DNA from: Bacteroidaceae bacterium
GTDB taxonomy: Bacteria; Bacteroidota; Bacteroidia; Bacteroidales; Bacteroidaceae
Direction: 5' to 3'
NCBI GenBank assembly: GCA_024401225.1
Contig: JAKSLM010000019.1
Span: 1 to 45,893 of the forward strand
Length of the DNA: 45,893 bases
Shown here: piece by piece, positions 1 through 45,893 of the stretch
Layout of the letters: the number at the start of each line of letters is the position of its first letter
Numbering within the stretch: position 1 is the first letter of the stretch
Translations under genes and position numbers: made by a program
The notes under the pieces: generated by a model
The model's input: only the letters and a program-made list of their open reading frames with translations
What the model was told of the DNA's origin: nothing
Databases searched by the model: none

Positions 1-4
1 AGAA

Positions 5-44
5 AAAGCAGTACGAACCACCATGGTTTTGTACTGCTTTCTTT
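5..44. terminator. Bidirectional intrinsic terminator
   Basis: A 10-bp stem (AAAGCAGTAC at 5-14 with GTACTGCTTT at 31-40) encloses a smaller AACC/GGTT hairpin. T-rich tracts lie on both sides (CTTTCTTT on plus, TTTTTCT on minus). On the minus strand it sits directly downstream of the structured RNA at 53-284, so it probably ends that transcript. On plus it would end a gene outside the window. Confidence 0.75.
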
Positions 45-52
45 ATAAAAAA

Positions 53-284
53 GGGTCGGCAGGAGATGTGATGAAACTCCGATAAAATTAAGATTTGAGT
101 TTTTACAGTCCTTTGTAATCCACCGACTCGAAGAGTTACCGTGAAAGCCGAAACCCCAGGTTCGAAGCCTGGCGACTTTGTAGCGTGGCCCGCCATTAGA
201 AAGTAAAAATATCTCGGTTTCAGTATAAAAATTGATGAGTATCCCGATCTTGCCCTGAACTCCGACCCATACTTTGTTTCTTTA
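53..284 (-). ncRNA. Structured small RNA, candidate 6S RNA (ssrS)
   Basis: No credible protein is encoded here, but the minus strand folds into one long rod. The ends pair perfectly (GGGTCGG from 262-268 with CCGACCC from 53-59). Further in, 203-209 pairs with 100-106 (7 bp), 173-179 with 144-150 (7 bp with one GU), and 168-172 with 156-160 (5 bp) around a central seven-base loop at 161-167. A small side hairpin lies at 125-135. A rod with a central apical loop, internal bubble and closing stem is the known topology of 6S RNA, which binds the housekeeping RNA polymerase holoenzyme. A matching promoter lies at 292-322 and a terminator at 5-44. Structure and transcription unit are seen directly. 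The 6S identity is inferred from shape only; another Bacteroidales sRNA is possible. The 5' end is estimated from the promoter. Confidence 0.6.
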
Positions 285-291
285 TGTGCTG

Positions 292-322
292 CAAAGATAT
301 AACGAATTATTGAATCCACAAA
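292..322 (-). promoter_or_regulatory. Bacteroidetes-type promoter for the small RNA
   Basis: Read on minus, TTTG (319-322) is followed by exactly 19 bases and then TATCTTTG (292-299). This is a full match to the Bacteroides housekeeping promoter TTTG-N19-TAnnTTTG. It points at the structured RNA with a predicted start near 284. Confidence 0.75.
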
Positions 323-500
323 GAAAAAGGGAGTAAAAAAATGCAAAAAAAATTTTTTCTCGATTTTAATATTCTTTTTCGGGAAATATGATGGTACTCT
401 CATTTTTTTTCATTATTTTTGTCCCCAAATTGCATCAACCCAGACATACATTTATTATTTACAACCTATCTACATCTAACTAAACAACAAAGCAGAAATA

Positions 501-1403
501 ATGGAATCGCATAAAATACTGAAAGTGAACTTCTCGCACTTCCCCACCGATGGCAACACAGCACAAATTCCGGGGAAGCTGTTTTTGCTGGACAACTTTG
601 ACACTCCGGTGAAATACGAGCAGAGCGAACTCATGACCTACCCTGTGCAATTGACCATGGCGTGTCTGATATTCGTGAAATGCGGAGAAGTACACATCAA
701 ACTTGACATGAAGGATGTGACAGCCACGACAGGCATGGTAATATCAATACTGCCAGGCACATTCTTCCAGTTAATATATCGAAGCGACGATGCCGAATGT
801 GCTTTGATAGCCGCCCACCGAGACTTCTTCACGCTGGGCGACATTCGATTGGGAGTGGAATTTGCAAAGCTTTCAAAGCAGTTCCCTGTGCGCAAATTGT
901 CCTACCATGGCATGGAGGAAATCATATCCATCTACAGAGCGTTGAAGCATAAGCTGTTCCAGGAGGATTACCAATTCAAGGAAGAAGTGGCAAAGAGCTA
1001 TCTCAACATCATGAAATGCAATGCTTACGATGGCTACCTCAAGCTCAAGGACAGCATAAAGGAGGACATTCCAAAGCCTTCAAGCCGAAAGGAGGAGATA
1101 TTCATGCAGTTCATCAACGAGGTTCATATGCACTTCATCGAGGAAAGAAACATCACATTCTATGCCGACAAACTGTGCGTAACGCCTAAGTATCTCAGCA
1201 CCGTGATTCATGAAGTAAGCAACAAGTACGCTACCGACTGGATTACCGAACTCGTGATAATCGAGGCAAAATCAAAGCTGAAGGACCGCACAAAGACTAT
1301 CAAGGATGTGTGCAACGAACTGAATTTCTCCAACCAGAGCTTCTTCGCCAAGTACTTCAAGCAGCACACCGGCTACACTCCTAAAGAGTTCAAGAACCTG
1401 TAA
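501..1403 (+). CDS. AraC family transcriptional regulator
   Basis: This 300-residue protein has a C-terminal AraC/XylS double helix-turn-helix of about 100 residues. It includes the typical run LCVTPKYLSTVIHEV, then ATDWI, then the second helix-turn-helix (VCNELNFSNQSFFAKYFKQ) and the family ending HTGYTPKEFK. The N-terminal roughly 180 residues are a divergent cupin-like sensing region, so the effector cannot be named. The stop lies only 25 bases before the altronate dehydratase gene. The two are probably cotranscribed, and the regulator may control that gene in response to a hexuronate intermediate (inference). The 178 bases between the small-RNA promoter and this start hold only AT-rich sequence, and I see no clean promoter there. 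The start ATG at 501 follows an A-rich leader. Confidence 0.9.
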   Translation: MESHKILKVNFSHFPTDGNTAQIPGKLFLLDNFDTPVKYEQSELMTYPVQLTMACLIFVKCGEVHIKLDMKDVTATTGMVISILPGTFFQLIYRSDDAECALIAAHRDFFTLGDIRLGVEFAKLSKQFPVRKLSYHGMEEIISIYRALKHKLFQEDYQFKEEVAKSYLNIMKCNAYDGYLKLKDSIKEDIPKPSSRKEEIFMQFINEVHMHFIEERNITFYADKLCVTPKYLSTVIHEVSNKYATDWITELVIIEAKSKLKDRTKTIKDVCNELNFSNQSFFAKYFKQHTGYTPKEFKNL

Positions 1404-1428
1404 TACACCTAATATATAATATAAACAG

Positions 1429-2958
1429 ATGAAAACAATAAAGATCAATCCAGACGATAACGTAGCAGTTGCCATCGAAGCATTGAATGCAGGCGACAAG
1501 ATTGAAGTGGAAGGCACATCAATCACCCTCAACAACGACGTGCCAGCAGGTCACAAGATTCTGCTTGCAGACCTTAAGCAGGGCGACAACGTCATCAAGT
1601 ACGGATACCCTATAGGCCACTTGATTGAGGATCACAAGCAGGGCGACTGCATCAATCATGACAACATCAAGACCAACCTTGCAGGTCTGCTCGACTACAC
1701 CTATCAGCCAGTAGACAAGAGCGAGCTCAGCAGCCCAGTATACTCAGAGTGGTTCAGCAACCAAGAACTGCCACAGACCTTCCGCGGATACAAGCGCAAG
1801 AATGGCGATGTCGGCATTCGCAACGAGGTATGGATCGTGCCTACCGTAGGATGCGTCAACGGAGTCGTAGAACAAATCAAGACACAGTTTACTGCCGAAT
1901 ACGCAGCAAAGCATGGCACAGCTCCACAGCTTCGCATCGTAGCCTACCCTCACAACTATGGTTGCAGCCAGCTGTCGGAAGACCACGAGAACACACGCAA
2001 GGTGCTCAAGGACCTCGTACTCCATCCAAATGCAGGTGCCGTGCTTGTAGTAGGCCTTGGATGCGAAAACAATCAGCCTGATGCATTCATGGAGACACTT
2101 GGCAACTACGACACAGAGCGCATACGCCTCATGGTTTCGCAGAAGGTGGTTGGCGATGAAGTGGAAGAAGGCGTGAAGATCCTCTCCGAGCTTTACGCCC
2201 TTGCAGAGAAGGACGAACGAACCGACATTCCACTCAGCGAACTGCGCGTAGGCCTCAAGTGCGGAGGATCGGACGGATTCAGCGGCATCACAGCCAATCC
2301 ACTTCTCGGTGTCCTGTCCGACTACATCGTTCACATGGGAGGCACAACCGTCCTGACTGAGGTGCCAGAGATGTTTGGAGCCGAGACAATACTCATGAAC
2401 AGATGCGCAAACACTCAGCTTTTCGATCAGACAGTAAGCTTAATCAACAACTTTAAGGATTACTTCATAAGTCACGGAGAACCAGTAGGTGAAAATCCAA
2501 GTCCGGGCAACAAGGCAGGAGGCATTTCCACGCTCGAAGAGAAAGCTTTGGGATGCACACAGAAGTGTGGCAAGAGCGCAGTAATAGGAGTAATGGAATA
2601 CGGCGAGCGCATACAAAACAAGGGCTTGAACCTCCTTTCTGCCCCAGGCAACGACCTCGTGGCAAGTACTGCCCTGGCAAGCTGCGGATGCCACATCGTG
2701 CTCTTTACCACCGGACGAGGCACACCATTCGGCACCTTCGTTCCTACAATGAAGATAAGCACCAACAGCACCCTCGCAGCCAACAAGCCTACATGGATCG
2801 ATTTCAACGCAGGACAGCTGCTTGAAGGCACGTCGATGAAGGACCTCTTCACAGCCTTTGCACAGAAAGTCATCGCTGTTGCCAATGGCGAACAGGCATG
2901 GAACGAGAAGAAGAACTATCAGGAGATAGCTATCTTCAAGAATGGCGTGACCTTGTAA
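1429..2958 (+). CDS. uxaA: Altronate dehydratase (UxaA family)
   Basis: The 509-residue protein matches UxaA, which dehydrates D-altronate to 2-dehydro-3-deoxy-D-gluconate in galacturonate catabolism. A small SAF-like N-terminal domain (about 1-95) precedes the GD_AH catalytic domains. Family landmarks are GIRNEVWIVPTVGCVN, PHNYGCSQ, VVGLGCENNQ, LKCGGSDGFSG and GCTQKCGKSAV; the conserved cysteines fit a metal-dependent enzyme. Length is normal for full-length UxaA (about 490-510). It lies between an AraC regulator and an NhaC-like antiporter, and no other hexuronate genes (uxaB, uxaC, kdgK) are present. A galactarate dehydratase-like specificity cannot be excluded from sequence alone. Confidence 0.9.
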   Translation: MKTIKINPDDNVAVAIEALNAGDKIEVEGTSITLNNDVPAGHKILLADLKQGDNVIKYGYPIGHLIEDHKQGDCINHDNIKTNLAGLLDYTYQPVDKSELSSPVYSEWFSNQELPQTFRGYKRKNGDVGIRNEVWIVPTVGCVNGVVEQIKTQFTAEYAAKHGTAPQLRIVAYPHNYGCSQLSEDHENTRKVLKDLVLHPNAGAVLVVGLGCENNQPDAFMETLGNYDTERIRLMVSQKVVGDEVEEGVKILSELYALAEKDERTDIPLSELRVGLKCGGSDGFSGITANPLLGVLSDYIVHMGGTTVLTEVPEMFGAETILMNRCANTQLFDQTVSLINNFKDYFISHGEPVGENPSPGNKAGGISTLEEKALGCTQKCGKSAVIGVMEYGERIQNKGLNLLSAPGNDLVASTALASCGCHIVLFTTGRGTPFGTFVPTMKISTNSTLAANKPTWIDFNAGQLLEGTSMKDLFTAFAQKVIAVANGEQAWNEKKNYQEIAIFKNGVTL

Positions 2959-2985
2959 TACAATCGACATTTACCATCCACTAAA

Positions 2986-4245
2986 GTGAAAAGTCTATCC
3001 CCACTCATACTATTTCTTGTGCTATACCTCGTGACATCGGTTATAGCACAAGATTTCTATAAAGTACCTATCACCGTAGCATTTCTTGTATCGGCGCTCT
3101 ATGCCATGCTCACCACCAGAGGCACAATGGACGAGCGCATAGCAACATTTGCTAAGGGAGCAGGCAACAAGACCATGATCCTCATGCTCATCATCTTCAT
3201 CCTGGCGGGAGCATTCGCTTCAAGCGCGAAAGCCATGGGAGCTGTGGATGCTACGGTCAATCTGGCATTGAAACTCCTGCCCGAATCGTTCATCCTGCCA
3301 GGAGTGTTTCTTGCCAGCTGCTTCATTTCGCTCAGCATCGGCACCAGCTGCGGCACGATTGCATCGCTCACCCCTGTTGCGGTAGGAATTGCGCAGAAGG
3401 CAGGAGTCGACGTAGCACTCATGGTAGGACTTGTTGTGGGAGGTACATACTTCGGCGACAACCTGTCGTTCATTTCCGACACCACCATCATCGCCACTCA
3501 GACGCAGGGATGCAACATGAAGGACAAGTTTAATGTCAACTCACGCATAGTGATTCCCGTAGCATTGATCATCATGTGCCTTTACTTCTTTCTGGGACAG
3601 GACATCAAGACTCCGGAATCCATACCCGACATCAACTATCTGAAGGTACTCCCCTACCTCATCGTCGTGGCAATGGCCATTGCAGGCATCAACGTGATGT
3701 ACGTGCTGCTCATAGGATTGCTTGCCACAGGCATTATCGGCATGTCCGACGGAGCATACGACATCTATGGATGGATGAGTCAGATGAACCAGGGTATGAT
3801 GGGCATGAGCGAACTCATCATAGTAACCCTGCTGGCAGGTGGAATGCTCGAATTCATACGCTACAACGGAGGCATCGATTACATCATCCAAAAGATAACA
3901 AAGAGCACTAAGACCAAGCGAGGCGGCGAATTCAGCATCGCAGCATTGGTGTGCCTTGTCAACATCTGTACAGCCAACAATACCGTGGCAATCATCACCG
4001 CAGGTCCTATAGCAAAGGACATTGCAACCACATTCGGCATAGACAGCCGTAAGAGCGCATCCATACTCGACACGGCATCCTGCTTCACCCAGGGACTCCT
4101 GCCTTACGGTGCACAGATACTCATAGCATCGGGACTCACCGCGCTCAATCCTATCAGCATCATTCCGCATCTCTACTATCCAATGGCCATAGGAATTGCT
4201 CTCATTTTGTGCATTATGTTCCGATATCCAAAAAAATATTCATAG
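2986..4245 (+). CDS. NhaC-type Na+/H+ antiporter family protein
   Basis: A 419-residue polytopic inner-membrane protein with about ten hydrophobic segments. The segment GGTYFGDNLSFISDTTI and the following ATQTQG are characteristic of the NhaC/IT-superfamily antiporters, as are SIGTSCGTIASLTPVAVG and the late pair ICTANNTVAI and SCFTQGLLPYGAQ. The family exchanges cytosolic Na+ for H+, though some members carry organic acids. The start is a GTG at 2986, 27 bases after the uxaA stop, so cotranscription with uxaA is likely. A role in co-transporting a sugar acid is possible, but family membership alone supports only a cation antiporter. Confidence 0.8.
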   Translation: MKSLSPLILFLVLYLVTSVIAQDFYKVPITVAFLVSALYAMLTTRGTMDERIATFAKGAGNKTMILMLIIFILAGAFASSAKAMGAVDATVNLALKLLPESFILPGVFLASCFISLSIGTSCGTIASLTPVAVGIAQKAGVDVALMVGLVVGGTYFGDNLSFISDTTIIATQTQGCNMKDKFNVNSRIVIPVALIIMCLYFFLGQDIKTPESIPDINYLKVLPYLIVVAMAIAGINVMYVLLIGLLATGIIGMSDGAYDIYGWMSQMNQGMMGMSELIIVTLLAGGMLEFIRYNGGIDYIIQKITKSTKTKRGGEFSIAALVCLVNICTANNTVAIITAGPIAKDIATTFGIDSRKSASILDTASCFTQGLLPYGAQILIASGLTALNPISIIPHLYYPMAIGIALILCIMFRYPKKYS

Positions 4246-4273
4246 TTTTCATTGCCATATTAGGAATAATAAG

Positions 4274-4281
4274 TAATTTTG
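4274..4281 (+). promoter_or_regulatory. Probable -7 promoter element (TAATTTTG)
   Basis: TAATTTTG matches TAnnTTTG and lies 31 bases before the next gene's start. An ATTG at 4252-4255 sits 18 bases upstream as a weak -33 element. This implies that the gene at 4313 starts a new transcript. Confidence 0.45.
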
Positions 4282-4312
4282 CACCAGAAAAGCAGAAAGA
4301 ACAATAGCAAGA

Positions 4313-4804
4313 ATGGAATTCAAGAAAAGAGACTCATTGGCCGACCTCGGAATGGTCATTGCAATATCAGTATTCATCGTCATACTGATTAAGAGTTTGC
4401 TTTTTGGTGTCTCATGGGGTGCCATAGTATGGTTCATCATTAGCATAGCTTACATTGCATGCTCATTTTTCATCCCTTCCGACGATAGAAAAATGAAGTA
4501 TGCCACATACACCTTCCTTGCTTTGAGCGTATGCGTTGCAGGCCTCTCCTTCCTCTTCGACCAGAATGCACGCCCTAAGATGCACGCTTTTGAAGGAGCG
4601 CTCAGCGACACAACCGAGGAAGAAGCCTTCGTGGTGCGCGACGATCCGGAAATACTCGTAGTACAAACCATTGACACGATACATGTTGACACAGCCGACA
4701 TCATCGGTGATCTTGACCTAAACATAGATCTCGGTGACGACGCAATAGACACAAAAATTGAAGACGTAGAGATCATCGCTCCCGACAGCGAAAGCGATTT
4801 CTAA
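4313..4804 (+). CDS. Small membrane protein of unknown function with acidic tail
   Basis: I do not recognise a named family. The 163-residue product has a charged start (MEFKKRDSLADLG) and then three hydrophobic segments at about 12-32, 36-53 and 63-82. The last roughly 75 residues are soluble and strikingly acidic, ending in DAIDTKIEDVEIIAPDSESD. The order suggests an inner-membrane anchor with an acidic hydrophilic domain. It precedes a DUF3298-type lipoprotein by 55 bases in the same direction, so a shared transcript is plausible. Codon use resembles the neighbours, which supports a real gene. Confidence 0.7.
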   Translation: MEFKKRDSLADLGMVIAISVFIVILIKSLLFGVSWGAIVWFIISIAYIACSFFIPSDDRKMKYATYTFLALSVCVAGLSFLFDQNARPKMHAFEGALSDTTEEEAFVVRDDPEILVVQTIDTIHVDTADIIGDLDLNIDLGDDAIDTKIEDVEIIAPDSESDF

Positions 4805-4859
4805 CGGGAGAAAAGGGAATTTAGAAAGAAAAGACTGTTTTTAGAATACACCAAAAAGA

Positions 4860-5675
4860 ATGAAAGCCCACTATATTTTATTGGGAATAATAGCGACCGT
4901 ATTGGCTGCATCTTGTGCTTCCAACACAGGAAAATGGAACAATCTGCAGATAGTGAACGTCGCAGCAACGGCATCCAACCGCAATCAGCATCAAGAGCAG
5001 ACAACCAACGATGATGGCAACGACACCTTTGCCGTCAAGACCTCCGTACCCTACGACATAAAAGTAGAGATGGACTTCCTCGATGGAGAGACGGAGAAAA
5101 ACTCAGAAGCATGCCAATCCATCAACCGCCAGCTCATCTCAGAATTCCTCAACCAGCAGGACGAAGACGATGTAAACAAAGCAGTCAACACATTCATCGA
5201 ACGCCTTGCCAACCAGATGGAGCTTGAGGAAGAAATACCAGCAATGTACGACTACTTCACGGGAAAGGCCAACTTCGGCATGTCAGGCATCGTGAACTAT
5301 GTGCTTACAGAAAACTACTACAGCGGAGGTGCTCACCCTACCAGCGTCACTACCATGCTACGTTTCAATACCGACAATGGCCGCAAAATCGACCTCGAGG
5401 AAGTATTTGTTGACACATGCATGACAACACTTACCGAGCGACTCACCACCCGACTCATGCGCAACCTTGGAGTTGCCTCGCTCGACTCTCTTCACAAACT
5501 CGGCTACCTTGACATGATCGACATGTTCGTCACCGACAACTTCATGCTCGAGAAGGACAGCATCACCTTCTTCTACAACCCATACGACATTGCTCCCTAC
5601 GCCGTAGGCACCACAACCATCAAATTCAGCTACGACGAACTGAAGGACATCATGCACAAACAGGATTATGAATAA
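4860..5675 (+). CDS. DUF3298/RsiV-like lipoprotein
   Basis: A 271-residue exported lipoprotein. The N-terminus is a short signal peptide ending in a lipobox (LAASC, Cys about residue 19). The C-terminal half carries the DUF3298 signature GGAHPT (about residues 159-164), followed by a stretch resembling the PdaC/RsiV family (GRKIDLEEVF), with a less conserved DUF4163-like part before it. Relatives include RsiV, an anti-sigma factor that binds lysozyme, and PdaC, a peptidoglycan deacetylase that also has a catalytic domain not present here. The specific function is unknown; a periplasm-facing or surface-exposed ligand-binding role is the reasonable inference. A strong terminator follows two bases after the stop. 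Confidence 0.8.
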   Translation: MKAHYILLGIIATVLAASCASNTGKWNNLQIVNVAATASNRNQHQEQTTNDDGNDTFAVKTSVPYDIKVEMDFLDGETEKNSEACQSINRQLISEFLNQQDEDDVNKAVNTFIERLANQMELEEEIPAMYDYFTGKANFGMSGIVNYVLTENYYSGGAHPTSVTTMLRFNTDNGRKIDLEEVFVDTCMTTLTERLTTRLMRNLGVASLDSLHKLGYLDMIDMFVTDNFMLEKDSITFFYNPYDIAPYAVGTTTIKFSYDELKDIMHKQDYE

Positions 5676-5676
5676 C

Positions 5677-5712
5677 AATGCCATCAGCTATCGTGAGCTG
5701 ATGGCATTTTAC
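5677..5712. terminator. Intrinsic terminator between convergent genes
   Basis: A 12-bp perfect stem (ATGCCATCAGCT at 5678-5689 with its complement at 5696-5707) has a six-base loop and is followed by TTTT. It ends the DUF3298 gene. Read from the other side, it lies 30 bases past the corA stop and can serve both genes. Confidence 0.85.
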
Positions 5713-5741
5713 TTGTACTATGTAACGAAGCGAAAAAAGGC

Positions 5742-6668
5742 TTACAACCATTTCTTGTGACGGAACCAGATCAAGGAGAGATAGGTGCAGAGGATGCAGA
5801 GCACGATGGCTATCGGGAAGCCTCCTACCCACGACTCCATGCCGTTGATGAGGTTCATACCAAACATGGACGTGATGAGGGTCGGGAACATGATAATCAT
5901 GTTGAGCGATGTGAGAAGTCGCATCACCGTATTCATGTTGTTGTTGATGATGTTAGCATAGGTGTCCATCGTACTACTGAGGATGTTGATGTAGATGGCT
6001 GTTGTCTCACGCGCCTGATTCATCTCAATATTTACATCCTCAATCAGTTCGGCATCCAGTTCATCGACCGGCAGGCGGAACTTAAGCTTTGACAAGAGCG
6101 ACTCGTTGCCACGGATTGATGTGCCGAAATAGGTAAGGGAATCCTGAAGGCGTGAGAGGTTGACAAGGTCTTTGTTGTCGATGTGCTTGTCCAAGTCGCG
6201 CTTTGCTTTATCAATCATAGAGTTGACCTGCTTCAGATATTTCAGATACCATACGGATGCGGAGAGGAAGATGCGAAACACGAGGTCGGCAGCATCGGTA
6301 AAGCCCTCAGCACGACGCATCTGATGGTTGACAAAGTCAAGCATCATGCGTGTCTCCTGATGACAGATGGTGATGATCTTATCGTCCTTGATGACTATAC
6401 CTAAAGGTATGGTGGTGTAAGGAGAACGTGATGACACGCTCTTGAGGTGCGGAATGCGGAGGATGATCATGAGCCATCCTTCATCTAAATCGTAACGTGC
6501 TCGCTCATCGGTATCGGCAACGTCCATAAGGAAGTAATCGGGCATTCCCAATTCGTCCTGAAGGAAACGCACATCATCATCAACAGGGCATGTCACCTGT
6601 ACCCAGCATCCACTCTGCCAAGAGTCGATATGCTTGATACCGCCATTAAAATTCCAGAATGTTCGCAT
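5742..6668 (-). CDS. corA: CorA family divalent-cation (Mg2+/Co2+) transporter
   Basis: The 308-residue protein has the CorA plan: a cytosolic N-terminal domain rich in charged helices (about 1-245) and two C-terminal transmembrane helices. The signature GMN (in SMFGMNLING) closes the first helix and forms the selectivity ring of the pentamer. The C-terminus ends in the basic run FRHKKWL typical of the family. It moves Mg2+ or related divalent ions down their gradient into the cytosol. It is divergent from lon, with about 310 bases between them. Confidence 0.92.
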   Translation of the reverse strand: MRTFWNFNGGIKHIDSWQSGCWVQVTCPVDDDVRFLQDELGMPDYFLMDVADTDERARYDLDEGWLMIILRIPHLKSVSSRSPYTTIPLGIVIKDDKIITICHQETRMMLDFVNHQMRRAEGFTDAADLVFRIFLSASVWYLKYLKQVNSMIDKAKRDLDKHIDNKDLVNLSRLQDSLTYFGTSIRGNESLLSKLKFRLPVDELDAELIEDVNIEMNQARETTAIYINILSSTMDTYANIINNNMNTVMRLLTSLNMIIMFPTLITSMFGMNLINGMESWVGGFPIAIVLCILCTYLSLIWFRHKKWL

Positions 6669-6808
6669 ATTGTCTGAATCTTTACTTTAGTATGTAGAAT
6701 AGAAAAGCGGGTAAAGATCCAAACTGTTGTTGGTTCTTTATCCTATGAAACTTGTACTATTCGCCGGATAATCGTCCATTATTGTGTATTAATTTTTGTT
6801 TTCGGGTG

Positions 6809-6816
6809 CAAAGATA
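6809..6816 (-). promoter_or_regulatory. Probable corA -7 promoter element
   Basis: Read on minus this is TATCTTTG, matching TAnnTTTG, about 140 bases upstream of the corA start. No clean -33 TTTG is found at the usual spacing. The 6669-6978 gap otherwise holds only AT-rich leader sequence and the lon promoter. Confidence 0.45.
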
Positions 6817-6833
6817 GTTCAAAGATTTGAATT

Positions 6834-6867
6834 TTTGCATAGATATCAATATTTTTTTGTAAATTTG
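6834..6867 (+). promoter_or_regulatory. Probable lon promoter
   Basis: TAAATTTG at 6860-6867 matches TAnnTTTG, with TTTG at 6834-6837 (22-base spacer, slightly long). It lies 111 bases before the lon ATG. I see no heat-shock-type inverted repeat in the leader. Confidence 0.45.
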
Positions 6868-6978
6868 CAGCGTTTTTGGGCACAAAAAGAATGCCATCGA
6901 CGAAATGACGTCACAATTAAGTTTATTATCACATAGATTTTAGGAACCAAACCATCACTGAATACTCACCTTTTTCGG

Positions 6979-9462
6979 ATGAAAGATTTCAAAATAGAAG
7001 ATATATTTGATGAACAGCCTGGCAGCAATTCCATTTCGTTTGTTGCCAAGTTTGACCGTAGCGAGTCGCTTGTTGCTGATTTCAAGATTGACACGGATTA
7101 CAAGATCCCAATCCTGCCATTGCGCAATGTCATGCTGTTTCCACAGACGATGTTGCCAATCAACATTGGAAGAAAAACGTCGTCAAAGCTTCTCAATGAC
7201 GCATACAAACACGGCACACCAATCGCGGTGTTCTCTCAGATTGATGACAATGTAGAGGAACCAACGGAGAGAGACGTGTATCGCACGGGTGTGCTGGCCA
7301 AGGTGCTTCGCATACTTGAATTGCCTGGGGGAATGTCGACTGCATTCATTCAGGGATACGATCGTGTTCGCCTCATTGAGTTCACGAACGAATCGAAGAA
7401 ATATCAGATGGGACGAATCGAGATCTACGATGAGATCATCCCATCGAAGAACGACCGCAACTTCATGGCCGTAGCTGAAGCATGCCGCGACATTGCGTCA
7501 AAATACATGCAGACAAACAGCGGATCGATGAATGTAAACGGACAGACCTTTGCTATCAACAACATCGAAGACCGCATGATGATGATCAACTTCATCTGCA
7601 CAAGTCTGCCTATCGATAATAAGGAACGTATCACTCTGCTCGAAGAGACAAACTATGCCGACAGAGGCTACAAGCTACTCACGGTGCTCAACCGTGAATA
7701 CCAGTTTGCCCAGCTCAAGACCAACATTCAGACGAAGACTCGTGAGGAACTGAGCCGTCAGCAGCGTGAGCATTATCTGCGCACAGAGCTTGATAACATC
7801 AAGGAGGAGCTCGGTGACGACGCAAGCGAGGACATCAACAAGTTCAAGAGCAAGGCTGAGGGAAAGAAATGGAATGCAGAAACTCGCGAACTGTTCGTCA
7901 GGGAACTCGACAAGATGTCGCGTCTCAATCCTTCAAGCCCAGACTATCAGGTGTCATACACATACATCCAGACTCTCCTTGACTTGCCATGGGGTGAGAT
8001 GACAAAGGATAACCTCAACCTCAAGAATGCAGAAAAGATTCTCGACAAGGATCACTACGGCATGGAGAAGGTGAAGGAACGCATCATCGAGCACTTGGCC
8101 GTGCTGAAGATGCGCGGTGACTTCAAGAGCCCAATCATTTGCCTCTATGGACCTCCGGGAGTGGGCAAGACATCGCTCGGCAAGAGCATTGCAAAGGCCA
8201 TGAAGCGTAAATATGTCCGCATGAGCCTCGGTGGCGTGCACGATGAGTCAGAGATTCGCGGCCACCGCAGAACTTACATCGGAGCTATGCCTGGACGCAT
8301 CATGAAGAGCATCATGAAGGCAGGAAGCAGCAACCCGGTATTCATCCTCGATGAGATAGACAAGGTCACTTCCGACAATGTGCATGGCGACCCAGCATCA
8401 GCCCTGCTTGAAGTGCTCGATCCAGAACAGAACTCAGCATTCCACGATAATTACCTTGATACAGATTACGATCTGTCAAATGTGATGTTCATTGCAACTG
8501 CCAATAATATCAGCACCATACCAGGTCCGCTTCGCGACCGCATGGAAATGATTGAGGTAAGCGGATATCTTACCGAAGAGAAGATTGAGATTGCGAAACG
8601 CCACCTCATCCCTCAGCAGTTGGATAACCTGGGCATGAAGGATCAGAAAATAAAGATCTCGAAGGCAGGAATTGAAAAGATCATCGAGTCGTACACTCGT
8701 GAGTCGGGTGTGCGAGGACTTGACAAGTCAATCAACAGCCTGCTGCGCAAGGTGACATTGGAATACGCCAAGAGCAATGTGCTGCCAGACCATGAACTGA
8801 ACGCTGCCGACGTGAAGAAGTACCTCGGCACAGAGCCTTTCACTCGCGACATCTATCAGGGCAACGACTATTACGGAGTCGTTACAGGACTTGCATGGAC
8901 AAGCGTCGGTGGCGAGATCCTCTTCATCGAAACCAGCATCAACGACAGCAAGGGAGGCAAGCTCACCTTGACAGGAAACCTCGGTGACGTAATGAAGGAG
9001 AGTGCCATGATAGCATTGGAATACCTCAAGTCACACCCAGAGGTGCTCGGCGAACTCACATGGCAAAAGCCTGTAAAGGAAGGCGAAAAGGCAGAACCAA
9101 CCACATGGGCTGACTATTTCGACTACCATTCTATCCATATGCACGTTCCTGAAGGTGCTACTCCAAAGGATGGCCCTTCGGCCGGCATCACCATTGCCAC
9201 ATCGATTGCATCGGCTGTCACAAAGCGCAAAGTCCGCAAGAACATAGCAATGACAGGCGAGATAACCCTGCGTGGCAAAGTGCTCCCAGTAGGAGGCATA
9301 AAAGAGAAAATCCTTGCTGCAAAGCGTGCGGGAATAACAGACATCCTTATATGCGAGGAAAACAGAAAGAATATCCTTGACATTCCTGAGAGATACGTCA
9401 AGGGAGTGAATTTCCATTATGTAGAAAATGTGAAGGACGTCCTTGACTTCGCCCTACTCTAA
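6979..9462 (+). CDS. lon: ATP-dependent protease Lon
   Basis: This 827-residue protein is a complete bacterial LonA. The order is an N-terminal substrate-binding domain ([13 protein letters not shown] near residue 43), a coiled-coil region, an AAA+ module with Walker A GPPGVGKT (391-398) and Walker B FILDEIDK, and a C-terminal serine protease domain. The catalytic dyad is Ser at about 734 in PKDGPSAG and Lys at about 775 in GGIKEK. Lon degrades misfolded and short-lived regulatory proteins in the cytosol. The start ATG at 6979 gives the usual length. tgt begins 15 bases after the stop, so the two are probably cotranscribed. Confidence 0.97.
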
Positions 9463-9477
9463 CCCCATTCCAAGAAA

Positions 9478-10608
9478 ATGACATTTACATTAGAACATAC
9501 GGATGCAAAGACCAACGCTCGTGCAGGTCTCATACATACGGATCATGGCGACATCCAAACTCCTATATTCATGCCAGTAGGTACGTTGGGTAGCGTAAAA
9601 GGCGTGCATCTACATGAGATAAAAGATGACATCAAGGCTCAGATCATACTTGGAAATACATACCATCTGTACCTTCGACCAGGACTTGAGGTGATAGAAC
9701 GCGCAGGCGGATTGCATCGCTTCAATGGATTCGGCCGTCCTATGCTTACCGACTCCGGCGGTTTCCAGGTGTTCTCGCTTGCAGGAATACGAAAGATACG
9801 TGAAGCAGGCGTAGAGTTCCGTTCGCATATAGATGGCAGCAAGCACAACTTCACTCCAGAAGGCGTGATGGACATAGAGCGAACCATCGGTGCTGACATC
9901 ATGATGGCATTTGACGAATGTCCTCCTGGCACAAGCGACTTTGAATACGCAAAGCGCTCATTGGCACTAACAGAGCGATGGTTGGATCGATGCATCAAGC
10001 GATTCAACGAGACGGAACCAAAGTACGGCTATCAGCAAAGCCTCTTCCCTATCGTCCAAGGATGCACCTACCCAGAACTGCGCAAACGTGCAGCTGAGAA
10101 TGTTGCCTCAAAGGGATGCGACGGAAATGCGATTGGAGGTCTGGCCGTAGGCGAGCCAACCGATGTGATGTACGAGATGATTGAGGTGGTAAATGCAATT
10201 CTGCCACAGGACAAGCCAAGATATCTGATGGGAGTAGGAACGCCTATCAACCTGCTTGAAGGAATAGAGCGCGGCATTGATATGTTTGACTGCGTGATGC
10301 CTACACGCAACGGACGAAACGCACAGATATTTACCAAGCATGGCACTATCAATCTGCGCAACAAGAAGTGGGAAATGGACTTCTCACCACTAGATCCTGA
10401 AGGCACCTCGTACGTTGACACAGCTTATACACGCGCATACGTACATCATTTATTTAAAGCGCAGGAACTCCTGGCTCTGCAGGTTGCATCAATCCACAAC
10501 CTTGCGTTCTACCTATGGCTCGTAGGCGAAGCAAGGCAGCACATCATAGCCGGCGATTTCAGCATCTGGAAAGCAAAGATGTGTGAAGAACTGGGCAGAC
10601 GCCTATAA
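9478..10608 (+). CDS. tgt: tRNA-guanine transglycosylase (queuine tRNA-ribosyltransferase)
   Basis: A 376-residue TGT that swaps guanine-34 of GUN-anticodon tRNAs for the queuosine precursor preQ1. Landmarks are the general-base region LTDSGGFQVFSL, the guanine/preQ1 pocket AFDECPPG, GGLAVGE, and the nucleophile Asp in FDCVMPTRNGRN. The length is normal. Where most bacterial TGTs have a CxCxxC zinc site just before RAYxHHL, this protein reads PEGTSYVDTAYTRAYVHHL, so the three zinc cysteines are absent while the downstream His (ASIHNL) remains. I believe related Bacteroidetes proteins share this, but I cannot check. It lies between lon and the lptG-like gene. Confidence 0.95.
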   Translation: MTFTLEHTDAKTNARAGLIHTDHGDIQTPIFMPVGTLGSVKGVHLHEIKDDIKAQIILGNTYHLYLRPGLEVIERAGGLHRFNGFGRPMLTDSGGFQVFSLAGIRKIREAGVEFRSHIDGSKHNFTPEGVMDIERTIGADIMMAFDECPPGTSDFEYAKRSLALTERWLDRCIKRFNETEPKYGYQQSLFPIVQGCTYPELRKRAAENVASKGCDGNAIGGLAVGEPTDVMYEMIEVVNAILPQDKPRYLMGVGTPINLLEGIERGIDMFDCVMPTRNGRNAQIFTKHGTINLRNKKWEMDFSPLDPEGTSYVDTAYTRAYVHHLFKAQELLALQVASIHNLAFYLWLVGEARQHIIAGDFSIWKAKMCEELGRRL

Positions 10609-10692
10609 CCATCGCATATACGAATAGAAGATTGACACAGCAACGGATACGTTCGTGTGTCACATTACACAACAAAAGACAATATATAAGAA

Positions 10693-11916
10693 GTGATAAT
10701 ATTTGATGTTCAAAACGGCAGATTGGTTCCTGTAAAAGGCGACCCGGAAGAGATCCGCCGATTCCTTGAGATACAAAAGGAATCAACGGGCTGGAGAGGT
10801 GTGCGCAAATGGTTCAGAGACCATAGTCTTCTGTCGCGACTTGACCGTTACATCATAGGAAAATTCCTCGGCACGTATTTCTTCTCCATAGCACTTATCA
10901 TCTCCATCGCGGTCGTGTTCGACTTCAACGAGCACATCGATAAGTTCCTTGAGAAGAATGCACCAATGAAGTCAATCCTCGTTGACTACTACATCAACTT
11001 CATCCCTTACTTCTCCAACCTTTTCAGTCAGTTGTTCGTGTTCATCTCCGTGATCTTCTTCACAACAAAACTGGCAGGCAACTCGGAGATCATAGCAATG
11101 ATGTCAACAGGCGTAAGCTTCAAGCGCTTGTTGCGCCCTTACATGATATCAGCAGCGTTCATCGGTGTACTGACTTATGTGTTAGGTGCTTACATCATTC
11201 CTGAGGGCAACGTGAAGCGAGTGAAGTTTGAGAACACTTACAAAAGAAGATATGTGGCCAACTTTACGACCAACGTCCAGCTTGAGGTTGACTCAGGAGT
11301 CATTGCTTACATAGGCAGGTATGAGGACGTGACAAAGACGGGATACGAGTTCACATTGGACAAGTTTGAGAATAAGAAACTGGTAAAGCATCTTCAAGCC
11401 TACACTATCCAGTACGACTCACTTGCTTCAGAACCTTATCACTGGATTATCAGCAATTTCCAGACACGCGACCTGCAGGGTATGCGAGAAGTGATAAAGA
11501 ATGGAGCACGCAAAGATACCATCATCAAGATGGAACCACAGGACTTCCTCATTCAGAAAGGACAGCAGGAGACTCTCACAACTCCTAAGCTGCGAAAATA
11601 TATTGAGCGACAGAAGCAGCGCGGATTTGCCAACATCAAGGAGTTTGAAGTTGAGTATTGGAAACGAGGTGCTTCAGCTTTCGCTGCGTTTATCCTGACA
11701 TTGATTGGTGTCTCACTTTCGGCACAGAAACGTAAGAATGGTCTCGGAGTATCGCTCGGTATAGGTCTTGCATTGAGCTTTGCCTACATCCTGTTCCAGA
11801 CGGTATCAGCGACGTTTGCCATCAATGCCGACTTCCCTCCTATGCTTGCAGCATGGTTGCCAAACATACTCTACACATTTATCGCTTTGTATTGCTATAC
11901 AAAAGCTCCAAAATAA
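10693..11916 (+). CDS. LptF/LptG (YjgP/YjgQ) family permease
   Basis: A 407-residue inner-membrane protein with the YjgP/YjgQ layout: two transmembrane helices near the N-terminus, a periplasmic jellyroll-like region of roughly 200 residues, and hydrophobic helices at the C-terminus. Family signs include LDRYIIGKFLGTY at the first helix and AAFILTLIGVSLSAQKRKNGLG near the end. LptF and LptG are the membrane subunits of the LptB2FG transporter that extracts lipopolysaccharide from the inner membrane. An LptC-like gene lies at 16245. The annotated start is a GTG at 10693; the roughly 50-residue hydrophilic extension before the first helix makes this start less certain. A short hairpin (10633-10662) lies in the gap after tgt. 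Confidence 0.85.
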   Translation: MIIFDVQNGRLVPVKGDPEEIRRFLEIQKESTGWRGVRKWFRDHSLLSRLDRYIIGKFLGTYFFSIALIISIAVVFDFNEHIDKFLEKNAPMKSILVDYYINFIPYFSNLFSQLFVFISVIFFTTKLAGNSEIIAMMSTGVSFKRLLRPYMISAAFIGVLTYVLGAYIIPEGNVKRVKFENTYKRRYVANFTTNVQLEVDSGVIAYIGRYEDVTKTGYEFTLDKFENKKLVKHLQAYTIQYDSLASEPYHWIISNFQTRDLQGMREVIKNGARKDTIIKMEPQDFLIQKGQQETLTTPKLRKYIERQKQRGFANIKEFEVEYWKRGASAFAAFILTLIGVSLSAQKRKNGLGVSLGIGLALSFAYILFQTVSATFAINADFPPMLAAWLPNILYTFIALYCYTKAPK

Positions 11917-11940
11917 CAATAGAATATCACAATCATAACA

Positions 11941-13239
11941 ATGTATTTTGACGAACTCGACTTATCGGACGACATACTTGACGCACTTGACTCAATGAAT
12001 TTCAGCCAGTGCACACCTATTCAGGAAAAAGCGATCCCGCCTATTCTTGAAGGACATGATGTAATGGGAATAGCACAAACAGGAACGGGTAAGACAGCAG
12101 CTTATCTGCTTCCCGTACTTGATGAATTGAGTAGTGGATACTACCCTCACGATGCCGTCAATTGCATCATCATGTCTCCAACGCGCGAACTTGCACAGCA
12201 GATTGACCAACAGGTACAAGGATTTGGTTATTACATTGATGGAGTGTCGAGCGTAGCCGTATATGGAGGAAATGACGGAGCAAGATTCGATCAGGAACGC
12301 AAGGGGCTTGAAATGGGTGCTGACATCATCATCGCTACGCCAGGCCGACTTATCAGCCATTTGAATGGAGGTCACATTGACCTCACGCGAGTATCATTTT
12401 TCATACTCGATGAGGCTGACCGCATGCTCGACATGGGTTTCTACGATGACATAATAAAGATAGCCAAGCATCTGGGAAACAACCATCAGACCATCTTGTT
12501 CTCGGCTACAATGCCTAATGAGATTCAGAAGCTTGCGCACACCCTTCTCCATGACCCTGTAGAGATAAAGATTGCAGTCAGCAAGCCTGCGGAGAAGATC
12601 AAGCAGACGGCTTTCGTATGTTACGACGGCATGAAAGATAAGATTGCTTTCAAGATTCTCGACGACAAGTCATTAGATCGTGTCATTCTGTTTGCATCAT
12701 CCAAGCAGAAAGTGAAAGAACTGGCACGAAGCATGAAGATGAAGGGACTGAACGTAGGTGCCATGCATTCCGACCTTGAGCAGAAGGAGCGAGATAAGAT
12801 AATGTACGAATTCAAGAACAGGCGAATCAGCATTCTTATTGCTACCGACATCGTAAGCCGAGGCATAGATATTGATGACATCCAACTTGTTGTCAACTAT
12901 GACGTACCACGTGACCCAGAGGACTACGTACACCGAATAGGACGTACTGCACGAGCTAATCGTGACGGTCAGGCTATCACCCTTGTAAACGAGAAAGACT
13001 GGCGATACCTGTTGAAGATAGAGCATCTCATCGAGAAGGAGATTGAGAAGCCAGAACTGCCTGAGGGATGTGGTGAAAAGCCCGCGATACAAGGGGCGCA
13101 TCATGGTAAGCATAGGGGCGGCAAGCATCGACATGGAAAGAAAAATGCAGACGCACCAAACAAAAACAATACGTCAAAAAAGGATGCGCAAAAGTCCAAT
13201 AATGCAAAAAAGAAGCATAAAAGCACAAATAATGCTTAA
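11941..13239 (+). CDS. DEAD-box ATP-dependent RNA helicase (RhlE-like)
   Basis: 432 residues with all the core motifs in order: Q-motif region (FSQCTPIQEKAIP), motif I AQTGTGKT, PTRELAQQ, TPGR, motif II DEAD, motif III SAT, and the C-terminal motifs ATDIVSRGIDID and HRIGRTAR. After the core, the last roughly 60 residues are low-complexity and very basic (Lys, His and Asn-rich), as in RhlE/CsdA-type helicases that bind rRNA or mRNA non-specifically. It probably acts in ribosome assembly or RNA turnover. It starts 24 bases after the LptG-like gene. Confidence 0.93.
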   Translation: MYFDELDLSDDILDALDSMNFSQCTPIQEKAIPPILEGHDVMGIAQTGTGKTAAYLLPVLDELSSGYYPHDAVNCIIMSPTRELAQQIDQQVQGFGYYIDGVSSVAVYGGNDGARFDQERKGLEMGADIIIATPGRLISHLNGGHIDLTRVSFFILDEADRMLDMGFYDDIIKIAKHLGNNHQTILFSATMPNEIQKLAHTLLHDPVEIKIAVSKPAEKIKQTAFVCYDGMKDKIAFKILDDKSLDRVILFASSKQKVKELARSMKMKGLNVGAMHSDLEQKERDKIMYEFKNRRISILIATDIVSRGIDIDDIQLVVNYDVPRDPEDYVHRIGRTARANRDGQAITLVNEKDWRYLLKIEHLIEKEIEKPELPEGCGEKPAIQGAHHGKHRGGKHRHGKKNADAPNKNNTSKKDAQKSNNAKKKHKSTNNA

Positions 13240-13254
13240 AAGATATGAATAAAT

Positions 13255-13285
13255 TTTGTCGTATCAGTTAAAACTTTTATTTTTG
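13255..13285 (+). promoter_or_regulatory. Promoter of the beta-barrel gene
   Basis: TTTG (13255-13258), then 19 bases, then TATTTTTG (13278-13285) is a full match to the Bacteroidetes consensus. It lies 18 bases before the ATG at 13304, giving a very short leader. Confidence 0.65.
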
Positions 13286-13303
13286 CATATAAATTTGATA
13301 TAA

Positions 13304-14668
13304 ATGGCTAATCTCAGATATACATTTCTAACAATAGCACTACTCTCTGCTGCACTTTGTGCAAAGGCGCAAAATGGAGTTAATTCGCCATATTCACGTT
13401 ATGGATTTGGCGTTTTGTCCGATCGCAGCATGGGTTTCAACAAAGGTATGGCAGGAGTTGCACAGGGATTCCGTGACGGACAGACCATCAACGTAGCCAA
13501 CCCTGCATCATATTCTGCCGTTGACACCCTTACCGCTCTCTTTGATCTTGGACTCACCCTTTCCAACAACAACTACAAGATGAGTGGATTGCAGAAGAAC
13601 ATTCGTAACTCAAGCTTCGATTACGCAGCAATGCATTTCCGCGTGGTGAAAGGACTTGGTGTAGCAGCAGGTGTACTCCCATTGTCAAACATCAACTACA
13701 GCTTTTCATCATCGGGTGAGAAACTGGAGAATACAGAAGACATCACATCGGGTTATAGCTTTAGCGGTAATGGAGGTCTGCGCCAGGTATTCGTAGGTTT
13801 GGGATGGCAGCCATTCAAGCCTATTTCCATCGGTGCTAACTTGTCTTACATCTGGGGTGAATATAATCATGACATGAAGATTGCATTCAGTCAGTCATCA
13901 GCCTTTTATACAGTAAGAAACTATTCTGCCGACATAAGCACATACAGCGCAGAGTTCGGTATCCAGTACACACAGCCAATATCAAAGAAAGACCGTATCA
14001 TCATCGGTGCAACATACGGACTTGGTCACGACATCAACAGTACAGCTTACCGCATCACACAGACTCAGTCGCAAGGTACAAGCAGCATAACTATTGAAGC
14101 AACCGACACAGCAAAAGTAAAGAATGCATTCCAGTTGCCACACACTTTTGCTGCAGGTATAACATTCTCACACTTAGATCTTTTAAAGATTGGACTTGAT
14201 GTGGAACTTCAGAAGTGGAGCAAAGCAAAATTCCCTAACAATGCAGTCAACGCAACTGATGCACAATCATCGTATGTTGCCACAACAGGACAGCTGTTTG
14301 ACAGGGAAAAGATAGCCATCGGCGCAAGCTACATTCCTAACCCATTCAGCGCTAAGTTTGCCAACCGTATAACTTACAAAGTGGGTGCTTACTATGCACG
14401 CAACTATGCTAAGGCTGATGTGTCAGGCAAGGTCAACACCCGTCCTACAGAATTTGGAATATCAGCTGGAGTGTCCCTTCCTATAGCAAACAAGCACCTG
14501 TGGAACGATTCCCCAATGGTCAACGTTTCTGTACAATGGGCTCGTACAAACATTCCATACTTGAGTTCAAACACAGGCTCAGAACAGAAACTCATAGAGA
14601 ACTATCTCCGCCTCAATGTCGGAATGACAATATCTGAGCGATGGTTCCATAAGTGGAAAGTAAAGTAA
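13304..14668 (+). CDS. Predicted outer-membrane beta-barrel protein
   Basis: I do not recognise a characterised family. The 454-residue product has a clear signal peptide (about 1-22, ending CAKAQ) and a mature body of alternating aromatic/hydrophobic strands with Gly- and Asn-rich turns, ending in a strand that includes MTISERWFHKWKVK. The N-terminal mature part (SPYSRYGFGVLSDRSMGFNKGMAGVA) resembles the PorV/FadL-like barrels common in Bacteroidetes. It heads a run of envelope genes (TPR-like protein, LptC, PpiD-like), suggesting a part in outer-membrane transport or assembly. Identity as a barrel is well supported, but its cargo is unknown. Confidence 0.75.
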   Translation: MANLRYTFLTIALLSAALCAKAQNGVNSPYSRYGFGVLSDRSMGFNKGMAGVAQGFRDGQTINVANPASYSAVDTLTALFDLGLTLSNNNYKMSGLQKNIRNSSFDYAAMHFRVVKGLGVAAGVLPLSNINYSFSSSGEKLENTEDITSGYSFSGNGGLRQVFVGLGWQPFKPISIGANLSYIWGEYNHDMKIAFSQSSAFYTVRNYSADISTYSAEFGIQYTQPISKKDRIIIGATYGLGHDINSTAYRITQTQSQGTSSITIEATDTAKVKNAFQLPHTFAAGITFSHLDLLKIGLDVELQKWSKAKFPNNAVNATDAQSSYVATTGQLFDREKIAIGASYIPNPFSAKFANRITYKVGAYYARNYAKADVSGKVNTRPTEFGISAGVSLPIANKHLWNDSPMVNVSVQWARTNIPYLSSNTGSEQKLIENYLRLNVGMTISERWFHKWKVK

Positions 14669-14746
14669 AGTTAATGATTTTATAAGGAACGTTAATTCAT
14701 TAAACTTTATCAATACATTGATATCATACTGACAAAAACAACAAAA

Positions 14747-14803
14747 CAATACACATAAAACAAAGCAATACACATAAAATAAAGTAATACGCAAAATAAT
14801 AAA
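14747..14803 (+). repeat. Three 19-bp tandem repeats in a 5' leader
   Basis: CAATACACATAAAACAAAG (14747-14765) is followed by a copy with one change (14766-14784) and a degenerate third copy (14785-14803). The array ends 17 bases before the ATG at 14821. It is A-rich, almost free of G, and probably unstructured. Confidence 0.8.
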
Positions 14804-14820
14804 CATTCAAATAATATTCT

Positions 14821-16245
14821 ATGAAAGGAAAATTCGTTTTAGCTAGCGCAATGGCTCTCTTCTCTCTCGGAGCTTCAGCACAGAGCCTTGCAGGAACTTC
14901 TTTGAACGATCGTATCGGTCACGGTCAGGACTCAATCGACGTACTCGGCAGCCTTAGCCTCTATCAGGATGCATTCAAGCGCCAGAGCTATGTTGAAGCA
15001 ATTGAGCCATGGGAATTCGTATTTGAAAAGGCACCGCTCTCAATGGTACGTATCTATAAGGATGGAGCTTGGATGTTCGAGAAGCTCTTTACCGACGAGA
15101 CTGATGCTGCTAAGAAGCAGGAATACTACGAGAAGCTTATGAAGGTGTACGATCAGCGTTTGAAGTACATGGACAAGCTCAATGAGTTTGCTTCAAAGAA
15201 GGACCAGTCATCAAAGGGTGGTATCACTTGCCGTAAGGCTTATGACTCTTACTTCTTCAATCCAAAGCCAGACGTAGCAACATCTTACGACCTCTTCAAG
15301 GAGGGTATCAATGATACTGGTAACGATACAGAAGGATTCGTGCTCTACGGATTCATGCAGCTCTCTGACTCACGCTACAAGTTCAACAACGACAAGTATC
15401 GTGAGGACTACATCAACGACTATCTCCTCGTAACTGATATCTGTAGCCGTCTTCTCGAGCAGGCTAACGAATACGAGACTACTACTCAGGTAAGCGAAGA
15501 TGGCGACACTACTGTTGTTCTTGCTCCAGAGGCAGAAAAGATCATCCAGGCATACCAGCCACCATTCGATCAGGCAGAAGCACTCTTCGTTGCATCAGGT
15601 GCTGCCGACTGTGACGCTCTCGACAAGATCTACCGTCCAAAGGTTGAGGCAAACAAGACCGACAACAACTTCCTCCAGGGAGTTCTTAAGGTTCTCTCAA
15701 GCTTCGACTGTGACAAGTCAGACCTTTATGACATCGCAGCTGACTACTCATACCAGATCAACAAGACTCCACAGGCTGCTATCGGTAAGGCTTCTAAGTG
15801 TCTGAAGGCTAACGACACAAATGGTGCCATCAAGTACTTCGATGAGGCAATCGACCTTCTCAACGACAATGCAAGCAAGGGTAAGTATGCTTACATCGTG
15901 GCAGCTCTCCTCTACAAGAAGGGCAACACAAGCGGATGTCTCAACTACATCTCAAAGACACTCCAGTACACACCAGGCAATGGTGGTGCATACCTTCTCA
16001 AGGCTAGCATCGTAGCTCGTTCTGGTAGCCGCAAGGACATCATGTCTACTGCACCTTACTGTCTTGCTATCGACCTTTGCAACAAGGCTAAGGCAGTTGA
16101 CCCATCATGTTCTGGTCGTGCTAACCGTGCCATCTCTAACTACTCTGCCAACCTCTATCCAAAGTCAGAAGGCTTCATGGCAGGTATCAAGCCAGGTACA
16201 CCAGCATCTACTGCTTACGGATCAACAACAATCCGTTTCCGTTAA
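14821..16245 (+). CDS. Exported TPR-like protein
   Basis: A 474-residue protein with a signal peptide (1-21, cut after GASAQ). The mature part is helical and resembles tetratricopeptide-type repeats: YVEAIEPWEFVFEKAP near the start, and KCLKANDTNGAIKYFDEAIDLL followed by a further pair near residues 320-400. It is therefore likely to be a periplasmic or outer-membrane-associated scaffold. Codon use is strongly biased toward a small codon set (AAG, TTC, CTC, GCT/GCA, CGT), unlike most of the window, which suggests high expression. The stop overlaps the start of lptC (TAATG), implying translational coupling. It is a conserved-looking Bacteroidales protein with no specific function I can name. 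Confidence 0.8.
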   Translation: MKGKFVLASAMALFSLGASAQSLAGTSLNDRIGHGQDSIDVLGSLSLYQDAFKRQSYVEAIEPWEFVFEKAPLSMVRIYKDGAWMFEKLFTDETDAAKKQEYYEKLMKVYDQRLKYMDKLNEFASKKDQSSKGGITCRKAYDSYFFNPKPDVATSYDLFKEGINDTGNDTEGFVLYGFMQLSDSRYKFNNDKYREDYINDYLLVTDICSRLLEQANEYETTTQVSEDGDTTVVLAPEAEKIIQAYQPPFDQAEALFVASGAADCDALDKIYRPKVEANKTDNNFLQGVLKVLSSFDCDKSDLYDIAADYSYQINKTPQAAIGKASKCLKANDTNGAIKYFDEAIDLLNDNASKGKYAYIVAALLYKKGNTSGCLNYISKTLQYTPGNGGAYLLKASIVARSGSRKDIMSTAPYCLAIDLCNKAKAVDPSCSGRANRAISNYSANLYPKSEGFMAGIKPGTPASTAYGSTTIRFR

Positions 16246-16868
16246 TGTTTAAGAAACTTACACATATTATAAGCATTGCAGCGGTATTAAGTACCGCTGC
16301 AATGTTATTATCGCTACAGTCATGCCACGAAGATGATGGACCTCACGGACCCGACATCGGCGAGCGTGACTCTCTTCCTGTTCTTGTGTCAAGAGGCGTC
16401 AGTCAGTTGATATCCGATTCGGGAATCATCAGATACAAGATCATCTCCGAGGATTGGTACATCTACGATAAGACTCCTGTTACATACTGGGCATTTGAAA
16501 AGGGCATGTTCCTTGAGCAGTTTGACGAGTCGTTCCATGTGGAGGCATTCATATCATGCGACACCGCTTACTATTATGATACCAAGAGATTGTGGGAATT
16601 GAGAGGACGCGTGTTCCTTAAAAACCTGAAGGGCGAGAAATTCCGCACATCCCTACTCTATTGGGATCAGTCAACACACCAAATCTATTCCGACCGCTAC
16701 ATGGAGATCGAAGGCGAGCAGCAACTGTCCGGATATGATTTCCGCTCAAACGAGCAGTTGACCGTATATCGAATCCACAACTCCAAGGGAGCCTTTCCAT
16801 TCTCAGAGGACAACGAGACTCCTACCCCTGAAGCATCAATGGAAGAGCAGCATTCTGATGACCTATAA
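16245..16868 (+). CDS. lptC: LptC-like LPS export protein
   Basis: 207 residues with an N-terminal hydrophobic segment ending in a possible lipobox (SLQSC) and an LptC/OstA-like beta-jellyroll body: VSQLISDSGIIRYKIISEDWYIYDK, then repeated short strands (AFISCDTAYYYDTKRLWELRG, EKFRTSLLYWDQSTHQIYSD). LptC receives LPS from LptB2FG and passes it to LptA in the periplasm. The gene overlaps the previous stop by one base (TAATG). The C-terminal 30 residues are acidic and low in complexity. LptC is usually anchored by one transmembrane helix; here a lipid anchor is also possible. Confidence 0.82.
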   Translation: MFKKLTHIISIAAVLSTAAMLLSLQSCHEDDGPHGPDIGERDSLPVLVSRGVSQLISDSGIIRYKIISEDWYIYDKTPVTYWAFEKGMFLEQFDESFHVEAFISCDTAYYYDTKRLWELRGRVFLKNLKGEKFRTSLLYWDQSTHQIYSDRYMEIEGEQQLSGYDFRSNEQLTVYRIHNSKGAFPFSEDNETPTPEASMEEQHSDDL

Positions 16869-16905
16869 CTTTAGTTATATATTCATCATTTGTAAAAGAC
16901 ACAAA

Positions 16906-16944
16906 GGTGATTTAGCACAAAATTCGGCTAAATCATCTTTTTTT
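16906..16944 (+). terminator. Intrinsic terminator after lptC
   Basis: A 9-bp stem TGATTTAGC (16908-16916) / GCTAAATCA (16927-16935) has a 10-base loop and is followed by TCTTTTTTT. It separates the TPR-lptC unit from the ppiD-like gene. Confidence 0.8.
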
Positions 16945-16999
16945 GTCTTATAATATAAAATATTTAAATGCGGATAGCGGTATTTCCCAAAAAAAACCG

Positions 17000-17007
17000 T
17001 AAATTTG
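17000..17007 (+). promoter_or_regulatory. -7 element of the ppiD-like gene
   Basis: TAAATTTG matches TAnnTTTG. The predicted start near 17013 leaves an A-rich leader of about 85 bases before the ATG at 17098. It argues against the in-frame GTG at 17035, which would lie only about 20 bases into the transcript. Confidence 0.55.
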
Positions 17008-17097
17008 TACGCTTTTTAGCGCTATGGCATAATTGTGCCATATCCACAACGGCAAATAAATAATAATAATAACAATAAAAATTACAATCAAAATCAA

Positions 17098-19248
17098 ATG
17101 GCAGCATTACAAAAAATCCGTAGTCACGGTGTTCTGCTCGTTGGTATCATTGCACTCGCACTCGCGCTTTTCGTCATTGGCGACGCACTCCGCGGCGGTG
17201 AGAGTCTTTGGAACCAGTCAAAGCAGCAGGTAGGCGAAGTGGATGGCGAAGCAATGTCCATCCAGGAGTATCAGGAACTGACAAAGGCAACTCAGAACTT
17301 CTATGAGATTGCACGTCAGCAGTCTTCTTTCTCAGAGGAGGAAATCAATCAGATCAATGATGAAGCTTGGAACAACCACGTTCAGAGCATGCTCATCCAG
17401 AAGGAGTGCGACAAGCTCGGTCTTGCCGTTTCTGACGATGAAGTAGCTGAAGTTATCAAGAACGGTTACAGCCAGTTCCTTCAGATCCCTTATTTCATGA
17501 ACCAGCAGACTCAGCGTTACGATTACTCAATCGTAAATCAGATTCTCACTGAGTACAAGTCACAGAAGGAAGCTGGTCAGCAGAACGAGACTCTTGACAA
17601 GCTTTACAACTACTACATCTACGCTCAGAAGCAGATTCGCAATCAGCTTCTCATGCAGAAGTATCAGGTTCTTCTCACAAGCCTCTTCACTTCAAACCCT
17701 GTAGAAGCAAAGCTTTCGTTCGACAGCCGTGCTACACAGACAGACGTTCTTCTCGCTTCAATTCCATTCACAGCAGTTGACGACAAGGATATCAAGATTG
17801 AGGACAGCGACCTTAAGAACAAGTACAACGAGGAAAAGGAGAAGTTCGTTTCTGAAAACGAAACTCGCGACCTCAAGGTTATCGACGTAATCGTAAAGGC
17901 TTCTGATGCTGACAAGGCAGAGACACAGAAGGATATGGAAGAAGTAGCAGCACAGCTTGCAAATGCTAACAACGCTAAGACTATCAAGCAGGTTGTTCGC
18001 GACGCTTCATCACTTATGCCATACTCTAACGTTCTCAAGGCAAAGGATGCATTCCAGTCAGGTACATTCACAATGATTGGCGACCTCGTTGATTCACTTG
18101 CTGTAGGCGAGACTTCAAAGGTTGCTTACAATCAGGAGTACAACGCATTCTATGCAGTAAAGCTTCTCGATCGCGTTCAGAAGGCTGACTCAGTATGCTT
18201 CCGTCAGATCGGTGTAACTGGTAAGGACGAAAAGGACATCGCAGCTAAGGCTGACTCTATCCAGAAGGCTATCGCTGCTGGTGCTGACATCAAGGACATT
18301 GCAAAGAAGTATGCACAGACAGCAGACTCTGCATGGGTTGCTACTCAGCAGTTCGCTAACGCATCGCTCGATGAGGACAATACAAACCTTGTAAACACTA
18401 TCTACAGCACAGCTGCTGGTCAGACTAACCAGGTAAAGCTCGCTAACGGTAACATCATCGTTATCAAGGTAGATCAGACAAAGGCTGTTAAGACTCTCTA
18501 CAATGCAGCATGCGTAGTTAAGTCGCTCGACTTCTCTAACGATACATTCAACGACACTTACAACAAGCTTTCTTCATTCGTTGCTACTAACAACACAGTT
18601 GAGAAGCTTGAGGCTGAAGCTGCTAAGGCTGGCTACGTTGTTACTCCACTCAACAACGTACAGAACTCTGCTCACGTTATCTCTAACATCCGTGGTACTC
18701 ACGACGCTCTCAAGTGGGCATTCGACGAGGCTAAGGTTGGTCAGGTATCAGAGCTTTATGAGTCAACTGACCGCACTCACATCATCGTTGTAGCTCTCGA
18801 TGGTATCAACAAGAAGGGTTACCTCTCACAGGAGAAGGTTAACGACTACCTTACTTCACAGGTACGAAACGAGAAGAAGGCTGAGAAGATCTTCACTACA
18901 GTTAAGGACTTCGCATCAGCATCTACTTACAAGGGTGTACAGATCGACACAGTAAAGAACATCTCATTCGCAGTTCCTACATTCGTTACTTCTACAAATG
19001 TCAGCGAGGCTATCCTCTCGGCAGTTGCAGCAAAGACAGAGCAGGGACAGTCGTCAAAGGCTGTTAAGGGTAACTTCGGTGTTTATGCACTCAAGGTTCT
19101 CGCAAAGAAGCAGTCAGCTGAGAAGTTCGATGCTAAGTCAGAAGAGTCTCTTCTCTCACAGCAGAACCTCCGCAATGCAACTAACGGCATCATGCAGGTT
19201 CTCTACAAGAACGCAAAGGTTGTTGACAACCGTTACAAGTTCCAGTAA
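17098..19248 (+). CDS. PpiD/SurA-like peptidyl-prolyl isomerase chaperone
   Basis: A 716-residue membrane-anchored periplasmic chaperone. One transmembrane helix lies near residues 13-31 (LLVGIIALALALFVIGDAL). It is followed by a SurA_N-type helical domain (VGEVDGEAMSIQEYQELTK, then the long helices to about residue 215) and parvulin-like regions around 330-370 (PYSNVLKAKDAFQSGTF) and 430-470. This is the plan of Bacteroidetes PpiD, which helps fold outer-membrane proteins leaving the Sec translocon. I chose ATG 17098 (MAALQKIR), typical of the family. An upstream in-frame GTG (17035) would add an Asn-rich run unlike a protein N-terminus. Codon bias again points to high expression. A terminator follows. 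Confidence 0.9.
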   Translation: MAALQKIRSHGVLLVGIIALALALFVIGDALRGGESLWNQSKQQVGEVDGEAMSIQEYQELTKATQNFYEIARQQSSFSEEEINQINDEAWNNHVQSMLIQKECDKLGLAVSDDEVAEVIKNGYSQFLQIPYFMNQQTQRYDYSIVNQILTEYKSQKEAGQQNETLDKLYNYYIYAQKQIRNQLLMQKYQVLLTSLFTSNPVEAKLSFDSRATQTDVLLASIPFTAVDDKDIKIEDSDLKNKYNEEKEKFVSENETRDLKVIDVIVKASDADKAETQKDMEEVAAQLANANNAKTIKQVVRDASSLMPYSNVLKAKDAFQSGTFTMIGDLVDSLAVGETSKVAYNQEYNAFYAVKLLDRVQKADSVCFRQIGVTGKDEKDIAAKADSIQKAIAAGADIKDIAKKYAQTADSAWVATQQFANASLDEDNTNLVNTIYSTAAGQTNQVKLANGNIIVIKVDQTKAVKTLYNAACVVKSLDFSNDTFNDTYNKLSSFVATNNTVEKLEAEAAKAGYVVTPLNNVQNSAHVISNIRGTHDALKWAFDEAKVGQVSELYESTDRTHIIVVALDGINKKGYLSQEKVNDYLTSQVRNEKKAEKIFTTVKDFASASTYKGVQIDTVKNISFAVPTFVTSTNVSEAILSAVAAKTEQGQSSKAVKGNFGVYALKVLAKKQSAEKFDAKSEESLLSQQNLRNATNGIMQVLYKNAKVVDNRYKFQ

Positions 19249-19280
19249 TAAAGACACTTCACATCAGCGTATTTATCCCG

Positions 19281-19318
19281 ACTCCCAATACCAATTGCGT
19301 ATTGGGAGTCTTTCTTTT
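19281..19318 (+). terminator. Intrinsic terminator after the ppiD-like gene
   Basis: A 10-bp perfect stem ACTCCCAATA (19281-19290) / TATTGGGAGT (19300-19309) is followed by CTTTCTTTT. Confidence 0.85.
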
Positions 19319-19367
19319 CCTATATTGAAAATCATTCCATACCCATATTGGAAGCCACCCCTTTCCC

Positions 19368-20441
19368 ATGACCAACAACATTCCTACCATCATCCTGGCC
19401 TTCGATTCCTTCAAGGGTTGCATGAGCGCTGACGATGCCTGCATGGCTGCTGCCGAAGGAATAAGATCCGTCTATCCCGATGCCAACATCATCTCTATGC
19501 CATTGAGCGATGGAGGCGAAGGACTTGTGCATTGCATCAGCAAGCTTCGCCCCGTAGAGGAGGTAACCATCGATGCTCATGGTCCATTGATGGAAAGCAT
19601 CAAAGCCTCGTATGCATTATCAGCCGACAGACAGACAGCCTACATGGAGATGGCAGCCACAAGTGGCCTTACGCTCGTTCCTATGGATAAGCGTAACCCT
19701 ATGCTTACCACGACCTATGGTGTGGGCGAGATGATAATCGATGCTACTCGTAGAGGTTGCAAACACATCATCATGGGCATTGGAGGCAGTGCCACCTGCG
19801 ATGGAGGAAAAGGCATGATACAATGCCTTGAGGGATTTCATGACATACCAAAAATAACCGTAGCATGCGACGTCACAAACCCTCTCTATGGTCCTAACGG
19901 TGCTGCCCACATCTTTGCTCCGCAAAAAGGTGCGACACCCGAACAAGTCATCCTGCTCGACCAAATGCTTAAGGATTTTGCCGCCACAACTGAACAAAGA
20001 GGCATAGCCTCCCCATCCATGGCTACTTACCCTGGAGCGGGTGCTGCAGGTGGATTGGGATATGGATTGATGGCATACCTTGGTGCCACTTTGCAATCGG
20101 GCATTGACACGCTGCTCCGCATAGCAGAATTCGACACGCTATTGCACCATGCCGACCTTGTCATTACAGGCGAAGGACAATCGGATGCACAAACACTTAT
20201 GGGTAAAGTCCCATTCGGCGTACTAGCGTGGTCAAAGCGGATGGATGTGCCCGTACTTCTGTTGTCAGGAGGAATAAAGGATGCCGACCAACTTACTGAA
20301 GCAGGATTCATCACCGCTGCTTCAATCAATGAAGATGATCAACGACCATTGGCCACACTTATGCAACGCACCGTGGCAATGGACAACATGAGAAAAACAA
20401 TTGCTAAGCTTACAGCATCCTTCTTACCGAACGAACGATGA
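19368..20441 (+). CDS. Glycerate kinase (GarK/GlxK family)
   Basis: The 357-residue protein belongs to the glycerate kinase type-1 family, which phosphorylates D-glycerate to 2-phosphoglycerate (GarK type). Landmarks are the start AFDSFKGCMSADDACMAAAEGI, PLSDGGEGLV, the glycine-rich GIGGSATCDGGKGM, PGAGAAGGLGYGL and DLVITGEGQSDAQTLMGKVPFGV. It follows the terminator of the ppiD-like gene, and no partner genes of glycerate metabolism are adjacent. Its last 32 bases overlap the end of the convergent gene on the other strand. Confidence 0.93.
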   Translation: MTNNIPTIILAFDSFKGCMSADDACMAAAEGIRSVYPDANIISMPLSDGGEGLVHCISKLRPVEEVTIDAHGPLMESIKASYALSADRQTAYMEMAATSGLTLVPMDKRNPMLTTTYGVGEMIIDATRRGCKHIIMGIGGSATCDGGKGMIQCLEGFHDIPKITVACDVTNPLYGPNGAAHIFAPQKGATPEQVILLDQMLKDFAATTEQRGIASPSMATYPGAGAAGGLGYGLMAYLGATLQSGIDTLLRIAEFDTLLHHADLVITGEGQSDAQTLMGKVPFGVLAWSKRMDVPVLLLSGGIKDADQLTEAGFITAASINEDDQRPLATLMQRTVAMDNMRKTIAKLTASFLPNER

Positions 20442-21096
20442 CTCCTACGAGAGGTACGTAGTATAGTAGGAGTTTTAGCACCAGAAGGAATGCTGAAGAA
20501 CTGAAGAATGGCAGATTGGAATACTCGAGAGAGCATACCAATTGTGCCGAAAGAAAGAGTGCGATGAAATAGCTTGCACACTCCGTAAGGAGTTTGCGAT
20601 GAGCATAGATGAAGTCGCGAGTAGTGACAAAACGCCCTGAGGCAAAGCCATATACGTTGCCCAGGATGATGAAAAACACCATCAGCACACCAATGCCTCC
20701 TCTTGCCAAGGCAGAATCAGCGAACGTGCCAAGAGGCGATACTATCACAGCATCGGCAAGGAAAAGCATCATGCCTATAATAACGGCTACGAACACCATC
20801 ACACACGATGTGATAATGATGGCACGCCTCTGCTTCAGCGATGTACGGCCACGTACGAGTTCGAAAAGTCCCGATTCTATCAGCACACTTATCGTCATCA
20901 TCAACACCAGGATGCTTCCCAGAGGCACCGTGGAGAAATTTGCTATCGGATGACTTACCGTCCAGCGTATTCCATCATCCGACAACAGGCTGCACACCTG
21001 AGGATTGTACAGACTTCCCACCCATGATGCAATGTACACCACGGGTATCATGACCAATAGTATGATTGGAAACAATGAATCTGCCTTAATCTTCAT
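20410..21096 (-). CDS. Membrane protein, possibly AbgT-like (half-size)
   Basis: 228 residues with about six hydrophobic segments. The opening (VYIASWVGSLYNPQVCSLLSDDGIRW then VSHPIANFSTVPLGSILVLMMTISVLIESGLF) resembles the first half of AbgT-family transporters (p-aminobenzoyl-glutamate and related), which run to about 500 residues. The rest is hydrophobic but lacks the second half, so this is a short relative or a distinct family. It overlaps the 3' end of glycerate kinase by 32 bases in convergent orientation. Codon use is normal for the window, and I see no frameshift. Confidence 0.6.
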   Translation of the reverse strand: MKIKADSLFPIILLVMIPVVYIASWVGSLYNPQVCSLLSDDGIRWTVSHPIANFSTVPLGSILVLMMTISVLIESGLFELVRGRTSLKQRRAIIITSCVMVFVAVIIGMMLFLADAVIVSPLGTFADSALARGGIGVLMVFFIILGNVYGFASGRFVTTRDFIYAHRKLLTECASYFIALFLSAQLVCSLEYSNLPFFSSSAFLLVLKLLLYYVPLVGVIVRSVRRML

Positions 21097-21120
21097 TTAT
21101 GCTTTCTTTATTTTTCAATA

Positions 21121-21203
21121 AAACAACTTTAACCTTTAATCTCTAACCTTTAACCTCTCAGCTCTTACTTCTTACTTCTTACTTTTTACTTATTACTTTT
21201 AAG
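21121..21203 (-). repeat. Low-complexity pyrimidine repeat tract
   Basis: The gap between the response regulator and the upstream membrane-protein gene is filled with short degenerate repeats: three AACCTTTAA-type units, then about five units of TTACTTCT/TTACTTTT. No terminator is visible. Such tracts are common in Bacteroidales intergenic DNA, and I see no gene in it. Confidence 0.6.
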
Positions 21204-21209
21204 AGAAAC

Positions 21210-21929
21210 TTAATCCTCGTCAGGTTCAAGATTATCGATATTCAGGATGTGAAGCTCGAAAGCCCTTGTCACCAGTCGAGTAGCATTGATACCTGTACGA
21301 TCCTCGCCAAAGAGTCGTGCTACAAGGTCGTTCTGACGCTTTTCTATGCTCTTCACACCGAAAGGCATGCTTCGCAGATTGGCAATCATATCCTTTGTGT
21401 ATCCGAGCGCAAGGTGGCGAAGCAGACGCTCATCGTATTCGTCAATGTCGTAGTCGAGGATAGATTCCTGACGCTTCACATCGTCAAGTACGGAACGGCG
21501 GAATCGCTGAAGGATCTTCTCAAGGATAGGCTGGTTGAACACCATCTTCTTGCCGCTCATCACGTTCATCACTTCGCCCTTAGTGAGCAGTTCGCCGCTC
21601 TTCAGGCAGATGCCGTCGGCTCCAGCATCGAGCACGTCCACCCAGAGCTTCTCATTGAGAATCTCGCCCGTAAAGATGAGTACATGAACCTGCGGATAGC
21701 GCTTTCTAAGCGTACGGCAGATGTCCACGCCAACCGTTGTCGAACCTCCAAGTCCGAGGTCGAGCAACACGAGGTCAGGCTCATTCTCCTTGAGCAACAG
21801 CCAAAGATCATGCTCATTCTGAGCCGTGCCGATTATTTCAGCCTCTGGGATATCGTTGCGGAAAATCTCTTCTGTACCCTTGAGTTCGAGTTTTACGTCT
21901 TCTACTATTATTACTTTGAACTTTTCCAT
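21210..21929 (-). CDS. Two-component response regulator, receiver plus LuxR-type HTH
   Basis: 239 residues. The receiver domain (about 1-125) has the acidic pair ED at residues 10-11, the phospho-acceptor Asp in LVLLDLG, the Thr of LIFTGE and a Lys in CLKSG. The C-terminal part has a LuxR/NarL-like helix-turn-helix (LGYTKDMIANLRSMPFGVKSIEKRQNDLVARLFG), although it is more divergent than typical NarL proteins. It starts 26 bases after the sensor kinase gene, so the two form one operon and a cognate pair. The target genes are not evident. Confidence 0.88.
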   Translation of the reverse strand: MEKFKVIIVEDVKLELKGTEEIFRNDIPEAEIIGTAQNEHDLWLLLKENEPDLVLLDLGLGGSTTVGVDICRTLRKRYPQVHVLIFTGEILNEKLWVDVLDAGADGICLKSGELLTKGEVMNVMSGKKMVFNQPILEKILQRFRRSVLDDVKRQESILDYDIDEYDERLLRHLALGYTKDMIANLRSMPFGVKSIEKRQNDLVARLFGEDRTGINATRLVTRAFELHILNIDNLEPDED

Positions 21930-21955
21930 ATTTAGTTTTTATTGTTATTTGTTTC

Positions 21956-24900
21956 TTATTTCTTAGGTAAGGTGAACACCACCCTATCCTCTTCTGCATA
22001 TATTCGGCAACCCACGTGTCCGAGGCGCTCATCGTGCTCACGGATTATCTGCTTTGCCACGAGATACTGCGAACCTCTCAGCACGTTCTCATGCTCATCC
22101 ATCTTGACGTTGTCAGCATAGAAAAGCTGTGCCTGCTGCTCTTTTGTGAGATGCATACGGCTGTCCGAGAGTGCAAACTTAATAAATCCTTCTGACATTT
22201 CAAAGGAAAAGCACAGTTCACCCGAATCTTTTTTCTCAAAACATGCAGAAATAAGACTATCCAGTAGGTAAAACAAGAGTATTTTGTCAGCTCTGACACG
22301 CAATCCGCTGTTGCCTTGCACCGTGATGGTGAGGGGCAACTGTTGCTTCTTGTTCATCTTCTCGAACGTCTTTTTCACATGACTCTTCACATCGTCACAT
22401 GCCACTTCCGTAAGCTTGATGACCGACTTCTCCAACTGCCTGCCAGCATTCTGGCTCAGAAGGGCAAACACATCGCGGTAATAGTTGATGAGTTCGTTGA
22501 TGTCATGAATGTGCTCCGCATCCAGTATCTGTCGTATGCGGCTTGGGTAGTACATCGTCTCGTGCTTGATGGTCGAAAGGCAATTGTCGAGCACCATGTT
22601 CTCCACATGTATGCGCTGTTCCTCAAGCGCCACTCGCCTCTGCTCGTCCTCCAGCATCTCGAGCTGCAGCTGCTGATGCTCAATCTTGGTGGAGGTGAAG
22701 TAGATGTGGATGGCCGTAAACTGTACTATCAGTTCGAGAATGATGCGCTCGCTCTTGGTGATGTGCGAGTCGTGCAGCAGCACTCCCATCACTCCCACCA
22801 GGATATTGTCATTGTCGATGTTCACCGTGAGCGGATAGGTCTGCACATGGTCGTCAAGCTTGTTGATGGCGCGCTTCTCCTCGTAGGTGGCATGCATGAG
22901 CGCCCTCAGCACATCGTCGGGTTCCTTTCTGCCGGCAGAATAGAATGTCAGATCCTTTCCATCGTCGGAAGGAATGGCTACAGCCACGCAATCGGCCATG
23001 CGGATGTCGCTCACACCCTCGTACAGCACCTGTGGAAGTTCTTCTTCCTTTGCCTTGAACATTCGGCTGTTGAACTCATGCAGCTGACGCAGATTGAATG
23101 CCTCCAGCATCACATGCTTATAGTATAGGAGTATAAAGATGATTGCAGCCAGCACCAGAGTCATGAACGAGATGAAGAGCACCACCTTCTTTGCATTGTT
23201 GCTCTCCTCCAGCTGGTCACACACCTTCTCCGTTTCGTAGATTTCATCAAGCGTAAGGGCATCCTGAGCACCTACATTCGTGCTGAGGCAGAGCATGAGC
23301 ATCAGCACCGTGAATGCCCTCTTCACACCTCTTGGCAGGCGGAAGTAGAAGCGGCTTCCCTCGCCCAGCTTGCTCTCCACGCCGAAGGCACACATGCCGA
23401 ATCGGGCATTCGTCTTCTTGTACTTCTCTATGATGCCACGACAGTTCTGCAGACCGAAGCCAAAGCCCTTGTTCGAGGTTATCATACCGTCCTTATCATC
23501 CTTTCTACCTATGATTGAAGAGTCGTAAACTTTCATATTGTTAATCATATCGATATCTTCCTCGTTCAGACCTCTTCCATTATCCTTTACGCTTATCTCC
23601 ACATACTCATCCTGGACGTCAGTCAGCAAGCTCACCTTGCCCCCTTCTGGAGTGTACTTTCGTGCATTGTCGAGCAGCGTATTCATCATGAAGAGAGTGA
23701 GCGCCCTGTCGGCTTTCACCACGGCATCCTTCTGCTCCACCTCGAAGTCTATGCCCTTCGCCTCAAACGTCTTCCTGCCCTTCTGCAGCATCTCGAGCAG
23801 AGGTGTCAGTTCGAAGTTTTCGATATTGAGGCTCACCATGCCCTGGCGCACCTTTACCCACTGGCCGAGCACTTCGTTGTACTCGTTGATCTTGTCTATC
23901 AGTTCAGCCACATACTCCAGGCGTTCCTCCGTGTGGCTGGCATCCTCGTCGGTACCTTCGGCCAGTATGCGCACCTCGCGTATGGCACGGTCAAGGAAAG
24001 GCGTGATGCCCTGCACTATGCTGATGCATGTGCTCTTGTCCACATGCTGTCGCTTGTTCTCCTCTATGCGGCGTTCCGAGTTGTAGGTCTCGCTCTCTAT
24101 GCGGCGCGTGTCCTCAGCAAACTGCAGGTACTTCCTTCCGTTGTGTTCTATCCAGTTGAAGAACACGTTGAGCACATTGCTTTCGCTGTCGGTAGGGTTC
24201 AGCTTACGTATGTCCTCATCCACAGCCTCGTGCACGGCGGTGCTGAAGTCGTCCTCGTCGTCTATCTCCTGTGGCATGGCCTTCGTCATGTTGCGGCAAA
24301 TGTCCATGATGAAGCTGAGACGCATCACCTTCTCCCTACTCTTTTTGATATGTTTGCGAGCAAAGACCACAACGCCCCATACAGCCAGCACGACGCATGC
24401 TATGAGTACCGCTATCATTATATTAAGGTGCATGGCATCAGCCTCGAGGCTTTCCTTTCGCTGCACCTGCATCATGTCCTGGCGTGTGGCAGTACGGATC
24501 TTCTCGTACATCGTGTGGTAGTAGTGCGCAGCGTCCTCCATGCCGTTCGATGCGTACAGCTTGCTCAGCTGCTCGCGCACTATCCCCATCCATTGAGGCA
24601 CGGAGATGATGTCGGGATCGGCTATCCATCGCATCTCGGTGCTCACATAGTCGGGATTTTCGGCGTTCTTGTACACGTTGTCGTCCTCGTAGGCATAGAG
24701 CGCTGTGCTGTCGGTTGGATTCACCGTCATGTGGTGCACGTTGATCATCTGCAATGCATGGAACATGGTGAATACGGCAGGATTGTTCTCATGCTTCTGC
24801 AGCAAGAGGTTCGACAGCGTGATGAGGGCAAACGTCTCTTGGAATCTGTTGCCATACTCCTCGTGCAGATTGAGCGAACGGTCTACGAGCACAAACGGCA

Positions 24901-25771
24901 GGTCCTGAATGGTTATGGAGTCGTTCTCAAGGTACGACCTTATGATATTGAATCGCTTAGGCTTCAGTTCTGGGTCGATGCTGATCTGCTGTGCAAGTCC
25001 GTTGAGCGCTATTGCCTCAAAGTATTTCAGCCCCTGCACGTTTGCCACATAGAGCAGATTGGTGAGCAGATGCTCCTTGTCATCAACGGTCGAAGTCTCG
25101 TCGTTCACACGGGCTATGAGACGTGCCAGGTAGTGCTCAGCTATCAGTATCGAGTCGTGTGCTATCACCTCGGGATTGTCCCTGAAGAATCGGGCATGCA
25201 CCCTCACCTCCTCCTTTCGTCCCATGAACGACAGGTAATCGACCTCCACGCTGTGGAATACCGACCGGCCCACGTTCCACAACCGTCTCTGCCTCTCGGT
25301 CATCTCATTCTCCACCGTCTCCAGGGTCTTCATCACGCTCAGCGCCTCCGTACGGTACACGCAGTATTCCCTATTGAGCGCCAGCAACTTGCACGTGCGC
25401 ATCATGCCTACATTGGCCATCAGCACATACATGCGGTTGTCGGCTTCCTTCAGCACCTGGTTGAAGCATACCATGGCCGAATCGTATCGCATGCGCTGCA
25501 CCATGGCAAAACCGATGTTGCACAAAGCCTCCATCCGTCCGTCCTGATACCCCCCCGACAGGGCCATCGCACTATCAGCCATGGCACATGCCGAGTCGAT
25601 CGATGCGTAGCGCCACCTGTACGACGCATCGTTCAGGCTGTCCACCATTCGGCATTTGTCGGCATCGACTACCGAGCCATGCTTACCGCACGCCCCATAC
25701 ATCACCGACATTATCAATGCAAATAATATGTAAAAGACTTTTTTCACATCCAAAAACATTATTTTTTTCAT
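21956..25771 (-). CDS. Giant hybrid-architecture sensor histidine kinase (two kinase-like halves fused)
   Basis: I use ATG 25771 (1271 residues). An upstream GTG at 25837 would sit on the promoter. Order: signal or membrane anchor (about 1-28, ending GAC, a possible weak lipobox), periplasmic TPR-like helical repeats (about 30-445), a transmembrane helix (about 450-472), and a cytosolic region with a clear HATPase (N-box 695-711 LDNARKYTPEGG, G1 DNGRG, G2 GFGFGLQNCRG at 769-779). A second membrane segment (817-836) resembles a signal peptide, ending GAQ. Next come a transmembrane helix (863-884), a GAF-like region (about 900-1030), an H-box-like IKHETMYYP (1068-1076) and a degenerate ATPase to the end. 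I believe this corresponds to the Bacteroidetes DUF5112/DUF5113 kinases. The response regulator follows by 26 bases. Confidence 0.85.
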   Translation of the reverse strand: MKKIMFLDVKKVFYILFALIMSVMYGACGKHGSVVDADKCRMVDSLNDASYRWRYASIDSACAMADSAMALSGGYQDGRMEALCNIGFAMVQRMRYDSAMVCFNQVLKEADNRMYVLMANVGMMRTCKLLALNREYCVYRTEALSVMKTLETVENEMTERQRRLWNVGRSVFHSVEVDYLSFMGRKEEVRVHARFFRDNPEVIAHDSILIAEHYLARLIARVNDETSTVDDKEHLLTNLLYVANVQGLKYFEAIALNGLAQQISIDPELKPKRFNIIRSYLENDSITIQDLPFVLVDRSLNLHEEYGNRFQETFALITLSNLLLQKHENNPAVFTMFHALQMINVHHMTVNPTDSTALYAYEDDNVYKNAENPDYVSTEMRWIADPDIISVPQWMGIVREQLSKLYASNGMEDAAHYYHTMYEKIRTATRQDMMQVQRKESLEADAMHLNIMIAVLIACVVLAVWGVVVFARKHIKKSREKVMRLSFIMDICRNMTKAMPQEIDDEDDFSTAVHEAVDEDIRKLNPTDSESNVLNVFFNWIEHNGRKYLQFAEDTRRIESETYNSERRIEENKRQHVDKSTCISIVQGITPFLDRAIREVRILAEGTDEDASHTEERLEYVAELIDKINEYNEVLGQWVKVRQGMVSLNIENFELTPLLEMLQKGRKTFEAKGIDFEVEQKDAVVKADRALTLFMMNTLLDNARKYTPEGGKVSLLTDVQDEYVEISVKDNGRGLNEEDIDMINNMKVYDSSIIGRKDDKDGMITSNKGFGFGLQNCRGIIEKYKKTNARFGMCAFGVESKLGEGSRFYFRLPRGVKRAFTVLMLMLCLSTNVGAQDALTLDEIYETEKVCDQLEESNNAKKVVLFISFMTLVLAAIIFILLYYKHVMLEAFNLRQLHEFNSRMFKAKEEELPQVLYEGVSDIRMADCVAVAIPSDDGKDLTFYSAGRKEPDDVLRALMHATYEEKRAINKLDDHVQTYPLTVNIDNDNILVGVMGVLLHDSHITKSERIILELIVQFTAIHIYFTSTKIEHQQLQLEMLEDEQRRVALEEQRIHVENMVLDNCLSTIKHETMYYPSRIRQILDAEHIHDINELINYYRDVFALLSQNAGRQLEKSVIKLTEVACDDVKSHVKKTFEKMNKKQQLPLTITVQGNSGLRVRADKILLFYLLDSLISACFEKKDSGELCFSFEMSEGFIKFALSDSRMHLTKEQQAQLFYADNVKMDEHENVLRGSQYLVAKQIIREHDERLGHVGCRIYAEEDRVVFTLPKK

Positions 25772-25822
25772 AAAATAGGTTAAAATAACCACACTTATTA
25801 CGAGCGATACACAATTATAGCG

Positions 25823-25830
25823 TATCTTTG
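25823..25830 (+). promoter_or_regulatory. -7 element of the small membrane-protein gene
   Basis: TATCTTTG matches TAnnTTTG and lies 21 bases before the ATG at 25852. It is only six bases from the opposing -7 element of the kinase operon. Confidence 0.55.
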
Positions 25831-25836
25831 TAGCCA

Positions 25837-25844
25837 CAAAACTA
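25837..25844 (-). promoter_or_regulatory. -7 element of the kinase-regulator operon
   Basis: Read on minus this is TAGTTTTG, matching TAnnTTTG. A start near 25831 gives a leader of about 60 bases to ATG 25771. It overlaps the alternative GTG start at 25837, which argues against that start. Confidence 0.45.
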
Positions 25845-25851
25845 CAAAAAA

Positions 25852-26073
25852 ATGCTGAAACTTATTCTCTTTAGCGTTATAATTCTTGCAATTTGCATAC
25901 TTTTACTATCAGTACGCATCATTTTTCTGAAAAATGGACGCTTTGTGAAGACACATGTTTCCAGCAGCAAGGCCATGCGCGACCGTGGAATCACATGTGT
26001 GCAGAGCCAGGACTTCGCCCAGCGTCACCGTCGTGGTGGAGTGAAGGAGCATGTAAAGAACCCAAGAACGTAA
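25852..26073 (+). CDS. Small single-pass membrane protein (73 aa), unknown function
   Basis: The product has one N-terminal transmembrane helix (about residues 4-26) followed by a basic cytosolic tail containing KNGRFVKTHVSSSKAMRDRGI and CVQSQDFAQRHRR. I recall similar small proteins as conserved in Bacteroidales, always with the sequence NGRFxxTH and an RGI-C-x-QSQDxxxRH-like pattern, but no function is known to me. A promoter lies 21 bases upstream, and an OmpH-like gene follows. The stop codon lies inside the first unit of a 16-bp tandem repeat. Confidence 0.75.
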   Translation: MLKLILFSVIILAICILLLSVRIIFLKNGRFVKTHVSSSKAMRDRGITCVQSQDFAQRHRRGGVKEHVKNPRT

Positions 26074-26110
26074 AAACTTAAGAACGTAAAAACTCAGGAA
26101 CATAACAACT
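26064..26110 (+). repeat. 16-bp tandem repeat at the end of the small gene
   Basis: AAGAACGTAAAAACTT (26064-26079) is repeated at 26080-26095 with one change near its end, followed by a degenerate third copy (GGAACATAACAACT). It covers the last codons and stop of the small membrane-protein gene and fills the gap to the OmpH-like gene. Confidence 0.7.
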
Positions 26111-26121
26111 AAAAAATAAAA

Positions 26122-26733
26122 ATGAAAACAATCTACACAATTCTCTTTGCCGCTGCAGCATTGCTTGCTTCTTGTGGCAACAACAACGATGATGTGACAG
26201 TGGCAGGAGCCAAGGACGTTCCTGCGTCAAAGACAGAACTCAAGATAGCATACGTGCTTATCGACACCCTCACAAGCCAGTACGAGCGCTGCAAAGACCT
26301 CGAGGAGGAATTTGCCAAGAAGCGCGCCAACGCCGAGGCAACCGTGACTACCAAGGGCAAGAAGTTCGCTGCCGACGTACAGGAATTCCAACGCAAGGTG
26401 CAGCAGAACATGTTCACACAGGATCAGTACAACGCTGAGCAGGCACGCCTCCAGAAGCAGCAGGCCGACATGGAGGAGCTTCAGGCTCGCCTCACCAACA
26501 CCCTTCAGGAGGACTATGCCAAGGCATTCCAGGCACTCACCGACACCATCCAGTCATTCACAAAGCAGTATGCCAAGAAGAAGGGCTTCGACTTCATCCT
26601 CTGCAAGTCGTCAGGTATCGACAACGTGCTCTATGCCGACGAGAAGTTTGACGTCACAGCAGAAGTAGTTGCAGCACTCAACAAGCGCTACTCAAAGGAC
26701 AAGAAATCTGCTCCTGCAAAAAGCGAGAAATAA
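26122..26733 (+). CDS. OmpH/Skp-like periplasmic chaperone, lipoprotein
   Basis: A 203-residue protein with a lipoprotein signal (lipobox LLASC, Cys about residue 19) and an OmpH/Skp-type body. It begins with a strand (KIAYVLIDTL), continues with two long charged helices forming a coiled coil (roughly residues 60-150; DLEEEFAKKRANAEATV, MEELQARLTNTLQ) and closes with GFDFILCKSSGI and YADEKFDVTAEVVAALN, as in OmpH proteins. Skp holds unfolded outer-membrane proteins in the periplasm. A lipid anchor is unlike E. coli Skp but is seen in Bacteroidetes homologues. The C-terminus is Lys-rich. A terminator follows. Confidence 0.85.
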   Translation: MKTIYTILFAAAALLASCGNNNDDVTVAGAKDVPASKTELKIAYVLIDTLTSQYERCKDLEEEFAKKRANAEATVTTKGKKFAADVQEFQRKVQQNMFTQDQYNAEQARLQKQQADMEELQARLTNTLQEDYAKAFQALTDTIQSFTKQYAKKKGFDFILCKSSGIDNVLYADEKFDVTAEVVAALNKRYSKDKKSAPAKSEK

Positions 26734-26747
26734 AAACAGAAAAGTGT

Positions 26748-26771
26748 AAAAGCCCAAAGGGGGGCTTTTTT
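26748..26771. terminator. Terminator shared by convergent genes
   Basis: Stem AAAAGCCC (26748-26755) / GGGCTTTT (26762-26769) has a short loop and T runs on both strands. It ends the OmpH-like gene and overlaps the stop codon of the minus-strand gene at 26770. Confidence 0.75.
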
Positions 26772-27117
26772 ACCATCCAAACAAACTAGGCTGTTCGACC
26801 TTCACCGGTTTGACAGCCTTTTTTGTCTCTATACCATCATACTGGAAATCGTCAAAAGGCAACTCAAACTGCACGGCATACTTAGGCTTGATACGATAGT
26901 GCCCCCACTTGTCGGCACTCATGAAAGGCGACCGCTTCAGCTTGCTCTGCTTCCACAGAAACCGCTTCACCTGACCATAGATCTGCCTGTACAGCCCCTC
27001 GTCGGCAAAAAGGCTCGTATTGCTATTGTAAATAGCCCGCGCAATGTGGCACAGCTTCATGCCCTCAGGCTTAGCCGTCAGCAACTGTACAGTTTGATTA
27101 TAGTAGATGTTGTTCAT
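26770..27117 (-). CDS. Hypothetical 115-aa protein, possible winged-helix
   Basis: Not recognised. The N-terminal roughly 75 residues are helical with a layout suggesting a winged-helix fold: KLCHIARAIYNSNTSLF as a helix-turn-helix, DEGLYRQIYGQVKRFLWKQSK as a recognition-like basic helix, and SADKWGHYRIKPKY as a wing. The C-terminus has an F-D-F-rich stretch and ends SLFGW. If correct, it could be a small DNA-binding protein, but this is weak inference. Its codon use and isolated position between two plus-strand genes, with a shared terminator, support a real gene. Confidence 0.6.
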   Translation of the reverse strand: MNNIYYNQTVQLLTAKPEGMKLCHIARAIYNSNTSLFADEGLYRQIYGQVKRFLWKQSKLKRSPFMSADKWGHYRIKPKYAVQFELPFDDFQYDGIETKKAVKPVKVEQPSLFGW

Positions 27118-27231
27118 ATCTTAGCCAATAAAAAACTTATATGCGACTCCAAATATACGGACAATAATTTAAAAAACATCAACCAAACGCGATTTTTTTC
27201 CATTTTCCTCCTATTTTAAATTAATAAACTC

Positions 27232-27239
27232 TATATTTG
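27232..27239 (+). promoter_or_regulatory. -7 element of pepD
   Basis: TATATTTG matches TAnnTTTG. It lies 51 bases before the ATG at 27291 and rules out the in-frame TTG at 27237 as a start. Confidence 0.5.
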
Positions 27240-27290
27240 CATTATAATTACAAAAAATTACAAACAAAAAAACTCAACCGAATAATACAC

Positions 27291-28718
27291 ATGGAACCAA
27301 AACTCGTATTCGACTACTTCTCACAGATCAATCAAGTGCCTCGTCCATCCAAGCACGAGGAACAGATCATCGCATGGCTCGAGCAGTTCGCAGCCCAGCG
27401 CCACATCGACTGCAAGAAAGATGCAGCAGGCAACCTCCTCTACACCGTACCAGCCACCCCAGGCATGGAAACCAAGCCAACCGTCATCTTCCAGGCCCAC
27501 ATGGACATGGTGTGTGAGAAATCGTCCGATCGCGACATCAACTTCATGACCGACCCAATCCTCACATACATCGACGGCGACTGGATGCGCGCCAAAGGCA
27601 CCACACTCGGAGCCGACGACGGACTCGGCATAGCCATGGCACTCGCCTTCATCACCGACCCAGCAGTCAAGCACGGACCACTCCAGTGCCTCTTCACCGT
27701 CGATGAGGAGACAGGACTCACCGGAGCCTTCGCCCTTCAGCCAGGATTCATGAACGGCCAGTACCTCATCAACCTCGACTCAGAGGACGAAGGCGAAATC
27801 TTCATCGGTTGCGCAGGCGGAGCCAACACCACCATCACCGTGCCAGCACCACTCTGCCCACTCTCAAAGAAATACTTCCCAGTACGCATCACCGTCGACG
27901 GACTCCGTGGCGGCCACTCGGGCGACGACATACAGAAGCACCGACTCAACGCCAACAAGGCCCTCGTGCGCTTCATAGCACAGGCACAGGCCAAGTACGA
28001 CCTCCAGCTCTGCGACATCCAGGCAGGCGGACTCCACAACGCCATCCCACGCCATGCAGAAGCCATCATCGCCGTGCCATTCCCTGACAAGGAAAACCTC
28101 CGCATCGACTTCAACATCTTCTCGAGCGAACTCGAAGCCGAATTCCACGACGAGACCAAGCTGCAACTCACCCTCGAAAGCATCCAGGGCATCGACCACT
28201 GCATCGACCCAGAGCAGGCACACCGCCTCATCCTCGCCCTCCTCGCCGTCCACAACGGCGTCTACGAAATGTCCATCGACCTCCCAGGCCTCGTAGAGAC
28301 CTCGAGCAACCTCGCATCCATCCATCTCGAAGGCGAGCAAGTGCGCATCGTCACCTCCCAGCGCTCATCCATCGGATCGCAGCGTCAGGCCATGTCAGCC
28401 ATCATCCGCGCCCCATTCGAACTCATCGGAGCCACATGCGTCACAGGCGAAGGCTATCCAGGCTGGAAGCCAAACCCCGACTCCCACCTCCTCAAGGTAG
28501 CCGTCGAGCAGTACAACACCCTCTTCGGCAAAGAGCCAAAAGTCAAAGCCATCCATGCCGGCCTCGAGTGCGGACTCTTCAGCGAGAAATACCCAGGCCT
28601 CGACATGATCTCCGTAGGCCCTACCCTCCGCGGCGTACACTCACCCGACGAGTGCCTCCTCATCCCAACCGTCCAGATGGTCTACGACCACATCGTAGCC
28701 ATCCTCGCCGCCATCTAA
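27291..28718 (+). CDS. pepD: Aminoacyl-histidine dipeptidase (PepD, M20 family)
   Basis: A 475-residue cytosolic metallopeptidase of family M20C that cleaves Xaa-His and related dipeptides. Metal-binding and catalytic landmarks are HMDMV, GADDGLG, DEETG and, near the middle, GGHSGDDIQ; the late GLECGLF and SVGPTLRGVHSPDE also fit PepD. The start ATG 27291 opens with LVFDYFSQINQVPRPS, the usual N-terminus. The gene uses C-ending codons almost exclusively, giving a local GC peak that continues into prs. The start is supported by the promoter at 27232. Confidence 0.93.
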   Translation: MEPKLVFDYFSQINQVPRPSKHEEQIIAWLEQFAAQRHIDCKKDAAGNLLYTVPATPGMETKPTVIFQAHMDMVCEKSSDRDINFMTDPILTYIDGDWMRAKGTTLGADDGLGIAMALAFITDPAVKHGPLQCLFTVDEETGLTGAFALQPGFMNGQYLINLDSEDEGEIFIGCAGGANTTITVPAPLCPLSKKYFPVRITVDGLRGGHSGDDIQKHRLNANKALVRFIAQAQAKYDLQLCDIQAGGLHNAIPRHAEAIIAVPFPDKENLRIDFNIFSSELEAEFHDETKLQLTLESIQGIDHCIDPEQAHRLILALLAVHNGVYEMSIDLPGLVETSSNLASIHLEGEQVRIVTSQRSSIGSQRQAMSAIIRAPFELIGATCVTGEGYPGWKPNPDSHLLKVAVEQYNTLFGKEPKVKAIHAGLECGLFSEKYPGLDMISVGPTLRGVHSPDECLLIPTVQMVYDHIVAILAAI

Positions 28719-28849
28719 CCGCACCTGTCAAAGGCCGTTTTGATACATTACATAAACATTTGAGTCTTATTTTTCATCAATAAGGCGAAAAAAGACTGCA
28801 CATCGTAAAAAATCTTAATTATGAATTCACAACTCTTAATTAAAATTCT

Positions 28850-28857
28850 TACCTTTG
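28850..28857 (+). promoter_or_regulatory. -7 element of prs
   Basis: TACCTTTG matches TAnnTTTG and lies 31 bases before the ATG at 28889. No clear -33 element is visible. Confidence 0.5.
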
Positions 28858-28888
28858 CACCAACAAAACTATAAAACCAAAACTAGAA

Positions 28889-29827
28889 ATGAACGAAAGA
28901 AGACCTTTCAAGGTATTTTCAGGCACTAAGTCACGATACCTTGCAGAGCGTATCTGTCAGGCACTCGATTGCCCGCTCGGCAACCTCGTCATCACACACT
29001 TCGCCGACGGAGAATTTGCAGTATCATTCGAAGAAAGCATACGTGGCAAAGACGTATACCTCGTACAGTCCACATTCCCTAACAGCGACAACCTCATGGA
29101 GCTCCTCCTCATGATCGACGCAGCCAAGCGCGCTTCAGCACGTAAGATCATCGCTGTCATACCTTACTTCGGATGGGCGCGTCAGGATCGCAAGGACAAG
29201 CCACGCGTATCCATCGGAGCCAAGCTCGTAGCCGACATCCTCTCCGTAGCAGGCATCGACCGCCTCATCACCATGGACCTCCATGCCGACCAGATCCAGG
29301 GCTTCTTCAACGTACCAGTCGATCACCTCTACGGATCGCTCATCTGCATCCCATACATCGAGTCGCTCAAGCTCCCTAACCTCGTCATCGCAACCCCTGA
29401 CGTAGGCGGATCCAAGCGAGCAGCCCTCTTCTCAAAGAAGCTCCACGTGCCACTCGTGCTTTGCAACAAGACCCGTGCACGCGCCAACGTCGTTGAGAGC
29501 ATCCAGATCATCGGCGACGTCGTAGGCAAGGACGTAGTTCTCGTCGACGACATGGTCGACACCGCAGGCACCATCTGCCGTGCAGCCGACGAAATGTTCA
29601 AGGCAGGCGCCCGCAGCGTCCGCGCTGTAGCCAGCCATTGCATCATGTCAGGTCCTGCATCCGACCGCGTACAGGCATCAGCCCTCGAGGAAATCGTCTT
29701 CACCGACTCCATTCCATACTCCCAGCGTTGTGCCAAGGTCAAGCAGCTCTCCGTAGCCGACATGTTCGCCCGTGCCATCGACCGCGTATCGCGCGACGCA
29801 AGCGTATCGGAGGAATTCGACTTCTAA
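28889..29827 (+). CDS. prs: Ribose-phosphate pyrophosphokinase (PRPP synthase)
   Basis: 312 residues, complete. It makes phosphoribosyl pyrophosphate from ribose-5-phosphate and ATP for nucleotide, histidine and NAD synthesis. Landmarks are the flexible-loop/ATP region YFGWARQDRKDKPR, the metal-binding MDLHADQIQGFFNVPVDHL, TPDVGG, and the PRPP-binding loop VVLVDDMVDTAGTI. It has strong C-ending codon bias, as expected for a highly expressed gene. A terminator follows 30 bases after the stop and marks the edge of the conserved chromosome before the polysaccharide island. Confidence 0.97.
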   Translation: MNERRPFKVFSGTKSRYLAERICQALDCPLGNLVITHFADGEFAVSFEESIRGKDVYLVQSTFPNSDNLMELLLMIDAAKRASARKIIAVIPYFGWARQDRKDKPRVSIGAKLVADILSVAGIDRLITMDLHADQIQGFFNVPVDHLYGSLICIPYIESLKLPNLVIATPDVGGSKRAALFSKKLHVPLVLCNKTRARANVVESIQIIGDVVGKDVVLVDDMVDTAGTICRAADEMFKAGARSVRAVASHCIMSGPASDRVQASALEEIVFTDSIPYSQRCAKVKQLSVADMFARAIDRVSRDASVSEEFDF

Positions 29828-29856
29828 CACATCAATAGAAATACCAAACAAAGCAA

Positions 29857-29896
29857 AGGCTCCCGGCACATCAACGTGTCGGGAGCCTTCTTTTTT
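29857..29896 (+). terminator. Strong intrinsic terminator after prs
   Basis: A GC-rich stem AGGCTCCCGGCACA (29857-29870) / TGTCGGGAGCCT (29877-29888) with a short loop is followed by TCTTTTTT. Confidence 0.88.
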
Positions 29897-30131
29897 AATA
29901 GACGATTAATAATTAGTCCCCTCCTCGCATGGCGCTCCCCCATCCCCTCTCTAAGCCTAGCCCAATAGAAACAAAAGCTTTTAATAAAGCCCTAATAGCC
30001 CACTTTCCCCACTTCCACAAGAATAGGGGAAATATGCATGATAAGCAGCGAATTTCTGCTATATACGACTTAAAAGATGCCAAAAACGTTATTCATAGCA
30101 GGAAATTCCCGCACACCGAATTTCAAACAAC

Positions 30132-30197
30132 ATATACTATCCTATTGAATAAGATATACTATCCTATTGCGGAAGATATACTATCTTATTTGCTATA
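30132..30197 (+). repeat. 22-bp tandem repeat, about three copies
   Basis: ATATACTATCCTATTGAATAAG (30132-30153) is followed by a near copy at 30154-30175 and a third, more diverged copy from 30176. The copies share the core ATATACTATCxTATT. Confidence 0.8.
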
Positions 30198-30253
30198 AGA
30201 CATAGTCTTATCTTGAAAACCTTATTTAGTATGTCATTCATGTATATTCAATC

Positions 30254-30340
30254 TACATACCTACATACCAATATACATGCATATACAGGCGTTCAGCGTA
30301 CTGATATTCTGGCATTTATACATCCGCATGTAGGTATGTA
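30254..30340. repeat. Perfect 13-bp inverted repeat
   Basis: TACATACCTACAT at 30254-30266 and its exact complement at 30328-30340 are separated by 61 bases rich in ATGCAT-like alternating sequence. There is no T run after it, so it is not an intrinsic terminator. Confidence 0.7.
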
Positions 30341-30419
30341 TATAGAAAACACACTTTTTCGCATGTTATAATCGCTTCTTTGGTGGGAACATCCTCATGC
30401 CAGAGCCATGTAACTGAAG

Positions 30420-30708
30420 TGGGGTAAGTGTACATTTATGGGTATTTTCCGAGAGACGATTCGGCGATAACGCATACTGCGGAACTGTCCCAGAGAATCA
30501 TAACAGCGACATAGTAATCGACCTGATGCTAAAGGATTACAACTTCAATCACTCCCCACAACTCATGAAGAGCGATTTCAAGCAACAACTCAAGGCATGG
30601 ATTGAATGTCAGGAAGGTGTGGAATTCAATCCTCTTGACAAGTGCAACAACAAACAAAACCGTCGCATCAGGTACAAAACTAGCTCGTTCGAGAGTATAC
30701 CAGTATAA
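30420..30708 (+). pseudogene. Open reading-frame remnant of unknown origin
   Basis: An open frame continues from an in-frame stop at 30414 to TAA at 30708, with a coherent translation: SVHLWVFSERRFGDNAYCG, then DIVIDLMLKDYNFNHSPQLM, ending RYKTSSFESIP. The only ATG in a sensible position is at 30526, which would drop the N-terminal third. I do not recognise the family. The lack of a start, a truncated look and the position at an island edge suggest the 3' remnant of a gene displaced when the locus was acquired. A short real gene starting at 30526 cannot be excluded. Confidence 0.35.
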
Positions 30709-30852
30709 TCAAGCAGGACAACGACATCGATTTGTCGTGATCCTGTTAATGATTATTCCTTAAAATTTACATTTACAAGCACAGAGTGTTAAAAAATCTA
30801 TACGAAACAGCATTTTTATCGAATCAATTGATCCCAATAGTGATATTTTTAT

Positions 30853-30860
30853 TAACTTTG
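30853..30860 (+). promoter_or_regulatory. Likely promoter of the polysaccharide operon
   Basis: TAACTTTG matches TAnnTTTG, with ATTG 22 bases upstream as a poor -33 element. It lies 116 bases before the first glycosyltransferase and is the only candidate in the 30709-30975 gap. Confidence 0.4.
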
Positions 30861-30975
30861 TGAACTTTAGTTGCTAATCGCTTAAAAATTCTCCAATTAT
30901 AGTTATAGCAATAGCATCAGTACCTATACTCAAAGGTGCTACATCTGATTGATTCGAACAACAAATGAAGGTGAC

Positions 30976-31968
30976 ATGATATTTAATTTTACAATCATCA
31001 TCCCACACTATAATATTCCTGGTCTACTAATCAGGTGCGTTAACTCTATTCCTATTCGTGAAGATATTCAGGTGATTGTTGTAGATGATGGAAGTATCGA
31101 GGGGGAAAATTATCCTCGCAATTATAAGGAGTTAACAAGACCGTATCTTGAATATTATCATTATGACCAGCATATCAATGCGGGGTATGCAAGAAATGTT
31201 GGTTTGAAACATGCAAAGGGCAAATGGCTTATTTTTGCCGATGCGGATGATTTTTTCACCGATGAATTTTTACATATTCTTGATGAACACCTGAATGCTG
31301 AAGAGGATATATTATTCTTCAAGTCAACATCATGTTATTCTAACGACCTGTCAAAAAAAACTGATCGAGCAGAGTTACAAAATAGTTTCATAAATGACTT
31401 ATTAAGTTCTAAGGGCGGATCGGAAGAAAACATCAGATTATATTATGTATCTCCATGGGGTAAGTTTATCAAGAAGAAATTAGTGGATGAATATCAGATT
31501 AAATTTGCTGAAGTTGAATATGCAAACGACATCTATTTCTCTGTGATGACAGGTTTGAAAGCAGACAAGATTATGTGCTTTGACGAACTACTGTATGTGA
31601 TAACTTATCGTCCAGGATCATTAACGAGTAAACGTTTCAAGAGTGCAAAAGAACTTAGGACTAGAATAGAAGTATTATTTCAAGCACAGAAAATAATAAC
31701 AGATAGTGGATATAAACTGGAAGTACAACCTGCAACAATTTATCTTCCGCAAGCAGTTGCGACTAATCCTATTGTGTTTTGGGAATACTGGAATAAATTA
31801 TCCTCTAGTGGTCTTACCAAAAAAAATGCTTTCATTAATATAGTGTCAAAAAGACGCTGGCTAGTGAAGTCAGTTTTTGTACTGATGTTTATTCTTACAA
31901 GTCCCTTGTCGCTGTTTTCTCGTTTTATGAAGCAAGATGTAGGCATTTGCTCCAGAATAAATTATTGA
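30976..31968 (+). CDS. GT2 family glycosyltransferase
   Basis: A 330-residue GT-A fold enzyme. The N-terminus reads FTIIIPHYN, followed by VIVVDDGSIEG, then the family signature YARNVGLKHAKGKWLIFADADDFF with the metal-binding DxD-like acidic cluster. It would transfer a sugar from a nucleotide donor in building the repeat unit. Its C-terminus has one hydrophobic segment (WLVKSVFVLMFILTSPLSLF) that may bind the membrane. I chose ATG 30976, preceded by GAAGGTGAC, over an upstream in-frame TTG (30949). AT-rich codon use contrasts sharply with prs. Confidence 0.88.
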   Translation: MIFNFTIIIPHYNIPGLLIRCVNSIPIREDIQVIVVDDGSIEGENYPRNYKELTRPYLEYYHYDQHINAGYARNVGLKHAKGKWLIFADADDFFTDEFLHILDEHLNAEEDILFFKSTSCYSNDLSKKTDRAELQNSFINDLLSSKGGSEENIRLYYVSPWGKFIKKKLVDEYQIKFAEVEYANDIYFSVMTGLKADKIMCFDELLYVITYRPGSLTSKRFKSAKELRTRIEVLFQAQKIITDSGYKLEVQPATIYLPQAVATNPIVFWEYWNKLSSSGLTKKNAFINIVSKRRWLVKSVFVLMFILTSPLSLFSRFMKQDVGICSRINY

Positions 31969-32039
31969 TGTGGTAATACGACTGATTATAATGTTCATGT
32001 GGACAAACTGTTGGGAGGCCGCTCCAATGTTTCTAAATA

Positions 32040-33110
32040 ATGAATGACATGAAAATAGGTATATTAACATTTCATACTGCACGCAATTATGGTGCTGTTC
32101 TTCAATGCTATGCTCTGCAGGAAACACTAAAGCAATTAGGTCATGATGTAGAAATCATAGATTATCGCCAGAAATGGATTGAATCTATTTATACAACTTT
32201 TAGTTTCCATGTCCTTGCACACAGAAAAGGCTTAAGGAATAAACTGCAATATCTGAAAAACGCCAATAACAGAAGATTAAGAAATAAGCGTTTTAGTGGC
32301 TTTGTTAAACACAATTTACAGTTATCAGAACCATGCAATACTGAGCATAATATTCCACAGAGTTATGACTACTATATCATTGGCAGCGATCAACTCTGGA
32401 GTACAATTTGTTTAGGAGGAACGTTTGATCCCGTATATTGGGGTGATTTCTGTCATCCAAAAAATAGTCGGATAATAGGATATGCAATAAGTTTAGATAA
32501 AGGTTCTATAGACCAAATTGTTAGTAAAAAAATTCCACTCTTTAGTAATTTTTCTTCTCTTTCTCTCCGAGAAAGTTCTGCCATTGAGTCGTTCAAAAGT
32601 ATTAGTACTTTGCCTTTACGGTTAGCAATAGATCCTACTTTATTATGCAAAAGTACAATCTGGGAAGGTTTGATTAATCACGAATACAAGGACCGTAAGT
32701 ATATTGTCTTGTATCAAGTAAGATACCCTATTGAGCGTACATTATTATTTAAAAAGTCTAGAAGACTTGCTTTGCAATATGGTTATGAATTGATAATATT
32801 GTATCCAACACAATATACAGTAGAAGATTTTATATCCATAATTAAATATGCACAGTGTGTAATAACATCGTCTTTTCATGCAACAGTTTTCTCTTTGGTT
32901 TTTGGAACTCCTTTCTACACATACAACCTAAATGATGGAAGGGACGATAGAAACAAGGATCTTTTGGAGCAGGTTGGATGTCTTGATCGAGCAGTCGAAA
33001 TAAGCTTCGAGCCAAAGAAGATAATACCATTGAATAAACAAATGATTGATGCAAACTTAGAGATAATAAGAAAATCATCACTTGAATTCTTGACATCTTC
33101 TTTGAAATAA
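32040..33110 (+). CDS. Polysaccharide pyruvyl transferase family protein (first copy)
   Basis: The 356-residue protein belongs to the PS_pyruv_trans family, whose members attach pyruvate from phosphoenolpyruvate as a ketal or related group on a glycan. Landmarks are the opening KIGILTFHTARNYGAVLQCYALQ, YYIIGSDQLWS and the late TSSFHATVFSLVFGTPFYTY, which together carry the conserved sugar/PEP-binding core. It shares this layout with the second copy at 36631 but is only a distant relative. ATG 32040 or 32049 could be the start. The 72 bases before it contain no clear gene. Confidence 0.85.
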   Translation: MNDMKIGILTFHTARNYGAVLQCYALQETLKQLGHDVEIIDYRQKWIESIYTTFSFHVLAHRKGLRNKLQYLKNANNRRLRNKRFSGFVKHNLQLSEPCNTEHNIPQSYDYYIIGSDQLWSTICLGGTFDPVYWGDFCHPKNSRIIGYAISLDKGSIDQIVSKKIPLFSNFSSLSLRESSAIESFKSISTLPLRLAIDPTLLCKSTIWEGLINHEYKDRKYIVLYQVRYPIERTLLFKKSRRLALQYGYELIILYPTQYTVEDFISIIKYAQCVITSSFHATVFSLVFGTPFYTYNLNDGRDDRNKDLLEQVGCLDRAVEISFEPKKIIPLNKQMIDANLEIIRKSSLEFLTSSLK

Positions 33111-33137
33111 TTGATTGATAAACTAAATGTTATTTAT

Positions 33138-33965
33138 ATGAAAACTAAAATTAACAATTTTATTAAATATATAAAACACGGAGGTGTAACGAATGTAAAT
33201 GTCACATTTGTAAATCCTTCAGAAAGATATGTAGGGAAAAAAGTCTTCGTCTCTGGAGCTAGTGAAGGGATAGGAAAAGCTATTGCTATTGCTTATCTAA
33301 ATGAAGGTGCAGAAGTAATAGTAACTGGACGTGCAAGGACAAAGCTTGAGGTTCTAGAAAACGAACTAGCGTGCAATAGGTTACATACTTATGTATGGGA
33401 TGCATCCGATTTCGCTCTTTACAATACTAAATTTATGGAGATGATAGAAATAATGGGGCATATTGATATATTTATAAATAATGTTGGAGGTGGAATCACA
33501 AAATATGAGGCAGGGTTGGATTATCCAGAAGATGTTCTTGATAGTACTTTTCAGTTGAATTCAAAAAGTATGTTTCTGTTGTGTCAGCTTGAAGGAAAAT
33601 ATATGATTAATAATAATATACATGGCAATATCCTAAATATCACATCGGTTGCTGGTTTCAAAAAGCAGTTTAATCCTTATGCAATGGCAAAATGGGGATG
33701 TAATGCTATTACTGGAGGACTTGCAAGAAAACTTATCCAAAATGATATTGTTGTAAATGGAATTGCCCCAGGTACTTGTTTGACCTCTAACCCTGCGATA
33801 CCACAAGGAAGGGTGTTTAATGAAAATGCTTATTTCCGTGGACATCCATCGCATAGGTTTACTATGCCAGAGGAGATAGCAAAAGCAGCCCTCTATTTGA
33901 CGAGTGGAGAAGCTCGACAAATTGTTGGATATGTATTACCTATTGATGGGGGATCCGCAATATGA
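33138..33965 (+). CDS. SDR family oxidoreductase (first copy) with N-terminal tail
   Basis: A 275-residue short-chain dehydrogenase/reductase. The NAD(P)-binding glycine motif is GASEGIG (40-46), then NNVGGG, a catalytic Ser at about 170 and YAMAK (Tyr 181, Lys 185); the end IDGGSAI is typical. Unlike most SDRs, about 35 residues precede the Rossmann core (KINNFIKYIKHGG then VTNVNVTFVNP), and the second copy has a similar tail. It would reduce a ketone or oxidise an alcohol, probably on a sugar or acyl intermediate. The start ATG 33138 is preferred to the TTG at 33111 that directly follows the previous stop. Confidence 0.88.
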   Translation: MKTKINNFIKYIKHGGVTNVNVTFVNPSERYVGKKVFVSGASEGIGKAIAIAYLNEGAEVIVTGRARTKLEVLENELACNRLHTYVWDASDFALYNTKFMEMIEIMGHIDIFINNVGGGITKYEAGLDYPEDVLDSTFQLNSKSMFLLCQLEGKYMINNNIHGNILNITSVAGFKKQFNPYAMAKWGCNAITGGLARKLIQNDIVVNGIAPGTCLTSNPAIPQGRVFNENAYFRGHPSHRFTMPEEIAKAALYLTSGEARQIVGYVLPIDGGSAI

Positions 33966-34058
33966 AGCTTATTCATTAATGCCTCAAGTTTTTTCATGGA
34001 TATTAATCTTTTTTGCTGAAAGTTGTTATATTGACATTTATAAGACGTTTTCGAGAAT

Positions 34059-34892
34059 ATGTATTTCATAAAACAAATAAAGAGAGTTTTATGTTTATTT
34101 CAGAAAGAACAAGTGACCTATGCAAATATTACATACTCTACTCCTGCCAATTTACTTGCAGGTAAAAAAATATTAATTATAGGAGGTGGACGTGGACTTG
34201 GAGCTGCAATGGCAGAAAAATTCGTAAATGAGGGTGCAGATGTACTTATTTCTGGAAGAAATAATAAAATGTTAAAAGAAACATCAGAGAAAATAGGTTG
34301 TAAATACCTTGCGCTTGATGTATCTGACGTACAGAGCCATGATGATTTCATTAGACAAGCAGATGAATCGTTAGGCGGTATGAATGTACTTGTCAACAAT
34401 GCAGGCATTTCGCTACACGAGAGAACATTCTTTGATGTAACACCTGACTCGTTTGACGAACAGATTAATGTCAATCTAAAGGGCAGTTTTTTTATGGCTC
34501 AAAAGATTATTTCTCTCTGGTTAAAGCGCAAACAGGCAGGTACAATTCTGTTTACATCATCAGAAACAGGCGAAATGGCAGATTATAGACCTTATGGTTT
34601 TACAAAAGCAATGATTAACAGCATGACCCAAGGACTTGCATGCATGTTTGCAAAAAAAGGAATTCGCATTAATGCAATAGCTCCAGGCGTCACATGCTCA
34701 GACATGACAGGTCGTAAGGCTGACGATGACTTGACATTCCGAAAAAATGCTTTAGGCAGAGTGTATCTGCCCGAGGAGGTTGCAGAAACAGCTGCATTTT
34801 TGATTTCTGAATGTTCGGGATGTATTTCAGGACAGATACTAACATGCAATAATGGACGTTCTATTAATACAAGGTTGAAACAATACAGTTGA
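34059..34892 (+). CDS. SDR family oxidoreductase (second copy) with N-terminal tail
   Basis: 277 residues. The glycine motif is GGGRGLG (42-48), then NNAG (in VLVNNAGIS), FTSSETGE with the catalytic Ser, and YGFTK (Tyr 179, Lys 183). The tail before the core (YFIKQIKRV then VTYANITYSTP) parallels that of the first SDR (NFIKYIKHG then VTNVNVTFVNP), so the pair probably arose by duplication. The stop is directly before the MenD-like gene (one base gap), indicating tight translational coupling. The substrate is unknown. Confidence 0.88.
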   Translation: MYFIKQIKRVLCLFQKEQVTYANITYSTPANLLAGKKILIIGGGRGLGAAMAEKFVNEGADVLISGRNNKMLKETSEKIGCKYLALDVSDVQSHDDFIRQADESLGGMNVLVNNAGISLHERTFFDVTPDSFDEQINVNLKGSFFMAQKIISLWLKRKQAGTILFTSSETGEMADYRPYGFTKAMINSMTQGLACMFAKKGIRINAIAPGVTCSDMTGRKADDDLTFRKNALGRVYLPEEVAETAAFLISECSGCISGQILTCNNGRSINTRLKQYS

Positions 34893-34893
34893 A

Positions 34894-36624
34894 ATGAAGA
34901 AGTATTCAAATGACAAAAATGCACTTATGCTTTTATCTCTGTTGAAGGCACATGGTGTAAGAAAAGTTATAGCATCACCAGGGACAATGAATATAGCGAT
35001 TGTTGGTAGTATGCAACATGACAATTATTTCGAAATGTTTTCTTCTGTAGATGAACGGTCTGCTGCTTACATGGCATGCGGTATGGCAGCAGAAAGTGGC
35101 GAGCCTGTAGCAATTGTCTGCACAGAGGCGACAGCATCAAGAAATTATCTCCCCGGTTTGACAGAAGCATATTATCGAAAGCTGCCAGTACTTGCTATTT
35201 GCGGTACTCATGGCGAAGAATTCATAGGACATCTCGGGGCCCAAGTGATTGACCGTAGCCAATCACCAAATGATACTATTATTTATAGCGCATCAATAAA
35301 ACCGGTAACATCCAAGAATATAGCATGGTATAACAATGTAGAAATCAACAAAGCATTAATCAAACTTAGACAAAGAGGAGGAGGCCCTGTCTTAATTAAT
35401 ATTTTTGCAGACGCATATAAACCGTTCAACACAGACGAACTTCCGCCGTGTCGAGTAATTACTCATAAGACGATTGAAGATGTGCTTCCAGATCCACCTA
35501 TAGGTCGGATAGCTGTATTTGTTGGCGCACATGTGCAAATGTCAGAGACCTTACAAAATGCAATTGATGCATTTTGTGCTTCAAATGATTCCGTTGTATT
35601 TTGTGACAACACCAGTGGTTATCAAGGTAAATATCGTTTTCAATCAACCTTGGTACATGGGCAATTTGGACTAAATCATAATATTGACAACCCAGAATTA
35701 TTGATACACATAGGAGAGGTATCAGGTGATACATATACCACCAGCCATCTGAAGCCAAAACAAGTGTGGCGTGTAAGTCCGGACGGAGAGGTAAGAGACT
35801 TGTTTAAAAGACTAAGTGTAGTCTTTGAGATGACAGAACAAAGTTTTTTCGAGCATTATACCTCGGAGGCTGAAGCGAATGATTCTTATTTCAATGAGTG
35901 CAAGATTGCTCTTCAGAATGCACAGAAGAGCATTCCGGAATTCGGATTTGGCAATATATATGTAGCTAGTGTACTGACTCCCATCTTACCCCAAAATAGT
36001 GTTATTCACTTCGGAATATACAATTCTCTTCGCACTTGGAATCTGTTTATGTTAGACCATTCCATCCATTCCGCTTGTAATGTTGGTGGTTTCGGCATTG
36101 ATGGTTCATGTTCTACGCTTATTGGTGCCGCTTTATGTAATCCAGACAAATTATATTTCTTGTGTATTGGTGATCTGGCATTCTTTTATGATTTGAATTC
36201 TTTAGGAAACCGTCATTTACCCTCCAATGTCCGAATTATTTTAGTCAATAATGGGTGTGGAGTAGAGTTTCAGCAGAAGGATCATCCTGGCTCTCGTTTT
36301 GGAAAGGATGCCGGTCTTTATGTGGCTGCAGCAGGTCATTTCGGCAATAAATCTTCCCAATTAGTAAAACATTATACAGAGGATTTGGGATTTGACTATA
36401 GATCGGCAAGTAGCAAAGAAGAGTTAGACAATGTAAAAGAATGGTTTGTTGATTCTACAAAGTCAAGCTCACCAAAGTTCCTTGAAGTCTTTGTTCTATA
36501 CGAAGATGACGTAAATACGCTAGATTCCCTCCGACATTCATTGCCTGATGAGCGTTCATTGGTTGATAAAATGAAGACTGCTGCCAAAAATGAATTAAAG
36601 AAATTTGTAAAAAAGTACATATAG
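34894..36624 (+). CDS. MenD-like thiamine-diphosphate enzyme of a glycan cluster
   Basis: A 576-residue ThDP enzyme. Its closest recognisable relative is MenD (SEPHCHC synthase). An N-terminal Pyr domain (about 1-180) has SPGT at 28-31 and the cofactor-activating Glu54 in DERSAAY. A PP domain has GIDG (401-404) and the ThDP/Mg motif GDLAFFYDLN starting at Gly426 and ending VNN. In MenD, SPGSR carries an isochorismate-binding Arg and SNRGASGIDG carries another; here these read SPGTMN and CNVGGFGIDG, so both Arg are gone (from memory of E. coli MenD). Its position between two SDRs and a pyruvyl transferase argues for glycan work rather than menaquinone. It probably decarboxylates a 2-oxo acid and adds the acyl unit to another carbonyl or acceptor. 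Confidence 0.82.
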   Translation: MKKYSNDKNALMLLSLLKAHGVRKVIASPGTMNIAIVGSMQHDNYFEMFSSVDERSAAYMACGMAAESGEPVAIVCTEATASRNYLPGLTEAYYRKLPVLAICGTHGEEFIGHLGAQVIDRSQSPNDTIIYSASIKPVTSKNIAWYNNVEINKALIKLRQRGGGPVLINIFADAYKPFNTDELPPCRVITHKTIEDVLPDPPIGRIAVFVGAHVQMSETLQNAIDAFCASNDSVVFCDNTSGYQGKYRFQSTLVHGQFGLNHNIDNPELLIHIGEVSGDTYTTSHLKPKQVWRVSPDGEVRDLFKRLSVVFEMTEQSFFEHYTSEAEANDSYFNECKIALQNAQKSIPEFGFGNIYVASVLTPILPQNSVIHFGIYNSLRTWNLFMLDHSIHSACNVGGFGIDGSCSTLIGAALCNPDKLYFLCIGDLAFFYDLNSLGNRHLPSNVRIILVNNGCGVEFQQKDHPGSRFGKDAGLYVAAAGHFGNKSSQLVKHYTEDLGFDYRSASSKEELDNVKEWFVDSTKSSSPKFLEVFVLYEDDVNTLDSLRHSLPDERSLVDKMKTAAKNELKKFVKKYI

Positions 36625-36630
36625 TTTTAG

Positions 36631-37716
36631 ATGAAATTTGGAATATTAACATATCATCGTACGAACAACTATGGTGCATTGTTGCAAGCCGTAGCTACCC
36701 GCTACTATTTGCAGAAGCAAGGACATGAAGTGTACTATATCGATTATTGGCCAGATTATCACCGAGATATGTATGCCTTATTTGACCAAACGCGTTACGC
36801 GCGTAGTGGGTTGCTGATGAAATTATTAATTATAGGACATACTTTGATAAACTACAGTGGAAGGAAGGCAAGAATCAAGAGATTTGAGCCATTTATTGCA
36901 AAATATATAGCACCATATTGCAAACCTTATACAGGATACGAACATTATGAAGTAGTAATATATGGAAGTGACCAGATCTGGCGTAAACAGATTTCATATG
37001 ACAACAGATTCAATCATGTCTATTTTGGAAATAATAAAATCAATGCTGATAGGCACATTGCTTATGCCGCCAGTATGGGCGAGATCAACATTTCGGAAAG
37101 AGATCGGATATTCCTTAAAGATAGCCTGAAAAAATTTGATAGCCTTATGGTGCGAGAAGATGATCTTAATCAGTTACTGCACGAACTTGGGTTCAGTGAA
37201 GCGAGAGTTGTTCTCGACCCGACATTGCTTCTGACATCGGGTGAATGGGATATGTTGATGCCAATTAACAGACTTGTCAAAGAACCTTATGTTATGCTAT
37301 ACCAAATGGATAATTCCATCTCTCGTAAGCACGCAAAAGAGTTTGCCAAAAAACGTAATCTAAAATTAGTGATACTGGGAGCAAAATACGACTGTAAACA
37401 TCCAAATGATATCACCACCACAACACCTGAGGAGTTTCTTTCTCTTATCAAATATGCAGATGTGGTACTTACGAGTTCATACCATGGACTTGTATTTTCC
37501 ATTAACTATAAAAAAAATTTTTATTGCTCATTTAAAAACACTAACAGAGCAAAAACAATACTAGCCGCGATTGGATTGGAAAATAGGATGATGGAGGCAA
37601 GACAGGCATTACCAGAAATAGACCCGGAAATTAATTGGGATGCTGTGTCTGATCAACTAAAACAATATAGAAATAACAGTAAAAACATTTTCCAACAATC
37701 AATAACAACAACCTGA
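36631..37716 (+). CDS. Polysaccharide pyruvyl transferase family protein (second copy)
   Basis: The 361-residue protein has the same family core as the one at 32040: KFGILTYHRTNNYGALLQAVA, VVIYGSDQIWRKQ and TSSYHGLVFSINYKKNFYCS. The surrounding sequence is quite different, so it is a separate family member rather than a recent duplicate. The ATG is six bases after the MenD-like stop, and the next gene starts right after this stop, so the genes form one tight operon. Alternative roles seen in the wider family, such as colanic acid WcaK-like activity, cannot be told apart by sequence alone. Confidence 0.85.
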   Translation: MKFGILTYHRTNNYGALLQAVATRYYLQKQGHEVYYIDYWPDYHRDMYALFDQTRYARSGLLMKLLIIGHTLINYSGRKARIKRFEPFIAKYIAPYCKPYTGYEHYEVVIYGSDQIWRKQISYDNRFNHVYFGNNKINADRHIAYAASMGEINISERDRIFLKDSLKKFDSLMVREDDLNQLLHELGFSEARVVLDPTLLLTSGEWDMLMPINRLVKEPYVMLYQMDNSISRKHAKEFAKKRNLKLVILGAKYDCKHPNDITTTTPEEFLSLIKYADVVLTSSYHGLVFSINYKKNFYCSFKNTNRAKTILAAIGLENRMMEARQALPEIDPEINWDAVSDQLKQYRNNSKNIFQQSITTT

Positions 37717-38808
37717 ATGTCCAGACATGTTCAATCATATTCAGAATTTATTATGATTAAAGAAGTTTTTGAACCTACTACAGACTATAAAGCATTATGT
37801 GTTTGTATAACGTACAATCAATCACAATATATAACGCAAGCGATGGATGGCTTTACACGACAAAAGACCAGCTTTCCATACGTATGCTGCATAGTGGATG
37901 ATGCAAGCAGTGACAATGAGCCAGAGGTAATAGAGGAGTATATAAACCAACATTTCATACCAGAAACTCGAGAAATATTAGATTTGCCATCTGCCAAGCT
38001 AATTATAGCAGTACATGCAGAAAACTGTAACTGTACATTTGCTGCTATCTTGTTAAAGACAAATCTATGGATGAATCCGGAAGAGAAAGATAAGCTTATT
38101 GCTCCATGGAGATCGCATAGTGAGTATGAGGCACTATGTGATGGGGATGATTATTGGTTTGATTATGAAAGTTTACAAAAACAAATTTCTTTTTTAGACA
38201 AAAACCCTGATATCGGTTTTATATATGCTAAAGCTCACCGTCTGAAAGATGGGGAAAATGAGTACTCCGGAGTTTGGGGCAGGGGTATCTCTAACTACAT
38301 GGAACTGTTGACAGAATCAAGTTGCATACCTACTTCAACGGCTTGTTACAGAACGAAATTAGCAACAGAATATCATGCAATGCGTAAAAACGATCCCATA
38401 TGGCCGTTGCCCGATGTAACACTTTGGATGTTCATGCTATATAGAACGAAAGTGTATTTTGTCGATGAATTTATTGCTGTATATCGAGAACTTCCGGAAT
38501 CTGTATCTCACTCATTGGATTTTTACAGGAAATTGTCTTTTTGCGAAGCTGCTTATGATTGCAGAGCGTTTTATGCAAAGAGATATTGGGGAGATAGTGC
38601 GGAAAAAGCTGTGCGGGAAAAGCAGATAAGAATTGCAGCAAACATGAGTTTGCGTGTATCAAAATTCCACAAGAAAGATTTGCTTAGTCGCATGCTCAAA
38701 TATAAGATATTTGATATAAAGTTATTCATGCTGGTTTTACTTTCGTATACATGGTTGACGAGACACATATATAAGCATACAAAATCAATATTCAAGATAA
38801 TGAGATGA
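37717..38808 (+). CDS. GT2 family glycosyltransferase (second)
   Basis: A 363-residue GT-A enzyme. After a 25-residue lead it shows LCVCITYNQSQYITQAMDGF, then CIVDDASSDNEPEVI, and the acidic metal-binding cluster YEALCDGDDYWFD. This last pattern is common in polysaccharide GT2 enzymes. The C-terminus has a hydrophobic segment (KLFMLVLLSYTWLTRHIY). The ATG abuts the previous stop (TGAATG). A second ATG at 37753 would also give a complete domain. It presumably adds one sugar to the exported glycan. Confidence 0.88.
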   Translation: MSRHVQSYSEFIMIKEVFEPTTDYKALCVCITYNQSQYITQAMDGFTRQKTSFPYVCCIVDDASSDNEPEVIEEYINQHFIPETREILDLPSAKLIIAVHAENCNCTFAAILLKTNLWMNPEEKDKLIAPWRSHSEYEALCDGDDYWFDYESLQKQISFLDKNPDIGFIYAKAHRLKDGENEYSGVWGRGISNYMELLTESSCIPTSTACYRTKLATEYHAMRKNDPIWPLPDVTLWMFMLYRTKVYFVDEFIAVYRELPESVSHSLDFYRKLSFCEAAYDCRAFYAKRYWGDSAEKAVREKQIRIAANMSLRVSKFHKKDLLSRMLKYKIFDIKLFMLVLLSYTWLTRHIYKHTKSIFKIMR

Positions 38809-38873
38809 TACACTATAAAAATTAGATGTTTTTTATAATTATGTTATATTGGTAAGTCACAGTTTAAGAAATA

Positions 38874-39758
38874 ATGAATCCTAATGAAGTAATCTCCCAT
38901 ATTGAGTCAAAGAAGAAATGGCTTGATGTGGACATCAAAGGACTCTGGCGATACAGAGACCTTTATTACATGTACATCAAACGTGACATCATCACGCAAT
39001 ACAAGCAGACGATTTTAGGACCTGCGTGGTATCTCATCCAGCCACTCTTCACCACCATCATGTATATGTTCGTTTTCGGTGGTCTGGCTGGCATCTCTAC
39101 AGATGGTGTGCCACAGCCATTGTTCTATATGTGCGGTATTTGTCTTTGGCAGTACTTCAACAGCTGTTTCACCTCATGCAGCTACGTATTCGTAGCCAAC
39201 CAAAGAGTCTTTGGAAAGGTATATTTCCCACGCCTAGTAGTCCCATTGAGTTCTGTCACCAGCAATCTCATACGTTTTGGTATCCAGTGGCTTATGTTCG
39301 TGCTTATCCTTATTTATTATATCGTCTTCAAGGACTATGCCCCAAGTTTCGGCTTTATCAACGACTATGGCATGAGGGTAGGACTATTGTTAACGTTTGT
39401 GTTCCCCATCATCAGCGTCTTCATGATAGGTATGCACGCAATGTCCTGGGGACTAATCATCACTTCTCTCACCACTAAGTATCGTGACCTCAATATGCTC
39501 ATCGCCTTCGGTGTCCAACTCTTGATGTATGCCACCCCTGTGATATACCCACTTTCCTTCGCACCAGAAAAATATCGTTCGATTATTAATATCAATCCTC
39601 TCACTCCAATCTTCGAGATTTTCAAATACACCTTTGTGGGTGCCGGTACCCTTGACATTATCAACCTCGCATACAGTGCCTTTACCCTTTGCATCGTGAT
39701 GTTCTTCGCTGTTATTCTCTTCAACCGAACAGAACAACGCTTTATGGATACTGTGTAA
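38874..39758 (+). CDS. wzm: Wzm-like polysaccharide ABC transporter permease
   Basis: A 294-residue ABC-2 type permease with about six transmembrane helices. The opening LWRYRDLYYMYIKRDIITQYKQTILGPAWYLIQPL is the hallmark of the TagG/Wzm/KpsM group, and GMHAMSWGLIITSLTTKYRDLN with the late PVIYPLSFAPEKYR also fits. With the Wzt ATPase 43 bases downstream it exports undecaprenyl-linked polysaccharide across the inner membrane. Codon use returns to host-like values here, unlike the AT-rich genes on its left. Confidence 0.92.
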   Translation: MNPNEVISHIESKKKWLDVDIKGLWRYRDLYYMYIKRDIITQYKQTILGPAWYLIQPLFTTIMYMFVFGGLAGISTDGVPQPLFYMCGICLWQYFNSCFTSCSYVFVANQRVFGKVYFPRLVVPLSSVTSNLIRFGIQWLMFVLILIYYIVFKDYAPSFGFINDYGMRVGLLLTFVFPIISVFMIGMHAMSWGLIITSLTTKYRDLNMLIAFGVQLLMYATPVIYPLSFAPEKYRSIININPLTPIFEIFKYTFVGAGTLDIINLAYSAFTLCIVMFFAVILFNRTEQRFMDTV

Positions 39759-39801
39759 TCTTCAGGTGAGTACTCAAACAAAAGAATAAATTTTTGGGAA
39801 T

Positions 39802-41097
39802 ATGTTAGATAAAAATATAGCAATAGAATTCAATAATGTTGGTAAGCAATACCGTCTGGGACTTGTCGGTACTGGAACCCTCAAGCACGACCTTAACCGC
39901 TGGTGGCAGACCACGATACTCGGTAAGGAAGACCCATATCTCAAAATCGGCGAAGTCAATGACCGATCCACAAAAGGTAACTCGGACTATGTCTGGGCAC
40001 TGAAAGACATCAGTTTCAAGATCGAGCAAGGTGACGTTGTTGGAATCATTGGCAAGAATGGAGCAGGCAAGAGTACCCTACTAAAGCTCCTCAGCCACAT
40101 TACAGCCCCAAGCACAGGCACTATCGCCTATAGAGGACGTATAGCATCATTACTTGAAGTTGGCACAGGCTTCCACCCAGAGATGACTGCCAGACAGAAT
40201 ATATACATGAATAGTTCAATCATGGGCATGACCAAGCATGAAATTGACATAAAACTCGATGAGATAGTTGACTTCGCAGGCATCGAACGCTACCTTGATA
40301 CCCCAGTAAAGCGTTTTTCCTCAGGCATGACTGTTCGTCTTGGCTTTGCTGTTGCTGCATTCCTCGAACCCGAAATCCTCGTTGTTGACGAAGTTCTCGC
40401 TGTTGGCGATGCTGAATTTCAGAAGAAAGCAATCGGTAAGATGAAGGATGTATCGTCTTCTGGGGGAAGAACAGTATTGTTCGTTTCTCATAACATGACA
40501 GCTGTAAAGCAACTTTGCAAGAGTGGCATTATATTAGAGAATGGACAAATCTCATATTCTGGAACCTCAGAAAATGCTATCGAAAAATATTTTGCTTTTG
40601 ATCCTAATGAAATGGCGAAACCGTTTTGTAAAAGAACAGATCGTTATGGAAACGGAAAAATTAGAGTCAACAACATAATTCTCAGGAATATCAATGGCAA
40701 AGAAATGACGGAGGCATTCGTTGGCCAATATTTGAGGATAGAGTTCCATATTGATGTTGAAGAAGGTATTGATTTGTCAAACATGGTTGTGATATGTGCT
40801 TTTCTGGATATGTTTGGTAGGTCATCTGTAACCTGGGGGTCTGATGAAATTGCCCACGATTTCGGAGGAATAAAGGATGGTGTATTCTCGCTTGTTATTC
40901 CTTCTCTGACATTGCGGCCAAATACGTACAATCTCAAGTTCGTTATTTCTCTTAATACGACAAAACTAAAGGATTTGTGTGATGCGATGAATGGAGCATT
41001 ACAGTTAACAATACTAAATGACGATTTCTTCTCTAAAGGAATCAATCTGCATGCAAATAGGGGATATTCTGCTATAATGCCTGCAAATTTTGAATAA
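39802..41097 (+). CDS. wzt: Wzt-like polysaccharide ABC transporter ATPase with cargo-binding C-terminal domain
   Basis: 431 residues. The ATPase domain has Walker A IGKNGAGKST (about 88-97), LSHITAPSTG, the signature FSSGMTVRLGFA, Walker B EILVVDEVLAVGD and the switch His in FVSHNM. From about residue 270 a beta-sandwich C-terminal domain follows (RVNNIILRNINGKEM, QYLRIEFHIDVEEGIDLSN and TLRPNTYNLKFVISLN), the Wzt_C type that recognises the glycan terminus before export. Codon use changes from host-like to AT-rich at about base 40490, near the end of the ATPase domain. Confidence 0.92.
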   Translation: MLDKNIAIEFNNVGKQYRLGLVGTGTLKHDLNRWWQTTILGKEDPYLKIGEVNDRSTKGNSDYVWALKDISFKIEQGDVVGIIGKNGAGKSTLLKLLSHITAPSTGTIAYRGRIASLLEVGTGFHPEMTARQNIYMNSSIMGMTKHEIDIKLDEIVDFAGIERYLDTPVKRFSSGMTVRLGFAVAAFLEPEILVVDEVLAVGDAEFQKKAIGKMKDVSSSGGRTVLFVSHNMTAVKQLCKSGIILENGQISYSGTSENAIEKYFAFDPNEMAKPFCKRTDRYGNGKIRVNNIILRNINGKEMTEAFVGQYLRIEFHIDVEEGIDLSNMVVICAFLDMFGRSSVTWGSDEIAHDFGGIKDGVFSLVIPSLTLRPNTYNLKFVISLNTTKLKDLCDAMNGALQLTILNDDFFSKGINLHANRGYSAIMPANFE

Positions 41098-41269
41098 TCT
41101 CTGTTCCACGTCATTTAAAGGCAAATCTATTTTGTTTATTGATAGTAGGAAAAGATTATTTTGCTCTTAGCAGTTTGACTCCCGCCCGGGTAAACATGAG
41201 AGAATCGTGGGTATGGTTCCGTGATACGCAGATTGCAGACCCATATCAAGAATCTATTTACGCTATCGC

Positions 41270-41304
41270 AAAAAAAGTGGGCACCCGGATAAGGGTGTCC
41301 ACTT
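41270..41304 (-). terminator. Terminator of the rnf operon
   Basis: Eleven base pairs (with one GT pair) form between 41276-41286 and 41293-41303 around a six-base loop. Seven T follow on the minus strand, 26 bases after the rnfA stop. It may also help end the wzt transcript from the other side. The 41098-41269 stretch holds no gene I can recognise. Confidence 0.85.
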
Positions 41305-41330
41305 TCGATATGAATGATGGGTGGGAATGC

Positions 41331-41942
41331 TTACAATCCGAAAAGGATCTTGAGGCCTCCGTCTACTCCGCTGAAGCCCATGAATGCCATGGCAAGGAGG
41401 GATGCGGTAACGAGGGCGATTGGCACGCCACGGAAGGATTTTGGCACTTCCACCATCTCGAGCTGCTCGCGAAGACCTGCGAAGAGGACCATGGCGAGAA
41501 GGAAGCCGATACCTGTAGAGAGGGCGTAGACGATGCCTTCAAGGAAGTTGTAATCCTTCTGGATGACGAGGATGGCAACACCAAGAATACAGCAGTTGGT
41601 AGTGATGAGCGGAAGGAACACGCCAAGGGCCTGATAAAGGGCTGGCATGGTCTTCTTGAGCACGATCTCAATCATCTGCACGAGGGCTGCGATGACGAGG
41701 ATGAAGGCTATGGTCTGCAGGTATTCGAGATTGTAGACATCGAGCACGAACTTCTGAATGCAATAGGTTACTGCCGTTGCAATGACGAGCACCACGGTTA
41801 CGGCAACTCCCATTCCGGATGCTGTATCAACCTTCTTAGACACGCCAAGGAAAGGACAGATACCAAGGAACTGAGCGAGAACAACGTTGTTGACGAAGAT
41901 CGCTGTGATAATGATAAGAATCAAACTTAATACTGAATCCAT
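41331..41942 (-). CDS. rnfA: Rnf electron transport complex subunit A
   Basis: A 203-residue polytopic membrane protein with six helices. The start (LILIIITAIFVNNVVLAQFLGICPFLGVSKKV) and the repeated TTNCCILGVA region with the single Cys per half are family features that hold a shared iron-sulfur cluster with RnfE. It is the last gene of the operon. RnfABCDGE transfers electrons between ferredoxin and NAD and couples this to ion (Na+ or H+) translocation. Its start is three bases before the rnfE stop. Confidence 0.95.
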   Translation of the reverse strand: MDSVLSLILIIITAIFVNNVVLAQFLGICPFLGVSKKVDTASGMGVAVTVVLVIATAVTYCIQKFVLDVYNLEYLQTIAFILVIAALVQMIEIVLKKTMPALYQALGVFLPLITTNCCILGVAILVIQKDYNFLEGIVYALSTGIGFLLAMVLFAGLREQLEMVEVPKSFRGVPIALVTASLLAMAFMGFSGVDGGLKILFGL

Positions 41943-41945
41943 AGT

Positions 41946-42533
41946 TTATGCCTTTTTGAAGATTTTGTTAAACAGTACGATGAGATAGCCGAGCACGAGG
42001 AATGCTCCTGGTGCAAGGACGAACATAAGCATACCGTACGACTCGCCCCAGAGTGTCTGTCCGAAGATAGCACCAGTGCCGAGGAGCTCACGTACTGCAC
42101 CGAGGGATGTGAGACCAAGGGTGAAGCCGAGACCGATACCGATACCATCGAAGATGGATGCCACAGGACCGTTCTTGGCTGCGAACGACTCAGCACGTCC
42201 GAGGATGATACAGTTGACTACGATAAGTGGGATGAAGAGGCCGAGGCTCTTGTCCACATCCGGAGCGTACGCCTTGATTAGCATCTGAAGCACGGTAACG
42301 AGCGATGCGATAACCACGATGTAGGATGGGATGCGCACCATGTCAGGGATGAGCTTCTTGATGAGTGAGATGATGAGGTTTGAGACGATGAGGACTGCCA
42401 TTGTGGCGAGACCCATCGACATACCATTGATTGCAGATGAAGTGGTACCGAGTGTTGGACACATACCCAAAAGAAGGACGAACGTAGGATTCTCCTTGAT
42501 GATACCATTCACCAAAACTTTTATATTACTCAT
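41946..42533 (-). CDS. rnfE: Rnf electron transport complex subunit E
   Basis: A 195-residue membrane protein homologous to RnfA. It has the conserved opening NGIIKENPTFVLLLGMCPTLGTTSSAINGMSMG (Cys in GMCPTLG), the mid-protein VVNCIILGRAE (Cys in VNC) and the loop GFTLGLTSLGAVRELLG. These are the RnfE counterparts of the RnfA motifs. The ATG at 42533 lies 26 bases after rnfG. Length is slightly below the family's usual 200-230. Confidence 0.94.
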   Translation of the reverse strand: MSNIKVLVNGIIKENPTFVLLLGMCPTLGTTSSAINGMSMGLATMAVLIVSNLIISLIKKLIPDMVRIPSYIVVIASLVTVLQMLIKAYAPDVDKSLGLFIPLIVVNCIILGRAESFAAKNGPVASIFDGIGIGLGFTLGLTSLGAVRELLGTGAIFGQTLWGESYGMLMFVLAPGAFLVLGYLIVLFNKIFKKA

Positions 42534-42559
42534 AGTTTTGTTTCCTTTCTTTTAAGTTA

Positions 42560-43261
42560 TTATTCCTTACACTTGCCGCAGCAATCCTTGCCTTCACCTT
42601 TGGAGGCATGAGTGCTGTCGCACTCTGCGCCTTCAGCCTGACAATCGGCACACTCGCCTTCTGCACCACACTGGTGGGCTTCCTTAGCCTGTGTAGTGGC
42701 TGAAGTAGTGGCGTCGCTGCCTGCTATGATCTTGTCGTAGGCGTTCTGAATAGCGAGGAGGAAGGCACGTGAGGTGATGGTAGATGCTGTGATGGCATCG
42801 ATGTCGCCACCGTCCTTTGATACTGTGAAGTTGCATGAACCTGGGTTCTTGCCAAGGATCTTGTCCTGGAACCACTCGCCTGCCTTGGCACCGAGACCCG
42901 GTGTTTCTGCATGCTCGAGAACTGTGTAGCCCTTGATGGTTCCTTCGTTGTCGAAACCTACGAGGACCTTGAGCGGACCGCCGAAACCGTTGCTTGTGCT
43001 GACTACTGCCTTACCGAGCGATGCACCCTGTGCGTCAGATACGGAGTAGGATGTGAAGGCGTCAATCTCTTCTGGGTCGGATACCAGGATGTCGTCCGAT
43101 CCCATGACGGCCTTGATACCGGCAGCGAGGTTTTCAGCATTGATTTTCTCAATCTGTGGAGCTGTAACGGAGTTGACATAAGCCAAAACAAATCCAGCTA
43201 CGAGTGCGATGACTGTGAGCACCGCAACCATATTTACTAATGATGATTTAAGCTTTTCCAT
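42560..43261 (-). CDS. rnfG: Rnf electron transport complex subunit G, with Cys-rich C-terminus
   Basis: A 233-residue protein anchored by one helix (about 8-30). The FMN-binding domain is periplasmic, with HAETPGLG (116-123) and DIDAITASTITS (153-164), whose Thr161 is the likely covalent FMN attachment site. After about residue 185, instead of ending, it continues in a hydrophilic tail with seven Cys (198, 204, 207, 214, 227, 228, 231), which other RnfG sequences I know lack. The start ATG 43261 lies two bases after the rnfD stop; an earlier ATG (43288) would overlap rnfD. RnfG passes electrons between RnfD, RnfE/A and RnfC/B in the complex. Confidence 0.92.
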   Translation of the reverse strand: MEKLKSSLVNMVAVLTVIALVAGFVLAYVNSVTAPQIEKINAENLAAGIKAVMGSDDILVSDPEEIDAFTSYSVSDAQGASLGKAVVSTSNGFGGPLKVLVGFDNEGTIKGYTVLEHAETPGLGAKAGEWFQDKILGKNPGSCNFTVSKDGGDIDAITASTITSRAFLLAIQNAYDKIIAGSDATTSATTQAKEAHQCGAEGECADCQAEGAECDSTHASKGEGKDCCGKCKE

Positions 43262-43265
43262 ATCG

Positions 43266-44258
43266 TTACTTCTTTGCTGGCACCTCACCGAAGCGCTTTG
43301 GTTTGAACTTGCTGTTGATAAGAGGCACGAATGCGTTCATGATAAGGATGGCAAACGACATACCTTCTGGGTATGCTCCCCAAGTACGGATGATGAGGGT
43401 GAGAAGACCGATTGCAATACCGTATACGAGCTGTCCGCTTTTCGACATTGGCGATGTGACATAGTCGGTGGCCATGAAGATGGCACCAAGGAGGAGACCA
43501 CCCGAGAGTACCTCAGCTACAGGATTGGCATACTGAACTGGGTTAATGAGCGAGAGGAGTCCAGAGAACACGAACACCGTTGCGATGATGCTGACAGGGA
43601 TGTGCCATGTGATAACTTTCTTTACGAGGAGGATGACAAGGCCGAGGAGCATTGCGAGTGCACAAACCTCACCAAGACATCCACCTGTGTTGCCAAGGAG
43701 CATATCGCTGACTGATGGGAGCTGGCTGAGGGCAGAAGTGTCGCCCTTGAATGCCTGCGACATGAGTGCGAGCGGTGTAGCTCCTGTCTCTGCATCGAGG
43801 TAGGTGCCGAAGCCCTGACCTGGGAGTGGCCATGTGGTCATGTCGACTGGGAAGGAGATGAGGAGGAAGGCACGACCTGCGAGAGCTGGGTTGAAGAGGT
43901 TGCAACCGAGTCCGCCGAAGGTCATCTTAACTACGCCAATAGCGAAGATGGCACCGATGACGATGATCCATGGTGCGATGTTGCTTGGCATGTTGAAGGC
44001 CAGGAGTATACCTGTGAGGGCTGCTGAGCCATCGCATACGGTACACTTGCTGCTGCCAAGGAGGAACTTATTGATAACCCACTCAGTCAGCACGCACGCA
44101 GCTACCGAGATAGCTGTGGTTATGATTGCACCCATGCCAAACGAGATGAACGAACAGATGAGAGCTGGTACAAGGGCAAGGATTACCCAGTACATGTTCT
44201 TCTGAACTGAATCACCCGAATGTACATGTGGTGAAAGTGATACAACTAATTTATTCAT
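43266..44258 (-). CDS. rnfD: Rnf electron transport complex subunit D
   Basis: A 330-residue membrane protein with ten or so helices. Opening KLVVSLSPHVHSGDSVQKNMYWVILALVPALI, the central FGGLGCNLFNPALAGRAFLL and the flavinylation site ETGATPL (Thr161) define RnfD/NqrB-type subunits that carry covalent FMN. It starts at ATG 44258 after an inverted-repeat element, and ends a few bases before rnfG. It forms the main ion-translocating subunit with RnfA and RnfE. Confidence 0.95.
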   Translation of the reverse strand: MNKLVVSLSPHVHSGDSVQKNMYWVILALVPALICSFISFGMGAIITTAISVAACVLTEWVINKFLLGSSKCTVCDGSAALTGILLAFNMPSNIAPWIIVIGAIFAIGVVKMTFGGLGCNLFNPALAGRAFLLISFPVDMTTWPLPGQGFGTYLDAETGATPLALMSQAFKGDTSALSQLPSVSDMLLGNTGGCLGEVCALAMLLGLVILLVKKVITWHIPVSIIATVFVFSGLLSLINPVQYANPVAEVLSGGLLLGAIFMATDYVTSPMSKSGQLVYGIAIGLLTLIIRTWGAYPEGMSFAILIMNAFVPLINSKFKPKRFGEVPAKK

Positions 44259-44262
44259 AATA

Positions 44263-44451
44263 GAGACCCTCTCCGCCCTTCGGGCACCTCCCCCGTGGAG
44301 GGGAGACCTGCGGTTGGTTTGAGGGAGTTTTAATTATTATTTACTTTTTTTATACTAATCCGTCAATTCATATAGCGATTTCAAGTTCCCAGTCTATCCG
44401 GATGGCTCTCCCCTTAACGTGGGAGATGTCCGTTAGGACAGAGGGGGTCTT
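44263..44451. mobile_element. MITE-like inverted-repeat element between rnfC and rnfD
   Basis: Two GC-rich segments, each itself a hairpin, form an imperfect inverted pair: 44263-44308 and 44404-44451, about 46-48 bases each. They share the pattern GACCC(C)TCT..CC..GG..CTCCC and the inner GGGGAG. Between them lies an AT-rich centre of 95 bases. The right end touches the rnfC stop (44453) and the left end lies five bases from the rnfD start. No transposase is encoded. It resembles the short, GC-rich, palindromic intergenic repeats common in Bacteroidales. Confidence 0.6.
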
Positions 44452-44452
44452 C

Positions 44453-45799
44453 TCACTTTGCCTGTCTTGCACGGATGATACCCATAACAGTTTGTTTTCC
44501 TAAGCGAATCAGATCGAGCATTGGACGGTTGGAAGGACAAGTGAACTGGCACGAACCACACTCAATACATGAGGTGATGTCCTCAGCCTCTACCCTTTCC
44601 CACATCTGCTTGCCACTGGCTGTAGCGAGGAGGTATGGTTCTAGACCCATTGGGCAGGCGCCTACACACTTGGCACAACGGATACATGGCTGTGGTTCGC
44701 CACGGCGCGCTTCCTTGTCGTTCATGATGAGGATGCCCGACGATCCCTTGCAGATTGGCACCTCGGTGTTGACGAGTGCCTTACCCATCATAGGACCACC
44801 GCCGATGACCTTGCCTGTGTCCTCAGGAAGACCTCCGCAAGCATCGATGAGCTGGCTCATTGGAGTACCCATACGAGCGAGGAAGTTGCTTGGCTGCTTG
44901 AGGCTCTTACCTGTCACGGTAACGATGCGTTCGAAGAGCGGTTTGTTCTTCATAACTGCCTCATAGACAGCATAGGCAGTACCTACGTTCTGAACTATTG
45001 CTCCAACATTGACTGGGATGGCTGGAGGAGCTGGTACCTGACGACGAACAACGGCGTCGATGAGCTGCTTCTCACCTCCCTGTGGATACTTGGTCTTGAG
45101 AGGTACGACCTCAATGTTTGGATACTGCGCCTTGCACTTCTCGGTAAGGAGCTTGATGGCATCTGGTTTGTTCTCCTCGATGCCGATGTAACCCTTATTG
45201 ACCTTACCACCCTTCATGAGGAGGTCGACTCCGACGAGGATCTCGTCAGCCTTCTCAAGCATGAGACGATGGTCAGCTGTGAGGTAAGGCTCACACTCTA
45301 CGGCATTGATGATAACCCACTCTGGCTTTGCACCAGGAGGAGGACAGAGCTTGACGTGGGTTGGGAAGCAGGCACCACCCATACCGACCACGCCGGCAGC
45401 CTTGATCTTGTTTACGATTTCCTCAGGAGTAAGTTCTGGCTTATCCTTGAGAGTAACGAGTGTCTCGCTACGATCGATGGATGGTTCCCATTCATCACCT
45501 TCCACGGTAATGTAGACCGCTGGCTTTGCATAGCCACTGGCATCGATAACGGTGTCGACCTTGAGCACTGTACCGCTGACGCCAGAGAAGATAGGCGCAG
45601 AGACAAATCCGCCGGCTTCAGCAATCATGGTACCAACCTTGACCTTGTCGCCCTTCTGGACAATGCACTTGGCTGGAGCACCGATGTGCTGACCCATAGG
45701 ATAAACTGCAACCTTTGGAAGTTCAGCCACCTTGATTGGCTGATCGGCAGAGAGCTTGTTTTCAGCTGGGTGAACACCACCTATTCTAAATGTTTGCAT
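44453..45799 (-). CDS. rnfC: Rnf electron transport complex subunit C
   Basis: A 448-residue subunit that binds NAD(H) and FMN and holds two 4Fe-4S clusters. The cluster ligands are CIRCAKCVGACP (372, 375, 378, 382) and CIECGSCQFTCP (411, 414, 417, 421). GVVGMGGACFPTHVK and INAVECEPYLTADHR are the NuoF/RnfC-like flavin and NAD sites. The C-terminus lacks the long Ala-rich extension of proteobacterial RnfC, as usual in Bacteroidetes. It starts at ATG 45799, 11 bases after the rnfB stop, preceded by GAAAGGA. Confidence 0.96.
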   Translation of the reverse strand: MQTFRIGGVHPAENKLSADQPIKVAELPKVAVYPMGQHIGAPAKCIVQKGDKVKVGTMIAEAGGFVSAPIFSGVSGTVLKVDTVIDASGYAKPAVYITVEGDEWEPSIDRSETLVTLKDKPELTPEEIVNKIKAAGVVGMGGACFPTHVKLCPPPGAKPEWVIINAVECEPYLTADHRLMLEKADEILVGVDLLMKGGKVNKGYIGIEENKPDAIKLLTEKCKAQYPNIEVVPLKTKYPQGGEKQLIDAVVRRQVPAPPAIPVNVGAIVQNVGTAYAVYEAVMKNKPLFERIVTVTGKSLKQPSNFLARMGTPMSQLIDACGGLPEDTGKVIGGGPMMGKALVNTEVPICKGSSGILIMNDKEARRGEPQPCIRCAKCVGACPMGLEPYLLATASGKQMWERVEAEDITSCIECGSCQFTCPSNRPMLDLIRLGKQTVMGIIRARQAK

Positions 45800-45810
45800 A
45801 AAATCCTTTC

Positions 45811-45893
45811 TTATTTAAGACCAAGCAGAATCATCTGGCTTGGTGGGAGTGGAGCGTCTGTACGCTTTGTATCAAAATTAGTTTCCTTTGCAG
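45811..45893 (-). CDS. rnfB: Rnf electron transport complex subunit B, 3' end only
   Basis: The window cuts this gene. The visible 26 codons end PPSQMILLGLK and then TAA at 45811. Only position identifies it: it is directly upstream of rnfC in the usual rnfBCDGEA order, with an 11-base gap. The visible part holds no cluster motif. Confidence 0.65.
   Translation of the reverse strand, partial: AKETNFDTKRTDAPLPPSQMILLGLK

Follow-up and report, generated by a model that had tools for sequence, protein, structure and literature searches.

A recurrent glycan-locus module of a MenD-like ThDP enzyme, carbonyl reductases and PF04230 transferases that may build an ether-linked acid side chain

The window analysed here, a 45,893-nucleotide stretch of a Bacteroidaceae contig (JAKSLM010000019.1), contains an island of nine genes encoding glycosyltransferases, polysaccharide pyruvyl transferase (PPT) family proteins, SDRs, a MenD-like ThDP enzyme and an ABC-type polysaccharide exporter (Table 1). 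The initial annotation described two SDR genes followed by a MenD-type ThDP gene that begins one base past the second of them, and both the order and the spacing are borne out, the three genes being intact, part of a single operon and located at positions 33138–36624 of the + strand. The cassette had also been called tightly packed, which applies to the SDR2–ThDP (1 base) and ThDP–PPT2 (6 bases) junctions but not to SDR1 and SDR2, which are separated by 93 bases, so that only the former two junctions are really tight. The start of SDR1 was placed at ATG 33138, an alternative upstream TTG at 33111 being possible, and that of GTb at ATG 37717, with a second in-frame ATG at 37753. The genes on both sides of the cassette do belong to the pyruvyl transferase family, as had been proposed, and a search of the whole genome found no PF04230 gene besides these two. 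None of the island's nine genes was identified as one for the making of a keto sugar. In an empty-site test, rnf genes were absent from the flanks (up to 1.5 kb) of all 29 prs loci examined, and insertion of the island is thus not demonstrable in this way.

Table 1. Genes of the glycan island in the window
Gene	Product	Position	Strand	Evidence
GTa	GT2-family glycosyltransferase, island gene 1	30976..31968	+	PF00535 E 1.2e-18; ORF open from TTG 30949
PPT1	PF04230 polysaccharide pyruvyl transferase family	32040..33110	+	PF04230 106.4 bits, cut-off 25.3
SDR1	Classical SDR, ketoreductase type, basic N-terminal extension	33138..33965	+	adh_short_C2 E 8e-38
SDR2	Classical SDR, module's main SDR group	34059..34892	+	adh_short_C2 E 3.9e-47
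ThDP	MenD-like ThDP enzyme, 576 aa, altered substrate site	34894..36624	+	menD model 154.8-155.4 bits, cut-off 244.2
PPT2	PF04230 family, 6 bases past ThDP gene	36631..37716	+	PF04230 129.4 bits, cut-off 25.3
GTb	GT2-like glycosyltransferase	37717..38808	+	PF00535 E 8.9e-10, scan from 37756
	ABC-2 polysaccharide export permease, Wzm type	38874..39758	+	PF01061 E 5.5e-16
	ABC polysaccharide export ATPase	39802..41097	+	PF00005 E 5.2e-23; Wzt_C 26.3 bits, below cut-off 30.4

Relatives of the ThDP protein were collected by a profile search of genome contigs with alignment A1; a contig search with the single protein as query confirmed nothing. The resulting clade comprises 106 non-redundant members, including that of the window, a count from which we left out four near-identical loci, nine more distant ThDP proteins (L045–L053) and two loci for which the ORF picker returned no ThDP ORF (L088 and L091). 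The clade is widespread and is found in glycan clusters of many, distant phyla. Within three genes of the ThDP gene, 92 of the 106 loci have a carbonyl reductase and 83 have a PPT. At a distance of four to nine genes, these loci yield only 3 such reductases and 8 PPTs among 811 genes. The arrangement is not due to chance. Of the 14 loci without a recognised reductase inside the three-gene range, one encodes an aldo/keto reductase fusion. The cassette identified in the initial annotation, a ThDP enzyme with reductases and pyruvyl transferase family proteins devoted to glycan building, is therefore one that recurs in distant phyla, with the qualification that the usual partners in other loci are one reductase and a PPT rather than two SDRs. 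A lack of co-occurrence in other genomes, which the initial annotation would have taken as a refutation, is clearly contradicted by these counts. Cultured carriers include Shewanella hanedai JCM 20706, Cyclobacterium plantarum and Proteiniphilum acetatigenes DSM 18083. At E 1e-70, a scan of 394 genomes from the order to which S. hanedai belongs detected the ThDP gene in three, S. hanedai included, and a scan of 392 genomes from the family of genome G306 (probably Enterobacteriaceae) detected it in none; the latter scan was run without a positive control and included some genomes of only 0.5 Mb. The S. hanedai gene had no DNA-level match in complete Escherichia coli genomes, and the viral contigs searched gave no match. 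A search of a single literature library turned up no paper with this gene set.

The ThDP protein matches TPP_enzyme_N and has menD as its top NCBIfam model (TIGR00173), although its score of 155.4 bits is below the family cut-off of 244.2. A PDB sequence search retrieved MenD at E 1.9e-44 as against 4.7e-15 for acetolactate synthases, a comparison that included no YerE sequence, and the 50 Foldseek matches listed for its AlphaFold model (pLDDT 88.9) are without exception MenD entries. The initial comparison with YerE is not supported in the form given: among the families compared, MenD is nearer to the protein than carboligases of the acetolactate synthase type, and the island has no identified keto-sugar gene. 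With MenD it shares the fold and the ThDP site, as well as, probably, the acyl-anion chemistry. The catalytic Glu is conserved in 105 of the 106 clade members (the exception, L044, is truncated), whereas the Asp and Asn of the GD...N motif and the equivalents of Gln119 and Arg394 (Staphylococcus aureus MenD numbering) are retained in all of them. By contrast, the equivalents of two substrate arginines, Arg34 and Arg411, are lost throughout the clade (0/106 each, with Lys in place of Arg34 in two members), Ile470 is replaced by Glu (Glu458) in 103 members, the remainder being two gaps and one Gln, and an Arg108 equivalent is present in 15 members and missing in 91, in a loop where the alignment is less sure. 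Arg34 and Arg411 are present in three MenD-type proteins outside the clade (L051–L053), and four related proteins from glycan loci (L047–L050) also keep more of the MenD arginines than the clade does. The genome encodes its own MenD on another contig (C51), which at 303.7 bits exceeds the TIGR00173 cut-off; this separate MenD and the loss of the two arginines in all clade members indicate that the glycan-locus protein is not the MenD of this genome. According to the account of the MenD active site in PMC9835592, two arginines, one of them Arg394, hold the intermediate derived from 2-oxoglutarate. Loss of one of the two would fit a smaller donor, such as pyruvate.

Classical SDRs are characterised by a glycine-rich NAD(P) motif and a Ser...Tyr-x-x-x-Lys signature, and both features are apparent by eye in the translations of SDR1 and SDR2, each of which matches Pfam adh_short and adh_short_C2. 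The PDB entries that best match SDR1 bear the names glucose/ribitol dehydrogenase and 3-oxoacyl-ACP reductase, and those that best match SDR2 include SiaM and FabG proteins; in the SDR tree, SDR1 forms a long lone branch and SDR2 is nested among the module SDRs of other loci. Across the loci, the reductase slot is filled by SDRs, extended SDRs or aldo/keto reductases, as would be expected for simple carbonyl reduction. The parts of the module are further tied together by natural fusions, namely, PF04230 with TPP_enzyme_N in five loci (L149, L152, L153, L154 and L155) and an aldo/keto reductase with 4Fe-4S and TPP_enzyme_N domains in one (L145). The SDRs and the ThDP protein carry basic amphipathic tails, which suggests that they may work at the membrane.

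Known members of the PF04230 family are described as forming ketals. The PPTs of the module share the family with these known enzymes but differ from them in being coupled to a ThDP enzyme, in five loci by fusion, and we infer that their product is probably unlike the plain ketal. For PPT2, a PDB sequence search gave no relative down to a threshold of E 0.1; in the PPT tree it groups with the PPTs adjoining two other ThDP relatives (L054 and L077), and the ThDP-adjacent PPTs as a whole come from several lineages rather than from one clade. In 23 loci no separate PPT lies up to three genes away. A search for PF04230 in 21 of the genomes concerned gave a match in 16 and none in five; fusion genomes account for four of the 16, and in three of these four PF04230 was matched solely inside the ~1000-aa frame. 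Among the 17 carrier genomes whose ThDP gene has neither an adjacent nor a fused PPT, PF04230 was thus present in 12 and absent from five. Three of these five have the ThDP gene at the end of a contig (L080, L104 and L136), and in the other two the place of the PPT is taken by a PF01757 acyltransferase (L098) or by two unassigned ORFs (L107). Some of the Klebsiella K8, K22, K37 and K66 capsules carry lactyl ethers. For all four types, PMC4616057 reports a pyruvyltransferase gene alongside a capsule expressed without pyruvylation, a precedent for PPT genes that come with no ketal.

The recurring enzyme set probably equips surface sugars with an acidic side chain of an unusual kind, and does so by a so far undescribed route; the cassette would be the core of a module for glycan decoration. 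From the directly observed genes, their conservation, linkage and fusions, the changed active site and the separate MenD, we infer all substrates, the order of the steps and the product of the following route, which we put forward tentatively, at somewhat under an even chance. The PPT would transfer phosphoenolpyruvate (PEP) onto a sugar hydroxyl of a membrane-bound glycan precursor, and the resulting enolpyruvyl ether, CH2=C(OR)COO-, would be kept, without closure of the usual ketal. The ThDP enzyme would then decarboxylate a 2-oxo acid, most simply pyruvate, and couple the resulting acyl anion to the acrylate at its CH2 carbon to give R-O-CH(COO-)-CH2-CO-CH3, a 1,4-addition to an unsaturated carboxylate of the type that MenD performs on isochorismate. 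Reduction of the ketone by the SDR, or by the extended SDR or aldo/keto reductase of other loci, would yield a sugar 2-ether of 2,4-dihydroxypentanoic acid (+116.047 Da), and the decorated glycan would be exported by the Wzm/Wzt pair. That the window has two PPTs and two SDRs could reflect the decoration of two different sugars or the making of two stereoisomers. The predicted residue has a counterpart in the O-antigen of Providencia alcalifaciens O31, in which sugars are described as bearing 2-ethers of 2,4-dihydroxypentanoic acids (PMC10609480), in agreement with what the enzyme classes of the module lead one to expect; the text consulted assigns no gene set to the residue. The link to Providencia is, however, chemical rather than genomic, given that none of the 392 probable Enterobacteriaceae genomes, which need not include the O31 strain, yielded the module. 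Also weighing against the route are the described role of PF04230 proteins in ketal formation, the five carrier genomes without a PF04230 match, the several lineages of the ThDP-adjacent PPTs and the 14 loci without a recognised reductase close by.

The main rival reading, which we regard as rather unlikely, is branching of the sugar itself, with the ThDP enzyme taking a unit of two or more carbons from a 2-oxo acid and joining it to the keto group of a sugar linked to a nucleotide or lipid, the reductase acting on the new side-chain ketone and the PF04230 protein adding pyruvate or transferring the sugar. In the yersiniose A pathway, YerE is partnered by the carbonyl reductase YerF, so that this system and the module have in common a ThDP carboligase and a carbonyl reductase in a surface-glycan cluster, and the single carbonyl reductase per ThDP gene fits. 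Makers of 4-keto-6-deoxy sugars are also available in the genomes (RmlB above the cut-off in 32 of 34 carriers, Polysacc_synt_2 in 6 of 6). Nevertheless, the ThDP protein derives from MenD rather than resembling acetolactate synthase, no dehydratase was identified among the recurrent neighbours, and the frequent PPT partner and the PPT–ThDP fusions would be left unexplained. RmlB falls below the cut-off in two of the 34 carriers (G113 and G256), the latter also lacking a Gmd above the cut-off, which makes dTDP-4-keto-6-deoxyglucose doubtful as a universal acceptor; the YerE substrate itself is given in the source consulted as a CDP keto sugar.

That the ThDP enzyme frees an aldehyde from a 2-oxo acid, which the reductase converts to an alcohol and a transferase attaches, as such or as a phosphate, to the glycan appears improbable. 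Interchangeable SDRs, extended SDRs and aldo/keto reductases would suit an aldehyde substrate, and a few loci contain LicD, cytidylyltransferase or glycerophosphotransferase-like genes, but a cytidylyltransferase-type gene was noted in four loci only (L034, L038, L131 and L140), and a freed small aldehyde accounts for neither the PPT–ThDP fusions nor the membrane-type tails. A phosphonate reading, with a putative PEP mutase in the R. albus-type loci, was dropped, as Pfam assigns cytidylyltransferase and GFO/IDH domains in L038. Quite improbable, too, are the same three steps with another donor, for instance, 2-oxoglutarate or 2-oxobutyrate, leading to a longer ether-linked dihydroxy acid: the universal retention of the Arg394 equivalent and the additional arginines of L047–L050 speak for it, the loss of the partner arginine in all 106 clade members speaks against it, and the literature searches made turned up no longer residue of this kind. 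A second MenD serving menaquinone, incidentally placed in a sugar cluster, is barely credible, since the top family model is menD but the score is under its cut-off, a full MenD is encoded elsewhere, the two arginines kept in L051–L053 are gone from the entire clade, and the glycan context extends over many phyla.

Returning to the enolpyruvyl ether route, the donor could be a 2-oxo acid other than pyruvate. It is doubtful, but conceivable, that conjugate extension of PEP-derived enolpyruvyl ethers followed by reduction represents a new glycan chemistry which generates a family of dihydroxy acids across many phyla, with L047–L050 using 2-oxoglutarate (+174.053 Da). In this reading, enolpyruvyl extension would resemble a small assembly line lengthening an acyl chain, and the length of the dihydroxy acid would be set by the donor of the ThDP enzyme. 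Many bacterial surface glycans bear acidic ether groups for which the literature searched gave no biosynthetic pathway. A module of wide distribution from which a single exact residue can be predicted would make such groups readable from genomes. If the proposed mechanism is true, conjugate addition of the MenD type would also have a further natural role.

The two short-chain dehydrogenase (SDR) genes and the gene for a ThDP enzyme of MenD type, which the initial annotation had placed in one tightly packed run between pyruvyl transferase-family genes, are indeed intact and co-directional, with polysaccharide pyruvyl transferase (PF04230) genes, PPT1 and PPT2, on both sides. Both SDRs are of the classical type, and the third protein (576 aa) contains a ThDP N-terminal domain and has menD as its best NCBIfam match, at a score below the cut-off. 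The genes belong to an island with the order GT2, PPT1, SDR1, SDR2, ThDP, PPT2, GT2, Wzm and Wzt and a G+C content of 37.4%, versus 47.9% on the left flank and 51.1% on the right one; its neighbours are, presumably and judging from their translations, a prs gene at one end and rnf-type genes at the other. PPT1 and PPT2 are the only PF04230 genes found in the genome, which is 84% complete. SDR1 forms a lone long branch among the SDRs of the module, so that the window's second SDR may differ in task or stereochemistry. The 1.1-kb stretch preceding the island, to which no gene is assigned, carries three tandem 22-nt repeats and a 35-nt imperfect inverted repeat, and may have a regulatory role or be the scar of a recombination event. 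The locus terminates with an ABC exporter (Wzm/Wzt), whereas in many relatives a Wzx flippase is encoded near the ThDP gene, at most three genes away in 61 of 106 loci.

Coordinates of the features discussed, in the window or in the locus named
Feature	Sequence	Start	End
Stretch before the island	window	29828	30948
Tandem 22-nt repeats	window	30126	30191
Imperfect inverted repeat	window	30241	30353
Island	window	30949	41097
SDR1	window	33138	33965
SDR2	window	34059	34892
ThDP enzyme	window	34894	36624
Wzm/Wzt exporter	window	38874	41097
Small protein	L037	8522	9136
Small protein	L054	10863	11408
Small protein	L077
Small protein	L146

Within the same family, 45 of 251 genomes had a match to the ThDP protein at E 1e-60 or better; among the family matches listed, 31 places, the window's own included, were at least 45% identical, and the remainder, MenD-type proteins among them, were 30%–36% identical. 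A contig scan returned at least 588 stretches, 582 of which encode a relative (tblastn, E up to 1e-3, not all necessarily clade members). The best 80 of these 582, which were retained, are 40%–60% identical and derive, as far as phyla can be assigned from organism names, from Bacteroidota, Bacillota, Pseudomonadota, Spirochaetota, Verrucomicrobiota and others; a 41% identical relative lies inside a capsule-like cluster on a plasmid of Ruminococcus albus 7.

The surroundings of the ThDP gene are conserved in other genomes: a reductase and a PPT both lie no more than three genes from it in 74 of 106 non-redundant loci. Reductases were found within one, two and three genes in 77, 90 and 92 loci, PPTs in 64, 79 and 83, and neither in five; because the profiles used to call these classes came from the loci collected first, unusual reductases or PPTs would have been missed. 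At offsets of four to nine genes in the same loci, only 3 of 811 genes were reductases and 8 of 811 PPTs. Bacteroidota loci usually run Wzx, SDR, ThDP, PPT, GT2. One and the same slot is filled by three types of reductase, namely classical SDRs, extended SDRs and aldo/keto reductases. In five loci PF04230 and the ThDP domain are fused in one protein of 980–1194 aa, and in L145 an aldo/keto reductase with 4Fe-4S domains precedes the ThDP part. In four loci (L037, L054, L077 and L146) the genes for the aldo/keto reductase and the ThDP enzyme are separated by one for a small protein whose N-terminus is hydrophobic or basic; it has no Pfam match in the L054 copy scanned, and is perhaps a membrane anchor for a soluble reductase. 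In four others (L034, L038, L131 and L140) the ThDP gene is near that of a protein which in L038 has cytidylyltransferase and GFO/IDH domains, some also having aminotransferase, LicD or TagF-like genes, a content that suggests a second pathway, linked to this one, for a CDP-activated unit.

Of the 23 genomes in which the locus lacked a separate PPT up to three genes away, 21 were searched for PF04230, with a match in 16; four of these carry fusions, leaving 12 positive among the 17 others. The five searched genomes without PF04230 (L080, L098, L104, L107 and L136) speak against a PPT being strictly required. In L080, L104 and L136 the contig edge falls at the ThDP gene, and the usual place of the PPT is occupied in L098 by a split acyltransferase gene (PF01757) and in L107 by two ORFs with no family assigned.

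The MenD of the same genome is another gene, on contig C51, which scores 303.7 bits, over the menD cut-off, versus 154.8 for the gene in the window. Solved relatives of the latter's product are headed by MenD (best E 1.9e-44), acetolactate synthases appearing only from 4.7e-15. All 50 Foldseek matches listed for its AlphaFold model (pLDDT 88.9; best 50 of 433, E up to 0.001) are MenD entries, with TM-scores of 0.42–0.52 and rmsd of 17–19, values which we take to reflect domain placement in the single-chain model. Active-site residues of Staphylococcus aureus MenD, as named in the portion of PMC9835592 consulted (which prints Glu119 where Gln119 is counted here), were located by the alignment from the search of solved relatives and then scored in 106 clade members, the window included. 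The catalytic Glu is kept in 105, the sole exception being a truncated protein, and the equivalents of Gln119 and Arg394 in all 106. Those of Arg34 and Arg411 occur in none and that of Arg108 in 15, the place of Ile470 is held by Glu in 103 (two gaps, one Gln), and 104 have Arg83. By contrast, three MenD-type proteins (L051–L053, L053 being encoded in the same genome as the window) retain Arg34, Arg108, Arg411 and Ile470 and lack Arg83. By these counts the enzyme retains ThDP chemistry and has lost much of the site for isochorismate and 2-oxoglutarate. Four MenD-like proteins of glycan loci that are less closely related retain more of the MenD arginines, and are possible donor variants: L047 has the equivalents of Arg34, Arg108, Arg411 and Ile470, and L048–L050 have Arg34 and Arg108 but Glu at the place of Ile470.

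The SDRs listed have a basic, mostly amphipathic-looking N-terminal stretch, and in 103 ThDP proteins, counted with near-duplicates, the C-terminal 40 residues show a mean best-window hydrophobic moment of 0.47, versus 0.39 when shuffled, and a net charge of +3.0; in three MenD-type proteins the same measures gave 0.40 and −1.3. Such tails may indicate work on lipid-linked acceptors.

PF04230 enzymes use PEP, and MenD adds an acyl anion to an unsaturated carboxylate. In the chemistry we propose, the PPT would halt at an enolpyruvyl ether, on which the MenD-like enzyme would act with pyruvate to give 2-O-linked 4-oxopentanoate, which the reductase would turn into 2-O-linked 2,4-dihydroxypentanoate. 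This product was proposed with a title on Providencia O31 in view, and not ahead of the literature search for it. Excerpts of PMC10609480 describe stereoisomers of 2,4-dihydroxypentanoic acid in ether linkage to different monosaccharides of the Providencia alcalifaciens O-antigen, and list 2-ethers on mannose for O31 (citing Shashkov 2008). The module could not be shown in Providencia. It was found in none of 392 genomes from the family of G306, a genome probably enterobacterial by its lepA (82% identical to E. coli), in a search without a positive control, and in 3 of 394 genomes of the order of Shewanella hanedai, S. hanedai included, Wzx, SDR, ThDP and PPT adjoining in the two further genomes. 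As to the supply of keto sugars, RmlB exceeded the cut-off in 32 of the 34 carriers searched for it; Gmd did so in 4 of 6, and Polysacc_synt_2 was matched in 6 of 6. These counts neither prove nor exclude a route like that of YerE in yersiniose synthesis.

Excerpts of PMC4616057 report pyruvyltransferase genes in four Klebsiella types without pyruvylation and sort the pyruvyltransferases into 16 homology groups, which would fit acceptor-specific PPTs next to an unchanging ThDP enzyme. No description of the gene set was found in the literature searched. The exact course of enolpyruvyl ether formation, MenD-like addition and reduction is put forward tentatively, at somewhat less than even chances. 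The cassette itself is real and conserved across phyla, and very probably constitutes a glycan module distinct from MenD.
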